From assembly GCA_030611885.1 (NCBI GenBank), contig JAUWOY010000008.1, forward strand, positions 1 through 64,000: a DNA stretch of 64,000 bases. The letters run 5' to 3'. Under the pieces are notes generated by a model. The model was given only the letters and a program-made list of their open reading frames with translations, was not told the DNA's origin and made no database searches. Origin of the DNA: Chloroflexota bacterium (GTDB lineage Bacteria; Chloroflexota; Anaerolineae; VGOG01). Positions 1 through 64,000 of the stretch are shown piece by piece; the first letter of the stretch is position 1, and each line of letters starts with the position of its first letter. The translations under genes and the position numbers were made by a program.

Positions 1-2
1 CG

Positions 3-1238
3 CCCTATGGGGTGCAGTTGTTGGGGGGGCAAAGCAGACCTGATGTGCTCGATCTTGCCCAACAGGCAGGGATCGAGTGGGTGCGGATGTATCTCAGTTG
101 GGGATCCATCGAGCCCAACAACACCACTCCGGACAACTACAACTGGGGTGGCTACGATGCTGTATTCACTAACTTGGCGGCGGCGGGGCTGACTCCTATG
201 GTGACTGTTGAAGGCAACCCTTCCTGGGCTTCCAGCAGGAGCAACGGCCCCATCTATCCGGACAAGCTAGACGACTTTGCCGAGTTCGTAGGGGCGTTGG
301 TGGCCCACTATTCAGTGCCGCCTTACAACGTGAAGTACTGGGAGTTCTACAATGAGCCGGACAACTGGGACAGGTGGGGAGGGAATGGAGACGACTATGC
401 AGCTATGTTGAAGGAGGCCTGGGGAGCAGTGCACGGGGCGGATCCGCACGGGAAGGTAGTGTTTGGCGGGTTGTCTTATGAGGATGTTCACTGGTCTGGG
501 TGCCCACCGGCGGGGTGTTATGATTTCGACTTTGTGCCCACGGTGCTAGCCAATGCAGGAGGGCCGAATTTTCCATATGTTGATGTATGGAACTATCACT
601 TCTATCGGGGGTTAAGGAACAATTGGAGTCCGCCTAATGTGGTAGGGAAGGGCTTGCATCTACGGAACAGGTTGCCGGTGGAGCTGCAGGACATGCCCTT
701 CGTATGCACGGAGCTTGGCCATCCATGGGCTGGCAGCAACCCGCCTAATCCTGACCCTCCGTACACCCACGAGAATGCCGCTCAGTATGTCGTCCAGGGG
801 TTTGTGCGGGGGATGTTTGGATTGAGGGATTATGGGCTGAACTTGTGGGGGAGTGCGTGGTTCACGATGCGGTACTATCATGGGGGGGAGGGAAACGACT
901 GGGGTCTTGTGAGCTCTAGTTTGGATCCCTATCTGGCGTACTATGCTTATCAGACCATGACCCAGGAGTTGGCAGAGGCGGAGTATGATCATGCCTTAAG
1001 CGTGAGTGGAGTAGAGGGGTATGTGTTCTCGTTGCCTGGAGGGGGGGAGAAGACGGTGCTGTGGGCGACAGGCAGCAACACGGATATGACGTTCACTGGC
1101 AGCGAGTTGCGGGTTGTACAGAAGGATGGAAGTGAGGAAACCATCCAAGATGGTGGAAGTGGTGATCGTGACAATACCACCAATGGACAGATTCAAATCC
1201 AGGTCACGCAAAGTCCTGTCTTTGTTCAAGCATTTTGA
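3..1238 (+). CDS. Glycoside hydrolase, (beta/alpha)8 clan A type, 5' end cut off
   Basis: The reading frame is open to the window edge, so the N-terminus and any signal peptide are missing. The visible 411 residues look like a retaining glycosidase of clan GH-A (GH39- or GH5-like). The motif YWEFYNEPDNW carries the likely acid/base Glu, and VCTELGHPW about 120 residues later carries the likely nucleophile Glu. The C-terminal 100 residues look like a beta-sandwich. Such enzymes cleave plant or exopolysaccharide glycans. The gene lies directly before a polysaccharide assembly cluster, so it may trim or process that polymer (inference). Family membership beyond the clan cannot be settled by eye. 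Confidence 0.75.
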   Translation, partial: PYGVQLLGGQSRPDVLDLAQQAGIEWVRMYLSWGSIEPNNTTPDNYNWGGYDAVFTNLAAAGLTPMVTVEGNPSWASSRSNGPIYPDKLDDFAEFVGALVAHYSVPPYNVKYWEFYNEPDNWDRWGGNGDDYAAMLKEAWGAVHGADPHGKVVFGGLSYEDVHWSGCPPAGCYDFDFVPTVLANAGGPNFPYVDVWNYHFYRGLRNNWSPPNVVGKGLHLRNRLPVELQDMPFVCTELGHPWAGSNPPNPDPPYTHENAAQYVVQGFVRGMFGLRDYGLNLWGSAWFTMRYYHGGEGNDWGLVSSSLDPYLAYYAYQTMTQELAEAEYDHALSVSGVEGYVFSLPGGGEKTVLWATGSNTDMTFTGSELRVVQKDGSEETIQDGGSGDRDNTTNGQIQIQVTQSPVFVQAF

Positions 1239-1716
1239 TAGGCCCCTTTTATCTACGTGGGGTATAGGCAAGCGGGACCACTTGCTAGGCTCCCAAGTGG
1301 AGGGAGAAGTGTGTTGACAGGCAGGCCTCTACAAGATGTCTGTTACAGGGTAGACCTGGTTTGACAAAAGCTTTCTATCATATTAAAATAGCCATGATCT
1401 GGGGAACGTTGGGCTGCATCTTTGATGGTAGAAAGCCGACATAGCAAACAAAATTCTTGAAACTATGCCAGCCAGGGATGTATTCTTGTCGCCCCCTGAG
1501 ACTGGCTTTTAGTTTTCGATGTGGAGATTGATCCAAGAGAGTGATAGCTCTACCATGTCGAGTGGCCGGAGATCCTACGGTTGATTCGCACAGACAATGC
1601 CGTTCCACCTCTGAATCACTGACCAAAGAGTCTCCACCTGACGTACTGCGGCCGAATCGTCATCAATCTGTAGAAAAGGCACGCTCTCCCTGCGCCCCTG
1701 GGTATGAGAGGTCAGC
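1239..1716. other. Intergenic region before the polysaccharide cluster
   Basis: No convincing gene is seen in these 478 bases. A consensus-like promoter lies near 1361-1389, leaving an untranslated leader of about 320 bases before the flippase. The small reading frames here lack ribosome-binding sites and family resemblance. Confidence 0.5.
1361..1389 (+). promoter_or_regulatory. Sigma-70-type promoter for the polysaccharide cluster
   Basis: TTGACA and TAAAAT are separated by 17 bases. It points to the flippase gene and is the only good promoter seen before the nine-kilobase + strand cluster. Confidence 0.6.
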
Positions 1717-3351
1717 TTGAGGAGCTTGTCGCAAATCGGAGATGCAGAAACTGTGGTGGATTCCCCTTCGCTATCGGTATCGAGCAAAATTATCAAGAAT
1801 ACGATATTCAATTCCGCAGGCTGGCTCTGGACCGGATTTGCAGCTATCTTTTTGACCCCATACATAGTTTCGAGGTTGGGAGTGCAAAGATTCGGAGCAT
1901 GGTCGCTAATCCTAGTGTTGGTAGATTATTCTGGACACCTGGATTTTGGCATACGGACTTCTTTGGTCAAGTACGTTTCCGAATATCATGCGATAGGGGA
2001 GCACAAAGTCATCAACAGTATTGTCAGCACAGGATTTCTTTTTTATCTACTGTCTACTATGATCGGTGCCGGTTTCGTGTACATCTTTAGTGATGGCGTT
2101 CTCCGTTTCTTCAGAGTCTCCCCGGAGATTTACGAGGAGGCCCATTTTGCTTTGATCATTACAGCGGGTGTCCTTACCCTTTCTAGTGTGTCTGGCGTTT
2201 TTCAAGCGATCATGACGGGGTTACAGCGAATGGAAGTGATAAACGTGACCGTCATAATCACCTCGGTGCTCAATATCACGGGCACTATCGTATCTCTAGA
2301 ATTGGGGTATGGATTGAGAGGACTCATCATCAACCAATTCGTTGTTGCGATGGTAACCGCTGCACTATTGGGTATCTATTCTTTCAGGCTCCTTCCCGCG
2401 TTAAAACTCAGCCCTGGCTTCCTCCGCATAGCTAGCCTGCAACGGCTACTTGGTTATGGAATAAAAGTCCAAGTTACGAATGTGGGGGCATTAGTGAGTC
2501 TGCAAACCAACAAGATTTTGGCAGGCTATTTCTTAGGGCTTGGATCTGTGACTGTCTATGAGTTAGGTTTCAAAGTTGCTTATACGGTCTTGTCCTTGCC
2601 AATGTTGCTTATATCGGCAATCATGCCCGCGGCGTCTGAGCTAGAAGCGAGACAGGACAGAGAACCACTGCGTCAACTTTATCTAAGGGGATCGAAGTAT
2701 CTGGTATTGGTGGCCGCCCCCTTGGCCTTTTTCACGATTTCCAGGGCCTCTTCAATCATGCTGGCTTGGATGGGACCTGGATACGAGAATTCGGTGTTAG
2801 TGATCCAGCTATTAACAGGGGGATTTTTCATCAGCCTTCTTACCGGGGTTGGAACAACCGTCGCACGAGGAATCGGGAAACCCGGATACGAAACCCGCTA
2901 TGCTTTGACAACCATAGTGATAAATGTGGTGCTGGGTATAGTGTTGATTGTGAAGATAGGCTTACTAGGAGTTTTGATTGCTACATTGCTGGCATTGGCT
3001 ATCGGGTCCTTCTACTTTATGATCTTGTTTCACAGGCATTTGAAGCAACCCGTTATTGAGTTCGGAAAAAAAACGTATAGAAAACCGATAGTTGCCTGTC
3101 TATTGGCCAGCTTTGTCGTTTATGGCCTAAGCCTGTTTGTTAAGTCACTTTCTCCGCCATGGAGCAGGTCAGTCAATCTGGTTGTCTTGGGGGTAGAGGG
3201 ATGTATATTTGTGGGGATTTATCTCATAGCGATATTGAAAAGCAGATACTTGGATTCCTATGATCAAGAATTCATCCTAAAGGTGATGAAGTGGCTAGCC
3301 CTCTTCAAGAATAGCGACCAATCTAATCAGATGCATGACTCGAAGAGGTGA
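1717..3351 (+). CDS. Polysaccharide flippase (Wzx/MATE-like)
   Basis: The product is a 544-residue integral membrane protein with 12-14 hydrophobic segments spread along its length. It fits the polysaccharide transporter (PST/RfbX) family that flips lipid-linked oligosaccharides across the membrane. A start at TTG is assumed. The N-terminal segment KIIKNTIFNSAGWLWTG, just ahead of the first membrane helix, is typical of the family. The next gene starts within its stop codon, indicating co-translation with the glycosyltransferase that follows. Substrate cannot be predicted. Confidence 0.85.
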   Translation: MRSLSQIGDAETVVDSPSLSVSSKIIKNTIFNSAGWLWTGFAAIFLTPYIVSRLGVQRFGAWSLILVLVDYSGHLDFGIRTSLVKYVSEYHAIGEHKVINSIVSTGFLFYLLSTMIGAGFVYIFSDGVLRFFRVSPEIYEEAHFALIITAGVLTLSSVSGVFQAIMTGLQRMEVINVTVIITSVLNITGTIVSLELGYGLRGLIINQFVVAMVTAALLGIYSFRLLPALKLSPGFLRIASLQRLLGYGIKVQVTNVGALVSLQTNKILAGYFLGLGSVTVYELGFKVAYTVLSLPMLLISAIMPAASELEARQDREPLRQLYLRGSKYLVLVAAPLAFFTISRASSIMLAWMGPGYENSVLVIQLLTGGFFISLLTGVGTTVARGIGKPGYETRYALTTIVINVVLGIVLIVKIGLLGVLIATLLALAIGSFYFMILFHRHLKQPVIEFGKKTYRKPIVACLLASFVVYGLSLFVKSLSPPWSRSVNLVVLGVEGCIFVGIYLIAILKSRYLDSYDQEFILKVMKWLALFKNSDQSNQMHDSKR

Positions 3352-4442
3352 TTGACTTGAAGATCACTTTTGTAATTCCCTTTATCACTTTGACAGGGGG
3401 CATTAAAGCACCCATGGAGTATGGCAACCGGCTTTACGATATGGGGCATGATGTAATATTTGTTTACCCCCAAAACTCTCCCTATCCTTGCGAGAATACA
3501 AAGCAGAAGCGACCGCTACTGCATATTTTGAAATGGCTAAGAGGTGAGATAAGATACTGGGTGGCGAAACTTTTACGGCGTAGTGAATTGGAGTGGTTCA
3601 CTCTGAAGCCCAGCCTGATCAGGGTTCATGACCTCTCAGAAAGGCGCGTTCCTGATGGGGATGTGATTGTGGCTGTAGATTGGCCAACGGCTGAGAAGAT
3701 AAATAGCTATAGCGCATCCAAGGGCAAGAAATTTCACTTGATACAAGGTTATGAGATTTGGAGCGGTTCCCAGGAAAGAGTCGATGCGACGTGGCGAATG
3801 CCACTGCATAAAATCGTGATCTCGTCGTGGCTAAAAGATATCGCGGAACGGCAGTTCGGCCAGAAAGTCCACGGGGCGTTGATCCATGGCGTTGATTTGA
3901 AGCAATTCTATAGTGACAGCAAGGTGTATCATCAGCCTAGGCGAGTTGGAATGCTCTACCATGACTTGGAGATAAAAGGTCTATCTGATGGTATCGAGGC
4001 ATTCGAGATAGCAAGACAAACCTCCCCAGATATCCAACTAGTCATGTTTGGCAGGAGCAAGCCAGACTCAAGGGTCCCAGATTATGTGGAATTCTACAGA
4101 GATCCCACTCAAACCAAGTTGAGGGAAATCTATTGCTCGTGCGATATCTGGCTGTGCCCTAGCAGGATGGATGGCGGGCCGATGCATCCGCAAGAAGCTA
4201 TGGCATGCAAATGCGCTTTAGTCACCACAAATGTAGGAGCGATAGCAGATTACACCGTGTCGGGTGAGACAGCACTGGTTTCACCTCCTGGAGAACCCCA
4301 CGCCTTGGCTCAGAATCTCATCAAATTGCTCAAGGATGAAGAAGAGCTTAGCCGCATTTCCCTGGCCGGGTATCAGAAGATACGAGAGTTTACGTGGGAG
4401 AAGGCTGCCAAGCAACTGGAATTATTCTTTCGGACAGCATAA
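3348..4442 (+). CDS. Glycosyltransferase, GT4 family
   Basis: The 364-residue protein has the GT-B fold signature of family 4. An N-terminal Rossmann half begins ITFVIPFITLTGG, and the C-terminal half carries the E-x7-E-like motif in PSRMDGGPMHPQEAMACK, which binds the sugar nucleotide. It overlaps the flippase stop by four bases. A TTG at 3357 lies about seven bases after AGAGGTG and may be the true start instead of the GTG. It probably adds one sugar to the lipid-linked repeat unit made by this cluster. Confidence 0.85.
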   Translation: MIDLKITFVIPFITLTGGIKAPMEYGNRLYDMGHDVIFVYPQNSPYPCENTKQKRPLLHILKWLRGEIRYWVAKLLRRSELEWFTLKPSLIRVHDLSERRVPDGDVIVAVDWPTAEKINSYSASKGKKFHLIQGYEIWSGSQERVDATWRMPLHKIVISSWLKDIAERQFGQKVHGALIHGVDLKQFYSDSKVYHQPRRVGMLYHDLEIKGLSDGIEAFEIARQTSPDIQLVMFGRSKPDSRVPDYVEFYRDPTQTKLREIYCSCDIWLCPSRMDGGPMHPQEAMACKCALVTTNVGAIADYTVSGETALVSPPGEPHALAQNLIKLLKDEEELSRISLAGYQKIREFTWEKAAKQLELFFRTA

Positions 4443-4480
4443 GGGGTCGTGCCGTACCAGTCAATACCTTTGGGCAGAAA

Positions 4481-5434
4481 ATGCTAGGAAAGCGAACTCT
4501 ACGAAGTCATAGCTCCTCTGAGGAATATAGCATTGAGGAAGCTAGTTACAGTTCTTTGAAGAACCTGCATTTGTACGAGTGTTTAATTGGCGTCAATGTG
4601 CGGTTGGAGGAGACCCAGTATGGGCTCAGGAACGGTCGTATCATCAGCCCAACGCGGTACTTCCTACTCTATGAAAATCAACTGCGTAGGGTTATGTCCT
4701 GTATTGAGGGCTCTGTTCCACTAAGAATCTTGGATGTGGGTTGTGGTGATGGTGTAATCGCGTCATTGGTTCCTTCTCATCATCGGGTTGTTGGCATCGA
4801 CTTAGCTTTATCACGCGTCAGGGGTTGTCAAATTGCATTGAGCGCTTCTGGGCAAGAATTCGCTGTCGCAGATGCTCAGCATCTACCTTGCCCTGATGAG
4901 TATTTTGACTTGGTGATCTTTAGCGAGATTATTGAGCATCTCCCGAATCCTGGCAGTGCGCTGGAGGAAGTGCGGAGAGTCCTCAAGCACGGAGGGAGGA
5001 TAGTGATTTCTACCCCTGGTGCCGTACACCACTTGGGGGAAATTGGTGAGCTCTACGAGCACCAGCATCTTCAGCTCTTTTCATCTCGTTCGTTGCGGGA
5101 TGCGGTAACTATAACCGGCTTCGAGGTAGTTAACAGTTGGCACATAGGCGCCGACTTGCGCTTGGGGATCTGGAGAAGTCCGATCACGGATAGAATTGTC
5201 ACCTCGCTATTTAGCTATCGCGACAAGCGTTTCAAGCGAGAACACTACCTTAGCTTTGGTATTCTAGAAACCCGCTGGCTTACAAGAGTGCTTGACCGGC
5301 TATATCGTCAAGGTGGTCTACTGCGAAAGCTATTCTTTATCATCTTACATCTTTGCGACTTCCTCAGTGACCGAATACCAGCATTGTCCTCACAGATGAT
5401 TTTCGAGGCGCGAAAGGGTAGCCAAAGTGATTGA
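4481..5434 (+). CDS. Class I SAM-dependent methyltransferase
   Basis: The SAM-binding motif ILDVGCGDGVIASLV and the downstream segment DEYFDLVIFSEIIEHLPNP identify a Methyltransf_11-type enzyme of about 317 residues. The ATG at 4481 was chosen because it is the first good start after the preceding stop; the frame is open further upstream inside the previous gene. The C-terminal 100 residues, rich in Arg and aromatic residues, resemble lipid- or glycan-associated methyltransferases. It likely methylates a sugar or lipid-linked intermediate of the cluster (inference). Confidence 0.8.
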   Translation: MLGKRTLRSHSSSEEYSIEEASYSSLKNLHLYECLIGVNVRLEETQYGLRNGRIISPTRYFLLYENQLRRVMSCIEGSVPLRILDVGCGDGVIASLVPSHHRVVGIDLALSRVRGCQIALSASGQEFAVADAQHLPCPDEYFDLVIFSEIIEHLPNPGSALEEVRRVLKHGGRIVISTPGAVHHLGEIGELYEHQHLQLFSSRSLRDAVTITGFEVVNSWHIGADLRLGIWRSPITDRIVTSLFSYRDKRFKREHYLSFGILETRWLTRVLDRLYRQGGLLRKLFFIILHLCDFLSDRIPALSSQMIFEARKGSQSD

Positions 5435-5479
5435 TGACAGTTCTGCTTGACCAGACTATCAATAAAGGATTATTGTAGA

Positions 5480-6442
5480 ATGCGAGCCAGAAGCGTGCTG
5501 ATAACGGGTGGTGCCGGCTTCATCGGTAGCCATCTTTGTGACCGCTTGGTGCGGTGTGGCTATGATGTGATTGTGCTCGATAATGAATCTACCGGATGGA
5601 AAGGGAATGTTAATCCCAAAGCAAAGTATATATATGGTGATATTTTGAGACCCGCAGATCTTGATGCAGCCTTTGATAGAGATGTTAACGTTGTCTTCCA
5701 TCTGGCTGCCCAGGTATCAAATATCAAATCCTTCGATGATCCGGCATATTATCTGGCCGTCAACGTTCAAGGGACTTTAAATATCCTTAAGAAGTGTTTG
5801 GAGAAGCAGATACCGCGCCTGTTGTACGCCAGCTCTATGCATGTCTATGGCCAGCCCATGCAGATCCCCACCTCTGAAACGGCCCCATGTAACCCCTTGT
5901 CGTACTACGGTATTACGAAGTATGCTGCAGAGCGCTTTGTGCACAGGACAGCAGAGAGGGGGGACCTAGATTTTGCATTCAATGTCACATCTTTTCGAAT
6001 GTTCAATGTCTATGGGCCCCGTCAGAGCCTTAATAACCCTTATCAAGGTGTGGTAGGCGTCTTTATTGGTAACCTTATCAGAAATGAGCCGCTGATCTTG
6101 TACGGAAGTGGCCACCAATCCAGGGATTTCATCTACATTGACGATGTTATCGAAGCCTGGATTGCAGCTGTGGATGCTCCTGAAACCTATGGACAAATCT
6201 TCAATCTAGGTATTGGTAAAGACATGACCATATTGGAACTAATAGAAGTTCTGTCAGAAATTACAAAGCGAAGCCCTGATTATCCTATCATCAGACGACC
6301 GGCACTAGAAGGCGATCAAGGGCATATTTGTGCCGATATTAAAAAGGCCTACCGATGCCTCAAATGGACTCCTAAGGTGGATATGCTAGAGGGCATTCGG
6401 AGAACTCTCACCTGGGCTATATCAAATGTTGAGAGCAAATGA
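5480..6442 (+). CDS. NAD-dependent epimerase/dehydratase (extended SDR)
   Basis: The N-terminal nucleotide-binding motif GGAGFIGSHL, the catalytic YGITK (Tyr-x3-Lys) preceded by ASSMHVYG, and the 320-residue length place this in the UDP-glucose 4-epimerase-like extended SDR family. It makes an activated sugar for the neighbouring glycosyltransferases. The ATG at 5480 follows AAAGGAT at a suitable distance and is preferred over the TTG 11 codons earlier. Its stop overlaps the next start (ATGA). Confidence 0.88.
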   Translation: MRARSVLITGGAGFIGSHLCDRLVRCGYDVIVLDNESTGWKGNVNPKAKYIYGDILRPADLDAAFDRDVNVVFHLAAQVSNIKSFDDPAYYLAVNVQGTLNILKKCLEKQIPRLLYASSMHVYGQPMQIPTSETAPCNPLSYYGITKYAAERFVHRTAERGDLDFAFNVTSFRMFNVYGPRQSLNNPYQGVVGVFIGNLIRNEPLILYGSGHQSRDFIYIDDVIEAWIAAVDAPETYGQIFNLGIGKDMTILELIEVLSEITKRSPDYPIIRRPALEGDQGHICADIKKAYRCLKWTPKVDMLEGIRRTLTWAISNVESK

Positions 6443-7488
6443 GAATTTTTCTATTTGCACCTTATTGGTACCGTTATGAGCAATCCATCGCCAATGCTCT
6501 GCTGGCTCAAGGGCACAAAGTCAGGCTCCTTCCGTATGTTCACATACGCTCGTTCAGGGAATGGCTAGGTAGAAATACCATATATCGGCATAGACAAGCA
6601 CAAAGTGCACTGTATTCCTACGGCGAGCAAGATGAGCGGTGCAATGAGGAATTCGTGAGATACGCTGTAGACTATGCACCAGATCTGTTGCTCATTGTAA
6701 AGGGTGAAGTGATCAAGCCCCAGTATCTAAGTCTTCTTAAGCATACCTTGCGAGACACTCTTTTTGTTAACTGGATTATGGATAGTCCTTTCAGATATAG
6801 AAATATCTCAGCTTCTGCTCACCTCTATGACTTTTTTTTCTCCTTTGAACCGACAGATGTGGAGAGATTGAAAGGGTTGAATATCAGGGCGTTCTTCTTG
6901 CCTTTGGCCTTTGATCCCCGATTTTATAGGAAGGCCACTACCTTGGCAGGCGAGAGACAGAGATATGAATGCGACATTTCCTTTGTAGGGGCAAGGTGTC
7001 GCGAGCGAGAGAAGTTGTTTAAGCAACTGCGCGAATTCGATGTCAGGATATGGGGACCAAGCTGGGTGCCCAAACCATGGAGTTTGGATTTCTACAAGCT
7101 TCTCTTTCGGGGATTGCCCAAGAGGATGACAGATGAAGTGTGGGGTATGGAAGTGGCAAAAATCTATAATGCTTCAAGAATCTGTCTAAATATACACCAC
7201 CCGCAATCCATGCAAGGCCTAAACATGCGAACTTTCGAAATCTCAGGAGCAGGTGGGTTTCAGGTCGTGGACTATAAGAGAGCGTTGGAGGGCCTTTTTG
7301 ATATCGGGGAGGAACTGGTTTGCTATAGATCGATTGAGGAGCTAAAGGATTTGCTACGCTATTATTTGAAGCATCCTGCTGAGAGAGACAAAATCGCCGA
7401 GCGTGGCCATATTCGAGCGTGGTGTGAACATACTTTCGAGGCAAGAATGCAAAGCATGTTAAGTTGCATCGAAACGGGGCGGCCCTGA
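6439..7488 (+). CDS. CgeB-like glycosyltransferase
   Basis: The C-terminal signature LNIHHPQSMQGLNMRTFEIS followed by GAGGFQVVDY and LFDIGEELVCY is characteristic of the spore-protein CgeB/glycosyltransferase group-1-like family (DUF3880 plus Glyco_trans_1_2). The start overlaps the epimerase stop. The role is inferred to be sugar transfer during surface-polysaccharide assembly. Acceptor and donor are unknown. Confidence 0.8.
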   Translation: MRIFLFAPYWYRYEQSIANALLAQGHKVRLLPYVHIRSFREWLGRNTIYRHRQAQSALYSYGEQDERCNEEFVRYAVDYAPDLLLIVKGEVIKPQYLSLLKHTLRDTLFVNWIMDSPFRYRNISASAHLYDFFFSFEPTDVERLKGLNIRAFFLPLAFDPRFYRKATTLAGERQRYECDISFVGARCREREKLFKQLREFDVRIWGPSWVPKPWSLDFYKLLFRGLPKRMTDEVWGMEVAKIYNASRICLNIHHPQSMQGLNMRTFEISGAGGFQVVDYKRALEGLFDIGEELVCYRSIEELKDLLRYYLKHPAERDKIAERGHIRAWCEHTFEARMQSMLSCIETGRP

Positions 7489-7516
7489 AACTTCTGACTT
7501 GTGATGTGCTCATGCT

Positions 7517-8659
7517 ATGAAGAAAGTTCTCCATTTACGCAGCAGTTCCGGTCTATATGGTCCCGAAACACAAATTGTCCAGTTGCTGATCCTATTGTGG
7601 CGTGAGGGCTTTCAGATCGAGCCTTTGGTACTCTATCGGCAAAGACAGGGTATGGCACTCATCCATCCTTTGGTTGAAGAGGTGCGTAAAAGGGAGATGA
7701 AAGCTGAGCAGCTAGATGATACACCAAAGTTTTCGCCTAAGGTTGTTTTTCACATTGTGGAGAAGTTAAAAAGAGAGCGATTTTCGCTAATCCACACCCA
7801 TGGCTATAAAGCTAACATCCTAGGTGGAACAGCAGCCAAACTAGCGGGTGTGAAGGGCGTTGCGACTGTTCATCTTCACACAGAAACGAGCTATCGGTTA
7901 AAACTCTACAAAATCATAGATTTGCTGGCCTTGCGCTTTTTCCCTAAGATCATCGCCGTCTCCGAGAGCTTACGTCAGTATCTAATAGCCGCCGGCCTTC
8001 CGCCCAAGAAGGTCGTGACAGTTCATAACGCTGTAGATTCAAGGATATTCGCCTCGGGCGTTTCGTTCCACAATTACAAAACACTTAAGACTCGGTTGGG
8101 GATAGGCAGTCATCAACATATCGTCTCCGTCATTGGGCGTCTTACGTCGCAAAAAGGACACCGTTATTTCCTGGAAAGCGCAAAACGGATCCTTGAAGTA
8201 TTGCCTGAAACTAGATTTCTAGTCGTAGGAGATGGCCCCCTGAGAGAGGAACTCGAGAGGCTGTCTTTGTCCCTAGGTATCGCTCAAGCTGTGCGTTTCC
8301 TGGGCTATCGGCAGGATATCGCCACCCTCATGAGTATGAGCGATGTCATCGCGATGCCTTCTTTGAGGGAAGGCCTCCCCTACGTTCTCTTGGAAGCTCT
8401 GGCGCTAGCAAGACCTGTCGTAGGCACACAGGTGGGGGGGATCCCAGAGGTTATAAAGCACGGGGAAACAGGATTCCTTGTGCCTCCCAAGGATTCAGAA
8501 TCGCTGACCGAGGCTATAATCCAGGTGCTCAAAAACTCAGAGGAAGCTGCAAGGTTAGGGGAAAGGGGAAGGGAGTTGATTTCGCAAGAGTTCAATGTCG
8601 AAACGATGGTGCGGAAAATAGCCGCGGTCTATGCGGAGGTTCTGTCCAAAGTTGGGTGA
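7517..8659 (+). CDS. Glycosyltransferase, GT4 family
   Basis: This is a complete 380-residue GT-B enzyme. The first half contains LIHTHGYKANILGG and VAVSESLRQYLI-type segments. The second half has VIGRLTSQKGHRYFLES and the donor-binding region MPSLREGLPYVLLEALALAR with both conserved Glu residues. It begins 28 bases after the CgeB-like gene and belongs to the same transcription unit. It resembles capsular or exopolysaccharide hexosyltransferases; the exact linkage cannot be read from sequence. Confidence 0.88.
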   Translation: MKKVLHLRSSSGLYGPETQIVQLLILLWREGFQIEPLVLYRQRQGMALIHPLVEEVRKREMKAEQLDDTPKFSPKVVFHIVEKLKRERFSLIHTHGYKANILGGTAAKLAGVKGVATVHLHTETSYRLKLYKIIDLLALRFFPKIIAVSESLRQYLIAAGLPPKKVVTVHNAVDSRIFASGVSFHNYKTLKTRLGIGSHQHIVSVIGRLTSQKGHRYFLESAKRILEVLPETRFLVVGDGPLREELERLSLSLGIAQAVRFLGYRQDIATLMSMSDVIAMPSLREGLPYVLLEALALARPVVGTQVGGIPEVIKHGETGFLVPPKDSESLTEAIIQVLKNSEEAARLGERGRELISQEFNVETMVRKIAAVYAEVLSKVG

Positions 8660-8672
8660 AGGGTTTGTTTGA

Positions 8673-9854
8673 ATGAAGGTCATGATGGTCGATCCGGGTA
8701 ACTATACCCCGTACTATGACTATAGCCTTTGCAAGGCTTTGGCGGAGGTTGGCTGCGAGGTGGAGCTAGCAACCTCGCCCTTCCTCTACGATGTTATACC
8801 TGACAAAGGCGATTTCGACCTCAGCTATCCATTCTATAAGGCTCTCAATCTAACGACGGCAAATTGCCTTAATTTCTTTAAAAACGCTTGGGTAAGAAGA
8901 CTATTTAAGGCGCTAGAGTATCCCATTGATCTTATATTCTTCAGAAGGCATATTGAAGAGACGAAGCCTGATATCTTGCATTACCAATGGGTTTTGGTGC
9001 CTACACTTGATCGCCTCATATTTAAGCGCTTCAAAGCAATGGGAATCAAGATTGTGTATACCGCCCACAATATCTTGCCCCATGAGGAGAGGAGATGGCA
9101 TAGAAAGCAATACGCTTCGCTCTATGAGACCGTCAATCAAATCATAGTCCATTCTGAGAGCAATAGGAGAGAGTTGGTGGAAACATTCATGCTGGATACG
9201 ACGAAGGTCCACGCAATCCCGCAAGGTAATTTCAGCGATTTTAGCGGCGATGCCTTAACCAAAGAAAAAGCCAAGGAGATACTAGGCATTGATCTGAAGC
9301 AACGGGTGATACTGTTCTTTGGGCTTATCAAACGTTATAAAGGGTTGGAATGTCTTATTAAGGCTTTTCCCATGGTAAAGAAGCGCTTGCCAGGAACAAG
9401 ATTGCTGATAGCTGGAAAGCCAAATGAAGACTTTTCAACTTACGAAAGCTTGATTACTGATCTGGGAATAGAGGAGGACGTCATAACTCACCTGCGCTTC
9501 ATTCCCTACCAAGAAGTAGTTGCCTATTTCTGTGCGGCCGATGTGGTCGTTCTGCCCTACCTAAAAACATACCAAAGCGCCGTGGTGTTCATGGCCTACA
9601 CCTTTGGCCGGCCGGTGATCGCTACCGCCACCGGGGGGTTACCCGAAGCGATTGAGGAGGGCAAGAGTGGCTATGTGGTGCCCCCCGCCGATGAACAAAT
9701 GCTGGCGGAGGCGATCTGTGAGATCTTGTCGGACGAGACGAGGATGACGCAGATGGGCGAATACGCTAGCCACTTGGCCGAAACACAGTACTCCTGGCCG
9801 GATATCGCCAAGGCCACGCTCAAGGTTTATCGCTCCTTGGCGAAGTGGAGCTAA
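8673..9854 (+). CDS. Glycosyltransferase, GT4 family
   Basis: This is a 393-residue GT-B protein, last gene of the polysaccharide cluster. YTAHNILPHE in the acceptor half and YQSAVVFMAYTFGRPVIATA plus GLPEAIEEG in the donor half are family 4 hallmarks. It follows the previous gene after 13 bases. Base composition becomes clearly more GC-rich from its last 300 bases onward, marking the boundary with the housekeeping region. Confidence 0.87.
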   Translation: MKVMMVDPGNYTPYYDYSLCKALAEVGCEVELATSPFLYDVIPDKGDFDLSYPFYKALNLTTANCLNFFKNAWVRRLFKALEYPIDLIFFRRHIEETKPDILHYQWVLVPTLDRLIFKRFKAMGIKIVYTAHNILPHEERRWHRKQYASLYETVNQIIVHSESNRRELVETFMLDTTKVHAIPQGNFSDFSGDALTKEKAKEILGIDLKQRVILFFGLIKRYKGLECLIKAFPMVKKRLPGTRLLIAGKPNEDFSTYESLITDLGIEEDVITHLRFIPYQEVVAYFCAADVVVLPYLKTYQSAVVFMAYTFGRPVIATATGGLPEAIEEGKSGYVVPPADEQMLAEAICEILSDETRMTQMGEYASHLAETQYSWPDIAKATLKVYRSLAKWS

Positions 9855-10040
9855 GGATAGTCCTCCCAATGGCTTGAGAGCAGCGAAACAGCCCGACTGG
9901 GATCTATTGAAACTAACCTCTCGTGGGTGTGGTGGGTTTAGCGGAAAGTAGCAGAAGCTGTCTGTTTATCGGTATACAAAAACTCCCTTCCGAGAGGTCA
10001 ACCACAAGCTGTGGTGACAGGGAAAGGAGCATACTACTAC

Positions 10041-10114
<74 letters not shown>

Positions 10115-10129
10115 GCTCAAATTGTTTAT

Positions 10130-10158
10130 ATTATACTGATCAGACTACAAAAAGTCAA
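10130..10158 (-). promoter_or_regulatory. Promoter of tRNA-Gly
   Basis: On the minus strand TTGACT and TATAAT are spaced by 17 bases. The expected start is only about eight bases before the mature tRNA 5' end. Confidence 0.75.
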
Positions 10159-10220
10159 ATGCCCGTTCACTCGCCGAAAGATGATACCGCAGAAAGATAG
10201 GGCCTGCCCCCAAGAACACA

Positions 10221-10257
10221 AGACCTCGGAGGTCTGTGGAGACCTCTGAGGTCTTTT
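10221..10257 (+). terminator. Hairpin terminator
   Basis: A 15-base arm AGACCTCGGAGGTCT pairs with AGACCTCTGAGGTCT around a four-base loop, with one wobble, followed by TTT. Each arm is itself nearly palindromic. It separates the polysaccharide/tRNA region from the ABC-F gene. Confidence 0.65.
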
Positions 10258-10273
10258 CTCGTTTGGCGTAAAG

Positions 10274-10302
10274 TTGGTCATGCGGGAAGAATGTGGTATA
10301 AT
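10274..10302 (+). promoter_or_regulatory. Promoter of the ABC-F gene
   Basis: TTGGTC and a perfect TATAAT are 17 bases apart, about 40 bases before the ATG. Its position argues against the upstream TTG at 10274 as a start codon. Confidence 0.7.
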
Positions 10303-10345
10303 TCTAGCATCCCATCCCCACTGGAGTCAAGAGGTTGATCGAGAG

Positions 10346-12199
10346 ATGTCTATCGTAACGGCCAATGAACTAGCTAAATCCTACGGCGCTCAGGACGTCT
10401 TCTGGGGCGTTTCCCTCCGGATCGCCAGGGGCGACAAGGTCGCTCTGGTAGGCCGCAACGGCACGGGCAAGACGACGCTGTTGCGCATCATAGCCAGCTT
10501 GGATACCCCAACGGCGGGCCGGGTGTACAGAGCTCGGAACCTGCGTATCGCCTACCTGCCCCAAGAAGCCGAGCTGCCGAGCCAGCGCACTCTCTACGAT
10601 GAGATGCTGACCGTCTTCACTGACCTGCGGGCTCAACAAGCCGAGCTGCGCCGTCTGGAACAGCAGATGGCCGACCCTGCCCAGCGCGAAGAGGCCATGC
10701 AGCGCTACGGGGAGGCGCTGCAAGCGTTTGAGCTGGCCGGCGGCTACCGATACGAAAGCGAGATAAAGATGGTTCTGGCTGGTCTGGGCTTCCCGCAGGA
10801 GGAACAACACCAGCCCCTGAGCATCCTCAGCGGCGGTCAGAAGACGAGAGCCCTGCTGGCCAAGCTACTCCTCTCCGAGCCAGATTTGCTCCTCCTGGAT
10901 GAGCCTACCAATCACCTGGACCTGGCAGCCACCCAATGGCTGGAAGAGTACTTAGCCAACTGGAGAGGCAGCCTGGTGGTAGTAGCCCACGATCGTTACT
11001 TCCTGGACAAGGTAGCAGGAAGGGTCTGGGAGCTAGCCTTTGGTCGCCTGGAGGATTACCCCGGCAACTACAGCCGTTATTCGACCTTGCGAGTCGAGCG
11101 CATGGAGCGACGCCTGGCCGAGTACGAGGCCCAACGGAAGCACATCGAGAAGACCGAGGACTTCATCCGCCGTTATATGGCCGGCCAACGGACCAAGGAA
11201 GCGCAGGGACGCCAGAAGAGGCTGGATCGCTTGCCACGCCTGGAGCACCCCCGCGAGGCCAAGAAGATAAGCCTCTCTATTGAGACCGACCTGCGCGGCG
11301 GCGACCTCGTCCTCGTCACTGAGCACCTGACCATCGGCTACCAGCCCGACCCATCTCTTTTCACCTGTCCAGACCTCTGCCTCCGCCGTGGCGAACGGGC
11401 AGCCCTCCTCGGCCCCAACGGCTCGGGCAAGACCACTTTTCTGAAGACCGTCATCGGCCAGGTACCCCCCCTGGACGGGCTGATGCAGATCGGCCACAAC
11501 GTCAAGCTCGGCTATCTTGCCCAAGCCCACGAGGGTCTGGACAACGCGAAGACGATCCTGGACGAGATCCTCGAGGTCCGCAACCTGCCGCTGGAGAAAG
11601 CCCGTGGCTTCCTGGGGCGATTCCTCTTTTCCGGCGACGACGTCTTCAAGCTGATAGGCGACCTTTCGGGCGGCGAGCGAAGCAGGGTGGCCCTGGCCAA
11701 GTTGACTCTGGAGGGAGCCAACTTCCTTCTCCTGGACGAGCCTACCAATTACCTGGACATCGCTTCTCAGGAGATACTGGAGGAAGTGCTGGCCGACTTC
11801 AACGGCACTATCCTCTTCGTCTCCCACGACCGCTACCTGATAAACGCCCTGGCCACCCACGTCTGGATCATCGAAGATGGGGAACTGCGAGTCTACGACG
11901 GCAACTATTCTGATTATGAGGAACAAAGGAGCAGGGAGCAAGAGGCAAGAGGCAAGAGGCAGGAGGCAAGGGGCAAGAAGCAGGGGACAAGAAGCAGGAG
12001 ACGAGAAGCTAGAGCTGATGAGTTGGAGGAAAACATTGCTGGCCTGGAGGCTCGACTGGCAGCCCTGAGCGAGGAGTTGGTTGCCGCTAGCGTGGCCCAG
12101 GATGTCGAGAGTTTACGAGAGCTGGGGTTGGAATACCAGCGGGTTGACGAAGAGTTGCAGCAGCTCCTGGCTCAGTGGGCAGAGGCAGGTACGGCGTGA
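10346..12199 (+). CDS. ABC-F family ATPase (Uup/EttA-like)
   Basis: Two ATP-binding cassettes sit in one soluble chain with no membrane segments. Walker A is GRNGTGKTT in the first and GPNGSGKTT in the second. The signatures are LSGGQKTR and LSGGERSR, and the Walker B regions end in DEPTNHLD and DEPTNYLD. A charged linker (P-site tRNA interaction motif) joins them, so it most likely acts on ribosomes. The ATG at 10346 lies just after the promoter and replaces an upstream frame start. The C-terminal 90 residues form a predicted coiled coil. It is preceded by an Arg/Lys/Glu/Gln-rich stretch encoded by a 7-base tandem repeat. The stop overlaps coaE. Confidence 0.92.
   Translation: MSIVTANELAKSYGAQDVFWGVSLRIARGDKVALVGRNGTGKTTLLRIIASLDTPTAGRVYRARNLRIAYLPQEAELPSQRTLYDEMLTVFTDLRAQQAELRRLEQQMADPAQREEAMQRYGEALQAFELAGGYRYESEIKMVLAGLGFPQEEQHQPLSILSGGQKTRALLAKLLLSEPDLLLLDEPTNHLDLAATQWLEEYLANWRGSLVVVAHDRYFLDKVAGRVWELAFGRLEDYPGNYSRYSTLRVERMERRLAEYEAQRKHIEKTEDFIRRYMAGQRTKEAQGRQKRLDRLPRLEHPREAKKISLSIETDLRGGDLVLVTEHLTIGYQPDPSLFTCPDLCLRRGERAALLGPNGSGKTTFLKTVIGQVPPLDGLMQIGHNVKLGYLAQAHEGLDNAKTILDEILEVRNLPLEKARGFLGRFLFSGDDVFKLIGDLSGGERSRVALAKLTLEGANFLLLDEPTNYLDIASQEILEEVLADFNGTILFVSHDRYLINALATHVWIIEDGELRVYDGNYSDYEEQRSREQEARGKRQEARGKKQGTRSRRREARADELEENIAGLEARLAALSEELVAASVAQDVESLRELGLEYQRVDEELQQLLAQWAEAGTA
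11930..12013 (+). repeat. Heptanucleotide tandem array inside the ABC-F gene
   Basis: About twelve degenerate 7-base units related to AGCAAGA/GGCAAGA follow each other without interruption. The array is translated in frame as the basic linker in front of the terminal coiled coil. Confidence 0.85.
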
Positions 12200-13029
12200 A
12201 GTACATCATCGGCCTGACTGGTAACATCGCCACCGGCAAGAGTGTGGTATCGGAGATGTTGGAACGCCTGGGTGCCAGGGCCATTGACGCCGATGCCCTG
12301 GTTCACCAATTGATGGAGAAAGGCGCGCCCGTCTGGCAGGCGGTGGTGCGGGAATTCGGCCAGGACATCCTGTGCAGTGACGGGAGCATCAACCGCAAGA
12401 AGCTGGGGAGCATCGTCTTCGCCGACGAAGCCACGCTGCACCGCCTGGAAGCCCTCGTGCATCCAGCCGTCATCGCCCGCACCGAGGAACTGATCGAGAG
12501 CAGCCCAAAACCTGTGGTCGTGATTGAAGCCATTAAGCTCATTGAGGCGGGCATGCACCGTACCTGCGACGCTCTCTGGGTGGTCACTTGCCGCCAGGAA
12601 CAGCAACTGGCCCGCCTGGTGAAGCAGCGGGGCCTGACCGAAGAGGAGGCCCGGCAGCGTATCGAGGCCCAGCCGCCCCAGGAGGCCAAGCTGGCCCTGG
12701 CCGACGTGGTCATTGACAACAGCGGCAGCCTGGACGAGACCGGGCGACAGGTGAGAAGGAATATTTCCGATTTTCGATCGCCGATTTCTAAATCGAAAAT
12801 CGGCAATCAGCAATCGAAAATCGAGGGGAGGGAGCTTCTAATGTCTGTACGAAAACTTTTCAGTCAACATCCGCGCCTGGTGGCCTGGTTTATCCTGGCG
12901 GTGTTTATGGTGCCCATGCTTCTCTGGGCAGCCAGGGACGTGGGGCTTCTGGCGGGGCAGCTAGCGGCTTTGGTGGTCAGCACCATCCTCCTGGCCGGCC
13001 TCTGCGCGTGGATCATCGGGTGGGAGTGA
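12196..13029 (+). CDS. coaE: Dephospho-CoA kinase, fused to a hydrophobic tail
   Basis: The first 195 residues are a complete CoaE, starting YIIGLTGNIATGKS (P-loop). It phosphorylates dephospho-CoA in the last step of CoA synthesis. The GTG at 12196 overlaps the ABC-F stop (GTGA) and gives the normal N-terminus. Beyond the normal end there is no stop codon. Translation runs through a palindromic heptamer repeat (residues about 190-212) into 62 residues with two membrane segments. CoaE is normally about 200 residues and soluble, so this is either a repeat-mediated fusion or two cistrons sharing a frame. The next gene starts immediately after the stop. Confidence 0.88.
   Translation: MKYIIGLTGNIATGKSVVSEMLERLGARAIDADALVHQLMEKGAPVWQAVVREFGQDILCSDGSINRKKLGSIVFADEATLHRLEALVHPAVIARTEELIESSPKPVVVIEAIKLIEAGMHRTCDALWVVTCRQEQQLARLVKQRGLTEEEARQRIEAQPPQEAKLALADVVIDNSGSLDETGRQVRRNISDFRSPISKSKIGNQQSKIEGRELLMSVRKLFSQHPRLVAWFILAVFMVPMLLWAARDVGLLAGQLAALVVSTILLAGLCAWIIGWE
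12764..12826. repeat. Inverted heptamer repeat in the coaE reading frame
   Basis: Units such as TCCGATT, TTCGATC and GCCGATT are followed, after TCTAA, by ATCGAAA, ATCGGCA, ATCAGCA and ATCGAAA. The two arms can pair to form a hairpin. It has no stop in the coaE frame. Confidence 0.85.
12841..13029 (+). CDS. Possible separate 62-residue membrane protein within the coaE frame
   Basis: An ATG preceded by a strong GAGGGGAGGGAG ribosome-binding site opens the last 62 codons of the coaE frame. The product has a short basic N-terminus (MSVRKLF) and two hydrophobic helices. I do not recognise a family. It may be translated on its own and only appear fused to CoaE because the intervening repeat lacks stops. 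Confidence 0.5.
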   Translation: MSVRKLFSQHPRLVAWFILAVFMVPMLLWAARDVGLLAGQLAALVVSTILLAGLCAWIIGWE

Positions 13030-14031
13030 ATGGTAGCTAAAGCACTTCATAGAAGGAAAGAGTTCAGCGGCCTGCGGCCCGTAGACCCCAGCCGCGACAT
13101 GGCGCAGATAGCAGCGCTGATGGAGGAAGCGTTTGGCGGAGATTTGACCCAGCAGAGCAGAGAGGCCCTGCGCGAGATGAAAATGATGAGCCGCTTTGGA
13201 CCCTTCCTCTGGCTGCTGGATCGCATCAGCCCTGGATTCCACGAGTCATTCCGAGGTTTCGCCTGGGTAGAAGAAGGGCGCATCGTTGGCAACGTCAACG
13301 TGGGCAGAATCGGCCCTTACTCTCCCCGCTGGCTCATCAGCAATGTTGCCGTTCGGCCCGATTATCAGGGCCAGGGCATCGCCCACCATCTGGTGCAGGC
13401 GGCCATTGACCTGACCAAGGAGCACGGTGGGAAGTGGGCCATCCTCCAGATGTACACCGACAACGCCCCCGCCCGCAAGCTTTACCAGCACCTGGGCTTC
13501 GAACAGATCACTGCCGTGACAGAGCTGCGCTTGGAAAGGGTGAGGCCGGTAGCTCTCACTGAAGACAGTGCGCTACGTAGAAGAAGCTACAGCGAATGGA
13601 GGAAAGAGTACGAGCTAGCCTCGGCCGTCACCTCGAAGGAGGCCCAGTGGCTCAATCCAGTGCGCGCCGCTCATTTTATGGTGGGGCTAGACCAACGGCT
13701 GTCCAGGTGGCTGAGCAATCTGTTCACGGGGCGCAAGGACCATCGGTTGGCAGTAGAGAATGGTGGCCACTTCATCGCCACCCTCACCGTGCAGGTCTCA
13801 CGCTGGCGAGGCGAGCACAGCCTGGAGTTGATGGTTCACCCTGACCATCGCGGCCAACTGGAGGAAATGCTGATCACGGAAGCTCTCGGTATATTGAGGA
13901 GCTATCCAAAACGAGGTGTTGCCGTTAGCCACCCTGCCGAACATCAGGAGGCCATCGAGGCTCTCAAGCTACGTGGCTTCATCGAAAAGGGAACGCTGGT
14001 CCAGATGCGGCTGGCGCTAAGGGGAGATTGA
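13030..14031 (+). CDS. GNAT-family N-acetyltransferase
   Basis: The central region VAVRPDYQGQGIAHHLVQAA is the acetyl-CoA-binding motif A of the GNAT fold, followed by a typical NAPARKLYQHLGF motif. The 333-residue length suggests a second, degenerate GNAT-like half (residues about 200-330, with LELMVHPDHRGQLEEMLI). The ATG directly follows the preceding stop and uses the purine-rich end of that frame as ribosome-binding site. The substrate is unknown. Confidence 0.85.
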   Translation: MVAKALHRRKEFSGLRPVDPSRDMAQIAALMEEAFGGDLTQQSREALREMKMMSRFGPFLWLLDRISPGFHESFRGFAWVEEGRIVGNVNVGRIGPYSPRWLISNVAVRPDYQGQGIAHHLVQAAIDLTKEHGGKWAILQMYTDNAPARKLYQHLGFEQITAVTELRLERVRPVALTEDSALRRRSYSEWRKEYELASAVTSKEAQWLNPVRAAHFMVGLDQRLSRWLSNLFTGRKDHRLAVENGGHFIATLTVQVSRWRGEHSLELMVHPDHRGQLEEMLITEALGILRSYPKRGVAVSHPAEHQEAIEALKLRGFIEKGTLVQMRLALRGD

Positions 14032-14077
14032 AAGTGCTCACGCGCCTTCGCTAACAAAAACACATAGGAGGTGTGTC

Positions 14078-14461
14078 ATGCGACAAAAGTTACTATTGCG
14101 CTGGTTGATCAACGGGGTGGCTCTATACGTGGCCGACAAGCTAGTAGACGGCATAGGGGCTGATGGAAACTGGCAGGTATTGTTGTTCATGGCCCTTATC
14201 TTCGGCCTGGTGAATGCCCTGGTCCGCCCCATCCTCAAGTTCCTGACCTGCCCATTGATGATGCTCACCCTGGGCCTCTTCACCCTGGTGATCAACGCCC
14301 TGATGCTCATGCTGACTTCCTGGCTGGTGACACTGTTTGGACTAGCCCCCTATGTTCAAGGCTTTGGGTCGGCCTTCTTGGGCGCGCTGGTGATAAGCGT
14401 GGTCAGCTTCGTCCTAACCATGCTCATCGGGAATGACGACAAAGAGAAGAAACGCCGTTAG
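14078..14461 (+). CDS. Small membrane protein of the YvlD/DUF360 ('phage holin family 4') type
   Basis: The 127-residue product has four hydrophobic segments. The segment ALIFGLVNALVRPILKFL then PLMMLTLGLFTLVINALML is diagnostic of the YvlD family. Despite the common name these are chromosomal membrane proteins of unknown function, often linked to envelope stress. An AGGAGG site precedes the ATG. The last 38 bases overlap the convergent methyltransferase gene. Confidence 0.85.
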   Translation: MRQKLLLRWLINGVALYVADKLVDGIGADGNWQVLLFMALIFGLVNALVRPILKFLTCPLMMLTLGLFTLVINALMLMLTSWLVTLFGLAPYVQGFGSAFLGALVISVVSFVLTMLIGNDDKEKKRR

Positions 14462-15368
14462 GGGACTTTCGGGCGAAGGCTGTAAAGAGGTCGCCCAGGT
14501 TGATGGGCACGGCCTTAGCCTTCAGGCCGAGGGCTGTGACCAACTTGCCCATACCGCTGGCGATGAGGGAGCTGTAGGGCTCGATCCGGGTAGTCAGGTA
14601 TCCCAGCCGCAGGAAACGCCCCTGGTTGACCATCTTCACCACGGTGAAGCCCGCTTTCCTCAGCATCTCCCCCAGGGTACGGGGAGAAAAATAATAGAGA
14701 TGCATCTCCATCAGCCAGGGCCAGCGAGGTCCCATCAGCCTGGCCAAAGGGCTCTCGATGTTCATGGTATGAATGCCGATGAGCCCTCCCTTTTTCAGAA
14801 GGCGATGGCTCTCTCTCAATTCCCTCAGAGGATCGGTGAGATGCTCGATCACGTCCCACATGGTGATCACGTCGAAGGATTCCCCGGCTAAGTGCACATC
14901 GTCTAAAGTGCCATCTATCGCCTGCAAGCCCCTGCTTCGAGCCTCCCCCGCTGCCCAACGCGAAGGCTCGACCCCCCAGGCCTCCCAGCCTCTCTCCTGA
15001 GCGATCTCCAGGAATACCCCGATGTGACAACCTACGTCCAGCAACCTCCGGCCTTGGGTGGGGGGCATCAATTCCTCCAGGGGGCGGAGATTGCGCTGGA
15101 AGGTCAATACCCTCCCCTCTTGCTCCTCCACGTAAAGATCATCAACGACCTCTTCGTAGTTGTGGAGGATGGCGTTCGCCTCGTAACGTGGATTGGAATA
15201 CACCAACCCGCAGCTCTGGCATTTGACGATGGCATGGTGTTTGCCGTAGCCGGAGCTGGTACAACGAAAGTGCGCGATGTCCCCAGCAGTCGGGTCTCCT
15301 GGCAGGGTACTGGGGTAAAGAATCTCGTTATCCCGTGAGCCGCAGAGGTTGCAGGCTACGTATTCCAT
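14424..15368 (-). CDS. SAM-dependent methyltransferase with N-terminal zinc-ribbon-like segment
   Basis: CNLCGSRD near the N-terminus and CQSCGLVYSNPRY about 45 residues later form a four-Cys knuckle seen in Methyltransf_23-type sugar methyltransferases. RLLDVGCHIGVFLEIA is the SAM motif and DVITMWDVIEHLTDP the motif-II region. It lies 19 bases downstream of the polyprenyl-phosphate glycosyltransferase gene on the same strand. A role in glycolipid or exopolysaccharide modification is likely (inference). Confidence 0.82.
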   Translation of the reverse strand: MEYVACNLCGSRDNEILYPSTLPGDPTAGDIAHFRCTSSGYGKHHAIVKCQSCGLVYSNPRYEANAILHNYEEVVDDLYVEEQEGRVLTFQRNLRPLEELMPPTQGRRLLDVGCHIGVFLEIAQERGWEAWGVEPSRWAAGEARSRGLQAIDGTLDDVHLAGESFDVITMWDVIEHLTDPLRELRESHRLLKKGGLIGIHTMNIESPLARLMGPRWPWLMEMHLYYFSPRTLGEMLRKAGFTVVKMVNQGRFLRLGYLTTRIEPYSSLIASGMGKLVTALGLKAKAVPINLGDLFTAFARKSPNGVSSLCRHSR

Positions 15369-15387
15369 TAATTATCCCCTTGCTCAA

Positions 15388-16110
15388 CTAACCTCGACGA
15401 AAGATTCGTTCCCAGCCCAAACACAACACGGTGTACAGGGCTTTGAAGATCTCACGCCGGGAGATCTTGGAAGCTCCGTGGCGCCTGTCCTCGAAGATGA
15501 TGGGCGCTTCGCCGATCTCCCACCCCCTTCGCTGGCACTTATAGAGTATTTCGATCAAAAAGGAGTAGCCATCGGAGAAAATCTCGTCCAGCTCGATGGA
15601 CTCCAGCACCTCGCGACGATAGCAGCGGAAGCCAGCGGTGCAGTCATGAACCTTGAGGCCCAGCACCAGGCGAGCAAAGGTATTGGCTCCTCTGCTCAGG
15701 ATTCGTCGCTGTAAACCCCAATTAACTGTACCCCCTCCATCAACGTAGCGGGAACCGATAACCAGTTGAGCATCCTGGCTCCTGGCTACCAGGTCGGGTA
15801 TGTAGCCAGGATGGTGGGAGAAATCGGCGTCCATAGTCACAATACAGTCAGCTCCCCAGGCTAGCGCCGCTTTGAAGCCCGCGATATAGGCGGTGCCCAA
15901 ACCCAGCTTGGCAGGGCGATGTATGACTTTGACGCCTCGATACGCCTTTGCCAGTTCATCGGCTATCTCCCCCGTGCCGTCAGGCGAGTTGTCATCAACG
16001 ATGATGATCTCGGTGGTGTCACCCAGAGCCAAAATCTCCTTTGCCAGGGCCTCAATGTTGTCACTTTCGTTATAGGTAGGGATGATGACGGCTATCGCTA
16101 CGGTCTTCAT
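15388..16110 (-). CDS. Polyprenol-phosphate mannose synthase-like glycosyltransferase (GT2)
   Basis: The 240-residue protein matches the DPM1 class. VIIPTYNESDNIEAL starts the GT-A fold, IIVDDNSPDGTGE binds the nucleotide, TMDADFSHHP contains the DxD, and GSRYVDGGGTVNWGL is the characteristic acceptor-side segment. It transfers mannose or a related sugar from a nucleotide donor to a polyprenyl phosphate at the inner membrane, feeding membrane glycosyltransferases. AAAGGACGAGG precedes the ATG. Confidence 0.9.
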   Translation of the reverse strand: MKTVAIAVIIPTYNESDNIEALAKEILALGDTTEIIIVDDNSPDGTGEIADELAKAYRGVKVIHRPAKLGLGTAYIAGFKAALAWGADCIVTMDADFSHHPGYIPDLVARSQDAQLVIGSRYVDGGGTVNWGLQRRILSRGANTFARLVLGLKVHDCTAGFRCYRREVLESIELDEIFSDGYSFLIEILYKCQRRGWEIGEAPIIFEDRRHGASKISRREIFKALYTVLCLGWERIFRRG

Positions 16111-16148
16111 ACCTCGTCCTTTCCATGGGATGGGGAGAAGTCGCCTTT

Positions 16149-16178
16149 ATTATACCACAATCTCACCCATTCCAACAA
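16149..16178 (-). promoter_or_regulatory. Promoter of the polyprenyl-phosphate glycosyltransferase gene
   Basis: On the minus strand TATAAT lies 18 bases after TTGTTG, about 40 bases before the ATG. Confidence 0.5.
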
Positions 16179-16253
16179 AAAGCCACCGGTGAATCTTCCC
16201 GATGGCTTTTTATAGTCGCGGGTGATGAGACCAGCTTAAGCGGTCTCGTCACC
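16177..16253 (-). terminator. Double hairpin terminator after the giant repeat gene
   Basis: One stem pairs GGTGATGAGACC with GGTCTCGTCACC. A second pairs AAAAAGCCA with TGGCTTTTT and carries the T-run. Both lie between the stop of the giant gene and the next promoter. Confidence 0.7.
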
Positions 16254-16293
16254 TTCTATGGCTATGGTGACACATGTTTCTGGCAACAGAGAA

Positions 16294-19200
16294 TCAGTAA
16301 GCCTTGAGGATTGTAGGTAGATAGATCTTGAACGCGGGCACGTAGAAGGATACATAGATCGTGTCCGGTATACCCTCACAGGTAGCTGTCACAGCGGCCA
16401 GGCCAGGAGTCTCGCTGGAGGTCAGCGTGGTCTCAGCCACACCATTGAGTGTGGTGTCGAGGGGGGGCCATACTCCTCCCAGGGTGGTGCTGAAGTAACA
16501 AGTTATACCATCAGCCACCATATTGCCGTACTGATCGATCACCGTAGCCCAAACCGTTGACGTAGATACCCCGTTGGCAGGGATAGCCATCGGGTCTGCT
16601 GTCACTGTCACGTTGTGGGGCGGATCCGGGCTGAAGACAACTTTAGTCGTGTGGTAATGCGAATCCGCCGTGGCGGTGATGACCGCCGTGCCCGCAGTGG
16701 TTTCTGAGGTCAGAACGGCCTCAGCCACGCCGCTGGTGGTGGTCTTGATAACCGTGTCGCTGCCCAGAATTCCCAAATTCGTGCTGAAGGTTACCTCCGT
16801 CCCATCGGCCACGTAATTGCCACCGATGTCCTTTACCGTGGCCTGGATATTTGAGGTGTGCCCATTAAGGGCGATATTCAGTGGGTCTGCCACCACGCTA
16901 ATGTAGAATGGGAGGCCGACGGTGAAGATCACATCAACCGACCCTTCCGCTGGGCCAGAAATGGCCATGACGGTTGCCGTTCCCGTGGTTTCTTTAGAGG
17001 TTAGCGTGGTTACAGCCATCCCCTCGTCTGTAGCATCGGAGGGAGGCGATACGCTTCCCAGGGTGGTGATAAAGTCTACGTTGGTTCCATTGGTCACATT
17101 GTTGCCATAACGATCTTTCACCGTAGCCGTTATGAGCGAAGTGGCTCCACCAATAGGAATGTGGGTCGGATCAGCCGTAACGTCTATGCTAAAGGGCGGC
17201 CCGGCCGCGACTTTAACGGTCGCGGTGTCGAACTTGGAGTCGGCGGTAGCCGTGATGTGAGCCACCCCAGGCGTCGTTCCCGAAGTCAGGGTCGCGACAG
17301 CTACTCCATCAGTCGTGTATTTGGTGGCCGTGCTGCTGCCCAGGCTGGCGAAGTCAGTGGTGAAGACCACAGGCGTGTCGTCGGCCACCGGGTAGCCGCC
17401 GACGTCCGTCACCGTGGCTGTGATGGTGGCTGTGCTGCCACCCACTTCAATAGTGGGTGGCCACGATTCCACAGTGATTGTGTACGGCGCCCCAACGATA
17501 AAGATCACCTGAGTTTGCCCCTCTGCCGAACCCGAAGTAGCGGTTATGTTCGCCGTGCCAATGATCAGGTCGGAGGTCAAGGTAGCTGTGGCCACTCCGT
17601 CGGCTGTGTACTTCGTGACCGTCACACTGCCCAAACTCCCCAGACTGGTCTCGAAGAATACCGCCGTCCCATAGGCCACCAGATTGTCATATTGGTCCCT
17701 GACCGTGGCTGCTATATCCGACGTGAACCCGCCGATGAGAATGCTTGTCGGGTAAGCCTCTACTGTCATCGTGTAGGGCAAATCAGGGTTGAAGGTTACG
17801 TTCGCCGTGCCGTATTTGGAGTCGGAGGTAGCTGTCACCACTGCGGTGCCCGCTGTCTCGCCTGAGGTCAAGGTGGCTGTAGCCACTCCGTTGGCTGTGA
17901 ACTTCGTGACCGTGACACTGCCCAGACTCCCCAGGCTGGTCTCGAAGAGCACCGACGTCTCATCGGCCACGTTGTTATCGTACTGATCCTTCACCGTGAC
18001 CGTCAGGGTTGAGGTAAAGCCACCGACCAAAATGCTAGTCGGGTTCGCTTCCAACGTCACCGTATAGGGTAGACCGGGTTCGAAAGTCACGTCCACGGTG
18101 TCAGACACAGGATCGGCTGTGACGGTAACTGTTGCGGTACCCGGGACCTGTGAGGTCAGCTCGGCTGTGGCCACCCCACTGGTGGTCGTCTTGGTAACCT
18201 CGGTGCTCCCCACTTCGCCCAGGCTGGTAGTAAAGGTCACAACAGTTCTGTCGGCCACATTGTTATCGTACTGATCCTTCACTGTGGCTGTGAGTGTGGA
18301 GCTTTCCCCCACTGTTAGAGTCATCGGTCGGGCCACCAGGGTCAGCGTGTAGGGTGAGCCAGGCTTAAATTCGACTGTGGTTGTAGCAACCTGAGAATCC
18401 GACGCGGCCGTGATGATAGCCGTGCCTACCTCGGTCTCCGAGGTCAGAACAGTCGTGACCACTCCACCAATGGTGATCCCGGTGTCGCTGCCCAGATTAC
18501 CTAAGCTGGTAGTGAAGGTCACCACCGTGTTGTTGGCCACAGGGTTAGTGTACTGATCAGTCACTGTGACCGTCAGGGTTGAGGTGTAGCTGCCAACCCA
18601 GATGCTCTCTGGATCAGCTTCCAACGTCACTATGGCAGGCGAGCCAGCGCTAAACACCACGGTTTCTATGGCAGATGTCATACCGATTGTAGCGGTGATG
18701 GTCGCCGTCCCAGACTTCTGAGAAGTCAACGTTGTTGTGGCCACCCCGCTGCTGGTGGTCTTGGTGATGGTCTCGCTGCTCAGACTGTCAAAGCTCGTGG
18801 TGAAGGTCACCACCGTCGGCCCCACAAGGTTATCGTACTGATCTTTCACCGTAGCCGTGAGAGATGATGTCTCACCCACTGTCGGTTCCGTCAGATCGGC
18901 CACCAAGGTCACTGTATAGGGTGAGAGAGGCATGAACTCGACTGTGGCCATGCCAACCTTGGAATCGGCAGTGGCCGTGATGAAGGCCGTACCCGCCTCG
19001 GTCCCCGAGGTCAGAACAGTCGTGACCACTCCACCAATGGTGAGCCCGGTATCGCTGCCCAGACTACCTAAGCTGGTAGTGAAGGTCACCACCGTCGGCC
19101 CCACAAGGTTATCGTACTGATCTGTCACCGTGACCGAGAGCGTCGAGGCGCCCCCAGCGATCAGACTGGGCGGATCGGCCACCAGGGCCACCGTGGCGGG

Positions 19201-22200
19201 CGAACCCACGCTAAACACTACAGTTTTTACGGCAGATGTTATACCAATCGTAGCGGTGATGGTCGCCGTCCCAGGTTCCTGAGAAGTCAACGTGGCCGTG
19301 GCTATCCCATCGGTCGTGGTGGCGGTATCGCTGCTCAGATTACCTAAGCTGGTAGTGAAGGCCACCACCGTGTTATCGGACACGAGGTTACTGTACTGAT
19401 CCTTCACCGTGGCCGTGAGCGATGACGAGTAATCCACTGTCAGACTCGTCGGATTAGCCTCTAACGTCACCGTGTAGGGGAAGTCAGGCTCGAAGGCAAT
19501 GGCGGTCGTGGTAATTGCGGAACCCGACGCGGCTGTGATGATAGCCATACCCACCGTGTTCGACGCGGTCAAAACGGCCGTGGCCACTCCATCGGTGGTG
19601 GTCTTGGTAGTGGTATAGCTACCGAGCTCACCCAGGCTGGTAGTGAAGGTCACCACCGTGTTATTGGCCACATTGTTCTCGTGCCTGTCCGTCACCCTGG
19701 CCGAGAGCGTCGAGGTGTACCCAACGGTCAGACTGGTTGGACAGGCCAGGGTCACTGTATGGGGTGAGAGAGGCGTGAATTCGACTGTCGTGGTCACGAT
19801 AACGGTATCGGCTGTGGCCGTGATGGTAGCCGTACCCGCCTCGGTCCCCGAAGTCAGTGTGGCTGTAGCCACTCCATTGACCGTGGGCCTGGTGACGGTA
19901 TCGCTGCCCAGGCTCCCCCGGCTGGTCTCGAAGATTACATCCGTATCCACGGGATTCCCCACATAATCCGTGACCGTGGCGGTGAGGATGGATGTGTGTC
20001 CATCCACCTGGATACTGGCGGGGTTGGCCACCAGGTCCACATTCCAGACAACACCCCCCAGGACTACATAGGTAATTGTTATCAGAGAATCTGCCGTCAC
20101 CGTGATATTCGCTGTGCCTGAACTGCATTCCGATGTCAACGTCGCCGTAGCTACACCTTTAGCTACACCGCTACAGCCTGTGCTGCTGGTGATGCTGCGC
20201 GTCTCGGCAATGGGGTCGAGGTAGCCGAGACTCGTAGTAAAGGTCACTGTCTCGTTGCATAGGAGGTTCTCGCATGAATCCTCCACCGTAGCGGTGATGA
20301 TAGAGGTGTCAAGCTTAAGTGAAGCTGGAATGGCAACCGGCGCGCGGGTGACAGTTAGTCTACCACCATCATCAAGAGAGCCCGCTGTGACAGTGATGTT
20401 TGAGGTATCGTTGATCAAGTCTACGCTGCTCACCTTGTGAGTGCTGAAGACGTCCAGTTCCCACCCCAGCCTGCGGTAATCGCGCTTCTCAAGCTCCTCC
20501 AGTTCCTCTTGTTTGACACCCAATGAAGGGCAAAGCCAGCCCTCGATAGTCCCCGTTCCCACCTTGTAGCCATGAAGCTCCACACTGCCAGTGCCCGTCA
20601 CGATCTCGACAGCATCGTCGGGCAAGGTGTCCACCAGATCAGGGTCGGTGCCGGTGCATTTCAAGCACACATCCACCTGCTGAGGAGACACCAGCCCCAC
20701 CTGATTGCCATATTGATCGGTCACCGTGAACTGGAGGGTCTCGGTGTTACAGCAGGTGAGATTGATGTCGGGGGGAGTCATGACCAGAGTAGCCGGATCG
20801 CCGGCCGTAGTGGTGATCTGCCCGGTATTTGTAACCGCACTCCCTATGGCCGCGGCTTCAAACGTCGCCACCCCCGGCCGCGTCCCAGAGGTCGCCGTAG
20901 CCGTGGCCCGGCCCGCGCCGCCTGAGATAGTCGCGCCAGAGCGGAAGGCATCAATCTCGGTATCATCAGTTCCCGTAGTTTCTACTGTTACGGTTACATT
21001 GCGGGAGGCCAGGGTCAAGCCAGTGGTGATTACCCTCTCAACCCAATCATCGGTCCCTGACATGTCTATAACTCTGGTATATGCAGGGCTGTCAATAGTA
21101 ACAGTGACCGTACCTCTGTTGAGCCCCTGGTGGTAAATGAAGGAGACCGCCGTTCCTGTGAAGTTCCAGGACGCCCAGGCGCCTACCGTATCTGTATGGA
21201 TGTACGTGACCCCGACAGCAGTAGCTGAGGGCCATCCTGGTGCTGTCACCTTGATCGCATCTTCTGCCTCCACGTACTCATACGGCACCGAGGCCCTGAT
21301 GGAAGGGGTGATGGTGAAGCCCACCATGACGCCATCGGGCGTAGAGCCACCGAAACCGTCATCCACATCGGCAGTGAGGGTGGAGGTATATCCGCCAACC
21401 CCCATCTCATCGGGATCAGCCCTGACTGTCAGGGTGTAGACGTGCCGCCCAAAGGTGACGGCAGTCGTGTCGGTCACCACAGAGCAGCCAGTAACTACAA
21501 TGGTGGCTGTCTGGGTCGGCCCAGAAATCTGCTGCGAGGTAAGGGTTGTTGTGACCCAGCCATTGACTGTGGTTTGAGTAACCGGACTCACGCTGCCCAA
21601 GTTGGTAGTGAAAGTCACCACCGTGCCATCCTTTACTGGATTCTCACATATATCCGTCACTCTGGCGGTGGTGGTTGAGGTATAGGGGAAATCAGCAAGG
21701 AGATCCGTATTCTCGTCGGTGGCGTAGAGCAATGTCGGACTGACATTGACCGTCAGGGTATGGCAAGAACCCGCCAAGACGGTGAGGTTTAGCGTCCCGG
21801 TAACAGGATACCCACTGACCGTGCCGGTGATAGTTCCCGTTCCCGACATCCAGCCATGGACTTCCACACTCCCAACACCATCGGTGATCTCAACGGAGCT
21901 GGTGGGCAAGAAATCACCATAGGGCGTGCTGGTGAAGTCCACCGTCAGCGTCATAGGCACCACCGCCCCCACCACGTTGCTGTACTCATCGGTCACCGTG
22001 AACTGGAGGGTCTCGGTGGCACAGCAGGTGATGGAGATACCATCAGTGGGCGAGATGATCAAAGTGTGCGGAGGGCCAGCCGTGAGGGCGATGGACACTG
22101 TATCTGTCTTCACGCTGTCACCGTAGACTTCACAGCACTGCCTCCCCACAGCCGCGGCCTCAACCGACAATACCCCCGCCTTCGTCCCTGCGGTCAGCAC

Positions 22201-23646
22201 GGCCGTAGCTTCGCCTATGCCTCCTGAGGTACGCGTGCCAGAGCGGAAGGCGTCTACGTAGACGCGCTTGTCCGTGGCCCCTACGGTTCCCGTAATCCCA
22301 GCTACCTCCACCGTTATAACGTGCGACCCGAAGATTAAGGTGTCCGTGATAACGTGCTCAACTTGATATTGCTCTGATGAGAGAGAGGCATACATGTCAA
22401 TGGTGATGGGCAAGCCGCTATCAACGGTGACAGTGGCTACACCAGCATCAGACAACTTGGGATAAATCAAGGAAACCGCCGTTCCCGTAAAGTCCCAACT
22501 TGCGGTAAGTCTTGCGGTATTAGTGTATATCGCGTACCCGCCATGATGACTCGCGGTATCGCTGATGGCCCACCCACCCGTTATCACCTCGGTTGGGTCT
22601 TCCCCTTCCACCAACTCGTATGGCAGGGTGATCCAGGCACCGTTCTCATCGGTCGCCACGAAGCCAACCATGGTGCAGTCGGGCACATACTCGCCAACAA
22701 ACTGATCCTCCACTACAGCTGTAAGGGTAGTGGTAGAAACCCCATTAGCCACAATCTGGAAAGGACTGGCCGTGACCGTCACGGTGGCAGGCACGCTCGC
22801 CGTCATCCTAACCGACGTTATCTCAGTTATCATGGAGGAGATAGAGAGGTCACCGACAATAGCGGTCACCGTAGCGTCTTTCGATTCGCATGACAAATCT
22901 ATCGAGGTCAGAGTAGCCGTGCCCTCGCCATTTTCATCCGTCGTATCCCCACAGCGGAAGGCATCAATCCAAATGCAGTTGCCGCCGGGGCATGCGGGTT
23001 CGGGGTCGGCCAGCCTCACGGTTACGGTGTGTTGTGACTCGGGATCCAAACCAGTAGCTATCACCCTCTCTGCTGCCGTCGTGGTGCCGTCGCACATGGG
23101 CACAGTAATAGGGTCACGGCCATCCACCTGGACTTCTGCAACGCCGCCATCGTGGTCTTTAATATGCAACATAGAAATCGCGGTGGCCTGGAAAGTCCAG
23201 CTCAAAACGGCGTTGGGGTCCGAGGTGCCACACGCCCGGACAACCTGCCCTCCTCCGCTAGCCAAAGCGAGGGTCTCCGTATGCCAACGAGCTTGCGCCA
23301 CGTCTGACTTACTCACCGCCTCGTCTTCCGCTTCCGTGTAGCAGTATGGGTCAATGGTGCCCAGGCTGGTGGTAAAAGCGACAAAGGCCCCAGGCAGCGC
23401 ATTGCAACCCGAATATACCTTAGCTACAATGGTTGAAGTGGAGGCGCCATCAGCCCGGATCTCGCCCGGAGAGGCATCCATCTCTTTTACGTAAGGCTCA
23501 CTAGCAGCCAGCGCGCCGCCGCCACTCTCCCCTATTTCCTCCCTGGCAGCCACTGGCCCTACTCCGGCCAGCATGCTCATCACCAGCACCAGACCAAAAA
23601 TACCAACGATTATACTCAGCACGATTTTCGCCAGTTTTGCTGTCAT
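16294..23646 (-). CDS. Giant secreted protein with tandem bacterial Ig-like (Big_1/invasin-type) domains
   Basis: The 2450-residue product starts with a signal peptide or anchor (residues about 5-35). The first 1000 residues alternate Ig-like repeats with three copies of a module containing W-x-F-x-G-T-A-V-S, a VD-G turn and a terminal DAFR-S-G. From about residue 1080 there are some fourteen tandem Ig-like repeats of about 95 residues. Each has the pattern TATVKDQYDN, TVVTFTTSLG, GVATATLTS and GTATITAT, as in invasin/intimin domains. The protein ends in KIYLPTILKAY, a tail shared with two neighbouring secreted proteins. It is probably a cell-surface fibre or adhesin. Residues about 1043-1068 resemble threonyl-tRNA synthetase, an odd in-frame insertion. 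Confidence 0.88.
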   Translation of the reverse strand: MTAKLAKIVLSIIVGIFGLVLVMSMLAGVGPVAAREEIGESGGGALAASEPYVKEMDASPGEIRADGASTSTIVAKVYSGCNALPGAFVAFTTSLGTIDPYCYTEAEDEAVSKSDVAQARWHTETLALASGGGQVVRACGTSDPNAVLSWTFQATAISMLHIKDHDGGVAEVQVDGRDPITVPMCDGTTTAAERVIATGLDPESQHTVTVRLADPEPACPGGNCIWIDAFRCGDTTDENGEGTATLTSIDLSCESKDATVTAIVGDLSISSMITEITSVRMTASVPATVTVTASPFQIVANGVSTTTLTAVVEDQFVGEYVPDCTMVGFVATDENGAWITLPYELVEGEDPTEVITGGWAISDTASHHGGYAIYTNTARLTASWDFTGTAVSLIYPKLSDAGVATVTVDSGLPITIDMYASLSSEQYQVEHVITDTLIFGSHVITVEVAGITGTVGATDKRVYVDAFRSGTRTSGGIGEATAVLTAGTKAGVLSVEAAAVGRQCCEVYGDSVKTDTVSIALTAGPPHTLIISPTDGISITCCATETLQFTVTDEYSNVVGAVVPMTLTVDFTSTPYGDFLPTSSVEITDGVGSVEVHGWMSGTGTITGTVSGYPVTGTLNLTVLAGSCHTLTVNVSPTLLYATDENTDLLADFPYTSTTTARVTDICENPVKDGTVVTFTTNLGSVSPVTQTTVNGWVTTTLTSQQISGPTQTATIVVTGCSVVTDTTAVTFGRHVYTLTVRADPDEMGVGGYTSTLTADVDDGFGGSTPDGVMVGFTITPSIRASVPYEYVEAEDAIKVTAPGWPSATAVGVTYIHTDTVGAWASWNFTGTAVSFIYHQGLNRGTVTVTIDSPAYTRVIDMSGTDDWVERVITTGLTLASRNVTVTVETTGTDDTEIDAFRSGATISGGAGRATATATSGTRPGVATFEAAAIGSAVTNTGQITTTAGDPATLVMTPPDINLTCCNTETLQFTVTDQYGNQVGLVSPQQVDVCLKCTGTDPDLVDTLPDDAVEIVTGTGSVELHGYKVGTGTIEGWLCPSLGVKQEELEELEKRDYRRLGWELDVFSTHKVSSVDLINDTSNITVTAGSLDDGGRLTVTRAPVAIPASLKLDTSIITATVEDSCENLLCNETVTFTTSLGYLDPIAETRSITSSTGCSGVAKGVATATLTSECSSGTANITVTADSLITITYVVLGGVVWNVDLVANPASIQVDGHTSILTATVTDYVGNPVDTDVIFETSRGSLGSDTVTRPTVNGVATATLTSGTEAGTATITATADTVIVTTTVEFTPLSPHTVTLACPTSLTVGYTSTLSARVTDRHENNVANNTVVTFTTSLGELGSYTTTKTTTDGVATAVLTASNTVGMAIITAASGSAITTTAIAFEPDFPYTVTLEANPTSLTVDYSSSLTATVKDQYSNLVSDNTVVAFTTSLGNLSSDTATTTDGIATATLTSQEPGTATITATIGITSAVKTVVFSVGSPATVALVADPPSLIAGGASTLSVTVTDQYDNLVGPTVVTFTTSLGSLGSDTGLTIGGVVTTVLTSGTEAGTAFITATADSKVGMATVEFMPLSPYTVTLVADLTEPTVGETSSLTATVKDQYDNLVGPTVVTFTTSFDSLSSETITKTTSSGVATTTLTSQKSGTATITATIGMTSAIETVVFSAGSPAIVTLEADPESIWVGSYTSTLTVTVTDQYTNPVANNTVVTFTTSLGNLGSDTGITIGGVVTTVLTSETEVGTAIITAASDSQVATTTVEFKPGSPYTLTLVARPMTLTVGESSTLTATVKDQYDNNVADRTVVTFTTSLGEVGSTEVTKTTTSGVATAELTSQVPGTATVTVTADPVSDTVDVTFEPGLPYTVTLEANPTSILVGGFTSTLTVTVKDQYDNNVADETSVLFETSLGSLGSVTVTKFTANGVATATLTSGETAGTAVVTATSDSKYGTANVTFNPDLPYTMTVEAYPTSILIGGFTSDIAATVRDQYDNLVAYGTAVFFETSLGSLGSVTVTKYTADGVATATLTSDLIIGTANITATSGSAEGQTQVIFIVGAPYTITVESWPPTIEVGGSTATITATVTDVGGYPVADDTPVVFTTDFASLGSSTATKYTTDGVAVATLTSGTTPGVAHITATADSKFDTATVKVAAGPPFSIDVTADPTHIPIGGATSLITATVKDRYGNNVTNGTNVDFITTLGSVSPPSDATDEGMAVTTLTSKETTGTATVMAISGPAEGSVDVIFTVGLPFYISVVADPLNIALNGHTSNIQATVKDIGGNYVADGTEVTFSTNLGILGSDTVIKTTTSGVAEAVLTSETTAGTAVITATADSHYHTTKVVFSPDPPHNVTVTADPMAIPANGVSTSTVWATVIDQYGNMVADGITCYFSTTLGGVWPPLDTTLNGVAETTLTSSETPGLAAVTATCEGIPDTIYVSFYVPAFKIYLPTILKAY
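16330..20410 (-). repeat. About fourteen tandem Ig-like domain repeats (285 bp period)
   Basis: The DNA encoding the C-terminal half of the giant protein is a diverged tandem array with a period near 285 bases. Adjacent copies in the 18.2-19.2 kb part share long nearly identical stretches, suggesting recent duplication or gene conversion. Confidence 0.85.
20441..20515 (-). other. thrS-derived segment inside the giant gene
   Basis: The encoded segment EKRDYRRLGWELDVFSTH closely matches EKRDHRRLGRELDLFSIH of the threonyl-tRNA synthetase at 61-63 kb. At DNA level, 20442-20497 and 62404-62459 agree at about 48 of 56 positions by my count. A second short match (CTCCAG-T/C-TCCTCTTG) follows after a deletion. 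Confidence 0.8.
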
Positions 23647-23697
23647 CGGACCATTACCTCCTTCGTGGATTCCTCTGCCGTGGCGTTCTTGCTAAAA

Positions 23698-25482
23698 TTA
23701 GGGACTATAGTTCCTGAAGAGCAAAGGCAGGTAGTTTCTCCAGCACTGCGAGGGATAGTTAACGGTTGCGGTGATCGTTTTCGGGTTGTTCACGTGATTG
23801 GTCATGGTGCTGGTGGCGGTGATGGGCGCGGTATAAAGGCCATAATCTGGCAGGCTGCCTTTATCTATGGAAACCGTTACCCAAGATGGTGTGTAGCCCT
23901 CACAGCGGCTGATGGAAAGCCAGGGAGCTGTCGCTGTGACGCTCCACGTGGAACAGCTCGTATTCGGATTGGTGATCTTCCGCGACGGGGGAGCACAACC
24001 ATCACAGACGAGGAAGTAAAAGGGATCATCATATTCTACTTCAAGGTAATGGGTCGTTGTCATCACAGCGGCGCTGGCATCAATGCGTCCGTAGCCGAAG
24101 TAGTCATCTCTGCCTGGTGTGTCTTCTGCAGGATCACCGACCTGGTCAACAGCAGTGGACTCAATGATGCTCTCCACCTCGTCGGGTGTCAAATAGGGGT
24201 TAACCGACCAGATCAGCGCTGCCAGCCCCGAGACGTGGGGGACGGCCGCATGAGTGCTAGAGAGCGTCCCGTAGCCGCACTTCCATTCACCTAATACGGA
24301 CCTACAAAAGACACCCAAGATACCAACTCCAGCTCCAGGTGCGGCGACGTCCACCTTGTCATTGTGAGTTGAGAACTCAGGGTGCCCATCGTCAGGGTCA
24401 GTGGCAGCGACGGAAAAAACGTGATCAAGAGCCGCTGGATATTTATAGGAGCTATCGAAAGTATCCCCGGCGGCGGCAACAACAAGAGCACCCTTGGAGT
24501 GAGCATAGTTTACGGCGGTCTGCAGCGGCTGGGGGTTGATGTCGGGGTTAAGTGTCCAGCTCAGATTTATGATCTTTGCCCCATTATCAACGGCGTATTC
24601 GATCCCGCCCGCTGTATGCCAATGGTAGGAGACACCCCATTTATCAAACACTTTGATGGGCATGATCTCAGCCCCCCAGGATACTCCTGCCATCCCATCA
24701 CCGTTGTTTGTCATGGCCGCAGCGATGCTGCTCATAAAAGTACCAAGCCACAAGTCGTCTTGAGGTTCGGGGGGAGGTTCGCCAGGCTCAGGCCAATTGA
24801 CAAAATTCCAGCCATGCACATCGTCTATGTAGCCATTCCCATCGTCATCAATCCCATTGCCCGCTATCTCGCCTGTGTTTGTCCATATCTTATCCTTTAA
24901 CTCAGGGTGTGTAAGATCAACGCCTGAGTCAACAAAGGCGATAATTACCCTGTCGCTGCCAGTGGTTATGTCCCAGGCGGCGGGGGCTTCAATCTTGGGA
25001 AGGTTCCACTGCCCATCATAACTCGGATCATTGGGAATGACATCCGGAGCGCGAAGGCTATAATCGGGCCCGGCCGCGATAGCATCTGCAATCTGAACGA
25101 CGTAATTGGGCTCGGCGTACTCCACCAGAGGGCTACGCTTTAGGTCCTCTGCCTTCTCTAGCTCGCGGCCCTGGGGCACGGACAGCAGCCTGAGGCCCAG
25201 GTTGTCCATCTCATCCAGAATGCTTATATCCTCAGCGAGGAGCAAAGACTGCACACCAGCTTGTGGAATGCCCTCTTTGAACTTGACAATGATCTCGCCC
25301 GCCTTGAATTCCATCGCGCCACGCCCCCCCTTCATCCCCCCCAACATTGGGGGGGAAAGAGGGGGGGCTGGGTCGGTCGTCCTCGGCATTGGCTCTTCGG
25401 CGAAAGCAAGGCAGGGGAGAAGGAGCACAAGGACAACCAAGAGAAAATGTAAAATACTTTTAATCGTTGGTGCACCCTTCAT
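23698..25482 (-). CDS. Secreted subtilase-like (S8) protein lacking catalytic residues
   Basis: A signal peptide (residues 8-28, LHFLLVVLVLLLPCLAFA) is followed by a propeptide-like region and an S8 fold. The ATG at 25482 follows GGAGGG and fits the signal peptide. The Asp motif IIAFVDSGVDLTHPEL (Asp185) is intact. The His motif HGTHVAG is LGTFMSS (Leu246). The oxyanion Asn in AAAGN is Asp340. The Ser of GTSMAAPH is His411 in STHAAVPHVSG. It is therefore probably a catalytically dead pseudoprotease, perhaps a binding or surface protein. A beta-sandwich follows, and the chain ends NYLPLLFRNYSP, the tail shared with neighbours. Residues 40-55 derive from a GC palindrome. Confidence 0.85.
   Translation of the reverse strand: MKGAPTIKSILHFLLVVLVLLLPCLAFAEEPMPRTTDPAPPLSPPMLGGMKGGRGAMEFKAGEIIVKFKEGIPQAGVQSLLLAEDISILDEMDNLGLRLLSVPQGRELEKAEDLKRSPLVEYAEPNYVVQIADAIAAGPDYSLRAPDVIPNDPSYDGQWNLPKIEAPAAWDITTGSDRVIIAFVDSGVDLTHPELKDKIWTNTGEIAGNGIDDDGNGYIDDVHGWNFVNWPEPGEPPPEPQDDLWLGTFMSSIAAAMTNNGDGMAGVSWGAEIMPIKVFDKWGVSYHWHTAGGIEYAVDNGAKIINLSWTLNPDINPQPLQTAVNYAHSKGALVVAAAGDTFDSSYKYPAALDHVFSVAATDPDDGHPEFSTHNDKVDVAAPGAGVGILGVFCRSVLGEWKCGYGTLSSTHAAVPHVSGLAALIWSVNPYLTPDEVESIIESTAVDQVGDPAEDTPGRDDYFGYGRIDASAAVMTTTHYLEVEYDDPFYFLVCDGCAPPSRKITNPNTSCSTWSVTATAPWLSISRCEGYTPSWVTVSIDKGSLPDYGLYTAPITATSTMTNHVNNPKTITATVNYPSQCWRNYLPLLFRNYSP
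25321..25372. repeat. GC-rich palindromic element inside the subtilase-like gene
   Basis: Seven Cs, AACATT and seven Gs form a perfect hairpin flanked by further C- and G-runs. It is translated as PPLSPPMLGGMKGGRG between signal peptide and propeptide. A related copy lies at 42.7 kb. Confidence 0.75.
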
Positions 25483-25553
25483 CGGCTCTTTCCCTCCACA
25501 TAAGCCGTCTACTGGAAGTTTCTCTGCCAGCCCTCTCTTTGCCTGCACCTAAA

Positions 25554-25582
25554 ATGATACCACAAGATACCATTTGTGTCAA
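25554..25582 (-). promoter_or_regulatory. Promoter of the subtilase-like gene
   Basis: On the minus strand TTGACA and TATCAT are separated by exactly 17 bases, about 70 bases before the ATG. Confidence 0.65.
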
Positions 25583-25660
25583 CAATTCACTAATCGTGTC
25601 CCTGGCCCAGTACTCATACCAAGAAAGCAATAGTTTGTTTCAGTAAGTTGATGCAACCAG

Positions 25661-25928
25661 ATTGGGGCATCGTTTCATTTGACCTCAAAGCAGCTAGAGA
25701 TCGGTTTACACTTTCGGCCTCCAGCAACGCTTAATTGGCAAGGCTAGCGCCGGCTGAGTAGGCTCGGAGCGCAGCGGAGAGACGTATCGAAGCCAAGCGG
25801 GTTGGATGGGCAAAGCCGCTCGCTTGATTTCGATACGCTTTGCTACTCAATCGGCGCTCGCTCCGGCGATTACAGGCAAGAAAGTGTAAAGGTGCTATTT
25901 TACTTACTTGAAACGATGCCCAGATTGG
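25661..25928. repeat. MITE-like nested inverted repeat
   Basis: The outer arms TGGGGCATCGTTTCA and TGAAACGATGCCCA, and the inner arms TTACACTTTC and GAAAGTGTAA, flank a third imperfect inverted pair. That pair is made of CGCCGGCTGAGTAG with CTACTCAATCGGCG and CGTATCGAAG with TTTCGATACG. No reading frame of note is inside. The element fills most of the 460-base gap between two secreted-protein genes. Confidence 0.6.
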
Positions 25929-25932
25929 ACAA

Positions 25933-25961
25933 GGGGGGGAGTAGGTTCCCTACTCCCCCCC
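25933..25961. terminator. Hairpin terminator
   Basis: A perfect 13-bp stem GGGGGGGAGTAGG/CCTACTCCCCCCC closes a TTC loop just beyond the stop of the 26-27 kb secreted-protein gene. It lacks a clear T-run. Confidence 0.55.
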
Positions 25962-26011
25962 ACATAAGCTTTATCCACTTAAGCTGCCCCCTTCACTACC
26001 AGCTACATAGC

Positions 26012-27157
26012 CTAAGGTTGACTCTTGAGTGTCAAGGGCAAATAGACTCCATACCAAACCGACCAATTTTCAATACCGTCAACGAACCCATCCTTCACGA
26101 CGTGAGTTCTATACGGGCCTGGGGGAAAACCAGTCACATAATAATAGGTTACACTGATGGCCTTCGTCCCTGATCCGGTAAGAGGTATCCTTGGACTCTC
26201 ATAGAAACCGGTATGACCTTCATAGGCATCTATCCCTACTTCTGCTTCCACATCGGAGTAGTCGAAAATCGCCCAGACGGTCCGAGTGCCCTCAATGAAC
26301 TCTGTCTCTGATGGCCCCTCAGGTGAAATGCTCATGCGAAGGTTCTTGATTTCGCCTGGCCCACCCGGACGCACGTGCCACAGTTTGGACTTGATGAGCA
26401 GGCTCCCTGAATATATATTGGCTGTATAGTTTCCGGCGGGAATGGCACCATAGCTGTGAGTTAGGGTGATGCACTTAGTGTCCGACCCTGTGAATGAGTG
26501 AGTAGCATCATACAAAATAACCTCATTCCAAAAGCGATCAATTCCAACGCAGCTTCCGTCGCAGGAATTCGTTTGACTGATCACTTTCACGGTTATGGTA
26601 TGCAGCTCAGAACTCAAACCGCTAGCTATTACCCTCTCCGCTTTCGTCGTAGTAGCAGCGCACATGTCCACGGTGATGGGCGTGCCGCCATCCACCTGCA
26701 CCTCGGCAACGCCGCCATCGGTATCTTTAACATACGACATTAAAATCGTGTCTGCCCTGAAGGTCGAGGTTAACGTGGCGTTGGGGCTTACCGTGCCACA
26801 CGCTTTGACGTATTGCTCTCCGTAAGCCTCAGACCAGGTCTCAGTGATCCAACCGGATGACTTTATCACCGAAGAGTGTTCCGCCTCCACACTGAACTTA
26901 GGGCCGTCGACCTTGATTTTCATCTCTTCCCCGTGCATATCGGAGTAGTCGAAGGCCAAATATACAGTCTCCGTGTCAGCAGGGAAGAGGACTATATCGT
27001 CGCCTTCGCATGAGTCACTCATGTGAAGGTTCGTGATCATGCCTTGCTCGTTGGTTGCAAGGGAACTCTCGACCTTCGCGCCTACCGCTCCTATCAGCAC
27101 CACAGTAAACACCAGTGCCACGACAGCGGCTACCACTGCTTCTCTTTTCACTTTCAT
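26012..27157 (-). CDS. Secreted protein with repeated surface domains and YLP tail
   Basis: The 381-residue product starts with a signal peptide (residues 8-28) and an AAAGGAG site precedes the ATG. Residues about 40-90 and 265-370 are two copies of a domain found also in the next two secreted proteins (pattern HMSD...FP..T..VYLAFDYSDM). The middle (about 130-215) is the VD-G/DAFR-like module seen three times in the giant protein; it shares GGVAEVQVDG and AERVIA exactly with the giant protein's first copy. It ends GVYLPLTLKSQP. The function is unknown; a cell-surface role is likely. Confidence 0.8.
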   Translation of the reverse strand: MKVKREAVVAAVVALVFTVVLIGAVGAKVESSLATNEQGMITNLHMSDSCEGDDIVLFPADTETVYLAFDYSDMHGEEMKIKVDGPKFSVEAEHSSVIKSSGWITETWSEAYGEQYVKACGTVSPNATLTSTFRADTILMSYVKDTDGGVAEVQVDGGTPITVDMCAATTTKAERVIASGLSSELHTITVKVISQTNSCDGSCVGIDRFWNEVILYDATHSFTGSDTKCITLTHSYGAIPAGNYTANIYSGSLLIKSKLWHVRPGGPGEIKNLRMSISPEGPSETEFIEGTRTVWAIFDYSDVEAEVGIDAYEGHTGFYESPRIPLTGSGTKAISVTYYYVTGFPPGPYRTHVVKDGFVDGIENWSVWYGVYLPLTLKSQP

Positions 27158-27190
27158 TTTTGAGACTCCTTTCGTTTTGTTAGTCGAATT

Positions 27191-27721
27191 TCACTTCTCG
27201 ACGGGGTATCCCGCCTCTTGCCAACGGACGAACTCTGCCTTCATAGCCTTGACATCACTGAACCCCTTGTCAAGTAGAAATTGTGCCGCACGGGCACTGT
27301 CTTTCGGAGGTCAACAGTCGGAACAATAGGTAATTACCTCTTTATCGCGAGGAAGCTCAGTATAACGGGCTTCCATCTCCCGCTGCCAGGGAATTGAGAC
27401 CGCGCCTGATATGTGACCTTCATCGAAATCCTCTTTGCTGCGCACATCAACGATGACTATGTCCGCCCCAGCGTCCAGCTTCTCCTTCAACTGCTCCAGG
27501 CTAATGCGAGGCCCGGCAGATCCGCTATCTGGAACACCAGGTGGGGTAGAAGGCTGCCATAATTGTCGTATCTGGCGAACGACGGTAGATCTAAACTGCT
27601 GGAGGGTAACGGCTCCTGGGCCACCGGCTGCGGAGTACAGCCTGCCCAGCCATACCCCCACCACGAAGACGACCACAATCCCCAGAACACCCAGTACTTT
27701 GTAAATGGCTTTCCTGGCCAT
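27191..27721 (-). CDS. Membrane-anchored rhodanese domain with an in-frame UGA (possible selenoprotein)
   Basis: From the ATG at 27721 (strong GGAGGAGGAG site) the protein has one N-terminal membrane helix. A rhodanese domain follows with VIVDVRSKEDFDEGHISGA and the active-site region ITYCSDC. The next codon is TGA (27311-27313). The frame then continues for 39 codons that plainly complete the rhodanese fold (SARAAQFLLDKGFSDV, then WQEAGYPVEK) before a second TGA. Either UGA is decoded as selenocysteine, giving C-S-D-C-U, or the gene carries a nonsense mutation. A 5-bp hairpin with G in its loop lies 18 bases downstream, within the range for bacterial SECIS elements. Standard annotation would stop at 27311. 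Confidence 0.7.
27283..27297 (-). promoter_or_regulatory. SECIS-like hairpin downstream of the in-frame UGA
   Basis: On the minus strand GTGCC pairs with GGCAC around the loop CGTGC. The loop begins 18 bases after the UGA and its second base is G, as in the bacterial SECIS consensus. The stem is short, so this is suggestive only. Confidence 0.35.
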
Positions 27722-27749
27722 CAAGTCTCCTCCTCCCTGGGAAGGATAG

Positions 27750-28277
27750 CTAACGGGCAGCCAGCACCCGGTAAATGGCCCAGACAACAAGTATGATCAG
27801 CAGTATTGCAGCAGCCGGGACAGCAAAGTCCTTCACCTGGTTGTAGATCTCGGCAACGGGCGACGTTGTTGTTGGCGTGGCGACGGGCTTCGCTACCGGT
27901 TCGCCAACTTCCCATATTATAGTCCTGCTTACGTATTCACCCAGGTAGAAATTGGTGACATACCGACCATCGGGGAAGTACCCATCACTGGTCGTAGTTG
28001 CCACGGACTCCGTCCCAGATCCAGTGTAGTCTTGGGGCTGCTCGAAGAGGATGCTGCCGTAATTGTCATAGACCCTTACTTTTATTGACTCCCCCGTCAT
28101 GTCGGCGTAATCGAGGATAGCATAGACGACGGTTGTACCTGAGGGAAACTGGGTCATGGCCGGCCCATCGGGAGTATCGCTCAGATGGGCGGTAGACACG
28201 CCCCCCTGGGCCACAGCGATACTGGCTAGCAAGATGGTCAAGGATAGAGCTATAGCGACAGGAACAAGACGTTTCAT
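27750..28277 (-). CDS. Secreted/membrane protein with the shared surface domain and C-terminal anchor
   Basis: The ATG at 28277 follows AAAGGAG and opens a signal peptide (MKRLVPVAIALSLTILL). Residues about 28-130 form the shared domain (LSDTPDGPAMTQFPSGTTVV, DYADM, GSGTES, FPDGRY). A Pro/Thr linker and one C-terminal membrane helix followed by RVLAAR complete 175 residues. It is a shorter paralogue of the neighbouring gene. I do not recognise a named family; it is likely displayed on the outer face of the cytoplasmic membrane. Confidence 0.78.
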   Translation of the reverse strand: MKRLVPVAIALSLTILLASIAVAQGGVSTAHLSDTPDGPAMTQFPSGTTVVYAILDYADMTGESIKVRVYDNYGSILFEQPQDYTGSGTESVATTTSDGYFPDGRYVTNFYLGEYVSRTIIWEVGEPVAKPVATPTTTSPVAEIYNQVKDFAVPAAAILLIILVVWAIYRVLAAR

Positions 28278-28315
28278 TGGTTGATACTCCTTTTGTAAGA
28301 TAGCTTGGGAGAAAA

Positions 28316-29311
28316 TCAAGAAGACCGCCTCTGCCAAAGAAAAAAGGCCACGGAGATCAATAGCACCGCTACCCCGACATAGCCTACAACGCCCAGGAAG
28401 TTCTTTGTACCTTCCGTGGTGTCTGAAGCGGCGGTGGGGATGGGGGTAAACTTCGGCGTCAGCGCGGTCGTCGGGGTAGGAGATAGTGACCCTGCCTCAG
28501 GTGTAGCTGGCATTGGGGTAGGCTCAATCGTGGACACCACCGTCGGTTGGAAAGGTATCTCCGCCTGAGGCGTCGGTGAGGCCGTTGGTTTTGTTGTTGG
28601 CGTTGATGGCGTTTCCGTGACGGTGGCCATTGGCGTCGCCGGACTCGGCGTCAGCGTCGGCTGTTCCGGCGTTGGTGTGGGGGTAGGCGACATTGGAGTT
28701 GGATATGGCTGCTCCGGCGATAGTGTTGCTGTCGGTGGAATCGGAGTTGGCGTCGGCTGATCCGGTGCTAGTGTCGGCGTAGGCGGCATTGGAGTTGGAT
28801 ACGGCTGCTCTGGCGATGGTGTTGCTGTCGGTGGAATTGGGGTTGGCGTCGGCTGCTCCGGTGTTAGTGTCGGCGTAGCTGTTGCTGGAATGGGCGTGGG
28901 AGTGGGCGTGGCCATCCCAGCGTCTGCAGTTACATCCCAGTAGATGGGGGGCTTAATCACAAACAAACCGCTGTACAAATTGGTCATATAAAACGGCCCA
29001 TCGGGGAAGGCTTCTCCGTCGGGCCCCAATACCTCAATGGACTCTGTACCAGACCCTGAGTAAGACTGGGCCTGTTCGAACAGGATAGTGCCTACCCGGT
29101 CATAAATCCTTACACTGATCTCCTCGTTCTGCATGTCAACGTAATCGAAAACCACATAGACGACAGTTGTCCCCGAGGGGAATTGGGTCACTGGCGGCCC
29201 ATAAGGAGTATCACTCATGCGAAAATCTGTGACATCGGCATAGATGGTGTTGACTAGCAGAGCGCTTAGCAATATGGCTAATCCAACAGCCCGAGCAGTT
29301 AATCGCTTCAT
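28316..29311 (-). CDS. Surface protein with shared domain, long Pro/Thr-rich stalk and C-terminal anchor
   Basis: A signal peptide (start at 29311, first residues MKRLTARAVGLAIL) is followed by the same approximately 105-residue domain as the next gene (MSDTPYGPPVTQFPSGTTVV). A stalk of about 150 residues of Pro, Thr, Glu and Gln comes next, with an internal near-duplicate of about 32 residues (EQPYPTPM and DQPTPTPIPPTAT units). A terminal membrane helix ending WQRRSS anchors the chain. The stalk probably spans the cell wall or S-layer and is a likely O-glycosylation target (inference). Confidence 0.78.
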   Translation of the reverse strand: MKRLTARAVGLAILLSALLVNTIYADVTDFRMSDTPYGPPVTQFPSGTTVVYVVFDYVDMQNEEISVRIYDRVGTILFEQAQSYSGSGTESIEVLGPDGEAFPDGPFYMTNLYSGLFVIKPPIYWDVTADAGMATPTPTPIPATATPTLTPEQPTPTPIPPTATPSPEQPYPTPMPPTPTLAPDQPTPTPIPPTATLSPEQPYPTPMSPTPTPTPEQPTLTPSPATPMATVTETPSTPTTKPTASPTPQAEIPFQPTVVSTIEPTPMPATPEAGSLSPTPTTALTPKFTPIPTAASDTTEGTKNFLGVVGYVGVAVLLISVAFFLWQRRSS

Positions 29312-29383
29312 AAAATAGAGTTCTCTGCTCCTTCCAGATTTGATGCCAGACCTGACGTCAAGGCCCTGGACTAAACAGCGCAT

Positions 29384-29412
29384 ATTATACCATTTTAACC
29401 AGGGGATGTCAA
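29384..29412 (-). promoter_or_regulatory. Promoter of the surface-protein genes
   Basis: On the minus strand TTGACA and TATAAT are 17 bases apart, a perfect consensus overlapping the aroQ stop. It separates the surface-protein genes from the aro operon. Confidence 0.8.
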
Positions 29413-29852
29413 TTTTTCGCCAGCTTCATCAACAGGGCCTCTAACCCCAGGATATAGCTTTGCCAGCCGAAGCCCGCGATCTGGCCCAGGCAGACGGGGG
29501 AGATAACGGAGAGGCGCCGAAAACCCTCGCGAGCCTGGACGTTGGAGAGGTGGACTTCGATGGTGGGCAAGCCAACGGCCGCGATGGCATCGCGGATGGC
29601 ATAGCTGTAATGGGTATAAGCGCCAGGGTTGATGACCAAACCATCGGCCCAGCCAACCGCCTGGTGGATGGCGTCAATGATAGCCCCTTCGTGATTCGAC
29701 TGGAAGGTGCGCACCTCGATACCCTTGCCAGCAGCGTAAGCCCGCAATTGTTGGTTGATCTCGTCCAGAGTGGCCGAGCCGTAAACCTCCGGCTCCCGCG
29801 TGCCCAGCAAGTTCAAGTTAGGGCCGTGAATAACAAGGATCTTAGCACTCAT
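29409..29852 (-). CDS. aroQ: 3-Dehydroquinate dehydratase, type II
   Basis: The 147-residue length and the motifs [47 protein letters not shown] and EVHLSN define type II dehydroquinase. It is a dodecameric enzyme of the third shikimate step with a catalytic Tyr in the first motif and His in the last. The ATG at 29852 overlaps the aroKB stop. It is the last gene of the operon. Confidence 0.95.
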
Positions 29853-31432
29853 CTTTTCCTCAGCCTTTCTAAAACCTCCAAGACCACTGCCTGGGGCGCC
29901 TGATCGCTGACCTCGACCTGCCCAATGGCTCTGGGTAGCACAAAACGCAGCTTCTTCCCTCGCCTCTTCTTGTCGGTGGCCATAGCTCTCCAAATCTCCA
30001 CCGGCTCATAACCTTCGTAGCGGGTCGGCAAGCCGAATCGTTGGAGAAGGGCGACTAAACGCCCCTCGACCGTCTCGTCGCACAGGCCCAGGGCGACGGC
30101 TGTCCTGGCCGCAGCCACCAGGCCAATGCTCACCGCCTCGCCGTGGCGAAGAGTGAAGCCACTGAGCACCTCCAAGGCGTGGCCAAAGGTGTGGCCCAGG
30201 TTGAGCACGGCCCGCCGTCCCTTCTCGTAAGGATCCTCCTCCACGATAGCCACCTTGACGCGGACAGCCTCGATGATGAGGGGCAGCGAGGGTTCGTCTC
30301 CCCTCTCCTCCAACTGCTTGAAAAGGCTGGGCGAGCCAATCACTCCCGTCTTGATGACCTCGGCCCAACCAGACCGCATCTCTGCCTCGTCCAGGGTGGC
30401 CAGAGCGAGAGGGTCAATCACAACCAGCTCTGGCTGTTTGAAAGCGCCGATGAGATTCTTTCCCCTGGGATGATCCACGGCCACCTTGCCCCCGACGCTG
30501 GCATCCACCATGGCCAGGAGGGTGGTGGGCAACTGTACCAGGGGCACTCCCCGCATGTAGGTGGCTGCCGCGAAGCCCGCCAGATCGCCGATAACGCCAC
30601 CGCCCAGGGCCAGCACCGCCCCGTATCTATCCAGCCCGCCAATGATGAACTGATCGTACAGAGAGCTGACGGTGTCCAGGGTTTTGTAAGCCTCCCCGTC
30701 GGGCGCCTGGCAGATGACTGGTTCGAGGCCCGCTTTCCGCAAGCTGACGACAACGGTGGGGGCGTACAGATCGCCGACTGTTGGATTGGTGACCAGAGCC
30801 ACTCTACCTCCCAGCCCCTGCTGACGCGCCAACTCACCAACACGCGCCAGAAGCCCTTTGCCCAGATGGATCTGGTAACCTCCCGCTGGCGTCCGCACCG
30901 CTATCCTTTCCGCAACCGCCTCGCTTTTCAGCAACTCGATCATCCTCCCCACCACCTCCTCCACCGTCAAGCTCGTAGTGTCAATCTGGTGAGGGATGCG
31001 GCTGTAGGCTTCGCGCCGCTCGCCCAACAGGGTCTCAATGCACTCTCGCCGATCGGATACGTCCAGAAGGGGCCTGTCTTCTGCCTGGGCCAGACGCCGC
31101 AGGATTTCTCCCCCATCGCAATTCAGGCACACCAGCAGCCCGCTGGCACCCAGGGCCTGGCGGTTCTCCTCAGGAATCAGCGCACCGCCGCCGGTGGCGA
31201 TGACCAGCCCGCGCCTTTGAGCCAATTCCTGGCAAAGCTGGCGCTCCTGTCGGCGAAAGAACCCCTCGCCCCGCTGAGCGAAGATCTCAGGGATGGTCAT
31301 GCCCACCCGCTGCTCGATGAGGGTGTCCATGTCCAAAAACTCTCGCCCTAGCCGATAAGCAACCTCCAGCCCCACTTTCGACTTGCCGGTGCCCATGAAG
31401 CCGGTGATGACGACGTTCAAGCTCACTTCCAC
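29849..31432 (-). CDS. aroKB: Bifunctional shikimate kinase / 3-dehydroquinate synthase
   Basis: Residues 1-170 are a shikimate kinase ([12 protein letters not shown]-loop, FLDMD, GFFRRQE, ATGGGA). Residues 180-527 are 3-dehydroquinate synthase ([49 protein letters not shown]). The order kinase-synthase in one chain is known from some thermophiles such as Thermotoga. The GTG start lies 10 bases inside the aroC 3' end, consistent with translational coupling. Confidence 0.93.
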
Positions 31433-32562
31433 CTCGACTTCATCTCCTCGATGCTATCTCCCCCCAGCTTCTCCATCAGTGCGTCGGCGATTACCCAGGC
31501 CACCATTGCCTCGCCGACTACCGAAGCAGCGGGCACGGCACAGACATCAGAGCGTTGATACTGAGTAGTCGCCGGCTCTCCCGTGACCAGGTCCACCGAC
31601 CGCAAAGGCGTCACCGTAGTGGGGATCGGTTTCATGGCCGCCCGCACCACGATGGGCTGTCCGTTGCTGATTCCACCCTCAATGCCACCTGCCCGGTTGG
31701 AATGACGTTTGAAGTTTGAAGTTTGAAGTTTGAGCTTTGAGCTTTGAGCTTTGAGCTTTACAAAGATCTCATCATGCACCTCTGTCCCCCTCTTGCGAGC
31801 GTTCTCAAAAGCCGGCCCGATCTCCACCCCCTTGATGGCCGGGATGCTCATCACCGCAGCAGCCAGGCGGGAGTCCAGGCGGCGGTCCCAGTGGACGTGG
31901 CTACCCAGGCCAACGGGCACGCCGGTGGCAACGACGACGAAGATGCCGCCCAGGGAATCCCCCGCTGCCCTGGCCTCGTCAATGCGCTGACGCATGGCTT
32001 CGGCGACGATGGGATCGGGACAGCGAACGTCGGAGGCTTCAGCCCGCTTCCAGAGTTCCTGGGGAGGGAGGTCCGGGATTTCCGCTATCGCTCCACCGAT
32101 TTCGGTCACATAGCTGCCAATAGCGATGCCGAACTCAGTAAGCAACCTTTTGGTCACTGCCCCCACAGCCACCCGAGCTGCTGTCTCACGGGCACTGGCC
32201 CGCTCGGCTACCAGCCGCAGGTCACCCAGGCCGTATTTGGTAGCCCCTGCCAGATCAGCGTGGCCCGGCCGGGGCACGGTCCAGGGCGGGACGTCCCTAT
32301 CCTTCCAGTTGGCCCAGTCCTTGTTCTCGATGCGCAGGGCGATGGGTGCACCTATGGTCAGTCCTTTGGCCACTCCGCTCAGGAGCTCGACCTTGTCACG
32401 CTCTATCTTCATGCGCTGGCCGCGTCCGTAGCCCCCCTGGCGGCGGCGCAGATCAACGTTGATCTCCTCCTCGCTCAGATGCAGTCCGGCGGGCATTCCC
32501 TCGATGATAGCCATGAGGCAAAGCCCGTGAGATTCGCCAGCGGTCAAGAAACGCAACGTCAT
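31423..32562 (-). CDS. aroC: Chorismate synthase with a repeat-encoded insertion
   Basis: FLTAGESHG at the N-terminus, [25 protein letters not shown] and [15 protein letters not shown] are chorismate synthase signatures (FMN-dependent, last common step). Between EVHDEI and NRAGGIEGG, where homologues have only a short stretch, about 18 residues rich in Lys, Ser, Gln and Leu ([10 protein letters not shown] core) are inserted. They are encoded by heptamer repeats. The site is next to conserved active-site segments, so either the loop tolerates it or activity is altered. Confidence 0.93.
31707..31760. repeat. Heptamer array in aroC
   Basis: Three GTTTGAA units, one GTTTGAG, then three CTTTGAG units and a partial one follow head to tail. 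The array keeps the aroC frame open. Confidence 0.9.
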
Positions 32563-32565
32563 CGT

Positions 32566-33417
32566 TCACCTCCCCAGAGTCTTGTTAGCCACCTCGTACA
32601 TCGTCTCAACAGGAGCCTTCTCCCCCGTCCACAGTTCGAAAGCCACAGCGCCCTGGTGCACCAGCATCCCCAATCCGCCGATGTCTTTCGCTCCCGCTGC
32701 TCGAGCCTGTTGCAGCAGCTTCGTCTGGTGAGGATTATACACCAGGTCGAAGACGGTCAGATGGCCGGGGAAGGCCAGGTCTTCCGGCCATGGGGACTGG
32801 TCTACTTCAGGCCAGGTGCCGACGGGCGTCGCATTGACCAATAAGTGGGCTTCGGCGGTTTGCTCTTCCAATGTTTGCAGGGTGAGCGAAAGAGCGGGGA
32901 ACAAGGGGGAGAAATCCCTGACGAGCGCCTGGGCACGGGCTAAGGTGCGGTTTAGGACGGTCACTTGCGCCCCGGCCTGAACCAGGGCGTAGACCACGGC
33001 CCTGGCTGCGCCGCCAGCTCCCAGAACTACAGCCCGCTTGCCGTGAGGGTCGAAGCCACCTTCGCTCAAGGCAGTCAGAAAGCCTTGCCAGTCGGTGTTG
33101 TAGCCGATGCCCTGCCCATCGCGCACCACGATGGTATTGACCGCTCCGATAGCTTGTGCCTCCGGTATGACTTCGTCGAGATAGGACATCACCGCCTCTT
33201 TGTGAGGCACAGTGACGTTGGCCCCCACGAAGCTCAGAGCCTGCAGGCCAGCCACTGCTTCCCCCAATCGATCAGGATGCACAGGCAAGGGCACGTAGCA
33301 CCAGCTCAGGTTCAGCGCGGCAAAGGCGCTGTTGTGCATGGCTGGCGAGAGGCTGTGCTCGACGGGATAGCCTATCAATCCTACGAGCTTCGTCTGGCCG
33401 TTGATGTTCAGTGGCAT
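32566..33417 (-). CDS. aroE: Shikimate dehydrogenase
   Basis: The N-terminal substrate-binding motif GYPVEHSLSPAMHNSAF, GANVTVPHKEAV with the catalytic Lys, and the NADP-binding GAGGAARAVVYAL identify AroE. Its 283 residues match the usual length. It reduces dehydroshikimate to shikimate. aroC follows three bases downstream. Confidence 0.95.
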   Translation of the reverse strand: MPLNINGQTKLVGLIGYPVEHSLSPAMHNSAFAALNLSWCYVPLPVHPDRLGEAVAGLQALSFVGANVTVPHKEAVMSYLDEVIPEAQAIGAVNTIVVRDGQGIGYNTDWQGFLTALSEGGFDPHGKRAVVLGAGGAARAVVYALVQAGAQVTVLNRTLARAQALVRDFSPLFPALSLTLQTLEEQTAEAHLLVNATPVGTWPEVDQSPWPEDLAFPGHLTVFDLVYNPHQTKLLQQARAAGAKDIGGLGMLVHQGAVAFELWTGEKAPVETMYEVANKTLGR

Positions 33418-33439
33418 AGCTTGCTCTCCTTCAATTCAT

Positions 33440-33512
33440 GGGACACAGATTAACACAGATTTTCGCAGATTTTTCCTTTTCATCTGTGTTCATCTGTGCA
33501 AATCTGTGTCCT
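33440..33512. repeat. Inverted decamer repeat between aroA and aroE
   Basis: Three 10-base units of the type ACACAGATTA on the left are mirrored by CATCTGTGTT-type units on the right, giving a long imperfect hairpin. It fills the gap between two operon genes. The small frame through it is an artefact. Confidence 0.8.
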
Positions 33513-33519
33513 AAATTCA

Positions 33520-34815
33520 TTATGAACTTAGAGCTCTCAACATCTCCTCGAAGCCTGGGAATGAATCCGCGATGCACTCCGCTCCCTCGATTGTTGTTTC
33601 CCCCTCGGCTGCCAGGCCCGCTATGGCCAGGGACATGGCCAGGCGATGATCGCCGTGGCTATTGACCCGGGTTCCTACCAATGGCGTAGGCCCTTCCACC
33701 ACGAAGCCATCGGGCCGTTCCTCGATGCGTGCTCCCAGTTTGCGCAGTTCAACGGCAATATTCGCGATGCGATCCGTTTCTTTGACTCGCAGCTCCGCCG
33801 CATCACTCACCACCGTCGTTCCCTGTGCCTGGCTGGCAACCACGGCCAGGATGGGGAATTCGTCAATCATCCTGGGCACCTGGTTCCCTCTCACCTCTAT
33901 GCCTCTCAGCTCACCTGCCCGCGCAACGGCGTCGGCTACCGGCTCGCCGCTGACTTCGTGTTGATTCTCTACCACGATGTCCGCTCCCATCTTCCTCAGC
34001 GCGTCCAAAAAGCCCGTGCGGGTGGGGTTAACGCCGACATCTTCGATGGTAACTTCCGACCCAGGCACGAGGCAGGCGGCAGCAATGAAGTAAGCTGCTG
34101 AGGAGATATCCCCTGGCACAACGATGTCCAGAGAGGATAACATCGAACCTCGAACCTTGAACTTTGAAGTTTGAAGTTTGAAGTTTGAAGTTTGGCCTTT
34201 GGCCATTGCCGCCAACATCCGCTCGGTGTGGTCGCGGGCGGGGCCTGGCTCGTGGATCACCGTTGAGCCGTCGGCGTAGAGGCCCGCCAGCAAGATGGCC
34301 GACTTCACCTGAGCGCTGGCTACGGGCAATCGGTACTCAATGCCGTGCAGATTTCCGCCCAGGATGGTCAAGGGAGGCAGGCGGCCGTCGTTGCGACCTA
34401 ACACAGTTGCGCCCATTTGGCGCAGAGGCTCGGCGATGCGGCCCATAGGCCGTCGGCGGAGTTGTTCGTTTCCCGTCAGCACGCTGTAGAAGGGCTGGCC
34501 TGCCAGAATCCCGGCCAGCAAGCGCATGGTTGTGCCCGAACCAGCGCAGTCCAGGACATCTTTCGGCTCCATCAAACCACGCCAGCCGCGCCCGTGCACG
34601 ATCAGCTCCGTCTCGGATAGCCTCTCTACCTCGACACCCAGCGCCCGCACGCAGGCGAGGGTAGCCAGGCAATCGGCTGCGGGCAGGAAATTGCGGACCC
34701 TGGTCGTGCCCTCAGCTATCGCGCCTAGCAGCAAAGCGCGATGAGAAATGGATTTGTCGCCAGGTACTCTAACCTGACCCCTCAGCCCCTTGACTTTTCT
34801 AACTGTCATTCTCAT
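33520..34815 (-). CDS. aroA: 3-Phosphoshikimate 1-carboxyvinyltransferase (EPSP synthase)
   Basis: VPGDKSISHRALLLGA at the N-terminus, GPARDHTERMLAAM in the middle and VVPGDISSAAYFIAAA are AroA landmarks. The conserved SGTTMRLL is preceded by CAG rather than the more usual GN. At the crossover between the two domains (residues about 203-222) the chain reads [13 protein letters not shown]. This is encoded by a heptamer array that replaces the normal variable linker. The start overlaps the tyrA stop (ATGA). Confidence 0.94.
   Translation of the reverse strand: MRMTVRKVKGLRGQVRVPGDKSISHRALLLGAIAEGTTRVRNFLPAADCLATLACVRALGVEVERLSETELIVHGRGWRGLMEPKDVLDCAGSGTTMRLLAGILAGQPFYSVLTGNEQLRRRPMGRIAEPLRQMGATVLGRNDGRLPPLTILGGNLHGIEYRLPVASAQVKSAILLAGLYADGSTVIHEPGPARDHTERMLAAMAKGQTSNFKLQTSKFKVRGSMLSSLDIVVPGDISSAAYFIAAACLVPGSEVTIEDVGVNPTRTGFLDALRKMGADIVVENQHEVSGEPVADAVARAGELRGIEVRGNQVPRMIDEFPILAVVASQAQGTTVVSDAAELRVKETDRIANIAVELRKLGARIEERPDGFVVEGPTPLVGTRVNSHGDHRLAMSLAIAGLAAEGETTIEGAECIADSFPGFEEMLRALSS
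34158..34203. repeat. Heptamer array in aroA
   Basis: CTTTGAA is followed by three GTTTGAA units, GTTTGGC and CTTTGGC. The array is in frame with the EPSP synthase gene. Confidence 0.88.
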
Positions 34816-35681
34816 TTGAACTTTAGCCTTTGAACTTTGAGGTTTGAGGTTTGAAGTTTGAACTTTAAAGTTTGCTCATCGTCCGCCTCTAGCAAGTGGG
34901 CGATGGCATTGAGTTGATCTGCGAAGCGGGACAAAGTCTCTCCCACCGCCGCGCGATTCGTGAGCAGGATGTCCAGCATCATGGTAACGTCGCTGGCTGC
35001 CAGGCGCGAGGTATCGCGAAAGCCGCTGGCGGCCAGTTCCCAGACCAGCTCGTCCTCCGCTGCTACCTCCTCGGTGGTCGCCACCAGGCCAACCGACAGG
35101 AGATAGGGAAGGTGGCTGACAGCGGCCACCAGGCGGTCGTGGCGCTCGGCGTCCATCAACAAGGGTCGCGCACCGACGGCCTCGACCAGTTCTCGGGCCA
35201 GCGTCAGCGCTTCCGAGCTTGTCCGCTGCAGGGGAGTGAGCACGAAAGTCGCTCCCTGGTAGAGGTCGGCCTCCGCGGCCTCGAGCCCCGACACTTCCTT
35301 GCCGCACATGGGGTGGCCGCCGACGGCCTGGAGGTGGGGTGGCAACGCTTCCATGGCTCCGACGATCCTGGCCTTGGTGCTGCCCAGATCCATCAGCAGA
35401 CAGCCAGCGGGGGCCAGGGCTCCCACCTGGGGTACCAGCTCCAAGATGGTCCGCACCGGAGTAGCCAGCACGATCAGGTCGGCTTGTTCTACCCCCTCGG
35501 CCAGGTTGCAGGTGCCCACATCTATGAAACCGCGCCTCATGGCTTCCTCGATGGTCTCGCCTCGTCGAGCTACGCCCCATACCTCTCGACAGGCACCTCG
35601 CTCCCTCAACGCCCCAGCTAGAGACCCACCCATCAGCCCCAGACCGACGATTGTTACCTGCACATTCTTCAATCCCACCAC
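34812..35681 (-). CDS. tyrA: Prephenate dehydrogenase
   Basis: VTIVGLGLMGGSLAGAL is the NAD-binding Rossmann motif, and VGGHPMCGKEVSGLEAA holds the catalytic His and substrate-binding residues of the TyrA family. It commits prephenate to tyrosine, which fits the Tyr-rich leader peptide of the operon. A GTG start is assumed. The last 22 residues (LKFKLQTSNLKVQRLKFK) are encoded by a heptamer array that runs to the stop. Confidence 0.9.
   Translation of the reverse strand: MVGLKNVQVTIVGLGLMGGSLAGALRERGACREVWGVARRGETIEEAMRRGFIDVGTCNLAEGVEQADLIVLATPVRTILELVPQVGALAPAGCLLMDLGSTKARIVGAMEALPPHLQAVGGHPMCGKEVSGLEAAEADLYQGATFVLTPLQRTSSEALTLARELVEAVGARPLLMDAERHDRLVAAVSHLPYLLSVGLVATTEEVAAEDELVWELAASGFRDTSRLAASDVTMMLDILLTNRAAVGETLSRFADQLNAIAHLLEADDEQTLKFKLQTSNLKVQRLKFK
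34816..34873. repeat. Heptamer array at the tyrA 3' end
   Basis: Eight or so units of the TTTGAAC/TTTGAGG/TTTGAAG type encode the C-terminus of prephenate dehydrogenase and end at the aroA start codon. Confidence 0.88.
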
Positions 35682-35691
35682 TGGTCGCCCC

Positions 35692-36759
35692 CTATCCCCC
35701 CATAGAGGGGATACTTGTTTGAAGTTTGGAGTTTGGAGTTTGAAGTTTGATTTCCCTCCCCACCGCTTCCGCCACCCTCCGCAGCTCTTTCATCAACTGG
35801 GCAAACCTCTCTGGCCTCAGCGATTGGGCTCCGTCGGAGAGGGCACGCTGGGGGTGGGGATGCACTTCGATAAGCAATCCATCGGCTCCAGCGGCTACCG
35901 CAGCTCTGGCTACGGGCCCTACCAGCTCCCATCTGCCTGTGCCGTGGCTGGGATCAACGATGACGGGCAAGTGAGTCAGTCCCTTAAGGACGGGCACGGC
36001 GTTGATGTCCAGGGTGTTGCGGGTGTACTTTTCGAAGGTGCGGATGCCCCGTTCGCAGAGCATGACCCGATAGTTGTCGTGGGAGAGGATGTACTCGGCC
36101 GCCATGAGGAGTTCCTCCAGAGTGGCCATCATCCCTCGCTTGAGGAGGATGGGCATTTTCGACTCGCCCACGGCGTGCAGCAGGCTGAAGTTCTGCATGT
36201 TCCGAGCCCCGACCTGGAGGATGTCGGCATAGCGAGCCACCAGGGGCACATCTTCGGGAGCCATGACCTCCGTGACGATAGCCAGTCCCGTCTCCTCCTT
36301 GACCTCGCCCAGGATCTCTAACCCCTCTTTCCCCAGGCCCTGGAAGCTGTAGGGAGAGGTGCGGGGTTTGAAAGCCCCGCCGCGCAGGATTCGGACCCCG
36401 GCCTCCTTGACCGCCCAAGCCGCTTCCAGCATCTGCTCTCGGCTCTCCACGGCACAGGGGCCGGCCATGACTGTCACCTCCCGCGAGCCGATGCGCATCC
36501 CGTTAATGGGAATGATGGTATCCTCAGGTTTGAAGTCACGACTGGCCAGCTTGAAGGGCTGGAGGATGGGCACCGTCCTCTCCACCCCCTCCATCAGTTC
36601 AAAGACATGGGGGCTGACAGGCCGCTCGTCGCCGATGACGCCGATGATGGTGCGCTCCTCGCCACGGGAGAGGTGGGCTTGAAAACCCAGTTCCTCTACC
36701 TGGGCCACTACTTCTTGAATCCTCTCCTCTCCAGCCCCCATTTTCATGATGATGATCAT
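35692..36759 (-). CDS. aroF: 3-Deoxy-7-phosphoheptulonate synthase (DAHP synthase, AroF-type)
   Basis: An N-terminal ferredoxin-like regulatory domain (residues 1-70, [10 protein letters not shown]) precedes the type I-beta barrel. That barrel carries [27 protein letters not shown] and [11 protein letters not shown]. The N-terminal domain of this class mediates feedback inhibition by Tyr or Phe in homologues. The last 20 residues ([13 protein letters not shown] core) come from a heptamer array followed by a GC palindrome, so the natural C-terminus has been overwritten. A 160-base gap separates it from aroH. Confidence 0.92.
35716..35751. repeat. Heptamer array at the aroF 3' end
   Basis: Units GTTTGAA, GTTTGGA, GTTTGGA, GTTTGAA and GTTTGAT encode the DAHP synthase C-terminus. 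A palindrome TATCCCC-CCATA-GAGGGGATA-like lies beside it at 35693-35713. Confidence 0.88.
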
Positions 36760-36772
36760 GGCTGATACCCCC

Positions 36773-36880
36773 TTAACTCGATTGTCTGACCTGTCCTGAG
36801 CAGGGCGCGTCGAAGTGTGAAGGGTCGTTCTCCCTGCTCCGCGCCTCTCGCGTCGTACCCTTTCTTTTAACGATCACCAT
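36773..36880 (-). other. Possible 35-codon reading frame between aroH and aroF
   Basis: An ATG with an excellent AAGGAGGCAG site opens a 35-codon frame beginning [10 protein letters not shown]. The start resembles the aroF N-terminus ([10 protein letters not shown]), so it may be the remnant of a duplicated aroF 5' end. There is no terminator or aromatic codon cluster to make it a regulatory leader. Confidence 0.3.
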
Positions 36881-36918
36881 AGTCTGCCTCCTTCTTTTGG
36901 TGGTGAACCAATCGCTCC

Positions 36919-37281
36919 CTACAGCGCCCTGTCTGGCCGCAGGGTCTGGGCTCCTTTGAGATAGACGTGCCGAATCTCCGCCGCGCTCTTCTCCGTGTTC
37001 CAGTGGATGAGGACCCGGATGCACCTCTCCAGGCTGCCCGGCACGGGTATCTCCTGGGCGTCGAGGAGAGCAACATCGCGCCAGCCCATCTCACGCGCTG
37101 CCCGGGCCGGGAAGGCGGCCGTCAGGTCGGGGGTGGTAGTGAAGATGGCGCTGGCTACGTCTTCCACTTTCAAGTCGTTGGCCTCGACGATGAGCGCCAG
37201 AAGCTCCCTGGTAGCAGCCAGAATGGCCTCGGCGGTGTTCTCTTCCGTGGTAGTTGCTCCTCGAATGCCTCGACAGTGCAT
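36919..37281 (-). CDS. aroH: Chorismate mutase, AroH type
   Basis: The start [15 protein letters not shown], together with the 120-residue length and [10 protein letters not shown], is diagnostic of the monofunctional trimeric AroH family as in Bacillus subtilis. It converts chorismate to prephenate, the substrate of TyrA three genes away. The ATG at 37281 follows GGAGGG. It is the first gene after the attenuator. Confidence 0.93.
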
Positions 37282-37300
37282 CTTTACCCTCCAGATAAAC

Positions 37301-37333
37301 AAAAAAGCGTGGACTTGTCTGCTCCACGCTTTT
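37301..37333 (-). terminator. Attenuator terminator of the aro operon
   Basis: On the minus strand AAAAGCGTGGA pairs with TCCACGCTTTT (11 bp, nine-base loop) and runs into six Ts. It sits 20 bases before aroH, inside the leader transcript. Its 5' arm plus the loop sequence (37319-37329) can alternatively pair with 37380-37390 in the leader peptide gene over 11 bp with one G-U. Confidence 0.88.
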
Positions 37334-37357
37334 GAGATACCGATGAATTGCTATGAC

Positions 37358-37489
37358 TTAAGGATGCGGTCTTCTCCGGGCGTGAAGCAGCTTGCCTGAT
37401 GCCTGGGCATAGGCGTAATAGTAGGCAAAGTAGTCCTCACGCCCCAAAAAACTAACTTTGATAGTCTCGTCCCACGGCTTGCCAGTCAT
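37358..37489 (-). CDS. Tyr/Phe-rich leader peptide of the aro operon
   Basis: A 43-codon frame starts about 20 bases after the predicted transcription start and follows GGGCCGGAG. Codons 20-27 read Tyr-Phe-Ala-Tyr-Tyr-Tyr-Ala-Tyr; Phe14 and Trp6 precede them. The frame ends before the terminator hairpin. Codons 16-18 contain GGGCGTGA, complementary to TCACGCCC in codons 36-38. The latter segment can also pair with the terminator's 5' arm. This is the arrangement of ribosome-mediated attenuation, with stalling at Tyr codons expected to favour the antiterminator. Confidence 0.85.
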   Translation of the reverse strand: MTGKPWDETIKVSFLGREDYFAYYYAYAQASGKLLHARRRPHP

Positions 37490-37516
37490 CTCCGGCCCTC
37501 TTTCAAAGCTGGGGAT

Positions 37517-37545
37517 ATGATAGCATAAAGGGGGATAAAAGTCAA
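37517..37545 (-). promoter_or_regulatory. Promoter of the aro operon leader
   Basis: On the minus strand TTGACT and TATCAT are 17 bases apart. It is divergent from the arg promoter; the two -35 boxes are only about 31 bases apart. Confidence 0.8.
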
Positions 37546-37576
37546 GCCTGGCTACTCAGACAGCTACAAACACGAT

Positions 37577-37605
37577 TTGACAATTATCTCAAGTTGTGGT
37601 ATAAG
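37577..37605 (+). promoter_or_regulatory. Promoter of the argG leader
   Basis: TTGACA and TATAAG are separated by 17 bases. The start site lies about 25 bases before the leader peptide ATG. Confidence 0.8.
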
Positions 37606-37636
37606 AGGGGCAATTCGGAAAGGAAGTAGGAATTCC

Positions 37637-37756
37637 ATGACGTCGTTCGGCAAGCGAAACTTCAGGCAGATCGTGATTAGGCGTTTTCGATCCAGGCGCT
37701 CGCTCTGGGGAGTTTCGCCCTGCCAAATGGTGCTTGCGGAGGCAAATCTCACGTAA
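37637..37756 (+). CDS. Arg-rich leader peptide before argG
   Basis: A 39-codon frame follows AAGGAAG and contains Arg at positions 7, 10, 15, 16, 18, 20 and 21, using CGA, AGG, CGT and CGC codons. It ends 20 bases before a terminator hairpin placed in front of argG. Seven Arg in fifteen codons is what ribosome-mediated attenuation by arginine would need. It has no resemblance to a structural protein. Confidence 0.75.
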   Translation: MTSFGKRNFRQIVIRRFRSRRSLWGVSPCQMVLAEANLT

Positions 37757-37776
37757 CCATCTTGCTTACTAGCGAC

Positions 37777-37818
37777 AGGCCGACTCTCCAGACATAAGTG
37801 TGTGAGAGTCGGCCTTTT
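37777..37818 (+). terminator. Attenuator-type terminator before argG
   Basis: AGGCCGACTCTC pairs perfectly with GAGAGTCGGCCT over 12 bp, followed by TTT. It lies between the Arg-rich leader frame and argG. GGGGAGT at 37707-37713 could pair with ACTCTCC at 37783-37789 as a competing, weaker stem. Confidence 0.82.
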
Positions 37819-37848
37819 GTTATCAAAAAATCGTCAGGAGGTAACGTC

Positions 37849-39096
37849 ATGAAAAAGGTTGTTTTGGCCTATTCGGGCGGACTGGACACCTCGGTGATTC
37901 TGGTCTGGCTGAAGGAACGCTACGGTTGTGAGGTGATCACCTTCACTGCCGACCTGGGCCAGGGAGAGGAGTTGGAGGGGCTGGAAGAAAAGGCGCTCTC
38001 CACGGGAGCCAGCAAAGTCTACATCGAGGACTTGCGCGAGGAGTTCCTGCTGGAGTACGCCTTCCCCACGGTGATGGCCGGGGCTATCTACGAGCGGCAG
38101 TACCTGCTGGGCACCTCCTTCGCCCGCCCGCTCACCGCCAAACGGCAGGTGGAGATCGCCGAGCTGGAGGGGGCCGACGCTGTGTCCCACGGCTGCACCG
38201 GCAAAGGCAACGACCAGGTGCGCTTTGAGCTGACCTACAAGGCCCTCAATCCCCGGCTGAAGGTCATCGCCCCCTGGCGGGAATGGGACATCCGCTCGCG
38301 AGAGGATGCGCTGGCCTACGCCGCGGCCCACGACATACCGGTAGCGACCACCGAGCGTTCCATCTATAGCCGCGACCGCAACATCTGGCACCTGAGCCAC
38401 GAGGGCGGGCTCCTGGAAGACCCCTGGCAGGAGCCAGAGGAGGACATGTTCGTGCTCACCGTCGCGCCTGAGGCCGCGCCCGACGAACCGCTCTATCTGA
38501 CCATTGATTTCAAAGAGGGCATACCTAAGCGCATTAATGGCGTGGCCTGCGGCGCGGTGGAGTTGCTGACCCGGCTGAACGAGCTGGGCGGCGCGCACGG
38601 CGGGGGACGGGAGGATCTGGTGGAGAACCAACTGGTGGGGATGAAATCCCACGGCGTGTACGAGACCCCCGGCGGCACTATCCTCTACACCGCCCACCGC
38701 GGCCTGGAGAGCATCTGCCTGGACCGGGAGATGCTGCACTACAAGGACGTCATCGCCCAGCGCTACGCGGAGCTGGTCTACTACGGCCTGTGGTTCACGC
38801 CGCTGCGCGAGGCGCTGGATGCCTTCGTGCGCAAGACACAGCAGACAGTCACCGGCACGGTGCGCCTCAAGCTGTACAAGGGAAGCTGCACGGTAGTCGG
38901 TCGCAAGTCCCCCTACAGCCTCTACCGGGAGGACTACGCCACCTTCGGCGAAGAGGACGTCTACGACCAGGCGGATGCCCAGGGCTTCATCAACCTCTTC
39001 GGCCTGCCGCTGAAGGTCAAAGCGCTGCTGGACATCGAGGGGTTAGGGATATCCGGCTATCGCTCGCCCGACTACAGCAAGTTCAAGCGGGACTGA
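37849..39096 (+). CDS. argG: Argininosuccinate synthase
   Basis: [17 protein letters not shown] is the ATP-pyrophosphatase P-loop of ArgG, and [14 protein letters not shown] binds citrulline/aspartate. The 415-residue length is normal. It joins citrulline and aspartate in arginine synthesis. The ATG at 37849 follows AGGAGG; the longer upstream frame would run through the terminator. argH follows after a repeat-filled gap. Confidence 0.96.
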
Positions 39097-39104
39097 GAAG
39101 GGTT

Positions 39105-39185
39105 TCGAGTTTCGGGTTTGGGGTTTCGAGTTCGAAGGGAGTAACGAGGAATGTGGAAGTTGGAGATTGGAGGTTGGAGGTTGGA
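39105..39185. repeat. Heptamer repeats between argG and argH
   Basis: Two short arrays lie here: GTTTCGA/GTTTCGG/GTTTGGG/GTTTCGA units, then AGTTGGA/GATTGGA/GGTTGGA/GGTTGGA units. They are non-coding and separate two co-directional arginine genes. Confidence 0.75.
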
Positions 39186-39224
39186 AACCAGCTTCCAGCA
39201 TGCGTGGGATGACGAGGAGGAAGG

Positions 39225-40619
39225 ATGAAACTGTGGGGTGGACGGTTCGAGGGAACACCTGATGAGCTGATGGAGCGCTTCAACGCCTCCATCGGCTTCG
39301 ATTGGCGGCTGTGGGCGGCTGACATCGAGGGCAGCATGGCCTACGCCAGGGCACTGGAACGCGCCGAACTGCTCACCGCCGCCGAACGGGATCGGCTCAT
39401 CCAGGGGTTGGAGGCGGTGGCGCGGGAGTTCGAGACACTTGTCCTGGACGACAAGTACAGGGCCGGCGAGTTCGAGATCGTGCTTTCGGACGAGGACATC
39501 CACACCGCCGTCGAGCGGCGCCTGGGGGAACTGGTCGGCCAGGTAGCGGGCAAACTGCACACCGGGCGTAGCCGCAACGATCAGGTGGCTACCGACCTGC
39601 GGCTTTATCTGATGTGGGAGATCCCACACCTGCGCCAGCGGCTCGGCGAGCTGCAAGAAGCCATCCTGGCCAAGGCGGAGCAGCATCTGGACATCATCAT
39701 GCCCGGCTACACGCACTTGCAGCGGGCGCAGCCGGTGCTGTTCAGTCACTGGCTGATGAGCTATTTCTGGATGCTGCAGCGGGATCGGGAGCGGCTGGAC
39801 GACCTGGGGAAGCGCGTGGCCGTGCTGCCGCTGGGAGCGGGCGCGCTGGCCGGCCACTCCCTGGGCATTGACCGCCAGTTCCTGGCCGATGAGCTAGGCT
39901 TCCGAGCGGTCTGCGAGAACAGCCTGGATGCCGTGTCGGACCGCGATTTCGTGGCCGAGTGCCTGTTCTGGGCCGCGCTGCTGCAAACGCACCTCAGCCG
40001 CCTGGCCGAGGACCTGATCTTATGGTCATCGGCGGAGTTCGGCTTCGTGGAGTTGGACGACGCCTACGCCACTGGCTCCAGCCTGATGCCACAGAAGAAG
40101 AACCCCGACTCGCTGGAACTGCTGCGGGGCAAGGTGGGGCGCATGGTGGGACATCTGGTGGCTTTGCTGATCACGCTCAAGGGGCTGCCTTCGACCTACA
40201 ACAAGGATCTGCAAGAGGACAAGGAGCCGCTGTTCGACGCCCTGGACACCCTGAAGCTGGCGCTGCCGGTGGCAACGGGCGTGGTGCGCACCCTGGAGGT
40301 CAACGCCGAAGCAATGGCCGCCGCGCTCGACGACGCCATGCTGTCCACCGACCTGGCCGACTACCTGGTGCGCCGAGGCGTTCCCTTCCGCCAGAGCCAC
40401 GAACTGGTGGGCCGAGCGGTGCGGCGGGCCGAGGCGCTGCGATTGCCGCTGCGCGAGCTACCCCTGGCGGAGTTCCAGGCTATTTCTGAAGCCTTCGAAT
40501 CCGGCCTCTACGCGGTGTTCGACCATCGGCGTTCGGTGGAGGCGCGGGACTCCTACGGCGGCACGGCCACGGCGGCTGTCCGCCAGCAAATCGAGCGTGC
40601 CCGGTCAGTAAGCTCGTGA
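39225..40619 (+). CDS. argH: Argininosuccinate lyase
   Basis: KLWGGRFEG at the start, TGRSRNDQVATDLRL and the family signature GSSLMPQKKNPDSLEL identify ArgH of the fumarase/aspartase superfamily. It releases arginine and fumarate. An AGGAGGAAGG site precedes the ATG, and 464 residues is normal length. Its last 15 bases overlap the convergent radical SAM gene. Confidence 0.96.
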   Translation: MKLWGGRFEGTPDELMERFNASIGFDWRLWAADIEGSMAYARALERAELLTAAERDRLIQGLEAVAREFETLVLDDKYRAGEFEIVLSDEDIHTAVERRLGELVGQVAGKLHTGRSRNDQVATDLRLYLMWEIPHLRQRLGELQEAILAKAEQHLDIIMPGYTHLQRAQPVLFSHWLMSYFWMLQRDRERLDDLGKRVAVLPLGAGALAGHSLGIDRQFLADELGFRAVCENSLDAVSDRDFVAECLFWAALLQTHLSRLAEDLILWSSAEFGFVELDDAYATGSSLMPQKKNPDSLELLRGKVGRMVGHLVALLITLKGLPSTYNKDLQEDKEPLFDALDTLKLALPVATGVVRTLEVNAEAMAAALDDAMLSTDLADYLVRRGVPFRQSHELVGRAVRRAEALRLPLRELPLAEFQAISEAFESGLYAVFDHRRSVEARDSYGGTATAAVRQQIERARSVSS

Positions 40620-41705
40620 CAGCAGGTGGCGGTTGCCGATGCGCACGTTGGTCAGGCCGGCGGCGCGGGCGGCAGCCTCAGCGGCATTGGCATGGCGCAC
40701 CGAGGTGCGGGGCAGATCGGGCATGTAGAAGTGGGGATGGAAGCCCAGTAGGGCGTAGGGAATAGCGGGGTCGAGGGAGGCGATGAAGGAGGCGATTTCG
40801 CTAACCTCTTTGACGTCAACGTAGCCCGGCACCAGCAGGGTGCTGGCCACCACCAGCGGGGGCTCAGGTCGCTCTGGAATGTGCCTGGCGGCGCGGGCGA
40901 AGTTCTCCAGCGTCCTTTTGTTTGACACGCCTGTCAAGGCCAAATGGAGGCTCTCGTTATAAGCCTTGAGGTCGAACTTGATGCAGCCCCCGGTCTCCAG
41001 CGACAGTTGCACCGCCTTCTCCAGCAGCTTGGGATGCATCGTGCCGTTGGTCTCCCAGCAGATGCGCACGCCTCGCTGGGCCAGGAGCCGCGAAGTGGCC
41101 AGAGCGTGAGGCATCTGGGGAGAGGGGTCGCCACCGAAATAGCAGACGCAGTAGGTGCGAGCATCGGCCTTGTCGGCCAGCTCCTGGGCGCTCATGCCTT
41201 TGCCCTCGGGCGACATTTGGCGATAGTGCCAGTTCTGACAGAATAGGCAGTTCAGGGAACAGGCTCCGTAAAATACCGCCAGGTTCTTGTAGCCGTACCT
41301 GGTATGTCCTGGGCAAACCCAATCGGCCACGCAGTTGGTGGGCAAGGGATCGTAGTACCAGTGGAGGATGCCTTTCTTGGCTGTTCCCGCCAGGTGGATC
41401 AGCTTGCCCCCTCGGTTCTCCCGGAGGCCACAGAAACCGCGCTGGCCCTCTGGGATGCGGCACTCGTTGGCGCAAAGAGGACAGTGCACGCCCTGGGGAT
41501 CGTCCGGCGGCTTCGTCGGCAGGTTGAACTCCAGCCGCGTCTCAGCTTGCATCTTTCGGATGTGCGGCAGCACCTCCTCGGGCCGCTCTCGAATGCAATC
41601 CACGCAGGCACCCAAAATGGAAGCGATGAGGGGGGATTGCTTGCCGCAGGCCAGGCACTTGCCTGGGCCGAAGCCACCGTGGTAGTCAGTGAATATCTTC
41701 ATCAC
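40605..41705 (-). CDS. Radical SAM enzyme (AmmeMemoRadiSam/AmrS-like)
   Basis: The [4Fe-4S] motif is YGACSLNCLFCQN (Cys-x3-Cys-x2-Cys). An upstream CPLCANECRIPEGQRGFCGL segment matches the N-terminus of the AmrS group, and a further CLACGK/CVDC pair forms a probable zinc knuckle at the extreme N-terminus. GGDPSPQ and WETNGTM are SAM-binding segments. It resembles pyruvate formate-lyase activating enzymes; the AMMECR1 and Memo partners are not in this window. The reaction is unknown. Confidence 0.85.
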   Translation of the reverse strand: MMKIFTDYHGGFGPGKCLACGKQSPLIASILGACVDCIRERPEEVLPHIRKMQAETRLEFNLPTKPPDDPQGVHCPLCANECRIPEGQRGFCGLRENRGGKLIHLAGTAKKGILHWYYDPLPTNCVADWVCPGHTRYGYKNLAVFYGACSLNCLFCQNWHYRQMSPEGKGMSAQELADKADARTYCVCYFGGDPSPQMPHALATSRLLAQRGVRICWETNGTMHPKLLEKAVQLSLETGGCIKFDLKAYNESLHLALTGVSNKRTLENFARAARHIPERPEPPLVVASTLLVPGYVDVKEVSEIASFIASLDPAIPYALLGFHPHFYMPDLPRTSVRHANAAEAAARAAGLTNVRIGNRHLLSRAY

Positions 41706-41784
41706 TTGAACCCTCTCTCGGAAAAGGGTAGCAGCCCAACCGCGTTGGGCGTCATTTGACGGAAACCTGTCAGGTCTCTACGCT

Positions 41785-43344
41785 CTACTGAAAGTGGGGA
41801 ACGATGAACCTGAACAGGCAAATCAGGTCCAGTCCGAATAAGCCCAGGTAGGGCAAAGCGAAAACCAAATCATCGTATCTCTCAGGCAGGAGCGCTTTGA
41901 TTCCGAAGACTGCTGCCGCCCCGCCCAGCAACAAGATGCTCAGCTTGTTGAAGTCCCCAGTTACCAGGCCCTTGGCGGCCAGGATCAGTGCGCCCGTCAG
42001 GAACAGAAGGGCCACTGCTTTGGCCTTGTCCCTGGCCAGTATCTCCCGCAGGCCCAGAGCGAAAGCCAGGCCCAGGGGAACCAACGCGGGGAAGAGATAG
42101 CGTCCCTGGTGCTGGACGAACTTGAGATTGTACCAGAGGTAGGAAAGCAAAGTCAAGAGGGCTGACAGAGCCAGCAGGCCAAGGGCCATCCTTTTTTGAG
42201 GGGATAAATTAGTGAAATTCGTGTAATTCGTGGCAAAAAAGAGGGCCAAGCCCAATCCGACCACGGCACAGAACAGGGCCAAGATCAAATAGATGCGCTG
42301 GTCTACCAGGATGCCCATCCAGCCAAACTGGGCCCAGAAGCTCCTGAAGGTGGTGAGGATGAAGTCCTGGGCAAATTTAGTCGCGCCGAGCTGGGCCAAC
42401 CACTCCGCGGTGCGAGGCTGGCCAACTACGATGGCATCATGTCTCTGCAAGCCAAAGATGTCCAGGCCGCCGTAGACTGAGGCATTGCGAACGAACCAGG
42501 GGAGGGTGAGGAGGCAAGTAAGAAACAGGAAACAAGTAACAGGAAACAAGTAGCGTTGGGCAAAGTTGGACTTTTGGTCTTGTTCAAGCCATATTCCTTT
42601 GACAATGACTGCTACCAAGGCCAGAGGAATCGCAACCAGGGTCGTTATCTTGGTCAGCAACCCCAGACCCATCAACACGCCCAGCCCCACGAATCGCCCT
42701 ATCCCTTCAGCACGCCCCCCCTCGGTCCCCCCCAACCCTGGGGGGGAAGTTTTGACGTACCTCACCAGCATCCACAGAATCCCCGCCAATATCAATTCTG
42801 CCAGGGTGTCGTTGTTCACCGCCGCGGTGATGGCGATATGCATGGGGACGAAGGCGACGAAGGCGGTCGTGCCGAGGGCCAGAGTTTCGTCTCCGGGGAA
42901 GATCTCTTTGGCGATGTGATAGGTCACCCAGAGTAGACAGCAGCCTAACAGGACGGAGAGTAAGCGGAGAGGGAGGAGTCTTCCGGCGAAGAGTTTGTAG
43001 ACCACAGCAGCCAAAATGTAGTAGAGTGGCGGTTGGTGGAACTCGTAGCGGAGGGGCTCGATGGACATCTCAGGAGGAAACTTCTTGTCCTTAATCTCCT
43101 CCAGGTAATTGTGGGGGTAGTCGCCCATCTGCAGGACAGGGAAGCGATAGTTCTCTGCCAGGTACTTGATGTAGTTGTAATGGGCTGGCTCGTCGGGCAC
43201 CTGCCAGGGAGGTGTCTTGACAGCGTAGAGGATGCCCACGACCAGATAGGCGACGATAATCAGCGCTATAGAAAAGTAATGAGTAATGAGTAATAAGTAA
43301 TGAGTTTTCCCATTACTCATTCCCTGTTCCTCGTTACTCATCAC
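41785..43344 (-). CDS. Membrane glycosyltransferase (GT-C/ArnT- or DUF2142-like) with repeat-encoded insertions
   Basis: The 519-residue polytopic protein has about 11-12 membrane segments. VPDEPAHYNYIKYLAE after the first helix carries the acidic motif of lipid-phosphate-sugar-dependent GT-C enzymes, and ITAAVNNDTLAEL is the second family motif. A polyprenyl-phosphate sugar, perhaps made by the DPM1-like enzyme at 16 kb, is the likely donor (inference). Four stretches come from repeats. They are the N-terminal 25 residues, TSPPGLGGTEGGRAEG (about 200-215), LFPVTCFLF within a helix (about 264-275), and TNYTNFTN (about 370). The true start may be one of the internal Met codons before SNGKTHY. 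Confidence 0.8.
   Translation of the reverse strand: MMSNEEQGMSNGKTHYLLLITHYFSIALIIVAYLVVGILYAVKTPPWQVPDEPAHYNYIKYLAENYRFPVLQMGDYPHNYLEEIKDKKFPPEMSIEPLRYEFHQPPLYYILAAVVYKLFAGRLLPLRLLSVLLGCCLLWVTYHIAKEIFPGDETLALGTTAFVAFVPMHIAITAAVNNDTLAELILAGILWMLVRYVKTSPPGLGGTEGGRAEGIGRFVGLGVLMGLGLLTKITTLVAIPLALVAVIVKGIWLEQDQKSNFAQRYLFPVTCFLFLTCLLTLPWFVRNASVYGGLDIFGLQRHDAIVVGQPRTAEWLAQLGATKFAQDFILTTFRSFWAQFGWMGILVDQRIYLILALFCAVVGLGLALFFATNYTNFTNLSPQKRMALGLLALSALLTLLSYLWYNLKFVQHQGRYLFPALVPLGLAFALGLREILARDKAKAVALLFLTGALILAAKGLVTGDFNKLSILLLGGAAAVFGIKALLPERYDDLVFALPYLGLFGLDLICLFRFIVPHFQ
42203..42236. repeat. Nine-base tandem repeat inside the membrane glycosyltransferase gene
   Basis: Units ATTAGTGAA, ATTCGTGTA and ATTCGTGGC follow each other and are translated as part of a cytoplasmic or external loop (TNYTNFTN). 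Confidence 0.7.
42511..42553. repeat. Heptamer array inside the membrane glycosyltransferase gene
   Basis: AGGCAAG, TAAGAAA, CAGGAAA, CAAGTAA, CAGGAAA and CAAGTAG run head to tail. On the coding strand they give a hydrophobic LFPVTCFLF stretch that merges with a membrane helix. Confidence 0.75.
42712..42751. repeat. GC palindromic element, second copy
   Basis: Seven Cs, AACCCT and seven Gs form a hairpin, preceded by CCCCCCCTCGGT. It is translated in frame as SPPGLGGTEGG. It is related to the copy at 25.3 kb. Confidence 0.75.
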
Positions 43345-43362
43345 TCATCACTCGTTACTCCA
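43272..43362. repeat. Inverted heptamer array across the metG/glycosyltransferase junction
   Basis: AGTAATG-type units (four) face ATTACTC/GTTACTC/ATCACTC units (about seven) across a short spacer. The array supplies the last six metG codons and the first 25 codons of the next gene. Confidence 0.85.
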
Positions 43363-45113
43363 CTCAACCGCGCCAGTTCCTCCTCCACGATGCTTTCGTC
43401 CAGCTTCTTGAACAGCGGCCTGGGCTTGCGCAGGGCCTGGCCGGCTGGCAACTGGCTGGGAGCCCATTCCCCCTCTAAGCCGCTGCCATCGTAGCGGAGA
43501 GCCTGGTGGGTTCCGTGCTCCTCCTGGAGAATCTCAATGTACTGTCGGCCCATGATGTCCCCGTCATAGCCCAGGAAATGGTGCAACTCCTGGGAGGAGA
43601 AGGGCAAGAAGGGACAGAAGAGGGTCTTCAGCGAATCAATCACCCGCAGAGCAACGTAGACGGTGGTGCCCGCCGCTTCGCGATCCTCCTTGATCTGGAG
43701 CCAGGGGGCCTTCTCGTTGAGATAACGGTTGGTCTCGTGGGCCAGGGCCATGACCTCGCCCAAAGCCGCTTTGAACTTGCAGCCATCCAAAAGCTGGCCG
43801 ACAGGCTCGAAAGCGGCCTCTATCTTGCCCAGCATAGCCTGGGCCAATTCATCCAACTGGCCCGGCGCTGGCACCTGCTGGTCGAAGCTTTTGTAGGCGA
43901 AGGACAGCACCCGGTTGGCCAGGTTTCCCCAGGTAGCCACCAGCTCGTCGTTGTTGCGGCGCCAGAAGTCGGCCCAGGAGAAATCGGTGTCACGGCTCTC
44001 AGGGGCGTTGGCAGTCAGGTAGTAGCGCAGCGGATCGGGGTCATAGCGCTCCAGGTAATCGGGCAACCACACAGCCCAGTTGCGGCTGCCGGATATCTTT
44101 CGTCCCTCCAGATTCAGAAACTCGTTAGAGGGCACGTCGTAGGGCAGGTTCAACACCCCTTCCTCAGCGTACAACCTCTCGATTCCCATCAGTGTGGCGG
44201 GCCACATGATGCTATGGAAGGCGATGTTGTCCTTGGCGATGAAGTAAAAACTGCGACCAGGCTCATACCACCACTCCTTCCATTTCTCTGGCTGCCCTGT
44301 TATCCTGGCCCACTCGACGCTGGCGGCGAGATAGCCGATCACCGCCTCAAACCAGACATAGATACTCTTGCCCTCGTAGCCCTCCACCGGCACGGGAATG
44401 CCCCACGCCATGTCGCGGGTTATGGGCCGCTCTTGCAATCCCCCCTTAAGGTAATTCAGGGTGAAGTTGTAGACGTTGGGCCGCCAGTACGTTTTATCCT
44501 GAACCCATTCCAGTAGTCGCTCGTTCAGGGCGGGGAGATCGAGGAAGAAATGCTCCGTCTCTCGGACCACGGGGCGGTGGCCGCAGAGCTTGCAGACGGG
44601 ATCAATGGTCTCGATGGCATCCAGGGGTCGGCCACAGGCCTCGCACTGGTCGCCGCGGGCGTCCTCGCTGCCGCAGTGGGGACAGGTGCCGCACACGTAG
44701 CGGTCGGGCAGGAACTTGTAGCAGTGTTCGCAGTAGAGCTGCTGCGTCGTCTTCTGAGAGAGATAGCCGTTCTCCAGGAGCGTGAGGAAAATGTCCTGAG
44801 CGACTCGATGATGGTTCTCGGTGTCCGTGTGGGTGAAAAGGTCGTAGGCCAGGCCCAGCTCGATGAAACCATCCAGGAAGCTTTGATGATAATGCTGGAA
44901 GACCTCGCGGGGAGAGACGCCCTCCTCGTCAGCCCTGACGGTGATAGGCGTACCGTGGCTGTCCGAGCCGGAGACCATGAGGACATCGTTCCCTCTCAGA
45001 CGTTGGTAGCGGGCGAAAATGTCCGCTGGCAGGTACGCTCCACCCACGTTGCCTACGTGGATGTATGACGATGAATAAGGCCAGGCGACGGCCACCAGGA
45101 TTTTCTCCCCCAT
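43341..45113 (-). CDS. metG: Methionyl-tRNA synthetase
   Basis: The class I HIGH-equivalent is SYIHVGNVGG, and the KMSKS-equivalent is EGRKISGSRNW. Four Cys pairs (CEHC, CGTC, CEAC, CKLC) make the double zinc knuckle of the archaeal/E. coli-like MetRS type. At 590 residues it lacks a C-terminal tRNA-binding domain. The last residues (SGVTSDE) are repeat-encoded, and its stop overlaps the next start. Confidence 0.95.
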   Translation of the reverse strand: MGEKILVAVAWPYSSSYIHVGNVGGAYLPADIFARYQRLRGNDVLMVSGSDSHGTPITVRADEEGVSPREVFQHYHQSFLDGFIELGLAYDLFTHTDTENHHRVAQDIFLTLLENGYLSQKTTQQLYCEHCYKFLPDRYVCGTCPHCGSEDARGDQCEACGRPLDAIETIDPVCKLCGHRPVVRETEHFFLDLPALNERLLEWVQDKTYWRPNVYNFTLNYLKGGLQERPITRDMAWGIPVPVEGYEGKSIYVWFEAVIGYLAASVEWARITGQPEKWKEWWYEPGRSFYFIAKDNIAFHSIMWPATLMGIERLYAEEGVLNLPYDVPSNEFLNLEGRKISGSRNWAVWLPDYLERYDPDPLRYYLTANAPESRDTDFSWADFWRRNNDELVATWGNLANRVLSFAYKSFDQQVPAPGQLDELAQAMLGKIEAAFEPVGQLLDGCKFKAALGEVMALAHETNRYLNEKAPWLQIKEDREAAGTTVYVALRVIDSLKTLFCPFLPFSSQELHHFLGYDGDIMGRQYIEILQEEHGTHQALRYDGSGLEGEWAPSQLPAGQALRKPRPLFKKLDESIVEEELARLSGVTSDE

Positions 45114-45127
45114 GTCAAATCCTCCTA

Positions 45128-45200
45128 ACTAAAGTAACAGGTAACGAGGAACGGGTAACGAGTCTTCCTCCCCGTTACTCGTTCCTCATTACTTATTGCT
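45128..45200. repeat. Inverted heptamer array before metG
   Basis: GTAACAG, GTAACGA, GGAACGG and GTAACGA face GTTACTC, GTTCCTC, ATTACTT and ATTGCTC across a 12-base spacer. The same sequence family occurs at the metG 3' end, so metG is bracketed by two copies. Seven bases overlap the next gene's stop region. Confidence 0.82.
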
Positions 45201-45531
45201 CTCTTGCCCTCCAGTCCAACAGAAAATCCGGGATGTCCGGATAGCCCTGGCGGTGCGCGTACCTCAACATAACCCCCAGGTGGAAGCTGTAGACCTGATC
45301 AGCGGTGAACTTCTCGCCATCGTAGAGATTCATCGGCAGCTTGCTGACCACGACCCACCACCACTCCGGTGCTCTGCCCGACCAGGCCTCGCCAGGCATG
45401 AAATCCACCCTGTAGACCCTGGCTTCGATTGGATCATCAGGCAGATTGAAAGAGGCCGCCAAAACCGGTTCTCCGGCTTGGCCCTCGACCTCCGCCTCGA
45501 CGTATTCCCTTACCGTCTCTTTTTCATCCAT
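45193..45531 (-). CDS. Conserved-looking hypothetical protein, 112 residues
   Basis: I do not recognise this family. The product is acidic and soluble, with a Trp-rich centre (APEWWWVVVSKLP) and a C-terminus FLLDWRAREQ. A start at 45531 gives a normal-looking N-terminus (MDEKETVREY). It is separated from metG by a heptamer array. Codon use matches its neighbours, which supports a real gene. Confidence 0.6.
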   Translation of the reverse strand: MDEKETVREYVEAEVEGQAGEPVLAASFNLPDDPIEARVYRVDFMPGEAWSGRAPEWWWVVVSKLPMNLYDGEKFTADQVYSFHLGVMLRYAHRQGYPDIPDFLLDWRAREQ

Positions 45532-45664
45532 GATTGCCTCCCGCGAACAGTATAGCAGATTTCAGCGCGTTTGGCAAGAATCGAAAGACCGCTGAGGCCG
45601 CTGGCCTAGGGTCCAGCAAGAGTAGGTGGGTAGTCACCTCGCCGATACGGGTCTGCCTTGTCCC

Positions 45665-46870
45665 CTACTTTCTAGGCAGCAGAAGAATGAGAGGCAGGCC
45701 CAGCAGGGTGATGACCGCGCTGGCGGTGAATGCCAGGCGCAGCCCGAACAGGTCCCCCATCGCCCCCAGCACCACTACTACCGCTGAGCCGAGAATGAAA
45801 CTAAACGACATGTAGACGCCATTGGCCAGCGCGCGGTTCTCAGAAAAGCTTTCCTGCACCAGAGCCATAAGGACGGGAGTGACGGAGAGGGCGGTGAAGC
45901 CCATCGTCAGCAGGAGAGGGAACTGAAGCCAACCGTCGGTCGTCAGAAAGGCGAACATGAGGAGCGGTGTGATCAACATGGAGACAAAGAGAACCAGCCG
46001 GCGGCCCAGCCGGTCGCTCATCGTGCCCCCCAGCAGCGCGCCCACCACGCCCCCTGCCTCCAGGAGCGAGAGGGAGGCCCCGGCGAGCCAGAGGTCGGCG
46101 CCCTCCTCGCTCAGAAAGGTGGGCAAGTAGGTGGTCAGCGATCTGGTCATGAAGGAACGCGCCACGATGATGCCCACCAGCGGGAGCAGAAGCGGCCCCA
46201 TGCTCCGCAACGCCTGTCGCCAGGGGAGACCTTGGCCGGCGTTGGCGGGCTGCGTCGGCACGTCTTTGAGCCGGACGTAGAGGATGGCCGAGGCCAGGAA
46301 GCCGCCGATCATCAGCCAGGGCGTGCCCTCCAGGCCCAGCAGGCGGACGGCACTGACGATCACGATGGGTCCCAGGGTGCGGCCCAACTCGCCGCCGACC
46401 ATCCAGAATCCCATGCCCCGGCCCAGCCTCCGCCCCGACAGGTTCCCGGCAATCACCGGCGCCACGGCGTGCAGGCTGGCCGAACTGAGGCCGGCCACCA
46501 TCAGGAGCAGGGCCAGCGCCCCGTAGCCCGGCGCCACGCCCAGCAGGCTCATCATCGCGGCGGTCACCGATGGAGCCAGGATGACGAGGTAGCGCAAGCT
46601 CACGCGGTCGGCCAGGTGGCCGATGAAAGGCTGGAGCAACGACGGCCCTTGCACGAAGACCGTCAGAATCCCGGCCTCGGTCTTGGATAGAGACAGGTTG
46701 GCGATGAAGGCCGGCAGGAGAGGAGCCAGGAAGGCGGTGTAGGTATCGTGAACCGCGTGCGCCGCGCTGATGGTGAGCACGCCGTCTGTCTGGAACCGTT
46801 CGGCCTCAGGAAGCTTGGTTACAGTCCCAGCCTTCGATGTGCTTTCAATGGAATCGCTTGTAGTTGGCAT
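45665..46870 (-). CDS. Major facilitator superfamily transporter
   Basis: There are twelve hydrophobic segments in 401 residues. The inter-helix motifs GHLADRVSLRYLV (after TM2) and GGTMSDRLGRRLV (after TM8) are the MFS signature. The pattern AHAVHDTYTAFLAPLLPAF near TM1 resembles the fosmidomycin-resistance (Fsr) branch, suggesting a drug or metabolite exporter. It lies eight bases downstream of the amidase gene and may share its transcript. The substrate is unknown. Confidence 0.87.
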   Translation of the reverse strand: MPTTSDSIESTSKAGTVTKLPEAERFQTDGVLTISAAHAVHDTYTAFLAPLLPAFIANLSLSKTEAGILTVFVQGPSLLQPFIGHLADRVSLRYLVILAPSVTAAMMSLLGVAPGYGALALLLMVAGLSSASLHAVAPVIAGNLSGRRLGRGMGFWMVGGELGRTLGPIVIVSAVRLLGLEGTPWLMIGGFLASAILYVRLKDVPTQPANAGQGLPWRQALRSMGPLLLPLVGIIVARSFMTRSLTTYLPTFLSEEGADLWLAGASLSLLEAGGVVGALLGGTMSDRLGRRLVLFVSMLITPLLMFAFLTTDGWLQFPLLLTMGFTALSVTPVLMALVQESFSENRALANGVYMSFSFILGSAVVVVLGAMGDLFGLRLAFTASAVITLLGLPLILLLPRK

Positions 46871-46877
46871 GATGGTC

Positions 46878-48281
46878 TCAAGTGCAATAGGGGCGAGGTA
46901 TTCTTACCCCCCAACCCGCAGTCGTCTCGTAGGCGTGGCCCACCCGCAGCACCGTCGCCTCGTCGAAGGCGCGGCCGACGATCTGGAGTCCCACAGGAAG
47001 CCCCGCGCCAGTGAAGCCGCAAGGCACGGAGAGGGCGGGCAGCCCGGCCAGGTTTGCGGGGGAAGTCAGCCGCAACAGCGAGCTTCTCACCTCAGGGGTC
47101 CCTGCTTCATCAAGGCGAGGAGCGGGGATGGGCGTCGTCGGCGCCAGCAACACGTCCACCTCCCGCAGCGCGTGGCGGAAGTCGTCGGCGATGAGACGCC
47201 TGGCACGCTGGGCCTGCAGGTAGCGGACGGCCGGTACCAGCAGGCCCGGCTCCATGCGCTCGCGCACGTCGTCGCCGTAGTCCTGCGGGCGGTTTATCAG
47301 CCAGTCGCGATGGTAGGCAGCGGCCTCGGAGATGCTGATGGGCCAATACACCGCCGGAGCGTACTCCAGTCGCGGCAGGGCGACCTCCTCGACCGTCCCG
47401 CCCAGTCGGCCTAGCACATCAATCGCCGCCCGCACACACCCCTCGACCTCATCGTCCAGATCATCGAAATAGAAGTGCTGCGGCACGCCCAGGCGCAGCC
47501 CTTTCACACCGGCATCCAGGCCAGCCGTGAAGCCGGGCACCGGCGCGTTAGTTGAGGCGGGGTCGCGGGGGTCGTGGCCAGCGACGACGTTGAGCATCAG
47601 GGCCGCATCGCGCACGCTGCGGGTCATGGGGCCGACGTGGTCCATCGTCCAGGCCAGGGGGACGACGCCGCGCCTGCTCACGCGGCCATAGGTGGGCTTG
47701 AGCCCTACGATGCCGCACAGGGCGGCGGGGATACGGATGGAGCCGCCGGTGTCGGTGCCCATGGCGGCGGTGCACAACCCTGCCGCCACCGCCACCGCCG
47801 ATCCCCCGCTGGAGCCGCCGGCGATGCGTTCCGCGTCCCACGGGTTGCGCGTTGTTCCGTAGTGGGGGTTGATGGTGGTGACGCCGAAGGCGAACTCGTG
47901 CAGGTTGGTCTTGCCGACGATGACGGCGCCGGCTGCTCTGAGTCGAGCCACGCTGTGGGCGTCCTCGTGGGGGACGAAATCGGCCAGGATTTTGGAGCCA
48001 GCCGTGGTGCGGACGCCCTGGGTCCAGAAGAGGTCCTTGAGCGAGATGGGGATGCCGTGCAGCGGGCCGAGGTAGCCGCCGGTCGGGATCGCGTTTTCTG
48101 CCTCCCGCGCCGCCGACAGGGCCTCGTCGTGCAGCACGGTGAGGTAGGCATTGAGGCGTCCGTCCAGCGCCTTGATGCGCTCCAGCACCGCCCGCGTCAC
48201 GACGACGGGCGACACGCCTCCGTTCTCGATGAGCGGCGCCAGCTCGGAGATAGTGAGAAAAGGCAGGCTGCTCTGATTCAT
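46878..48281 (-). CDS. Amidase signature family enzyme (GatA-like)
   Basis: The Ser-cisSer-Lys machinery is visible. Lys is in LHGIPISLKDLF, the glycine-serine loop is GGSSGGSAVAVAAGL, and the nucleophile Ser is in GTDTGGSIRIPAALCG. The length of 467 residues is usual. The preceding small gene resembles GatC, but there is no GatB here. A stand-alone amidase or hydrolase with a small partner is therefore more likely than the tRNA amidotransferase. Its start overlaps the stop of that partner (ATGA). Confidence 0.88.
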   Translation of the reverse strand: MNQSSLPFLTISELAPLIENGGVSPVVVTRAVLERIKALDGRLNAYLTVLHDEALSAAREAENAIPTGGYLGPLHGIPISLKDLFWTQGVRTTAGSKILADFVPHEDAHSVARLRAAGAVIVGKTNLHEFAFGVTTINPHYGTTRNPWDAERIAGGSSGGSAVAVAAGLCTAAMGTDTGGSIRIPAALCGIVGLKPTYGRVSRRGVVPLAWTMDHVGPMTRSVRDAALMLNVVAGHDPRDPASTNAPVPGFTAGLDAGVKGLRLGVPQHFYFDDLDDEVEGCVRAAIDVLGRLGGTVEEVALPRLEYAPAVYWPISISEAAAYHRDWLINRPQDYGDDVRERMEPGLLVPAVRYLQAQRARRLIADDFRHALREVDVLLAPTTPIPAPRLDEAGTPEVRSSLLRLTSPANLAGLPALSVPCGFTGAGLPVGLQIVGRAFDEATVLRVGHAYETTAGWGVRIPRPYCT

Positions 48282-48452
48282 CTCTCGCCCTCCGTCACGC
48301 TGAGAGTCACTGCCGGTTCCACGTCTTGCAGGTCTAGCTCGTCGAGACGGCTCACCGCCTCGTGAAAGGCCGCAAGCAACGGGGCCATCTCGCCGAGTCG
48401 GGTCTCATCGAGTTCGGTCAGGAGTGTTGCAACTGCATCTACTGAATTCATC
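48278..48452 (-). CDS. Small GatC/AtzG-like partner of the amidase
   Basis: The 57-residue protein, preceded by AAGGAGGAG, has the shape of GatC-like subunits: a helical start and a LDELDLQDVEPAVT segment that in GatC wraps around GatA. It is translationally coupled to the amidase gene. AtzG, which stabilises the AtzE amidase, is a known precedent for such a pair. A chaperone-like or stabilising function is inferred. Confidence 0.6.
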
Positions 48453-48487
48453 GGATCTCCTCCTTTCAGCACCCTCAGCTGCGACGC

Positions 48488-48595
48488 CTAGAATCACTGA
48501 ACCACTGAGGCCACTGAACACACTGAAGACTGGTTTGCCCTGACAGCCAGCTATCTCAGTGAACTCAGTGCCCATCAGTGTCATCAGTGATTCAA
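48488..48595. repeat. Inverted nine-base repeat element, copy 1
   Basis: Left units AATCACTGA, ACCACTGAG, GCCACTGAA and CACACTGAA face right units CTCAGTGAA, CTCAGTGCC, CATCAGTGT and CATCAGTGA. The spacer is about 40 bases (GACTGG...TGACAGCCAGC). Confidence 0.85.
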
Positions 48596-48603
48596 AACTC
48601 CCC

Positions 48604-49041
48604 TCAACCAATCAGCGCCTGCTGGATGGCGGGTGTCAATTGCACCAGCAAATCATGGACCGATTCCAAACCCAGCCCGACCAGGAACCAGACAGGCCCA
48701 TAGTCCAGCCGAATGAAGCCGTGCACGTGCCAGCGGGCGCGGCTGTAGTCCCAGGGGCAGACACCGATGACGCGCTTCAGCAGCCAGCCCGTCAGGTACT
48801 CCACGGCCCAGAAGCCCAACACGTAGACGACGCCCCGCAGCGGCCAGGGCCAGGCGCGGAGGGCGTTGTGGAGAGGTTCGTACAGCGGCGCGACGAGGCC
48901 ATAGAGGGGAAACATCCACAGATAGGTGGTGCCCCTGAGCTTCCAGCCTCGCTGCTGCCCGATGAGCGTTTCCCTCGTCGCCGTCCAGATGATCTCGCCG
49001 CACCAGCCCAGCATTCCGTAGATGATGAATCGAATCGTCAT
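48604..49041 (-). CDS. Putative ABC-transporter type IV (CmpB-like, PF06541) membrane protein
   Basis: The 145-residue protein has four membrane segments and the family landmarks YGMLGWCGEIIWT, RGTTYLWMFPLYGLVAPL, EYLTGWLL and CPWDYS. The family name is historical; function is unknown. The ATG at 49041 gives a start immediately before the first conserved helix. Copies of the nine-base repeat element lie on both sides. Confidence 0.8.
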   Translation of the reverse strand: MTIRFIIYGMLGWCGEIIWTATRETLIGQQRGWKLRGTTYLWMFPLYGLVAPLYEPLHNALRAWPWPLRGVVYVLGFWAVEYLTGWLLKRVIGVCPWDYSRARWHVHGFIRLDYGPVWFLVGLGLESVHDLLVQLTPAIQQALIG

Positions 49042-49057
49042 GTTGCACTCGATGTCT

Positions 49058-49161
49058 AGAATCACTGAGGCCGCTGAGGCCACTGAACACACTGAAAGAT
49101 TGGCTTGCTCCGACAGTCAGCCCTCTCAGTGAACTCAGTGCCTGTCAGTGCCATCAGTGAT
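49058..49161. repeat. Inverted nine-base repeat element, copy 2
   Basis: It has the same unit types and order as copy 1 (AATCACTGA, GGCCGCTGA-like, GCCACTGAA, CACACTGAA, then CTCAGTGAA to CATCAGTGA) and a similar spacer beginning AGATTGG. Together the two copies flank the PF06541 gene. Confidence 0.85.
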
Positions 49162-49323
49162 TCACCGCTCCCCCCGAAACGCCGCGTCCAGCAGCAGGGA
49201 CCGCCTCAGGGACTCGATCTCCCTTTGCAGGCCCTTCTGCCGTCGGGCGAGGTTGAAGATGAAAACGAAGGTCAAGGCCCAAAAAACTGCGTATGCGGCG
49301 AAAAGGTAAGCCAGATTTCCCAT
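49162..49323 (-). CDS. ccmD: CcmD-like cytochrome c maturation protein
   Basis: The 53-residue protein has one N-terminal membrane helix (YLFAAYAVFWALTFVFIF) followed by a basic, helical tail (LARRQKGLQREIESLRR). That is the standard form of CcmD, the small subunit that releases haem-CcmE from CcmC. An AGGGGG site precedes the ATG. A CcmE-like start lies just upstream, supporting the call. The stop overlaps a repeat arm. Confidence 0.65.
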   Translation of the reverse strand: MGNLAYLFAAYAVFWALTFVFIFNLARRQKGLQREIESLRRSLLLDAAFRGER

Positions 49324-49335
49324 GACAATAACCCC

Positions 49336-49539
49336 CTATCGGCCTAGTTTCAGTAGATCACAAGCCACCAGCAGAGGCGGCTCCCACGCCGCCGAAAACC
49401 GGGCATGGGAGCCCAGCCCGCTCATAAGTGTCAACTTAGCTGTCGAGCCCCCGATGCTGCTGACGATGAGGTAGCCCACCGCCAACACAATGATGGCCCC
49501 GCCGAAGATGAGTTTGCTTTGTGCTTTAAGTGCGGTCAT
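49336..49539 (-). pseudogene. ccmE: Truncated CcmE-like haem chaperone
   Basis: Residues 1-34 (KLIFGGAIIVLAVGYLIVSS and flanks) match the membrane anchor of CcmE. The periplasmic haem-binding domain with its conserved His is absent. From about residue 40 the frame reads through a GC-rich palindromic repeat and stops after 67 residues. With ccmD next to it, this looks like the remains of a ccm cluster broken by the repeat. A different small membrane protein cannot be excluded. Confidence 0.5.
49370..49422. repeat. REP-like GC palindrome, copy 1
   Basis: GCAGAGGCGGCTCCCACGCC followed by GCC and a mirrored CGGGCATGGGAGCCCAG arm. The first 23 bases are identical to the copy at 59 kb. Confidence 0.8.
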
Positions 49540-49688
49540 TGGTGATCCCCCCCATTTCTCTACCCAAAGAGAATATAGCATAAAGGCACCCCTGTGTCAA
49601 GCGCTCGGTCAACAAAAATATGCGCTTGGATCGAACCGCCAAGCGCATATCTTCGCTGAAGCAGTGCCTCAAGACCTGCTCCTCAATA

Positions 49689-51233
49689 TCAACTCTCCTG
49701 AGGTGTCTCCTCGTCAGTTTCCACCTGAGGGTCCTCCTCACCAGTTTCCACAACTTCCTCTTCGGGGACAACGACTTCCTCCGCCGTTTCTTGCATCTCC
49801 TCAGGGATGACTTGATTATCGGGAGCAAGTTCAGGTTCCAGATCCTCCCCGACCTCGGCCAATCCCTCTGCTTCCTCTTCGGGGACAACGGTTTCCTCCG
49901 CCGTTTCTTGCATCTCCTCAGGGATGACTTGATCATCGGGGGCAAGCCCAGGTTCCAGCTCCTCCTCGACCTCGGCCGGCTCCTCTGGGGGTGGTGCCTG
50001 GCGCAAGCTCAAGCCAATGCGCCGTCGCCTGGCATTTACGCTGATGACGCGCAAGGTCAACTCGTCGCCTTTCTTCACCACGCTAGAAGGATGGCTGGTT
50101 TTGCCCTCGGCCAACTCAGATATGTGGATCAAGCCCTCCACCCCCGGCTCCAGGCGAGCGAAGGCCCCGAAAGCGACGACGTTGGTGATTGTGCCTTGCA
50201 CAAGTTGTCCTACCTGATACTTCTCATCCACCAGGGTCCAGGGGTCTGGTTGCAGGCGCTTGATGCTGAGGCCAATCCTCCCTCTCTCGTAATCCAGGCG
50301 CAGAATATAAACGTCAACTTTATCGCCCACGCTCAGCACTTCGCGGGGATGCTTCACCCTATGCCAGGCGAGCTCGGAAATATGCACCAGGCCATCAGCA
50401 CCTCCCAGATCAACGAAGGCACCGAAATTACACAGGCTGCTGACGGTGCCCTCCCGAACCTCACCTTCGTAGAGCTCACCCATCAGTTGTTGCTTTTGCT
50501 GCTCACGCCACTCGCGCTGCGCCGCTCGCTCCGAGAAGATCAAGCGCCGTCGCTGGCGCTGCACCTCGATGACTTTGAGAGGCAGAGTCTCTCCCACGAA
50601 CTCGGACAGCTTATCCATTTTCTTCTCATGGGGCAGCCGACGAGGCATGTTGACCAGTTGCGAAGCGGGAATGAAACCCGAGATCCTACCGAAGGGAGCA
50701 ATTAGCCCTCCCTTGTTGCACTTGCTTATCTCTCCTTCGTATACCTCACCGTTCTCGAGGAGCTCCTCGGCCTTCAGCCAATCCTGGTGTACTAGGGCCA
50801 TATTCACCGAAACGACCACGTTCCCGTCGTCATCCTCGGGCTTGAGGATATAGACCGGTATCTCATCGCCAACCTCTATCGCACTTATTTCTTCCTCTTT
50901 TAGTCTCTCGAGGTCGGTGTCCGGAACGATCCCGTCCCGCTTGGCCCTGATATCCACGACAATCTGATAGGGCTCAATGGATAGCACCAGGGCTTGGCGG
51001 ATAGAGCCACGTCGCGGACGTTTATAGTCGTATTCTTCCTCAGAGAGCTCCCCCATACGCGACGGAACCTGCTCTTCCTCAACCAACCTATCTATTACTA
51101 AAGATTGTTCCACGGCTCGCACTTTTCCCCCTTGAAGTTTATCGTCATGCATACCATCAGGAGTAACGGGCATCCGACGGCAGCACTTGTTTCTCTGATG
51201 TCTGCTTCCCCGCAAAAACAAAGACCCGGCCAC
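49689..51233 (-). CDS. rpsA: S1 RNA-binding domain protein (ribosomal protein S1 homologue)
   Basis: Four S1 motifs are visible, beginning near residues 78, 165, 250 and 338. The last two carry the strong patterns [20 protein letters not shown]-like and GLVHISEL / GLIHISEL. The acidic C-terminal 110 residues include a near-perfect 39-residue duplication. S1 proteins tether mRNA to the ribosome. Alternative starts at 51173 (MPVTPDG) and 51152 (MHDDKL) are possible, as the first residues look atypical. The gene has a long leader and a consensus promoter 275 bases upstream. Confidence 0.88.
49754..49987 (-). repeat. 117-bp tandem duplication in the S1 gene tail
   Basis: Two copies of 117 bases start with CTTCCTCTTCGGGG on the + strand and differ at only a few positions. 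They encode two Glu-rich 39-residue units. Confidence 0.85.
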
Positions 51234-51236
51234 CTA

Positions 51237-51507
51237 CCCCTTAAAACACATCGAGGATAGTAGCCGAGCCTTCTGGCGGATGTTTGCTGGAATGTAGTAC
51301 TTATGCCACCTTTTTAGAGCAGCTCATTAACACATAAAAACCGCCCCTGACGCAGCAGCGTACAATCCGCTGCTAAACAGGCTAGTTCAGCCCTCCAGGC
51401 TTCCAGAAATGTTTCATAATCCGTGTTCAGGCGAGGCGACCCTTAGACCTCCGTACGTCCTCATAAAGGGATAGGTTTTTTATCACAGCGCTTTCAAATT
51501 CAATTTC
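51237..51507 (-). other. Structured leader of the S1 gene
   Basis: About 270 transcribed but untranslated bases lie between the promoter and the S1 start. AGCAGCG and CGCTGCT form a clear 7-bp stem near 51350, followed by a GGGGCGGTTTTTA tract that could act as a terminator. I see no known RNA family; a small RNA or S1-responsive leader is possible. Confidence 0.35.
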
Positions 51508-51536
51508 ATTATACAGGATAGAGTAAAGATTGTCAA
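51508..51536 (-). promoter_or_regulatory. Promoter of the S1 gene
   Basis: On the minus strand TTGACA and TATAAT are 17 bases apart, a perfect consensus. Confidence 0.82.
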
Positions 51537-51539
51537 ACT

Positions 51540-51568
51540 TTGACAAATGTTCCCAAATCATATATAAT
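51540..51568 (+). promoter_or_regulatory. Promoter facing the dksA-like/carD-like genes
   Basis: TTGACA and TATAAT are 17 bases apart, perfect consensus. It lies back to back with the S1 promoter; the two -35 hexamers are three bases apart. Confidence 0.82.
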
Positions 51569-51574
51569 TTAGTC

Positions 51575-51953
51575 AGCCAAAATCACAAGTGTCAGTCCCC
51601 CTTTCCAAGCCAAAGGTTATACTTCCTGTGTCACCTAGACAAGTAACAATCTGAGGGCCCCTCAAAGCATCCTCCTAAAACTTCTGACAAGGTTTAGCGT
51701 AAGCGAAAACGGCGCGTGGTAAAACGATGTGAGACCTGCACAAACCCTCACGTCGTTTTATGAACCTTCGAGAGGATGTTTGGGGTAACAAGAACTCGGC
51801 TCCGAGCCTCAGAGGCGTTTTGGCGAGGTAGGATAGCCGAGTTCTTGATTAGAGCGCCACGTCCTGAGCGGCTCGACGGCTCGGCTGAGCTCGCCGAAGT
51901 CTCGGCGAAGGGCCGACCGATTAGAGCCTGATGGGTGATACCGGAGAGAGGTA
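51575..51953 (+). ncRNA. Possible structured RNA or long leader upstream of the DksA-like gene
   Basis: No gene is seen in these 380 bases, but they are transcribed from a consensus promoter and rich in pairings. CCTCAAAGCATCCTC (51661-51675) can pair with GAGGATGTTTGGGG (51772-51785). Inside that, TAAAACGATGTGAG pairs with CTCACGTCGTTTTA. Further on, AAGAACTCGGCT pairs perfectly with AGCCGAGTTCTT. I cannot match it to 6S, SRP, tmRNA or RNase P RNA. Confidence 0.35.
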
Positions 51954-52280
51954 ATGGATCAGATGTCTTCGGAACGAGAGAGGCTAGAGCAAGTGTTAGA
52001 AGAGACTTTAGCCAAAATCGAGCAACTGAATAAAAAGCTAGAGGACAAAGCTGATTATGGTCTGGGCAAAGGAGGCCCCACTATTTACGAGTGGGAGTTT
52101 AGTCTCGCCCTGCGACAAAGCTTAGAGGCAAAAGCTAAGTCCATCAGGGCCGCATTACGCAAGACGCTAGAGGGAAACTATGGCGTGTGCGAAGCGTGTG
52201 GCCAGGAGATAGATGTCGAACGCCTGGCAGTGCTCCCTCACACCACCCTCTGTATCAAATGCGCCCAAGCCAAGAGGTGA
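51954..52280 (+). CDS. DksA/TraR-family C4 zinc-finger protein
   Basis: A coiled-coil N-terminus (residues 3-65) is followed by a zinc finger with CEACGQEID and LCIKCAQ, the layout of the DksA/TraR family. That family binds the RNA polymerase secondary channel and tunes initiation, often with ppGpp. At 108 residues it is shorter than E. coli DksA. A GAGAGG site precedes the ATG. It is likely co-transcribed with the CarD-like gene 43 bases on. Confidence 0.85.
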   Translation: MDQMSSERERLEQVLEETLAKIEQLNKKLEDKADYGLGKGGPTIYEWEFSLALRQSLEAKAKSIRAALRKTLEGNYGVCEACGQEIDVERLAVLPHTTLCIKCAQAKR

Positions 52281-52322
52281 TTCTTTCGTGTTCGATAGAG
52301 TACGTCTCGAGGAGTGAATGCT

Positions 52323-52838
52323 ATGTTTAAGATCGGCGATAACGTGGTTCATCCCTACCATGGAGCCGGCAGGATAATAGACATCAAAGAGAAGAGGTTC
52401 TTGAAGGAGAACGGGTATTACTATATAATTGATCTGCTTGCTTGCAACAGTATAGTAATGGTGCCTACTAATAACATCCAGAAGATAGGCTTGCGGAGAG
52501 TATCGGGAAGGCGCGCTATTTCACGGGCCATGAATACGTTGACTTCCACTCCCGATACGTTGTCCAGCGACCACAGGGAGCGACAAGCGCACGCCCAGGA
52601 GAAGTTGAATACAGGAGATCTTATCAAGGTGACGGAGGTGGTGCGCAATTTGGCCTGGCGCAATCAGCAGGCGGGGCTGACCATGGCCGATAACAAGCTC
52701 TATCAGCGAGCCCAAACTTTCCTGGCCAGCGAGTTGGCGCTAGCCAGGGAGATAGAGCTACAAGAAGCCATAGAGCAGTTGCAGACTGTCTTAAACGATA
52801 AACTGGCAGCCCTCGCTCTAGAGATCAACTCTGCTTGA
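52323..52838 (+). CDS. CarD/CdnL-like transcriptional regulator
   Basis: MFKIGDNVVHPYHGAGRI and YYIIDLLACNSIVMVPTNN form the Tudor-like RNA-polymerase-interacting domain. The helical C-terminus (residues 85-170) is the DNA-binding part of CarD/CdnL proteins. These stabilise open promoter complexes, notably at rRNA promoters. The ATG at 52323 follows GAGGAG; a GTG three codons earlier is less likely. Pairing with a DksA-like gene makes a compact transcription-initiation control unit. Confidence 0.87.
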   Translation: MFKIGDNVVHPYHGAGRIIDIKEKRFLKENGYYYIIDLLACNSIVMVPTNNIQKIGLRRVSGRRAISRAMNTLTSTPDTLSSDHRERQAHAQEKLNTGDLIKVTEVVRNLAWRNQQAGLTMADNKLYQRAQTFLASELALAREIELQEAIEQLQTVLNDKLAALALEINSA

Positions 52839-52870
52839 CAAAAGGTTCCTTGATACAAGAGCAGAGAAGA

Positions 52871-52909
52871 GGCGGCCCCTTGCAAAGGTTGCAAGGGGCC
52901 GCCCTTTTT
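52871..52909. terminator. Strong terminator between the convergent carD-like and efp genes
   Basis: GGCGGCCCCTTGCAA pairs perfectly over 15 bp with TTGCAAGGGGCCGCC around AGG, then a run of five Ts on the + strand. It can serve both directions. Confidence 0.9.
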
Positions 52910-52944
52910 GTTTGGTCGAACTCTCACCGTGAAGGCTTGAGGCT

Positions 52945-53502
52945 TTAAACGCGACCGAGGTACTGGCCCGTGCGGGTGTCCACGCGGATGACGTCGCCCT
53001 CCTCAACGAAGAGAGGCGTAGTGACCTTGAAGCCCGTCTCCAGAGTGACCTGTTTAGTGGCACCGGTGGCCGTGTCGCCGGCGAAGCCCGGCGGAGCCTT
53101 AACTACCTCGAGGTCAATGGTAATGGGCAACACGATGTCTATCGGTTCGCCATCATAGGTGGAGATTTGCAGGGTCATGTTCTCGGTCAGGTAGTCCACG
53201 GCGCCGCCCAGGGCCTCGGCTGAGAGGACCGGCTGTTCGTAGGTCTCAGTGTCCATGAAGTAGTAGAGATGTCCGTCGTTGTAGAGATACTGCACTCCCC
53301 GCAGCTCCAGGCGGACATCGCTGATGCGGTCATTGGGTGAGAAGGTGTGGTCAGTTATCGTTCCCGTGCGCAGGTTACGCATCTTGACCCGCACGTTGGC
53401 GCTGCCCCGTCCGATGAAGGAATGTTGGTACTCCACCACCCGATAGAGTTCATCCTCCCATTCAAAGGACGTCCCTTTGCGTAAATCGTTAGCTGTAATC
53501 AT
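52945..53502 (-). CDS. efp: Elongation factor P
   Basis: The 185-residue protein has the three beta-barrel domains of EF-P, starting MITANDLRKGTSFEWEDELY and ending VEEGDVIRVDTRTGQYLGRV. It relieves ribosome stalling at polyproline. The loop that carries the post-translationally modified residue reads HSFIGRGSAN, with Arg where most bacteria have the modified Lys of KPGKG. The ATG at 53502 follows GAGGGAGAGAG. Confidence 0.93.
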   Translation of the reverse strand: MITANDLRKGTSFEWEDELYRVVEYQHSFIGRGSANVRVKMRNLRTGTITDHTFSPNDRISDVRLELRGVQYLYNDGHLYYFMDTETYEQPVLSAEALGGAVDYLTENMTLQISTYDGEPIDIVLPITIDLEVVKAPPGFAGDTATGATKQVTLETGFKVTTPLFVEEGDVIRVDTRTGQYLGRV

Positions 53503-53523
53503 GTTTTGTCTCTCTCCCTCCAC

Positions 53524-54462
53524 CTACGTGAAATACCTCTCAGGTACATGCTTCAACACAATTGCTTCCAGCATGTCCAGATATTGCAAGTTGATGAAGT
53601 AATGGCATTGCTCCACCAAACGTTCCAAATCGCGTTTTCTCGCCAACCAACCCCCGCCGTCCGCAAAGTTCACGAAGGCTCTGTTCTCCCCATAACGGCT
53701 GTTTTGATGACGAACTTGGTCATAGGCAGAGCGCATATCCTTTGCTTTTGTCGTTTGGCCACTGCTCGTTGTTTCCTGAAAAGAGCTCATGATAATTACC
53801 CAAGGATCATTGATGTTAGGCACAGCAAAATCCAGATCCGTTTCAAAACGCCTGGAACGCCCTTTGCCATACTCCACACCATGCTTGTCTTTGATCTCTT
53901 CCAATTTCTGTCGTATCGTATCTTCAATTCTGTGCCCCTTCCGACCTCCGTAAGTGCCGGCCAGCGATTGCTTATAGCGTATACGCCTGGCGGCTTGTGA
54001 GCTGCCCTTGATTTCACGGTAGTTGAGCATGTCCAGATAATAGCGGGGAATATATTGCTCCAGCCCTTCATCTCTCTTGCCGTCAACCAGCAATTCCGCT
54101 ACCATGCGCGCAAAACCTGGTTCGCGTGCAATCTTGTTTTTGACCCTGTCTATACCCCACTCTCTGTTGAAATCACCCGGAATGCGGCCCAACTTTCGCA
54201 GTAACGAGATAATGCGCTTGAACTTCTCTTCGGATAGACCTACGTCTTTCAAAATCACATCCAGGGCATTGTACTTCTGACCAAGGAAATCGGCTATGTC
54301 AGCCACATTGATTTCTGCCGTTTCCGATACGCGATGGTTCTCCGCTGTCTCCAGCAAAGCCTCCACCTTGGCCTCAATTTCTCGCTCGAGTTCCTCGTCC
54401 ACGAAAAACACGACCGAACTATCCCACGCTTCCTGAAAAGAGATTTTGCGCGCTTCAATCAT
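53524..54462 (-). CDS. Restriction endonuclease, probably type II
   Basis: The 312-residue protein overlaps the stop of the methyltransferase gene (ATGA) and has GGAGGTG before its ATG, so the two are a translationally coupled pair. A candidate PD-(D/E)xK core is FETDLDFAVP followed by IIMSSFQETTSSGQTTKA. The N-terminal half is helical and may bind DNA. The call rests mainly on context; I do not recognise the specificity. The region is richer in A+T than its neighbours, suggesting horizontal acquisition. Confidence 0.7.
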   Translation of the reverse strand: MIEARKISFQEAWDSSVVFFVDEELEREIEAKVEALLETAENHRVSETAEINVADIADFLGQKYNALDVILKDVGLSEEKFKRIISLLRKLGRIPGDFNREWGIDRVKNKIAREPGFARMVAELLVDGKRDEGLEQYIPRYYLDMLNYREIKGSSQAARRIRYKQSLAGTYGGRKGHRIEDTIRQKLEEIKDKHGVEYGKGRSRRFETDLDFAVPNINDPWVIIMSSFQETTSSGQTTKAKDMRSAYDQVRHQNSRYGENRAFVNFADGGGWLARKRDLERLVEQCHYFINLQYLDMLEAIVLKHVPERYFT

Positions 54463-56159
54463 GATTGCACCTCCAGCTTGGCCGCTTTCAACGCTTTGCC
54501 CCACGTCGGGAACGTATCGAGGAATATACCCAGGTCATATTCGCTCATCTTTTGTACATCTTTTGGTGTTGGCAAACGCCCCAACTCCGCCGCTAAATCG
54601 CGCAGCTCCAGTTGCAACTCTTTCTTGGTGTACTTTCGCTGTGGCTTGTGTATACTCTCGCGTTCCACGTGGCCTTTACGTTTTACTTCGGCAATCTTCT
54701 CCCTCATTATCCGCACGTATTTCTCATCAATATCAATCGCCACATAGCGCCGCCCCAACTTGACCGCAGCAACCGGGGTCGTGCCTGCGCCACAGAGCGC
54801 ATCGAGCACGATGTCGCCCTCGTTCGTGGAAAGACGGATGATGCGTTCCATCAAAGCGTCGGGCAACTGGCAGGGATGGCTATCCCGATCACGGCGATGC
54901 TTGATGCGGTGAATGTCCCACCAGATGTCAGTGAGCGGCATTTTGTCATCAACCTCTGCCGCTTTGCGCTTGCGGATACACGAGGAGCGCAGGCAATAGC
55001 AACGGGCATCCAGTTGTCCCACCTGGTCATAATTGAAAGTAAAGTCCGTCGGGTGCTTGGTGTAGAACAACAAGCCGTAGTGAGCAGGCATCAACTTACC
55101 CCGTGGTTCGGAGAGCGCGTCCCACACAATCCAGTTCTGAAAATAGAGTCGTTGATTGAGAAATGCAGCGTGGTACATCGTCCATCGCGGTAGATTCAGG
55201 ACGTACAACGAGCCAGTGGGTTTCAGTATCCGCGCATACTCCCGCAGCCAGGCGTTGCACCATTTGACGTATTCTTCGTCCGCTCGCTCATCATCATAGA
55301 CATGGTATGCCTTGTCGAGATTGTACGGCGGGTCGGCGAAAACGAGGTCTATGGAATTGTCGGGATACTGCTTGAGTATCTTCACTGCATCGCCGTGATG
55401 AACGACGTCAAACATCTTGTCCCCCACCTCATTGGCGACAGCGCTATATCTCGCGCCCGGTTCCAGGAAACCGGGCAACCGGTACTGTACGGTCGGCTCT
55501 AGTAGAGCTCTGTCGGTCCCAATGCCTTCCTTGGGACCAATGATGCCCTTAACCTCGCCAGCGGGCATCTGGATACCGGTTTGCTGAAACAGGTTGGCTT
55601 TCTTTGCTTCGGGAAGCTCAAAATCCAACATCTGCAGGATGGTATCGAGAACAGGGGCAGAGATTTGGGTGTAGTTGTTTGCCAGCGGAAGGTCTTTCCA
55701 CACATCGGAGATAACGTAGCCATCAGGGTGCATCAAATGCGCTTTGCCGCCCCAGTCTTTGAGCGTCCTATTGCAGAAAGCACAATGTTGGTGGGGAAAG
55801 CGCGTTCGTTTCACATTGAAACGCTCGTTGCCTTTGGTGAACAGGAGCACAGCCGCGTGCACCGACGGCAAGCCATGATCTCTGTGCTGTGCTGTGGACT
55901 CAATCGCAATCCAGTACTTGAAGTTTAGACGCTGGTCGAGATAAACGCCCAACTCCGGCAAGTAGTCAGGGCGTCCTTGCACGAAAAGCAATCCTCCATG
56001 CTTCAGCACCCGCACACATTCGTCCAGGCACGCTTTAAGACTATCGGTGCTGGCCGGATTGAGGGCGGCGGTGACGACCACGATGAAGTTGAAAGTATTA
56101 CTATCTGTCTCCTTCAGCATCCGGCCGAAGTTTTCTCTGTCTGGATATACAATGTGCAT
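54459..56159 (-). CDS. DNA methyltransferase, beta class N6-adenine/N4-cytosine, with degenerate N-terminal duplicate
   Basis: Motif IV FADPPYNLDKAY (Asp276-Tyr279) precedes motif I VLDALCGAGTTP (about 451-462), the order of beta-class amino-methyltransferases. Residues 1-160 look like a second, decayed catalytic domain: CVRVLKHGGLLFVQG and LPSVHAAVLLFTKG match the fold, but VVTAALNP stands where DPPY would be. A CAFC knuckle with DWGGKAHLMHPDG follows. The tail (505-566) resembles the homing-endonuclease-associated repeat (PTPKDV...TWGKALKAAKL). It protects DNA from the coupled endonuclease. Confidence 0.87.
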   Translation of the reverse strand: MHIVYPDRENFGRMLKETDSNTFNFIVVVTAALNPASTDSLKACLDECVRVLKHGGLLFVQGRPDYLPELGVYLDQRLNFKYWIAIESTAQHRDHGLPSVHAAVLLFTKGNERFNVKRTRFPHQHCAFCNRTLKDWGGKAHLMHPDGYVISDVWKDLPLANNYTQISAPVLDTILQMLDFELPEAKKANLFQQTGIQMPAGEVKGIIGPKEGIGTDRALLEPTVQYRLPGFLEPGARYSAVANEVGDKMFDVVHHGDAVKILKQYPDNSIDLVFADPPYNLDKAYHVYDDERADEEYVKWCNAWLREYARILKPTGSLYVLNLPRWTMYHAAFLNQRLYFQNWIVWDALSEPRGKLMPAHYGLLFYTKHPTDFTFNYDQVGQLDARCYCLRSSCIRKRKAAEVDDKMPLTDIWWDIHRIKHRRDRDSHPCQLPDALMERIIRLSTNEGDIVLDALCGAGTTPVAAVKLGRRYVAIDIDEKYVRIMREKIAEVKRKGHVERESIHKPQRKYTKKELQLELRDLAAELGRLPTPKDVQKMSEYDLGIFLDTFPTWGKALKAAKLEVQS

Positions 56160-56162
56160 ATC

Positions 56163-58994
56163 TTACCCCTGCGCCCCTTTCTCATCAATCCAACGAGCGG
56201 CCACGCTGGGCAACCCAGCCAGGGGGCCGCGCTGCACGGTGCAGGCGGGCAAGGAGTCGAGGAAGGCCCGGCCGTAGGATTTGGTCTGGATGCGCTTGTC
56301 CATGATCACTACTACGCCCCGGTCGGTCTTGCTCCTGATGAGCCGGCCGAAACCCTGACGAAGGCGCAGGATGGCATCCGGCAGGGCGTACTGGCTGAAG
56401 GGCTCATCGAAGGTCTCGCTGCGGGCGGCGAAGACGGGGTCGCTGGGCACGGAAAAGGGCATCCTGGCGATGACCAAACAACTCAGGGCCTCGCCCACCA
56501 CGTCAATGCCCTCCCAGAAGCTGCGAGTCCCCAAGAGCACAGCCCGAGGAGTGGTGCGGAAGTTCTCCAGGAGCTGCTTGCGGGAGCCGCCGCCTCCCTG
56601 AGTATAGACCACGATCTCATCCTCGGCCAGGGGGCGGGCGATGGCTTTGGAAGTGCTACGCAGTTGGCTGTAAGAAGTGAAGAGCACTAGGGTCCGCCCG
56701 CGCGTGGCCCGGCAGAGAGCAATGAGAGCCGCCTCCACGGTTCTCTGGTAATAGGGCTGGTAAGGCTCAGGAATGTCAGTGGGCAGGTAGAGAAGGGTGG
56801 AGCTGGCGTAGTCGAAGGGGGAGCCGACGGCAGCTTCCTCCGCCTCCCACGCGCTCAGCCGCTCCCGTATGAAATCGAACTCACCCTCGGTGCGCAGGGT
56901 GGCCGAAGTGAGAATTACGCACTCCTTGGGCATGAAGAGGTGCTTTTGCACCAAGGGCCCCACGTGGAGGGGAGCAGCGTGCAGAGAGATCTCCCCACCC
57001 TGCGCACTGACCTCGGCCCAATAGATGCCGCCAGATGATGGCTGGACGATGAGGGCGTTCATCTGTTCATACAGCTCCCGAATACGACTGATGTAGCTGA
57101 GCAGCTCCTGCAACAGGTCATCTCGACCTGGGATATTGTAATCATCCAGCCCGCTGGACAGGCGCTCCAGTCCCTCGCCGATGCTGAATAGGTGGCGGGA
57201 AACATTGTCCCAGGCAATCTCCACGTTGGACCAGGCGGGTTGCACGCGGATGCCTCCCGTCAGGCGGATCCTTTGGTTATATTGCCCCCCGTCTTGGCCG
57301 TGCTCCTCCAAGAAAGACTCCAGTCGGTTGAAGAACTGGTAAAGGAGCCGACGGGTGGCCTCCACCTCTCCGTGCAGGCTGTTGATGTGGCGCTCCACCT
57401 TCTCTTTGACGTCTTTCGGCACCTTACCACGGTAGCGGGCCAGTAGTTCAGCCAGAAACCCAACCGTCCGCTTCTTACCCAAGTTTTGACTCAGCCCATT
57501 CAGCAGCCGCTCCATCTGCTTCCGACGGACAGCGAAACTCAGTTGGCGGGTGGTGCTTGCCTCCAGGTGGTGGGCTTCGTCCACGATGAGGTAGCGGTAC
57601 TCAGGCAGGACGCGATTCTCGACAGCCACATCGGACAGGAGCAAGGCGTGGTTGACCACGATGAGGTGGGCTCGCTCCGCCTCTCGGCGGGTCCGGTAGA
57701 AGAAGCACTTGCCTTTTTCACGGTAACGACACCGATCGCTCAGACAGGTCTCGGCGTCGGCGCAGACGCGGCTCCAGAGGGCCTGCTCCTTGTAGTCAGG
57801 CATGAAGAGCTCGGCCCGGTCGCCGGTCACGGTGCTGGGAAGCCAAACCAGGATCTTGGCCAGCAGCCGCATCTCCTCAAGCGAGGAAGGCCCGCTGTGG
57901 CGAAAAGCGGCCAGCCGACGCAGGCAGATGTAGTTGCTGCGCCCCTTGAGGAGAGCGGCCTTGAACTCAAAGGGCAGGATGCGCTGTAGGTCGGGGATGT
58001 CCTTCCCATAGAGCTGATCCTGCAAATTGATGGTGTTGGTGGAGATGACCACCCGCTCCCCGTTCTGGGCGGAGAAGCAGGCGGCGGGCAGGAGATAGGC
58101 TATAGATTTCCCTGTGCCCGTTCCCGCTTCCACCAGCAGATGTTGGCTCTCGTTGAAGGCCTGGGCCACGAGCCTCAGCATCTCCACCTGTTGAGGGCGG
58201 TACTCGTAGCCGGGAAAATCCTGGGCGAAGACTCCACCCTCCTCCAGCATGGCCGCCAGACCGTCCTCGTCCAGGGGCTTTCGCTCAGGAGATGGCTTCA
58301 GGGGGCGACCGTCTTCCCTGGTGAGGAGGCTCAATGAGCCCTCACCGTCCAGGGCCCCCTTGGCCAGCAACTGCTGGCCGATGCTGCCTCCGAAAGCTGA
58401 GCGGGCCTTGGCGCGCTCCAGGTCGCTGAATACCTGGCGGAGGGGCCAGTCTATCCGTGTTGCCAGGCGATTGATCTCCTGGATGACACTCAAGTCCAGC
58501 TTTGATGCCTGCTCTATCAAAGCCAGGAAAAGGTCCTTGGTGGCCAGCGCGTCTTCCAGGGCGCGGTGTCGAGTAGGGAAGCGGATGTTCAGAGCTTCGG
58601 CCAACTTCCCCAGGCTGTAGCGAGCGGCGTGGGGCAGGAGGATGCTGGCCAGCTCGAAGGTGTCAATGGTGCGATTGCTTAGAAAAAGGCCCTGGCGGTT
58701 GAGGAAGCCCAGGTCAAAGGACACGCTGTGTCCGACGATGGGGTATTCTTTGACGAAGCTCAAGATTTTTCCACTGAGCGAGCGAAAGGAGGGAGCAGCA
58801 TTTACCTCTTCTTGGGTGATGCCCGTCAACTGTTGAACCCGGTAGGGGATGGGTCGCTGGGGGTTGACCAGGCTGGACCACGTATCCAGTACCTGCTTAT
58901 CGCGGAACCTCACCACCCCGATCTCGGTGATGGCATCGCGGTCAGGATTCAACCCTGTAGTTTCCAAATCCAGAGAAATGTAAATGCGGCTCAT
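56163..58994 (-). CDS. dinG: DinG-type helicase with N-terminal DnaQ-like exonuclease
   Basis: Residues 1-170 form a DEDD 3'-5' exonuclease (YISLDLETTGLNPD). The helicase has Walker A VEAGTGTGKSIAY and the box VDEAHH. Four Cys (CADAETCLSDRCRYREKGKC) would bind the XPD-like iron-sulphur cluster. The C-terminal motif LGTRSFWEGIDVVGEALSC is typical of DinG. At 943 residues it matches the Gram-positive exonuclease-helicase fusion. The ATG at 58994 is the natural DnaQ start. It follows the R-M pair by four bases. Confidence 0.92.
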   Translation of the reverse strand: MSRIYISLDLETTGLNPDRDAITEIGVVRFRDKQVLDTWSSLVNPQRPIPYRVQQLTGITQEEVNAAPSFRSLSGKILSFVKEYPIVGHSVSFDLGFLNRQGLFLSNRTIDTFELASILLPHAARYSLGKLAEALNIRFPTRHRALEDALATKDLFLALIEQASKLDLSVIQEINRLATRIDWPLRQVFSDLERAKARSAFGGSIGQQLLAKGALDGEGSLSLLTREDGRPLKPSPERKPLDEDGLAAMLEEGGVFAQDFPGYEYRPQQVEMLRLVAQAFNESQHLLVEAGTGTGKSIAYLLPAACFSAQNGERVVISTNTINLQDQLYGKDIPDLQRILPFEFKAALLKGRSNYICLRRLAAFRHSGPSSLEEMRLLAKILVWLPSTVTGDRAELFMPDYKEQALWSRVCADAETCLSDRCRYREKGKCFFYRTRREAERAHLIVVNHALLLSDVAVENRVLPEYRYLIVDEAHHLEASTTRQLSFAVRRKQMERLLNGLSQNLGKKRTVGFLAELLARYRGKVPKDVKEKVERHINSLHGEVEATRRLLYQFFNRLESFLEEHGQDGGQYNQRIRLTGGIRVQPAWSNVEIAWDNVSRHLFSIGEGLERLSSGLDDYNIPGRDDLLQELLSYISRIRELYEQMNALIVQPSSGGIYWAEVSAQGGEISLHAAPLHVGPLVQKHLFMPKECVILTSATLRTEGEFDFIRERLSAWEAEEAAVGSPFDYASSTLLYLPTDIPEPYQPYYQRTVEAALIALCRATRGRTLVLFTSYSQLRSTSKAIARPLAEDEIVVYTQGGGGSRKQLLENFRTTPRAVLLGTRSFWEGIDVVGEALSCLVIARMPFSVPSDPVFAARSETFDEPFSQYALPDAILRLRQGFGRLIRSKTDRGVVVIMDKRIQTKSYGRAFLDSLPACTVQRGPLAGLPSVAARWIDEKGAQG

Positions 58995-59036
58995 GACCGT
59001 GTTTTCCTCTGACTCGTTACCCACAAAAATCAAGAA

Positions 59037-59104
59037 AGCAGAGGCGGCTCCCACGCCGCCGGATACCGCAGGCTGAAATCGCGGGCATGGGAGCCCGCTC
59101 TGCT
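59037..59104. repeat. REP-like GC palindrome, copy 2
   Basis: AGCAGAGGCGGCTCCCACGC and its following bases face GGGCATGGGAGCCCGCTCTG across a 20-base centre. The outer AGCAGAG and CTCTGCT are perfectly inverted. It lies in the upstream region of dinG. Confidence 0.82.
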
Positions 59105-59144
59105 GCAAGGAGGTGAGTAGCTACGATTATACTACAAACAGGCC

Positions 59145-59921
59145 TCAGTGAAAAGAGCGCTGCCGCGCCGCCTCGAAGAGGATGACGCTGGCGGCCATGG
59201 CGGCGTTCAGGGATTCCGCGCCGCCGTGCATGGGGATGGCAATCGCGGCCGCAGCCAACTCCTTTGCCTCCGGGCTGGCCCCGTGGGCCTCGCCACCGAT
59301 GATCAGAGCCGAGGGCCGCGTCCAATCCACTTCATAATAAGTCCGTTCGGCCTGCACATCGGCCAAGAGAACCTGAACCCCAGCCAGCGCCTCGGCGATC
59401 TCCGGCCAACTCAGATTTTCGATGGGCAGCCAAAAGTGGGCGCCCATGGCTCCTCGCACCACCTTGGGATTGTAAGGGTCCACCGTCTTCGGGGCCAGGA
59501 TAACCTGCTCCACCCCCGCAGCGTTGGCCGAGCGAAGGATGGCGCCCAGGTTGCCTGGGTCGCGCAGCCGGTCCACGACCAGAGCCAGTGAGAGGCTGGG
59601 AGGCGGAGCCAGTTCGACGAAGGGCACAACAGCCAATACGCCCTGGGGGGAGACGGTGTCAGCCAGGGCTTTCATCACCCTCTCGCTCACAGCGAAAGCG
59701 GGAGAGCCCCTTTTCTGCGCCTCCACCAACAGCTCCCGGCCGCCTGGGGTGGAATCTACTCCCTCGCTATAAAAGACAAGAGCGGGCACGATTCCCGCTC
59801 TAAACGCCTCCCTCACCAAACGGACGCCCTCAATGACGAAGTGCCTCTCACGATAACGTACCCGCCGCCTGTAGAGGGAGCGAACGTATTTGACCTTCTC
59901 GTTGGCAACGCTGATGATCAT
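59145..59921 (-). CDS. TrmH/SpoU-family RNA 2'-O-methyltransferase
   Basis: Residues 1-95 are the L30e-like substrate-binding domain. The SPOUT part has the three family motifs: VVDRLRDPGNLGAILRSANA, ALIIGGEAHGAS and IPMHGGAESLNAAMAASVIL. The enzyme probably methylates a ribose in 23S rRNA (RlmB-like). It is co-directional with the ribosomal protein genes just upstream and may be part of their transcription unit. Confidence 0.9.
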   Translation of the reverse strand: MIISVANEKVKYVRSLYRRRVRYRERHFVIEGVRLVREAFRAGIVPALVFYSEGVDSTPGGRELLVEAQKRGSPAFAVSERVMKALADTVSPQGVLAVVPFVELAPPPSLSLALVVDRLRDPGNLGAILRSANAAGVEQVILAPKTVDPYNPKVVRGAMGAHFWLPIENLSWPEIAEALAGVQVLLADVQAERTYYEVDWTRPSALIIGGEAHGASPEAKELAAAAIAIPMHGGAESLNAAMAASVILFEAARQRSFH

Positions 59922-59936
59922 GATGATCCAGATGTA

Positions 59937-60290
59937 CTAGCTCGCCCCCTTGGCTACCTCGACCAAATGGGCGAAGGCATCGGCGTCCTCGACAGCCATC
60001 TGAGCCAGCACCTTGCGGTCGAGTTCCACTCCCGCCTGCTTGAGACCGTACATGAAGCGGCTGTATGATAACCCGCTTTGGCGGGATGCGGCATTGATGC
60101 GAGTGATCCAAAGCCTTCTCATATCACGCCTGCGAACACGGCGGTCGCGATAGGCATAGGACAGCGATTTCAGCATGGCCTCGTTGGCGCGGCGGAATAG
60201 AGCGTGCTTGGTTCCCCACTGGCCCTTAGTGAGTTTGAGCACTTTCTTATGACGCTTACGGGCTCTCGGCCCTCCCTTAACTCTTGGCAA
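59937..60290 (-). CDS. rplT: 50S ribosomal protein L20
   Basis: [19 protein letters not shown] and [19 protein letters not shown] are L20 signatures. The proper N-terminus is reached with a TTG start at 60290, preceded by AGGGGAGGG, giving the standard 117 residues. An upstream-extended frame overlapping rpmI is spurious. Confidence 0.95.
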
Positions 60291-60306
60291 GTTGCAAATC
60301 CCTCCC

Positions 60307-60519
60307 CTAACGGTTTTTCTTGAGATATGGCGCCAGTTTCTTAACGCGCTTGATCTCTCCCGGCGTGGTGACCTCGTGCATCTCGGTGAGCATGCGCTTG
60401 ACGCGCTTCGACTTCTTGCGGCGTAAGTGGCTCTTGCCCACCTTAGTGCGCATAAGCTTGCCACGTTTGCTATACTTAAACCTCTTAGCTGTCGCCTTGT
60501 GAGTCTTGATCTTAGGCAT
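60307..60519 (-). CDS. rpmI: 50S ribosomal protein L35
   Basis: [17 protein letters not shown] is the invariant start of L35, and the 70-residue basic protein has normal length. It sits in the conserved order infC-rpmI-rplT. A GGAGGTAG site lies before the ATG. Confidence 0.97.
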
Positions 60520-60532
60520 GAACTACCTCCTG

Positions 60533-61042
60533 CTACTTATTGGGACTCAGTATCATGAGCAAGCTGCGGCCTTCCATACGGGGCCTTTGCTCGACTTCGG
60601 AAACGTCCCCTAATTCCTCTGCGATCCTTTTCAGCATCTCCCGCCCGATCTCAGGGTAAGTGATTTCGCGCCCGCGAAAGCGAACTCGAACCTTGACCTT
60701 GAGGCCACTGTCGAGGAACCGGCGGGCATCCCTGACTTTGAAGGCCACGTCGTGCTCACCGGTCTTGGGGCGCAGGCGAATTTCTTTGACCTCCGTCTTC
60801 TGAGCTTTCCTGGCCTTCCTTTCCTTTTTGGCCTGCTCGTACAGGAATTTGCCGTAATCCATCATCCGGCAAACAGGCGGATTGGCGCTGGGAGCTACCT
60901 CGACCAGGTCCAAGTCACGAGCTCGGGCGGACTCCAGAGCATCTCGGAAGGGCACAACCCCCACCTGCTGACCTTTCTCGTCAATCAGCCGAACCTCTTT
61001 GGCTCTGATGCCCTCATTAACGCGATACCTCTTCTTGCTGAT
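60533..61042 (-). CDS. infC: Translation initiation factor IF-3, starting at AUC
   Basis: The N-terminal domain requires [20 protein letters not shown], which is encoded upstream of the first ATG/GTG-type codons. Only ATC (61040-61042) is available after the in-frame TGA four codons earlier, and GAGGTGAG lies just before it. Non-canonical AUU or AUC starts are typical of infC and let IF-3 regulate itself. The C-terminal domain ends [18 protein letters not shown]. The total is 169 residues. Confidence 0.9.
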
Positions 61043-61192
61043 ACTCTCACCTCACGGATTGGTCTAATAGTCCACCTGCTCAATGGTCTGATGGTCAACT
61101 GATCCAAGGGCAAACGCGGCCTTTGGACTAATCGCCCCACTGACCATGAATATAACACATTTGGGCAGAGAAGTCAAATCGCAAACGCATTC

Positions 61193-61228
61193 AGACCCTT
61201 GGGGTTTCCCAGAAAACCCCAAGGGTCT
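61193..61228 (-). terminator. Terminator after thrS
   Basis: AGACCCTTGGGGTTT pairs over 15 bp with AAACCCCAAGGGTCT around a six-base loop, directly after the thrS stop. Confidence 0.85.
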
Positions 61229-61234
61229 TATGAG

Positions 61235-62983
61235 CTAGATGTCGCGCTTCTCAGCGATGGCCTCTTGAGCCGTTTTGATGAACTCGGCCACCGGGCGCGG
61301 CCCCAGGTCCTCCTCGGTGCGCAAGCGCAGGGACACCGTCCCCTCTGCTGCTTCCCGATCTCCCACCACCAGCATATAAGGTATCTTCTCCAGTTGGGCC
61401 TGGCGGATTTTGGCCCTCATGCGCTCGTTGGAATCGTCCACCTCCACGCGCAAGCCCGCCTCCTTCAACTGGTCCCGAACCTGATAGGCGTAGTCATTGT
61501 GGCGGTCGGCGATGGGGATGAGCCTAGCCTGCACCGGCGCCAGCCACACCGGGAAGGCTCCGCTGTAGTGCTCGATTAGTACGCCGAAGAAGCGCTCCAT
61601 GGAACCTAGAAGCGTCCGGTGAACCATGTAGGGGCGATGCTCTTGCCCATCCGAGCCCACGTAGGTCATGTCGAAGCGCCCTGGCAGGTTGAAGTCGAAC
61701 TGGATGGTCGTGCACTGCCACAGACGGCCCAGGGCATCTTTGATGTGGACGTCAATCTTGGGGCCGTAGAAGACCGCTTCACCTTCCATCCGCGTGTAAG
61801 AGAGCCCCTTCCGCTCCAGGGCCTTGACCAGCGACCCTTCCGCCACCTCCCACGTGGCATCGTCACCGATGTACTTCTCCTTGCGCTCCGGATCGCGCAC
61901 TGAGAGAGCGATTTCGTACTCCTTAAAGCCGAAAGCCCCCAGGATATGTGCGGTAAGATCCAGGCAGCCCAGGACCTCGTCCTCGATCTGGGCCGGTGTG
62001 CAGATGATGTGGGCGTCATCCTGGGTGAAGCCTCGCACCCGCATCAGCCCATGCAAGACCCCGCTCCGCTCGTAGCGGTAGACTGTGCCCAACTCTGCCC
62101 AACGAAGGGGGAGTTCGCGGTAGCTGCGCATCCTGGTTTTGTAGATCATGATGTGGAAGGGGCAGTTCATGGGCTTGATGAAGTACTCCTGGCCCTCGAT
62201 ATCCATGGGCGCGTACATGTTCTCCCGATAGAAATCCAGATGCCCACTCGTCTGCCACAGCGCTGCCTTGCCGATGTGAGGCGAGTACACGATCTCGTAC
62301 CCGGCCTTGTAATGCTCCTGTCGCCAGAAATCCTCGATGATGGTGCGAATGCGTCCCGCTTTGGGATGCCAGAGGATCAAGCCTGGGCCGCCCTCGTCGT
62401 GGATGCTGAAGAGGTCCAGCTCCCGGCCCAACCTGCGGTGATCGCGCTTCTCGATCTCCGCCAGCTTCCGAAGGTAGGCCTCCAGCTCCTCTTGAGTGGC
62501 CCAGACTGTGCCGTAGATACGTTGCAGCATGGGCCGCTGCTCGTCGCCCCGCCAGTAAGCTCCGGCGATGCTAAGCAGCTTGAAAGCCTGCGGGTTGATC
62601 TGGCCCGTGTTGTCCAGATGTGGGCCCCGGCAGAGATCGGTGAAGCCATCGTGGGAGTATGTGGAGATGACCTCTCCTTCCTCCATATCCCTGATGAGCT
62701 CCAGCTTGTAGGGCTGGTCGGCGAAGAGCTCTCCTGCTTCCTCGCGGGATACTTCGCGGCGCACAAATCGCTTGTGAGCCGCGATGCTCTCCCTCATACG
62801 AGACTCGATCTCCCCCAGGTCCTCCGGCGTCAAAGAACGGGGCAAGTCGAAGTCGTAGTAGAAGCCGTCCTCGATGGGCGGCCCGATGGCCAGCTTGGCC
62901 TCAGGAAACATCGCAAGCACCGCCTCGGCCATGACGTGGGACGTGGAGTGGCGCAGCACATCTAAATCATTCTGTTCAGACAT
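61235..62983 (-). CDS. thrS: Threonyl-tRNA synthetase without TGS domain
   Basis: Class II motifs and the zinc site are clear: MNCPFHIMIYKTRMRSYREL, RGFTQDDAHIIC, and a C-terminal anticodon domain ending AQEAIAEKRDI. The editing domain (HSTSHVMAEAVLAMF, residues about 8-200) is present. The 60-residue TGS domain that normally precedes it is absent, giving 582 residues. The ATG at 62983 follows AAAAAGGAGG. The helical segment EKRDHRRLGRELDLFSIH also appears in the giant surface protein. Confidence 0.95.
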   Translation of the reverse strand: MSEQNDLDVLRHSTSHVMAEAVLAMFPEAKLAIGPPIEDGFYYDFDLPRSLTPEDLGEIESRMRESIAAHKRFVRREVSREEAGELFADQPYKLELIRDMEEGEVISTYSHDGFTDLCRGPHLDNTGQINPQAFKLLSIAGAYWRGDEQRPMLQRIYGTVWATQEELEAYLRKLAEIEKRDHRRLGRELDLFSIHDEGGPGLILWHPKAGRIRTIIEDFWRQEHYKAGYEIVYSPHIGKAALWQTSGHLDFYRENMYAPMDIEGQEYFIKPMNCPFHIMIYKTRMRSYRELPLRWAELGTVYRYERSGVLHGLMRVRGFTQDDAHIICTPAQIEDEVLGCLDLTAHILGAFGFKEYEIALSVRDPERKEKYIGDDATWEVAEGSLVKALERKGLSYTRMEGEAVFYGPKIDVHIKDALGRLWQCTTIQFDFNLPGRFDMTYVGSDGQEHRPYMVHRTLLGSMERFFGVLIEHYSGAFPVWLAPVQARLIPIADRHNDYAYQVRDQLKEAGLRVEVDDSNERMRAKIRQAQLEKIPYMLVVGDREAAEGTVSLRLRTEEDLGPRPVAEFIKTAQEAIAEKRDI

Positions 62984-63017
62984 AGTAAATCCTCCTTTTT
63001 GACTTATCCTGCAACAC

Positions 63018-63305
63018 AAAAAACCCCTCACCCTTGGGGCGAGAGGTTTTACTCACGCGGTTCCACCCAACTTCAACAACAGATTTGGAAACAAACGGAT
63101 TTGGCAAAATCCGCTCGTTTCTCAAGCTCGCTGTCCTCTTACGGCTGCTAACGGACGCCTCCGTAGCTCCATACTCGACTGATCCAGCCTTTCCGGAGCC
63201 CAGCTCGCAGGTGGTTTTCCTTGAGTTCGCTGCTGGCGGGGCTTGCAGTCACGACCCCTCCTCCCTGAAGCGCTGCCCTCAAGTACTCGTCCTGGTCATC
63301 ACTTT
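63018..63305 (-). promoter_or_regulatory. T-box riboswitch controlling thrS
   Basis: On the minus strand GGGTGGAACCGCG (63056-63068) is the T-box antiterminator sequence. It is followed by a terminator (63020-63050, a 14-bp stem with two wobbles, then six Ts). Stem I starts near 63300 with GACGAGTACTTGAG. ACC threonine codons at 63210-63215 are candidate specifiers. Uncharged tRNA-Thr should allow readthrough into thrS. Confidence 0.9.
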
Positions 63306-63613
63306 TGACTTTGTTCGCTATGCCTTGACACAATCTCTACCTCAGGAACGATGACCATCACCGTTTGAACCTGAGGCACTTTTTTCATCCTTACGTAAGC
63401 TACGGGCCTATCTCCATCCGGATGTGCTCTCGCCATCTCAAGATTTCTTTGACACAGTTCTGGATCATCCTCAGGCAGGAAAACCAGCCTTGCGCTGTTC
63501 GGTATCTGATCTAAAATATCGGGATGCTCAAGTGCATACCGCATGAATTCAGTGTTCAGACTAACGTTTTTTCCAAATGTCTTATTGTTGCTCATCTCTT
63601 CTTCCCTTTTCAT
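63299..63613 (-). CDS. DUF5647-like protein
   Basis: The 104-residue product has the pattern NVSLNTEFMRYALEHPDILDQIP and SARLVFLPEDDPELC that I associate with DUF5647. Function is unknown. It overlaps the upstream gene by 32 bases and its stop abuts the T-box. A start at 63595 (MSNNKT) is also possible. Together with its partner it forms a compact two-gene cassette, toxin-antitoxin-like in layout only. Confidence 0.65.
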   Translation of the reverse strand: MKREEEMSNNKTFGKNVSLNTEFMRYALEHPDILDQIPNSARLVFLPEDDPELCQRNLEMARAHPDGDRPVAYVRMKKVPQVQTVMVIVPEVEIVSRHSEQSQK

Positions 63614-63929
63614 ATCTCTCCCTGTACCATTTCCAATTCATCTTGATATCATGCTCAGCAAACGTTAAGGCATCATTATAGCTTGGGAAATATAGAGGGG
63701 TCTTTATCTCCGTCCCATCCGGGCGCAACTCATCTCTATGCGCAAACCCATGAGCCGTGTCATACCTTACAATAGGTTGCCACTTTCCTTCTACCCAGGC
63801 CTCGAATTGGACGATGAATTCCAGTATCCTGCCCTTGTGCTTTACAAACCGTTCCCTCACTCTATTGCCGGGAGACAACTCGACAACGTACTCGACTTCG
63901 CTTACCGGCTGATCTGGAGTTTCTTTCAT
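63582..63929 (-). CDS. DUF7718-like protein
   Basis: The 115-residue product has VEYVVELSPGNRVRERFVKH, PIVRYDTAHGFAHRDEL and a basic C-terminus. It resembles a small family usually found next to DUF5647 genes (from memory, not checked). The gene overlaps its partner by 32 bases in another frame, suggesting coupled translation. No catalytic motif is evident. Confidence 0.6.
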   Translation of the reverse strand: MKETPDQPVSEVEYVVELSPGNRVRERFVKHKGRILEFIVQFEAWVEGKWQPIVRYDTAHGFAHRDELRPDGTEIKTPLYFPSYNDALTFAEHDIKMNWKWYRERYEKGRRDEQQ

Positions 63930-63954
63930 CTAGCTCTTCGCATCCCGTCTCCAG

Positions 63955-64000
63955 TGGGCGGTACTGGACTCGAACCAGTGACCTCCACGATGTCAACGTG
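63955..64000 (-). tRNA. tRNA-Val (anticodon GAC), cut by the window end
   Basis: On the minus strand CCACG-TTGACAT-CGTGG is the anticodon arm with GAC. ACTGG-TTCGAGT-CCAGT is the T-arm, and ACCGCCC with discriminator A ends the acceptor. The 5' half lies outside. Confidence 0.85.

Follow-up and report, generated by a model that had tools for sequence, protein, structure and literature searches.

The 64,000-nucleotide stretch of Chloroflexota DNA analysed here, referred to as the window, carries an eight-gene aromatic operon that is most probably headed by a classical ribosome-mediated transcription attenuator. Judging from comparative sequence evidence, we put the probability of this reading at about 0.93. 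We conclude that the putative attenuator would sense tyrosine in this genome and, in general, both phenylalanine and tyrosine in relatives. By all computational signs, amino acid shortage would turn the operon on.

Results

Organization of the leader and of the operon

A promoter, a leader ORF and a T-tailed terminator lie in this order upstream of aroH (Table 1). An earlier note on this DNA had placed all of them at these positions, with Tyr at codons 20, 23, 24, 25 and 27 of the leader and Phe at codons 14 and 21. A GAGGG ribosome-binding site stands directly 5′ of the leader ATG. Written in full, the terminator is AAAAGCGTGGA-GCAGACAAG-TCCACGCTTTTTT, with its arms (AAAAGCGTGGA and TCCACGCTTTT) at 37333-37303 and its T-run at 37306-37301, 19 nt 5′ of the aroH ATG. 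It was overlooked by a standard terminator scan because its loop exceeds the 8-nt limit of that scan by one nucleotide. The leader RNA folds more strongly than its shuffles (z = -2.3). The core pattern of the terminator was found in 20 of the 60 relatives' genomes, and a control pattern in none. In one of them (G009), a terminator with the same stem also occurs at a second site (L238) that has no Phe/Tyr leader.

Table 1. Coordinates of the leader elements and of the downstream genes in the window
Feature	Coordinates	Strand	Details
Promoter, sigma-70 type	37517..37545	-	TTGACT-17-TATCAT, TG before -10; 10/12 matches
Leader ORF MTGKPWDETIKVSFLGREDYFAYYYAYAQASGKLLHARRRPHP	37358..37489	-	43 codons; Phe/Tyr-rich ORF kept in relatives
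Segment 1 (GGGCGTGAGG)	37435..37444	-	Stops just short of the cluster's first Tyr codon; pair counts
Control codons 20-27 (Y F A Y Y Y A Y)	37409..37432	-	Sequence and masked folding
Segment 2 (CTGCTTCACGCCC)	37378..37390	-	Within leader ORF; translated -LLHA-
Segment 3 (GCGTGGAGCAG)	37319..37329	-	5′ arm of terminator and part of its loop
Intrinsic terminator	37301..37333	-	11-bp stem, 9-nt loop, 6 T
aroH, monofunctional chorismate mutase, first gene	36919..37281	-	TIGR01796
aroF, DAHP synthase	35692..36759	-	NF006421/TIGR01361
tyrA, prephenate/arogenate dehydrogenase	34812..35681	-	Prephenate dehydrogenase models, below cut-offs, best E 4e-67
aroA, EPSP synthase	33520..34815	-	TIGR01356
aroE, shikimate dehydrogenase	32566..33417	-	TIGR00507
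aroC, chorismate synthase	31423..32562	-	NF003793/TIGR00033
aroK-aroB fusion (shikimate kinase, dehydroquinate synthase)	29849..31432	-	TIGR01357, above cut-off
aroQ, type II dehydroquinate dehydratase	29409..29852	-	TIGR01088

The eight aro genes announced by the earlier note are borne out by profile matches. Indeed, seven of the eight downstream ORFs score above the NCBIfam cut-off for their assigned function, tyrA being the one below it. The N-terminal part of the aroK-aroB fusion resembles shikimate kinase, with model scores below cut-off. Two further features were observed within the operon. First, the interval from aroH to aroF contains a 35-codon ORF that has a GGAGG site (36773-36880, reverse strand); the corresponding region of G002, a genome of the same family, shows 78% identity to it. 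Second, heptamer repeats (AAACTTC)n lie within two genes, aroC and aroA, and close to the 3′ ends of two others, tyrA and aroF (31705-31738, 34153-34200, 34833-34873 and 35715-35748), with 15 matches versus 0 expected, and can be read in frame.

The leader can form three mutually exclusive stems, 1:2, 2:3 and 3:4, and the antiterminator (2:3) excludes the terminator (3:4). This part of the earlier description stands, as does the 11-bp extent of stem 2:3 with its single G-U pair (CTGCTTCACGC, 37390-37380, with GCGTGGAGCAG, 37329-37319). Stem 1:2 had to be corrected: it spans 10 bp, not 8 (GGGCGTGA(GG), 37444-37435, with CTTCACGCCC, 37387-37378).

Conservation of the leader and covariation of its stems

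A search for AroH was successful in 39 of 60 relatives and in 202 of the 298 genomes of the class. From class relatives we took 123 aroH upstream regions, each of at least 400 nt, and defined a cluster as a short-ORF stretch of 10 codons with at least six Phe/Tyr. Such a cluster is present in 98 of these regions, versus none of 123 dinucleotide shuffles and none of the 123 reverse strands; an intrinsic terminator is present in 108, versus 7 in shuffles. The occurrence of a Phe/Tyr leader and a terminator before aroH in the window is thus confirmed far beyond chance. Clusters of this kind were found before none of 30 trpE and none of 26 ilvB genes of relatives. The 25 aroH upstream regions without a cluster include some in which the leader sits at another gene. 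Altogether, cluster and terminator follow one another in the correct order at 100 loci from 39 families, and a promoter with at least 10/12 matches lies upstream of 62 of these 100 leaders, versus 0.7 in shuffles.

Covariation was assessed by comparing the duplex energy of each segment with its own partner and with partners swapped in from other species. Over the 100 loci, the 2:3 duplex reaches -19.7 kcal with its own partner versus -15.8 kcal with swapped ones (permutation sd 0.26). With one locus per family, z is about -7.8 for 2:3 and -5.7 for 1:2. The terminator-loop bases alone also covary with segment 2 (z = -3.9; 24 families, loops of at least 7), which speaks for the antiterminator since these bases are unpaired in the terminator. 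In an alignment of 29 leaders, the pairs of the window are formed in 87% (2:3), 91% (3:4) and 68% (1:2) of cells, versus 24-58%, 28-65% and 34-56%, respectively, with slid partners, a control that favours the structure as it was taken from one of the aligned sequences. Stem 1:2 is the least conserved; nonetheless, the terminator, antiterminator and 1:2 stems all covary. The spacing of the segments differs widely among leaders, and the stop codon lies 3′ of segment 2, at a median distance of 16 nt.

These data weigh against the idea of a constitutive terminator next to a small ORF that is fortuitous or has no regulatory role. Terminators are indeed common, and the divergent argG begins near the attenuator in the window. 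However, chance would not place Phe/Tyr clusters at 98 loci and in no control, and a terminator by itself does not call for its loop to covary with segment 2. We consider this explanation the least probable of all, close to negligible.

In relatives, aroH begins 19 to 170 nt or more after the terminator, which bears on another possibility, namely that the leader ribosome sets the initiation of aroH translation, directly or by reinitiation, and not transcription. The short interval in the window, where the leader stop codon is only 76 nt from the aroH ATG, would suit such a coupling, but the terminator-to-aroH spacing varies in relatives, a run of six T comes after the 3′ arm, and none of the described stems pairs with the aroH ribosome-binding site. 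Control at the level of translation is therefore very unlikely.

Amino acids probably read by the leader

Among the 100 clusters, 79 combine Phe and Tyr, 20 contain Trp in addition and one contains Tyr only; Phe makes up 41% and Tyr 36% of the cluster codons. Six to eight aromatic codons are usual, and the first seven codons of the cluster hold both Phe and Tyr in 93 leaders. Most relatives would thus read both amino acids, and the window leader would be nearly Tyr-only, a refinement of the initial Tyr-rich description.

The order and number of Phe and Tyr vary freely (YYYYYYY, FYFAYFYF, FFFFSFYY), which fits a reading of codons. By contrast, it fits poorly with an arrest peptide, whose nascent Phe/Tyr-rich chain would sense free tyrosine or phenylalanine, as TnaC-like peptides do, and stall by its sequence and not on uncharged tRNA. 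While both mechanisms have a short regulatory ORF ahead of a terminator, no conserved peptide motif was found in these leaders beyond their aromatic content, and their sole other likeness, a terminal -(L/P)HAR, is segment 2 read as protein. An arrest peptide is accordingly as improbable as control of translation.

The composition of the cluster was also compared with the pathway. Neither pheA nor trpE was found in the window genome, whose assembly is incomplete, and only one of the six aromatic cluster codons is Phe. In G002, pheA lies between aroH and aroF and the cluster has two Phe. Among 44 leaders, at most one cluster Phe was counted in 3 of 3 genomes without pheA and in only 2 of the 41 that have it (Fisher p = 0.0008), a comparison drawn after the pattern had been noticed; the three pheA-less genomes, that of the window included, are incomplete assemblies (82-93%). 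The presence of pheA next to aroH shows no overall link with the Phe content of the leader (0.52 in both groups); a link appears only for genomes in which pheA is absent or unlinked. These results hint that leader codons may track pathway content, being nearly Tyr-only where pheA is absent.

Masked folding and proposed mechanism

Each leader was folded at equilibrium as far as the loop of the terminator, and a ribosome mask was set at each codon in turn. Over the 100 loci, 7.5-8 pairs of 2:3 form on average with the ribosome placed from just before the cluster to 4 codons into it, and about none once it has moved 14 to 18 codons further and covers segment 2. In the window, 10.8-11.4 pairs of 2:3 form with the ribosome on Y20-Y25 and none with it on codons 31-42; once it has reached the stop codon, 1:2 prevails (8.9 pairs, versus 2.0 for 2:3). 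In this geometry a ribosome on the control codons covers segment 1 and not segment 2. The folds thereby reproduce the earlier proposal that a stall on the Tyr codons masks segment 1 and frees segment 2. Just before the 3′ arm emerges, the free RNA of the window prefers 2:3 (9.3 pairs) over 1:2 (1.9 pairs), so that termination by default would need either translation or the prior formation of 1:2. Stalling adds more than three 2:3 pairs over free RNA in only 34 of the 100 relatives.

We can propose the following sequence of events. RNA polymerase would start near 37510 and a ribosome would translate the leader. When Tyr-tRNA is uncharged (or Phe-tRNA, at F14 and F21), the ribosome would stall on codons 14-25 and cover segment 1; segment 2, left free, would pair with segment 3 as it emerges, no terminator would form and the operon would be transcribed. 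With ample charged tRNA, the ribosome would cross segment 2 to the stop codon, hiding segment 2, which would then pair with segment 1 behind it. Segment 3 would be left to its own 3′ arm, and transcription would presumably end at 37301. The path of the leader ORF through segment 2 refines the initial model: translation beyond the Tyr codons would hide segment 2 and afterwards permit 1:2.

A second hairpin within the leader ORF

In 24 of the 100 leaders, from 9 families (L021, L067, L106 and 21 others), a hairpin with a T tail, at least 7 bp long, runs up to the first aromatic codons; shuffles of the 70 nt upstream give a mean of 1.2 and a maximum of 4. Its 3′ arm is segment 1 and its U-tract consists of the Phe/Tyr control codons. 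The arms differ between families yet stay paired (aacctgcgcca/tggcgcgggtt, gacccacgcc/ggcgtgggtt). The window leader has only a weak form. Most likely, polymerase would pause at the hairpin long enough for the ribosome to catch up, or would be released there early from leaders that are not being translated. More tentatively, and with rather less than even odds, the control codons might have a second role as U-tract of an early termination or pause site that is sensitive to translation; attenuation would then proceed in two stages and also check that the leader is translated.

Distribution and operon variants

The predicted attenuator recurs in most sampled genomes of two Chloroflexota classes. 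It is present in Anaerolineae, including records named Caldilineaceae and Ardenticatenaceae, and in Chloroflexia (Roseiflexus, Chloroflexus, Oscillochloris, Herpetosiphonaceae), where the segments are paired too. The search that the earlier note proposed, for a Tyr-rich leader and covarying stems before orthologous aroH/aroF, gave a positive result: leader and terminator recur across the class and also in Chloroflexia, and the three stems covary. In the fetched records of Ktedonobacteria, Dehalococcoidia, Planctomycetota, Acidobacteria and Desulfobacterota, a search covering the region upstream of aroH found no leader. In some records outside Anaerolineae and Chloroflexia, aroH appears by eye to follow a trpA-like gene, so that the region searched there would not be the head of their aro operon.

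The attenuator belongs to the operon and not to aroH, as it stays in place when the first gene differs. It lies between aroH and pheA-aroF in G050, before a LysE-like exporter gene followed by aroH and aroF in G048, and, in G042, which has no aroH, before an apparent other DAHP synthase gene followed by aroF. By eye, a LysE-like exporter gene appears to come first in the attenuated aromatic operon of two genomes (L209, L210).

Discussion

A T-box precedes the threonyl-tRNA synthetase gene thrS in the window (63032-63308, thrS at 61235-63031, both on the reverse strand), and T-boxes were found at 6 of 20 trpE loci of relatives. In this class, amino acid genes would thus be controlled partly by T-boxes and partly by leader peptides. 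A Trp leader was also looked for before trpE of relatives; none was convincing, and several of these loci have T-boxes. At the aro leader itself, a T-box, riboswitch or known leader family was considered and discarded, as Rfam gave no match over the gathering score (best scores: Thr_leader 14.3 bits for a cut-off of 55, L20_leader 16.8 for 58.7).

A short ORF with 9-11 Ile/Leu/Val in 12 codons often precedes ilvB in class relatives (L272, L275, L277, L281, L287, L289, L290, L291, L293, L294), mostly with an intrinsic terminator nearby; 10-11 in 12 were never found before aroH or trpE. These ORFs are probably branched-chain leader-peptide attenuators.

According to a 2010 survey, which added a His leader of Firmicutes, leader-peptide attenuation was previously known only in Proteobacteria and Actinobacteria (PMC2965389). 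Our search of the open-access literature retrieved no description of such an attenuator in Chloroflexota, a scope that leaves priority uncertain. The mechanism and the kind of attenuator are already known, while the lineage, the breadth and the whole-shikimate target appear to be new. As a common control of aromatic synthesis in two Chloroflexota classes, attenuation would be far more widespread. Moreover, about a hundred natural variants become available for studying the co-evolution of control codons and stems, and leader codons could offer a sequence-only hint of the amino acids made by uncultured species.

The four-segment logic with stems 1:2, 2:3 and 3:4 is that of the enterobacterial trp and phe attenuators, and in the trp leader the stop codon lies between segments 1 and 2. 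The Chloroflexota leaders share with them the four segments and the control codons for an end product, but two amino acids are read in one leader and the stop codon is 3′ of segment 2. Attenuators are described at enterobacterial pheA, pheST and trp, and those of trp and pheA in E. coli operate in the same manner (PMC11802643). A close likeness is aroR of C. glutamicum: a Phe-Tyr-Phe leader peptide before aroF, at which ribosome stalling raises transcription, is reported to respond to Phe limitation (Neshat 2014, as described in PMC11802643). In both systems, Phe and Tyr codons are found in a leader that precedes an operon for DAHP synthase. Compared by description, the actinobacterial leader differs by its Phe-Tyr-Phe codons from the six to eight aromatic codons usual here, where the leader ORF also crosses segment 2 and the downstream genes cover nearly the whole shikimate pathway. 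Finally, like T-boxes, the putative aro attenuator would sense tRNA charging and antiterminate; it differs from them in having a control ORF.

Follow-up and report, generated by a model that had tools for sequence, protein, structure and literature searches.

What controls argG in a bacterium that places a short Arg-rich reading frame and a terminator in front of it? Textbook control of arginine synthesis in bacteria is by ArgR repression, or by T-boxes in some Firmicutes. We examined the question in a window of 64,000 nucleotides, the whole stretch of DNA analyzed here, from a Chloroflexota bacterium (Bacteria; Chloroflexota; Anaerolineae; VGOG01; GCA_030611885.1, JAUWOY010000008.1, positions 1-64,000, forward strand). 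The window encodes argininosuccinate synthase, argG (37849-39096, +; NF001770 and TIGR00032 above cut-off in NCBIfam), and argininosuccinate lyase, argH (39225-40619, +; TIGR00838 above cut-off), which likely belong to the same operon. On the + strand the elements follow one another as promoter, leader ORF, terminator, argG and argH. Very probably this arrangement is a transcription attenuator in which a translating ribosome senses charged tRNA-Arg and thereby controls argG-argH.

A sigma-70-type promoter, TTGACA-17-TATAAG, lies at 37577-37605 (+), with TTGACA at 37577-37582, a 17-nt spacer and TATAAG at 37600-37605. It was unlisted in our automatic promoter scan for the sole reason that the scan demands a T at the last position of the -10 element; TTGACA-type promoters also precede nearly all related leaders. 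The end of the -10 element is 31 nt from the ATG (37637) of a leader ORF of 39 codons, MTSFGKRNFRQIVIRRFRSRRSLWGVSPCQMVLAEANLT (37637-37756, +; TAA at 37754-37756), which has no NCBIfam match and which, with the Shine-Dalgarno-like AGGAAGTAGG upstream of its ATG, is predicted to be translated. Arg occupies codons 7, 10, 15, 16, 18, 20 and 21. The intrinsic terminator, AGGCCGACTCTC / GAGAGTCGGCCT with a T-rich tail (37777-37823, +), has a perfect 12-bp stem (37777-37788 / 37804-37815) and a 15-nt loop, and 33 nt separate the end of the stem from the argG ATG (37849). A preliminary description of this DNA had reported the promoter, the seven Arg within codons 7-21 of a 39-codon frame and the perfect 12-bp stem, and each was located in the sequence.

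Several of these features stood out from chance. Seven Arg codons within 15 occurred in 0.6% of 3000 shuffles, a perfect 12-bp hairpin appeared in 0 of 1000 dinucleotide-preserving shuffles of the leader, and the leader RNA folded with z = -3.8. The leader uses AGG or CGA for five of its seven Arg residues, codons that make up 12% and 14% of the Arg codons in neighboring genes; the preferred codons in seven such genes are CGC (39%) and CGG (25%). This choice of codons would be expected to sharpen stalling. The interrupted U-tract of the terminator is a point against the attenuator reading.

Three segments of the leader could form alternative helices. Segment 1, GCGAAACTTC (37654-37663, +), detected in the minimum-free-energy fold of the leader and as an inverted repeat, forms a helix with 37709-37718 that would prevent antiterminator formation. 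Segment 2, TCTGGGGAGTT (37704-37714, +), is the antiterminator 5' arm; its homologue in relatives, TCTGGATAGT, contains the stop codon of the leader, TAG. Segment 3, GACTCTCCAGA (37782-37792, +), is the antiterminator 3' arm and overlaps the 5' arm and loop of the terminator. The helix TCTGGGGAGTT:GACTCTCCAGA comprises 11 bp (9 Watson-Crick and 2 G-U), and it and the terminator are mutually exclusive.

To follow this choice along the leader, we truncated the nascent RNA immediately upstream of the terminator 3' arm and folded it with a ribosome placed at each codon in turn and only the downstream RNA left free; the ribosome footprint used is a simplification. For a ribosome stalled anywhere in codons 1-19, the mean pair probability of the antiterminator was 0.92-0.96; it dropped to 0.64 at Arg20 and 0.04 at Arg21, and was 0 at all later codons. 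Stalling at six of the seven Arg codons thus spares the antiterminator, and within the limits of the simplified footprint the control codons are placed as expected: the antiterminator is left free by a ribosome that stalls and is lost when the ribosome goes on to finish. A competing stem of GGGGAGT (37707-37713) with ACTCTCC (37783-37789) had been proposed earlier and judged weaker and close to the Arg run. The stem is real, but it is part of the 11-bp helix and stronger than had been supposed, and the folding shows it to be well placed. Without a ribosome, P(1:2) was 0.40 versus 0.56 for the antiterminator (2:3); that ribosome-free folding still yields the antiterminator about half the time counts against the attenuator reading.

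The proposed sequence of events is as follows. As RNA polymerase transcribes the leader, a ribosome would translate the 39-codon ORF. With arginine in short supply, the ribosome would stall at an Arg codon (7 to 20) and cover segment 1, leaving segment 2 (37704-37714) to pair with segment 3 (37782-37792); this would sequester the 5' arm of the terminator, and transcription would read through into argG. With arginine plentiful, the ribosome would pass segment 2 to reach the stop codon at 37754; segment 2 would be occupied first by the ribosome and later by segment 1, so that the 5' arm of the terminator would pair with its own 3' arm and transcription would stop at about 37820.

The comparison drew on 209 argG upstream regions, of which Chloroflexota contributed 145, and on several others obtained by searching the phylum; a few loci are present twice, in two collections. 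About 40 argG loci showed a promoter, then an ATG-initiated ORF with an Arg run, then a terminator. Examples of the related leaders are MNIGTMPASEIRRRTDERSDPASG, MFILRRRRT, MSARCDFLTRRIRRRRTCPESGGLDVPGQR, MHHLSSLANVRARRTRRNRSGPVRRCAAR and MFSTFALPRTRRPKPASHREGRDLFVWMME. In the cultivable Anaerolinea A. thermolimosa (L006), a terminator accompanies a short leader with RR. They span at least 15 family-level groups of Anaerolineae, and similar leaders occur in other Chloroflexota families (L248, L257, L261, L264) and in two Neomarinimicrobiota (L014, L025); plasmid records held only distant argG genes. An Arg run, defined as RRR or as four Arg among five residues of an ATG ORF lying within 300 nt, was present in 35 of the 145 regions of the Anaerolineae set, versus 6.6 +/- 2.9 expected and at most 15 in Markov shuffles (n=100). 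Among the same 145 regions the next residue, Ala, gave 11 runs, and Arg on the reverse strand gave 2. According to the preliminary description, a lack of conserved Arg codons in the leaders of relatives would overturn its reading; about 40 leaders, otherwise unrelated in peptide sequence, contain such runs.

The peptides range from MFILRRRRT to 39 codons and, like the terminators, differ between related leaders, with the Arg run alone common to all and no further shared motif. All six Arg codons occur across the leaders, which fits the sensing of tRNA-Arg charging and not of one codon or a fixed peptide. These observations bear on a different sensor for the same RNA switch, in which the nascent peptide would itself sense arginine or ornithine in the ribosome tunnel and arrest translation, as SpeFL reportedly does with ornithine. 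An Arg-containing leader is known to sense this pathway in Salmonella (orf34; PMC6386406), and a motif, FALPRxRRPKP, is kept in some subgroups (L009, L011, L012, L013, L255, L258, L269). Arrest peptides, however, normally keep specific residues at a fixed distance from the stall site, and across the whole set only the Arg run is held in common, so we regard a tunnel sensor as very unlikely.

The match of leader arm and terminator within each locus was examined by swapping. The leader arm was scored against its own terminator and against the terminators of other clusters, for 13 cluster representatives. Own arms scored 212 versus 167 +/- 8 for swapped arms (p = 5e-5). The arm pairs differ in sequence, for example GTCTGGA:TCCAGAC, GAGAAGG:CCTTCTC, GGTCCGG:CCGGACC and GAGGTGG:CCACCTC, together with GTTCGGGG:CCCCGAAC and TTGGTCTGG:CCAGACCAA. 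Members of the subgroup to which the window belongs differ at the pair 37709:37787: some have A-U, and L166 and L175 have G-C, both sides having changed. Antiterminator z-scores for single loci against shuffled leaders were weak (mean 0.68), because GC-rich leaders always have some complementarity; the swap between terminator clusters is the better control. Pair counting in alignment A1 gave 52% paired with the structure as given and 85% when slid by +1, and was not relied on, since a one-column shift puts the window's longer stem out of register. Conserved Arg runs and the co-variation of arm and terminator together support the ribosome-mediated attenuation by arginine put forward in the preliminary description.

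The same comparison makes it improbable, to much the same degree as a tunnel sensor, that the frame owes its Arg codons to chance in a GC-rich leader and that the hairpin terminates transcription constitutively or under the control of a protein. Arg-rich frames do come easily in GC-rich DNA, as both the 0.6% of shuffles and the runs in 6.6 of 145 Markov-shuffled regions indicate. Yet 35 of 145 regions carry them, against 15 or fewer in 100 shuffles, and on the sense strand only; the order of promoter, ATG, Arg run, arm, terminator and argG is constant; and a fortuitous frame would leave the matching of arms (p = 5e-5) unexplained. On every feature testable here, the argG leader appears to belong with the ribosome-mediated attenuators, and we find the case from sequence and comparison convincing; leader translation, termination in cells and the response to arginine are what we infer from it.

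For one subgroup, with AACCACGATGG terminators (L108, L109, L121, L127, L128, L137, L139, L163, L170, L185, L198, L202), the swap test gave no clear antiterminator, a further point against the attenuator reading; its members have conserved hairpins of their own. Most of them show a GGGACGAGGTCAGAT / ATCTGAACTCGAATCCC-like pairing 3' of the Arg codons, and in some the Arg codons CGCAGGCG are able to pair with a downstream CGCCTGCG.

The window leader is a variant within its own subgroup. In the alignment its TCTGGGGAGTTTCG lies opposite TCTGGATAGTTTCG of L086, a relative with 87% ArgG identity across the first 120 residues. There, and in most of the subgroup, the leader ends at the TAG within the arm, which places a ribosome that completes translation on the arm itself. 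The window has GAG in place of this TAG, and out of frame as well; its leader extends 42 nt past segment 2, and its antiterminator helix is longer. That the window leader reads through segment 2, unlike those of most subgroup relatives, counts against the attenuator reading. The closest ArgG relatives, L002 (92%) and L083 (89%), have argG behind another gene and without a leader; hence the attenuator is unconserved in the immediate neighborhood. The gap before argG in L002 and L083 contains short direct repeats. The gene before argG in L002, L083 and L003, the last likewise without a leader, encodes a product that we take to resemble an ArgE/LysK-type deacylase.

The spacing between promoter and leader points to an unusual mode of initiation in many relatives. 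Among the 38 leaders with an assignable promoter, 21 have a -10 hexamer that ends 6-10 nt before the leader ATG; they include L006, L009, L011-L013, L017, L108, L109, L121, L128, L137 and L139, and further L163, L170, L183, L185, L190, L198, L202 and L206. Such spacing implies that translation would start at the 5' end of the transcript or only a few bases from it, and many of the Arg leader ORFs are probably leaderless. In the remaining promoter-assigned leaders the distance from the -10 hexamer to the ATG is mostly 21-57 nt, the window falling among these with 31.

Control of argG by an arginine T-box, a riboswitch or an ArgR operator, with the leader secondary, is exceedingly improbable: arginine T-boxes exist elsewhere (PMC1262725) and the window has a T-box before thrS, but neither a T-box nor a riboswitch was matched in Rfam at 37250-37900, at the gathering threshold or at E up to 1, and none of 60 genomes of the class, the window genome (G000) among them, had a match to the ArgR C-terminal domain (PF02863), with 8 of 14 control genomes positive. 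The T-box of the window (Rfam RF00230; 63032-63308, -) is an ordinary one and lies directly before the gene with a threonyl-tRNA synthetase-like product.

Neither argC (TIGR01850) nor a full-length carA (TIGR01368) was matched in the window genome, which is 93% complete; controls were positive. The same genome holds four ornithine-carbamoyltransferase-like genes. Arginine synthesis upstream of argG may follow another route, or parts of it may be missing from the 93% complete genome. The argF-like genes had no Arg leader in the upstream regions inspected, and with argC and carA unfound a genome-wide Arg-leader regulon could not be shown.

The argG leader resembles known systems in part. It shares with the fungal arginine attenuator peptide a small upstream peptide on an arginine-pathway gene and a predicted response to arginine. 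The fungal peptide is a eukaryotic translational arrest peptide, which involves neither starvation for Arg codons nor transcription termination. With the trp, his, thr, leu, ilv and phe attenuators of Proteobacteria and those of Actinobacteria (PMC1262725), it has in common a promoter, a short ORF with a run of codons for the product amino acid and a biosynthetic operon downstream; as in trp- and his-type attenuators, the antiterminator overlaps an intrinsic terminator and the segments follow 1:2 / 2:3 / 3:4 logic. It differs from these in amino acid (arginine), in phylum (Chloroflexota), in the apparently leaderless ORFs of many relatives and in peptides that are otherwise unconserved. In Salmonella, orf34 (SpeFL) is likewise a short Arg-codon ORF reporting arginine, sensed through two consecutive Arg codons with translation speed as the report. 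It lies upstream of speF, however, and controls an ornithine decarboxylase of polyamine synthesis via Rho termination, access to the ribosome binding site and RNase G decay (PMC6386406), unlike the argG system with its intrinsic terminator before an arginine-synthesis gene. The carAB leader of Pseudomonas also encodes a leader peptide before a gene feeding arginine synthesis, and differs in that its attenuation is pyrimidine-responsive, arginine acting separately at the transcriptional level, as described in a citing paper (PMC4997734).

Leader-peptide attenuators have been described in Proteobacteria and Actinobacteria, to which Naville and Gautheret added Firmicutes (PMC2965389). A survey of Actinobacteria reported no RNA element upstream of arginine operons and, elsewhere, only T-boxes for arginine (PMC1262725). 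Searching the literature on arginine leader peptides with attenuation or Chloroflexi, we found no earlier arginine attenuator of arginine biosynthesis; most subscription papers lay outside this search, and priority is not established. The argG leaders would extend leader-peptide attenuation to a new amino acid and a new phylum, and they offer dozens of natural variants, in terminators, stop positions and leaderless starts, for studying how attenuators originate and change.

Divergent from argG is a second candidate attenuator, before a cluster of aroH, DAHP synthase, prephenate dehydrogenase, aroA and aroE (NCBIfam support). Its leader ORF, MTGKPWDETIKVSFLGREDYFAYYYAYAQASGKLLHARRRPHP (37358-37489, -; from the ORF list), contains the Phe/Tyr run FLGREDYFAYYYAYAQ, and the terminator AAAAGCGTGGA / TCCACGCTTTT (37303-37333, -; inverted repeats) precedes aroH. 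Folding with a ribosome at the Tyr/Phe codons predicts an antiterminator here as well. Runs of at least 5 Phe/Tyr/Trp in 8 codons (e.g., YYYYYYY, FYFVYFYFF, YFYFYFY) were present in 28 of 30 Anaerolineae aroH upstream regions (L218-L247), usually followed by a terminator, which supports a Phe/Tyr attenuator before the aroH-led operon as a class-wide trait. The -35 element of the aro promoter begins at 37545 (-), 31 nt from that of the arg promoter. Divergent promoters about 30 bases apart and an aro attenuator of other specificity had both been noted before, and both are borne out by these data. Of the accompanying remark that two divergent attenuators are unusual, the part about head-to-head placement stands, but each attenuator singly is widespread in the class.

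A class without a detectable ArgR appears to use the ribosome as its arginine sensor and to apply the same device to its aromatic pathway. We consider it reasonably probable, with less assurance than for the argG attenuator itself, that Anaerolineae and some other Chloroflexota families dispense with ArgR; that Arg-codon attenuators, many of them with leaderless ORFs whose start codon is at the transcription start, control the last two steps of arginine synthesis; that one lineage has a head-to-head Arg and Phe/Tyr pair; and that the Arg specificity and the phylum are previously undescribed. Conservation of the back-to-back layout was considered and rejected, argG and aroH lying on different contigs or tens of kb apart in the compared relatives. 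A sister genome (G002) keeps the aro leader and has argG on another contig, so each attenuator is class-wide and the head-to-head layout local. Where the two do meet, some 550 bp of DNA would be expected to report on two amino acids, one in each direction.
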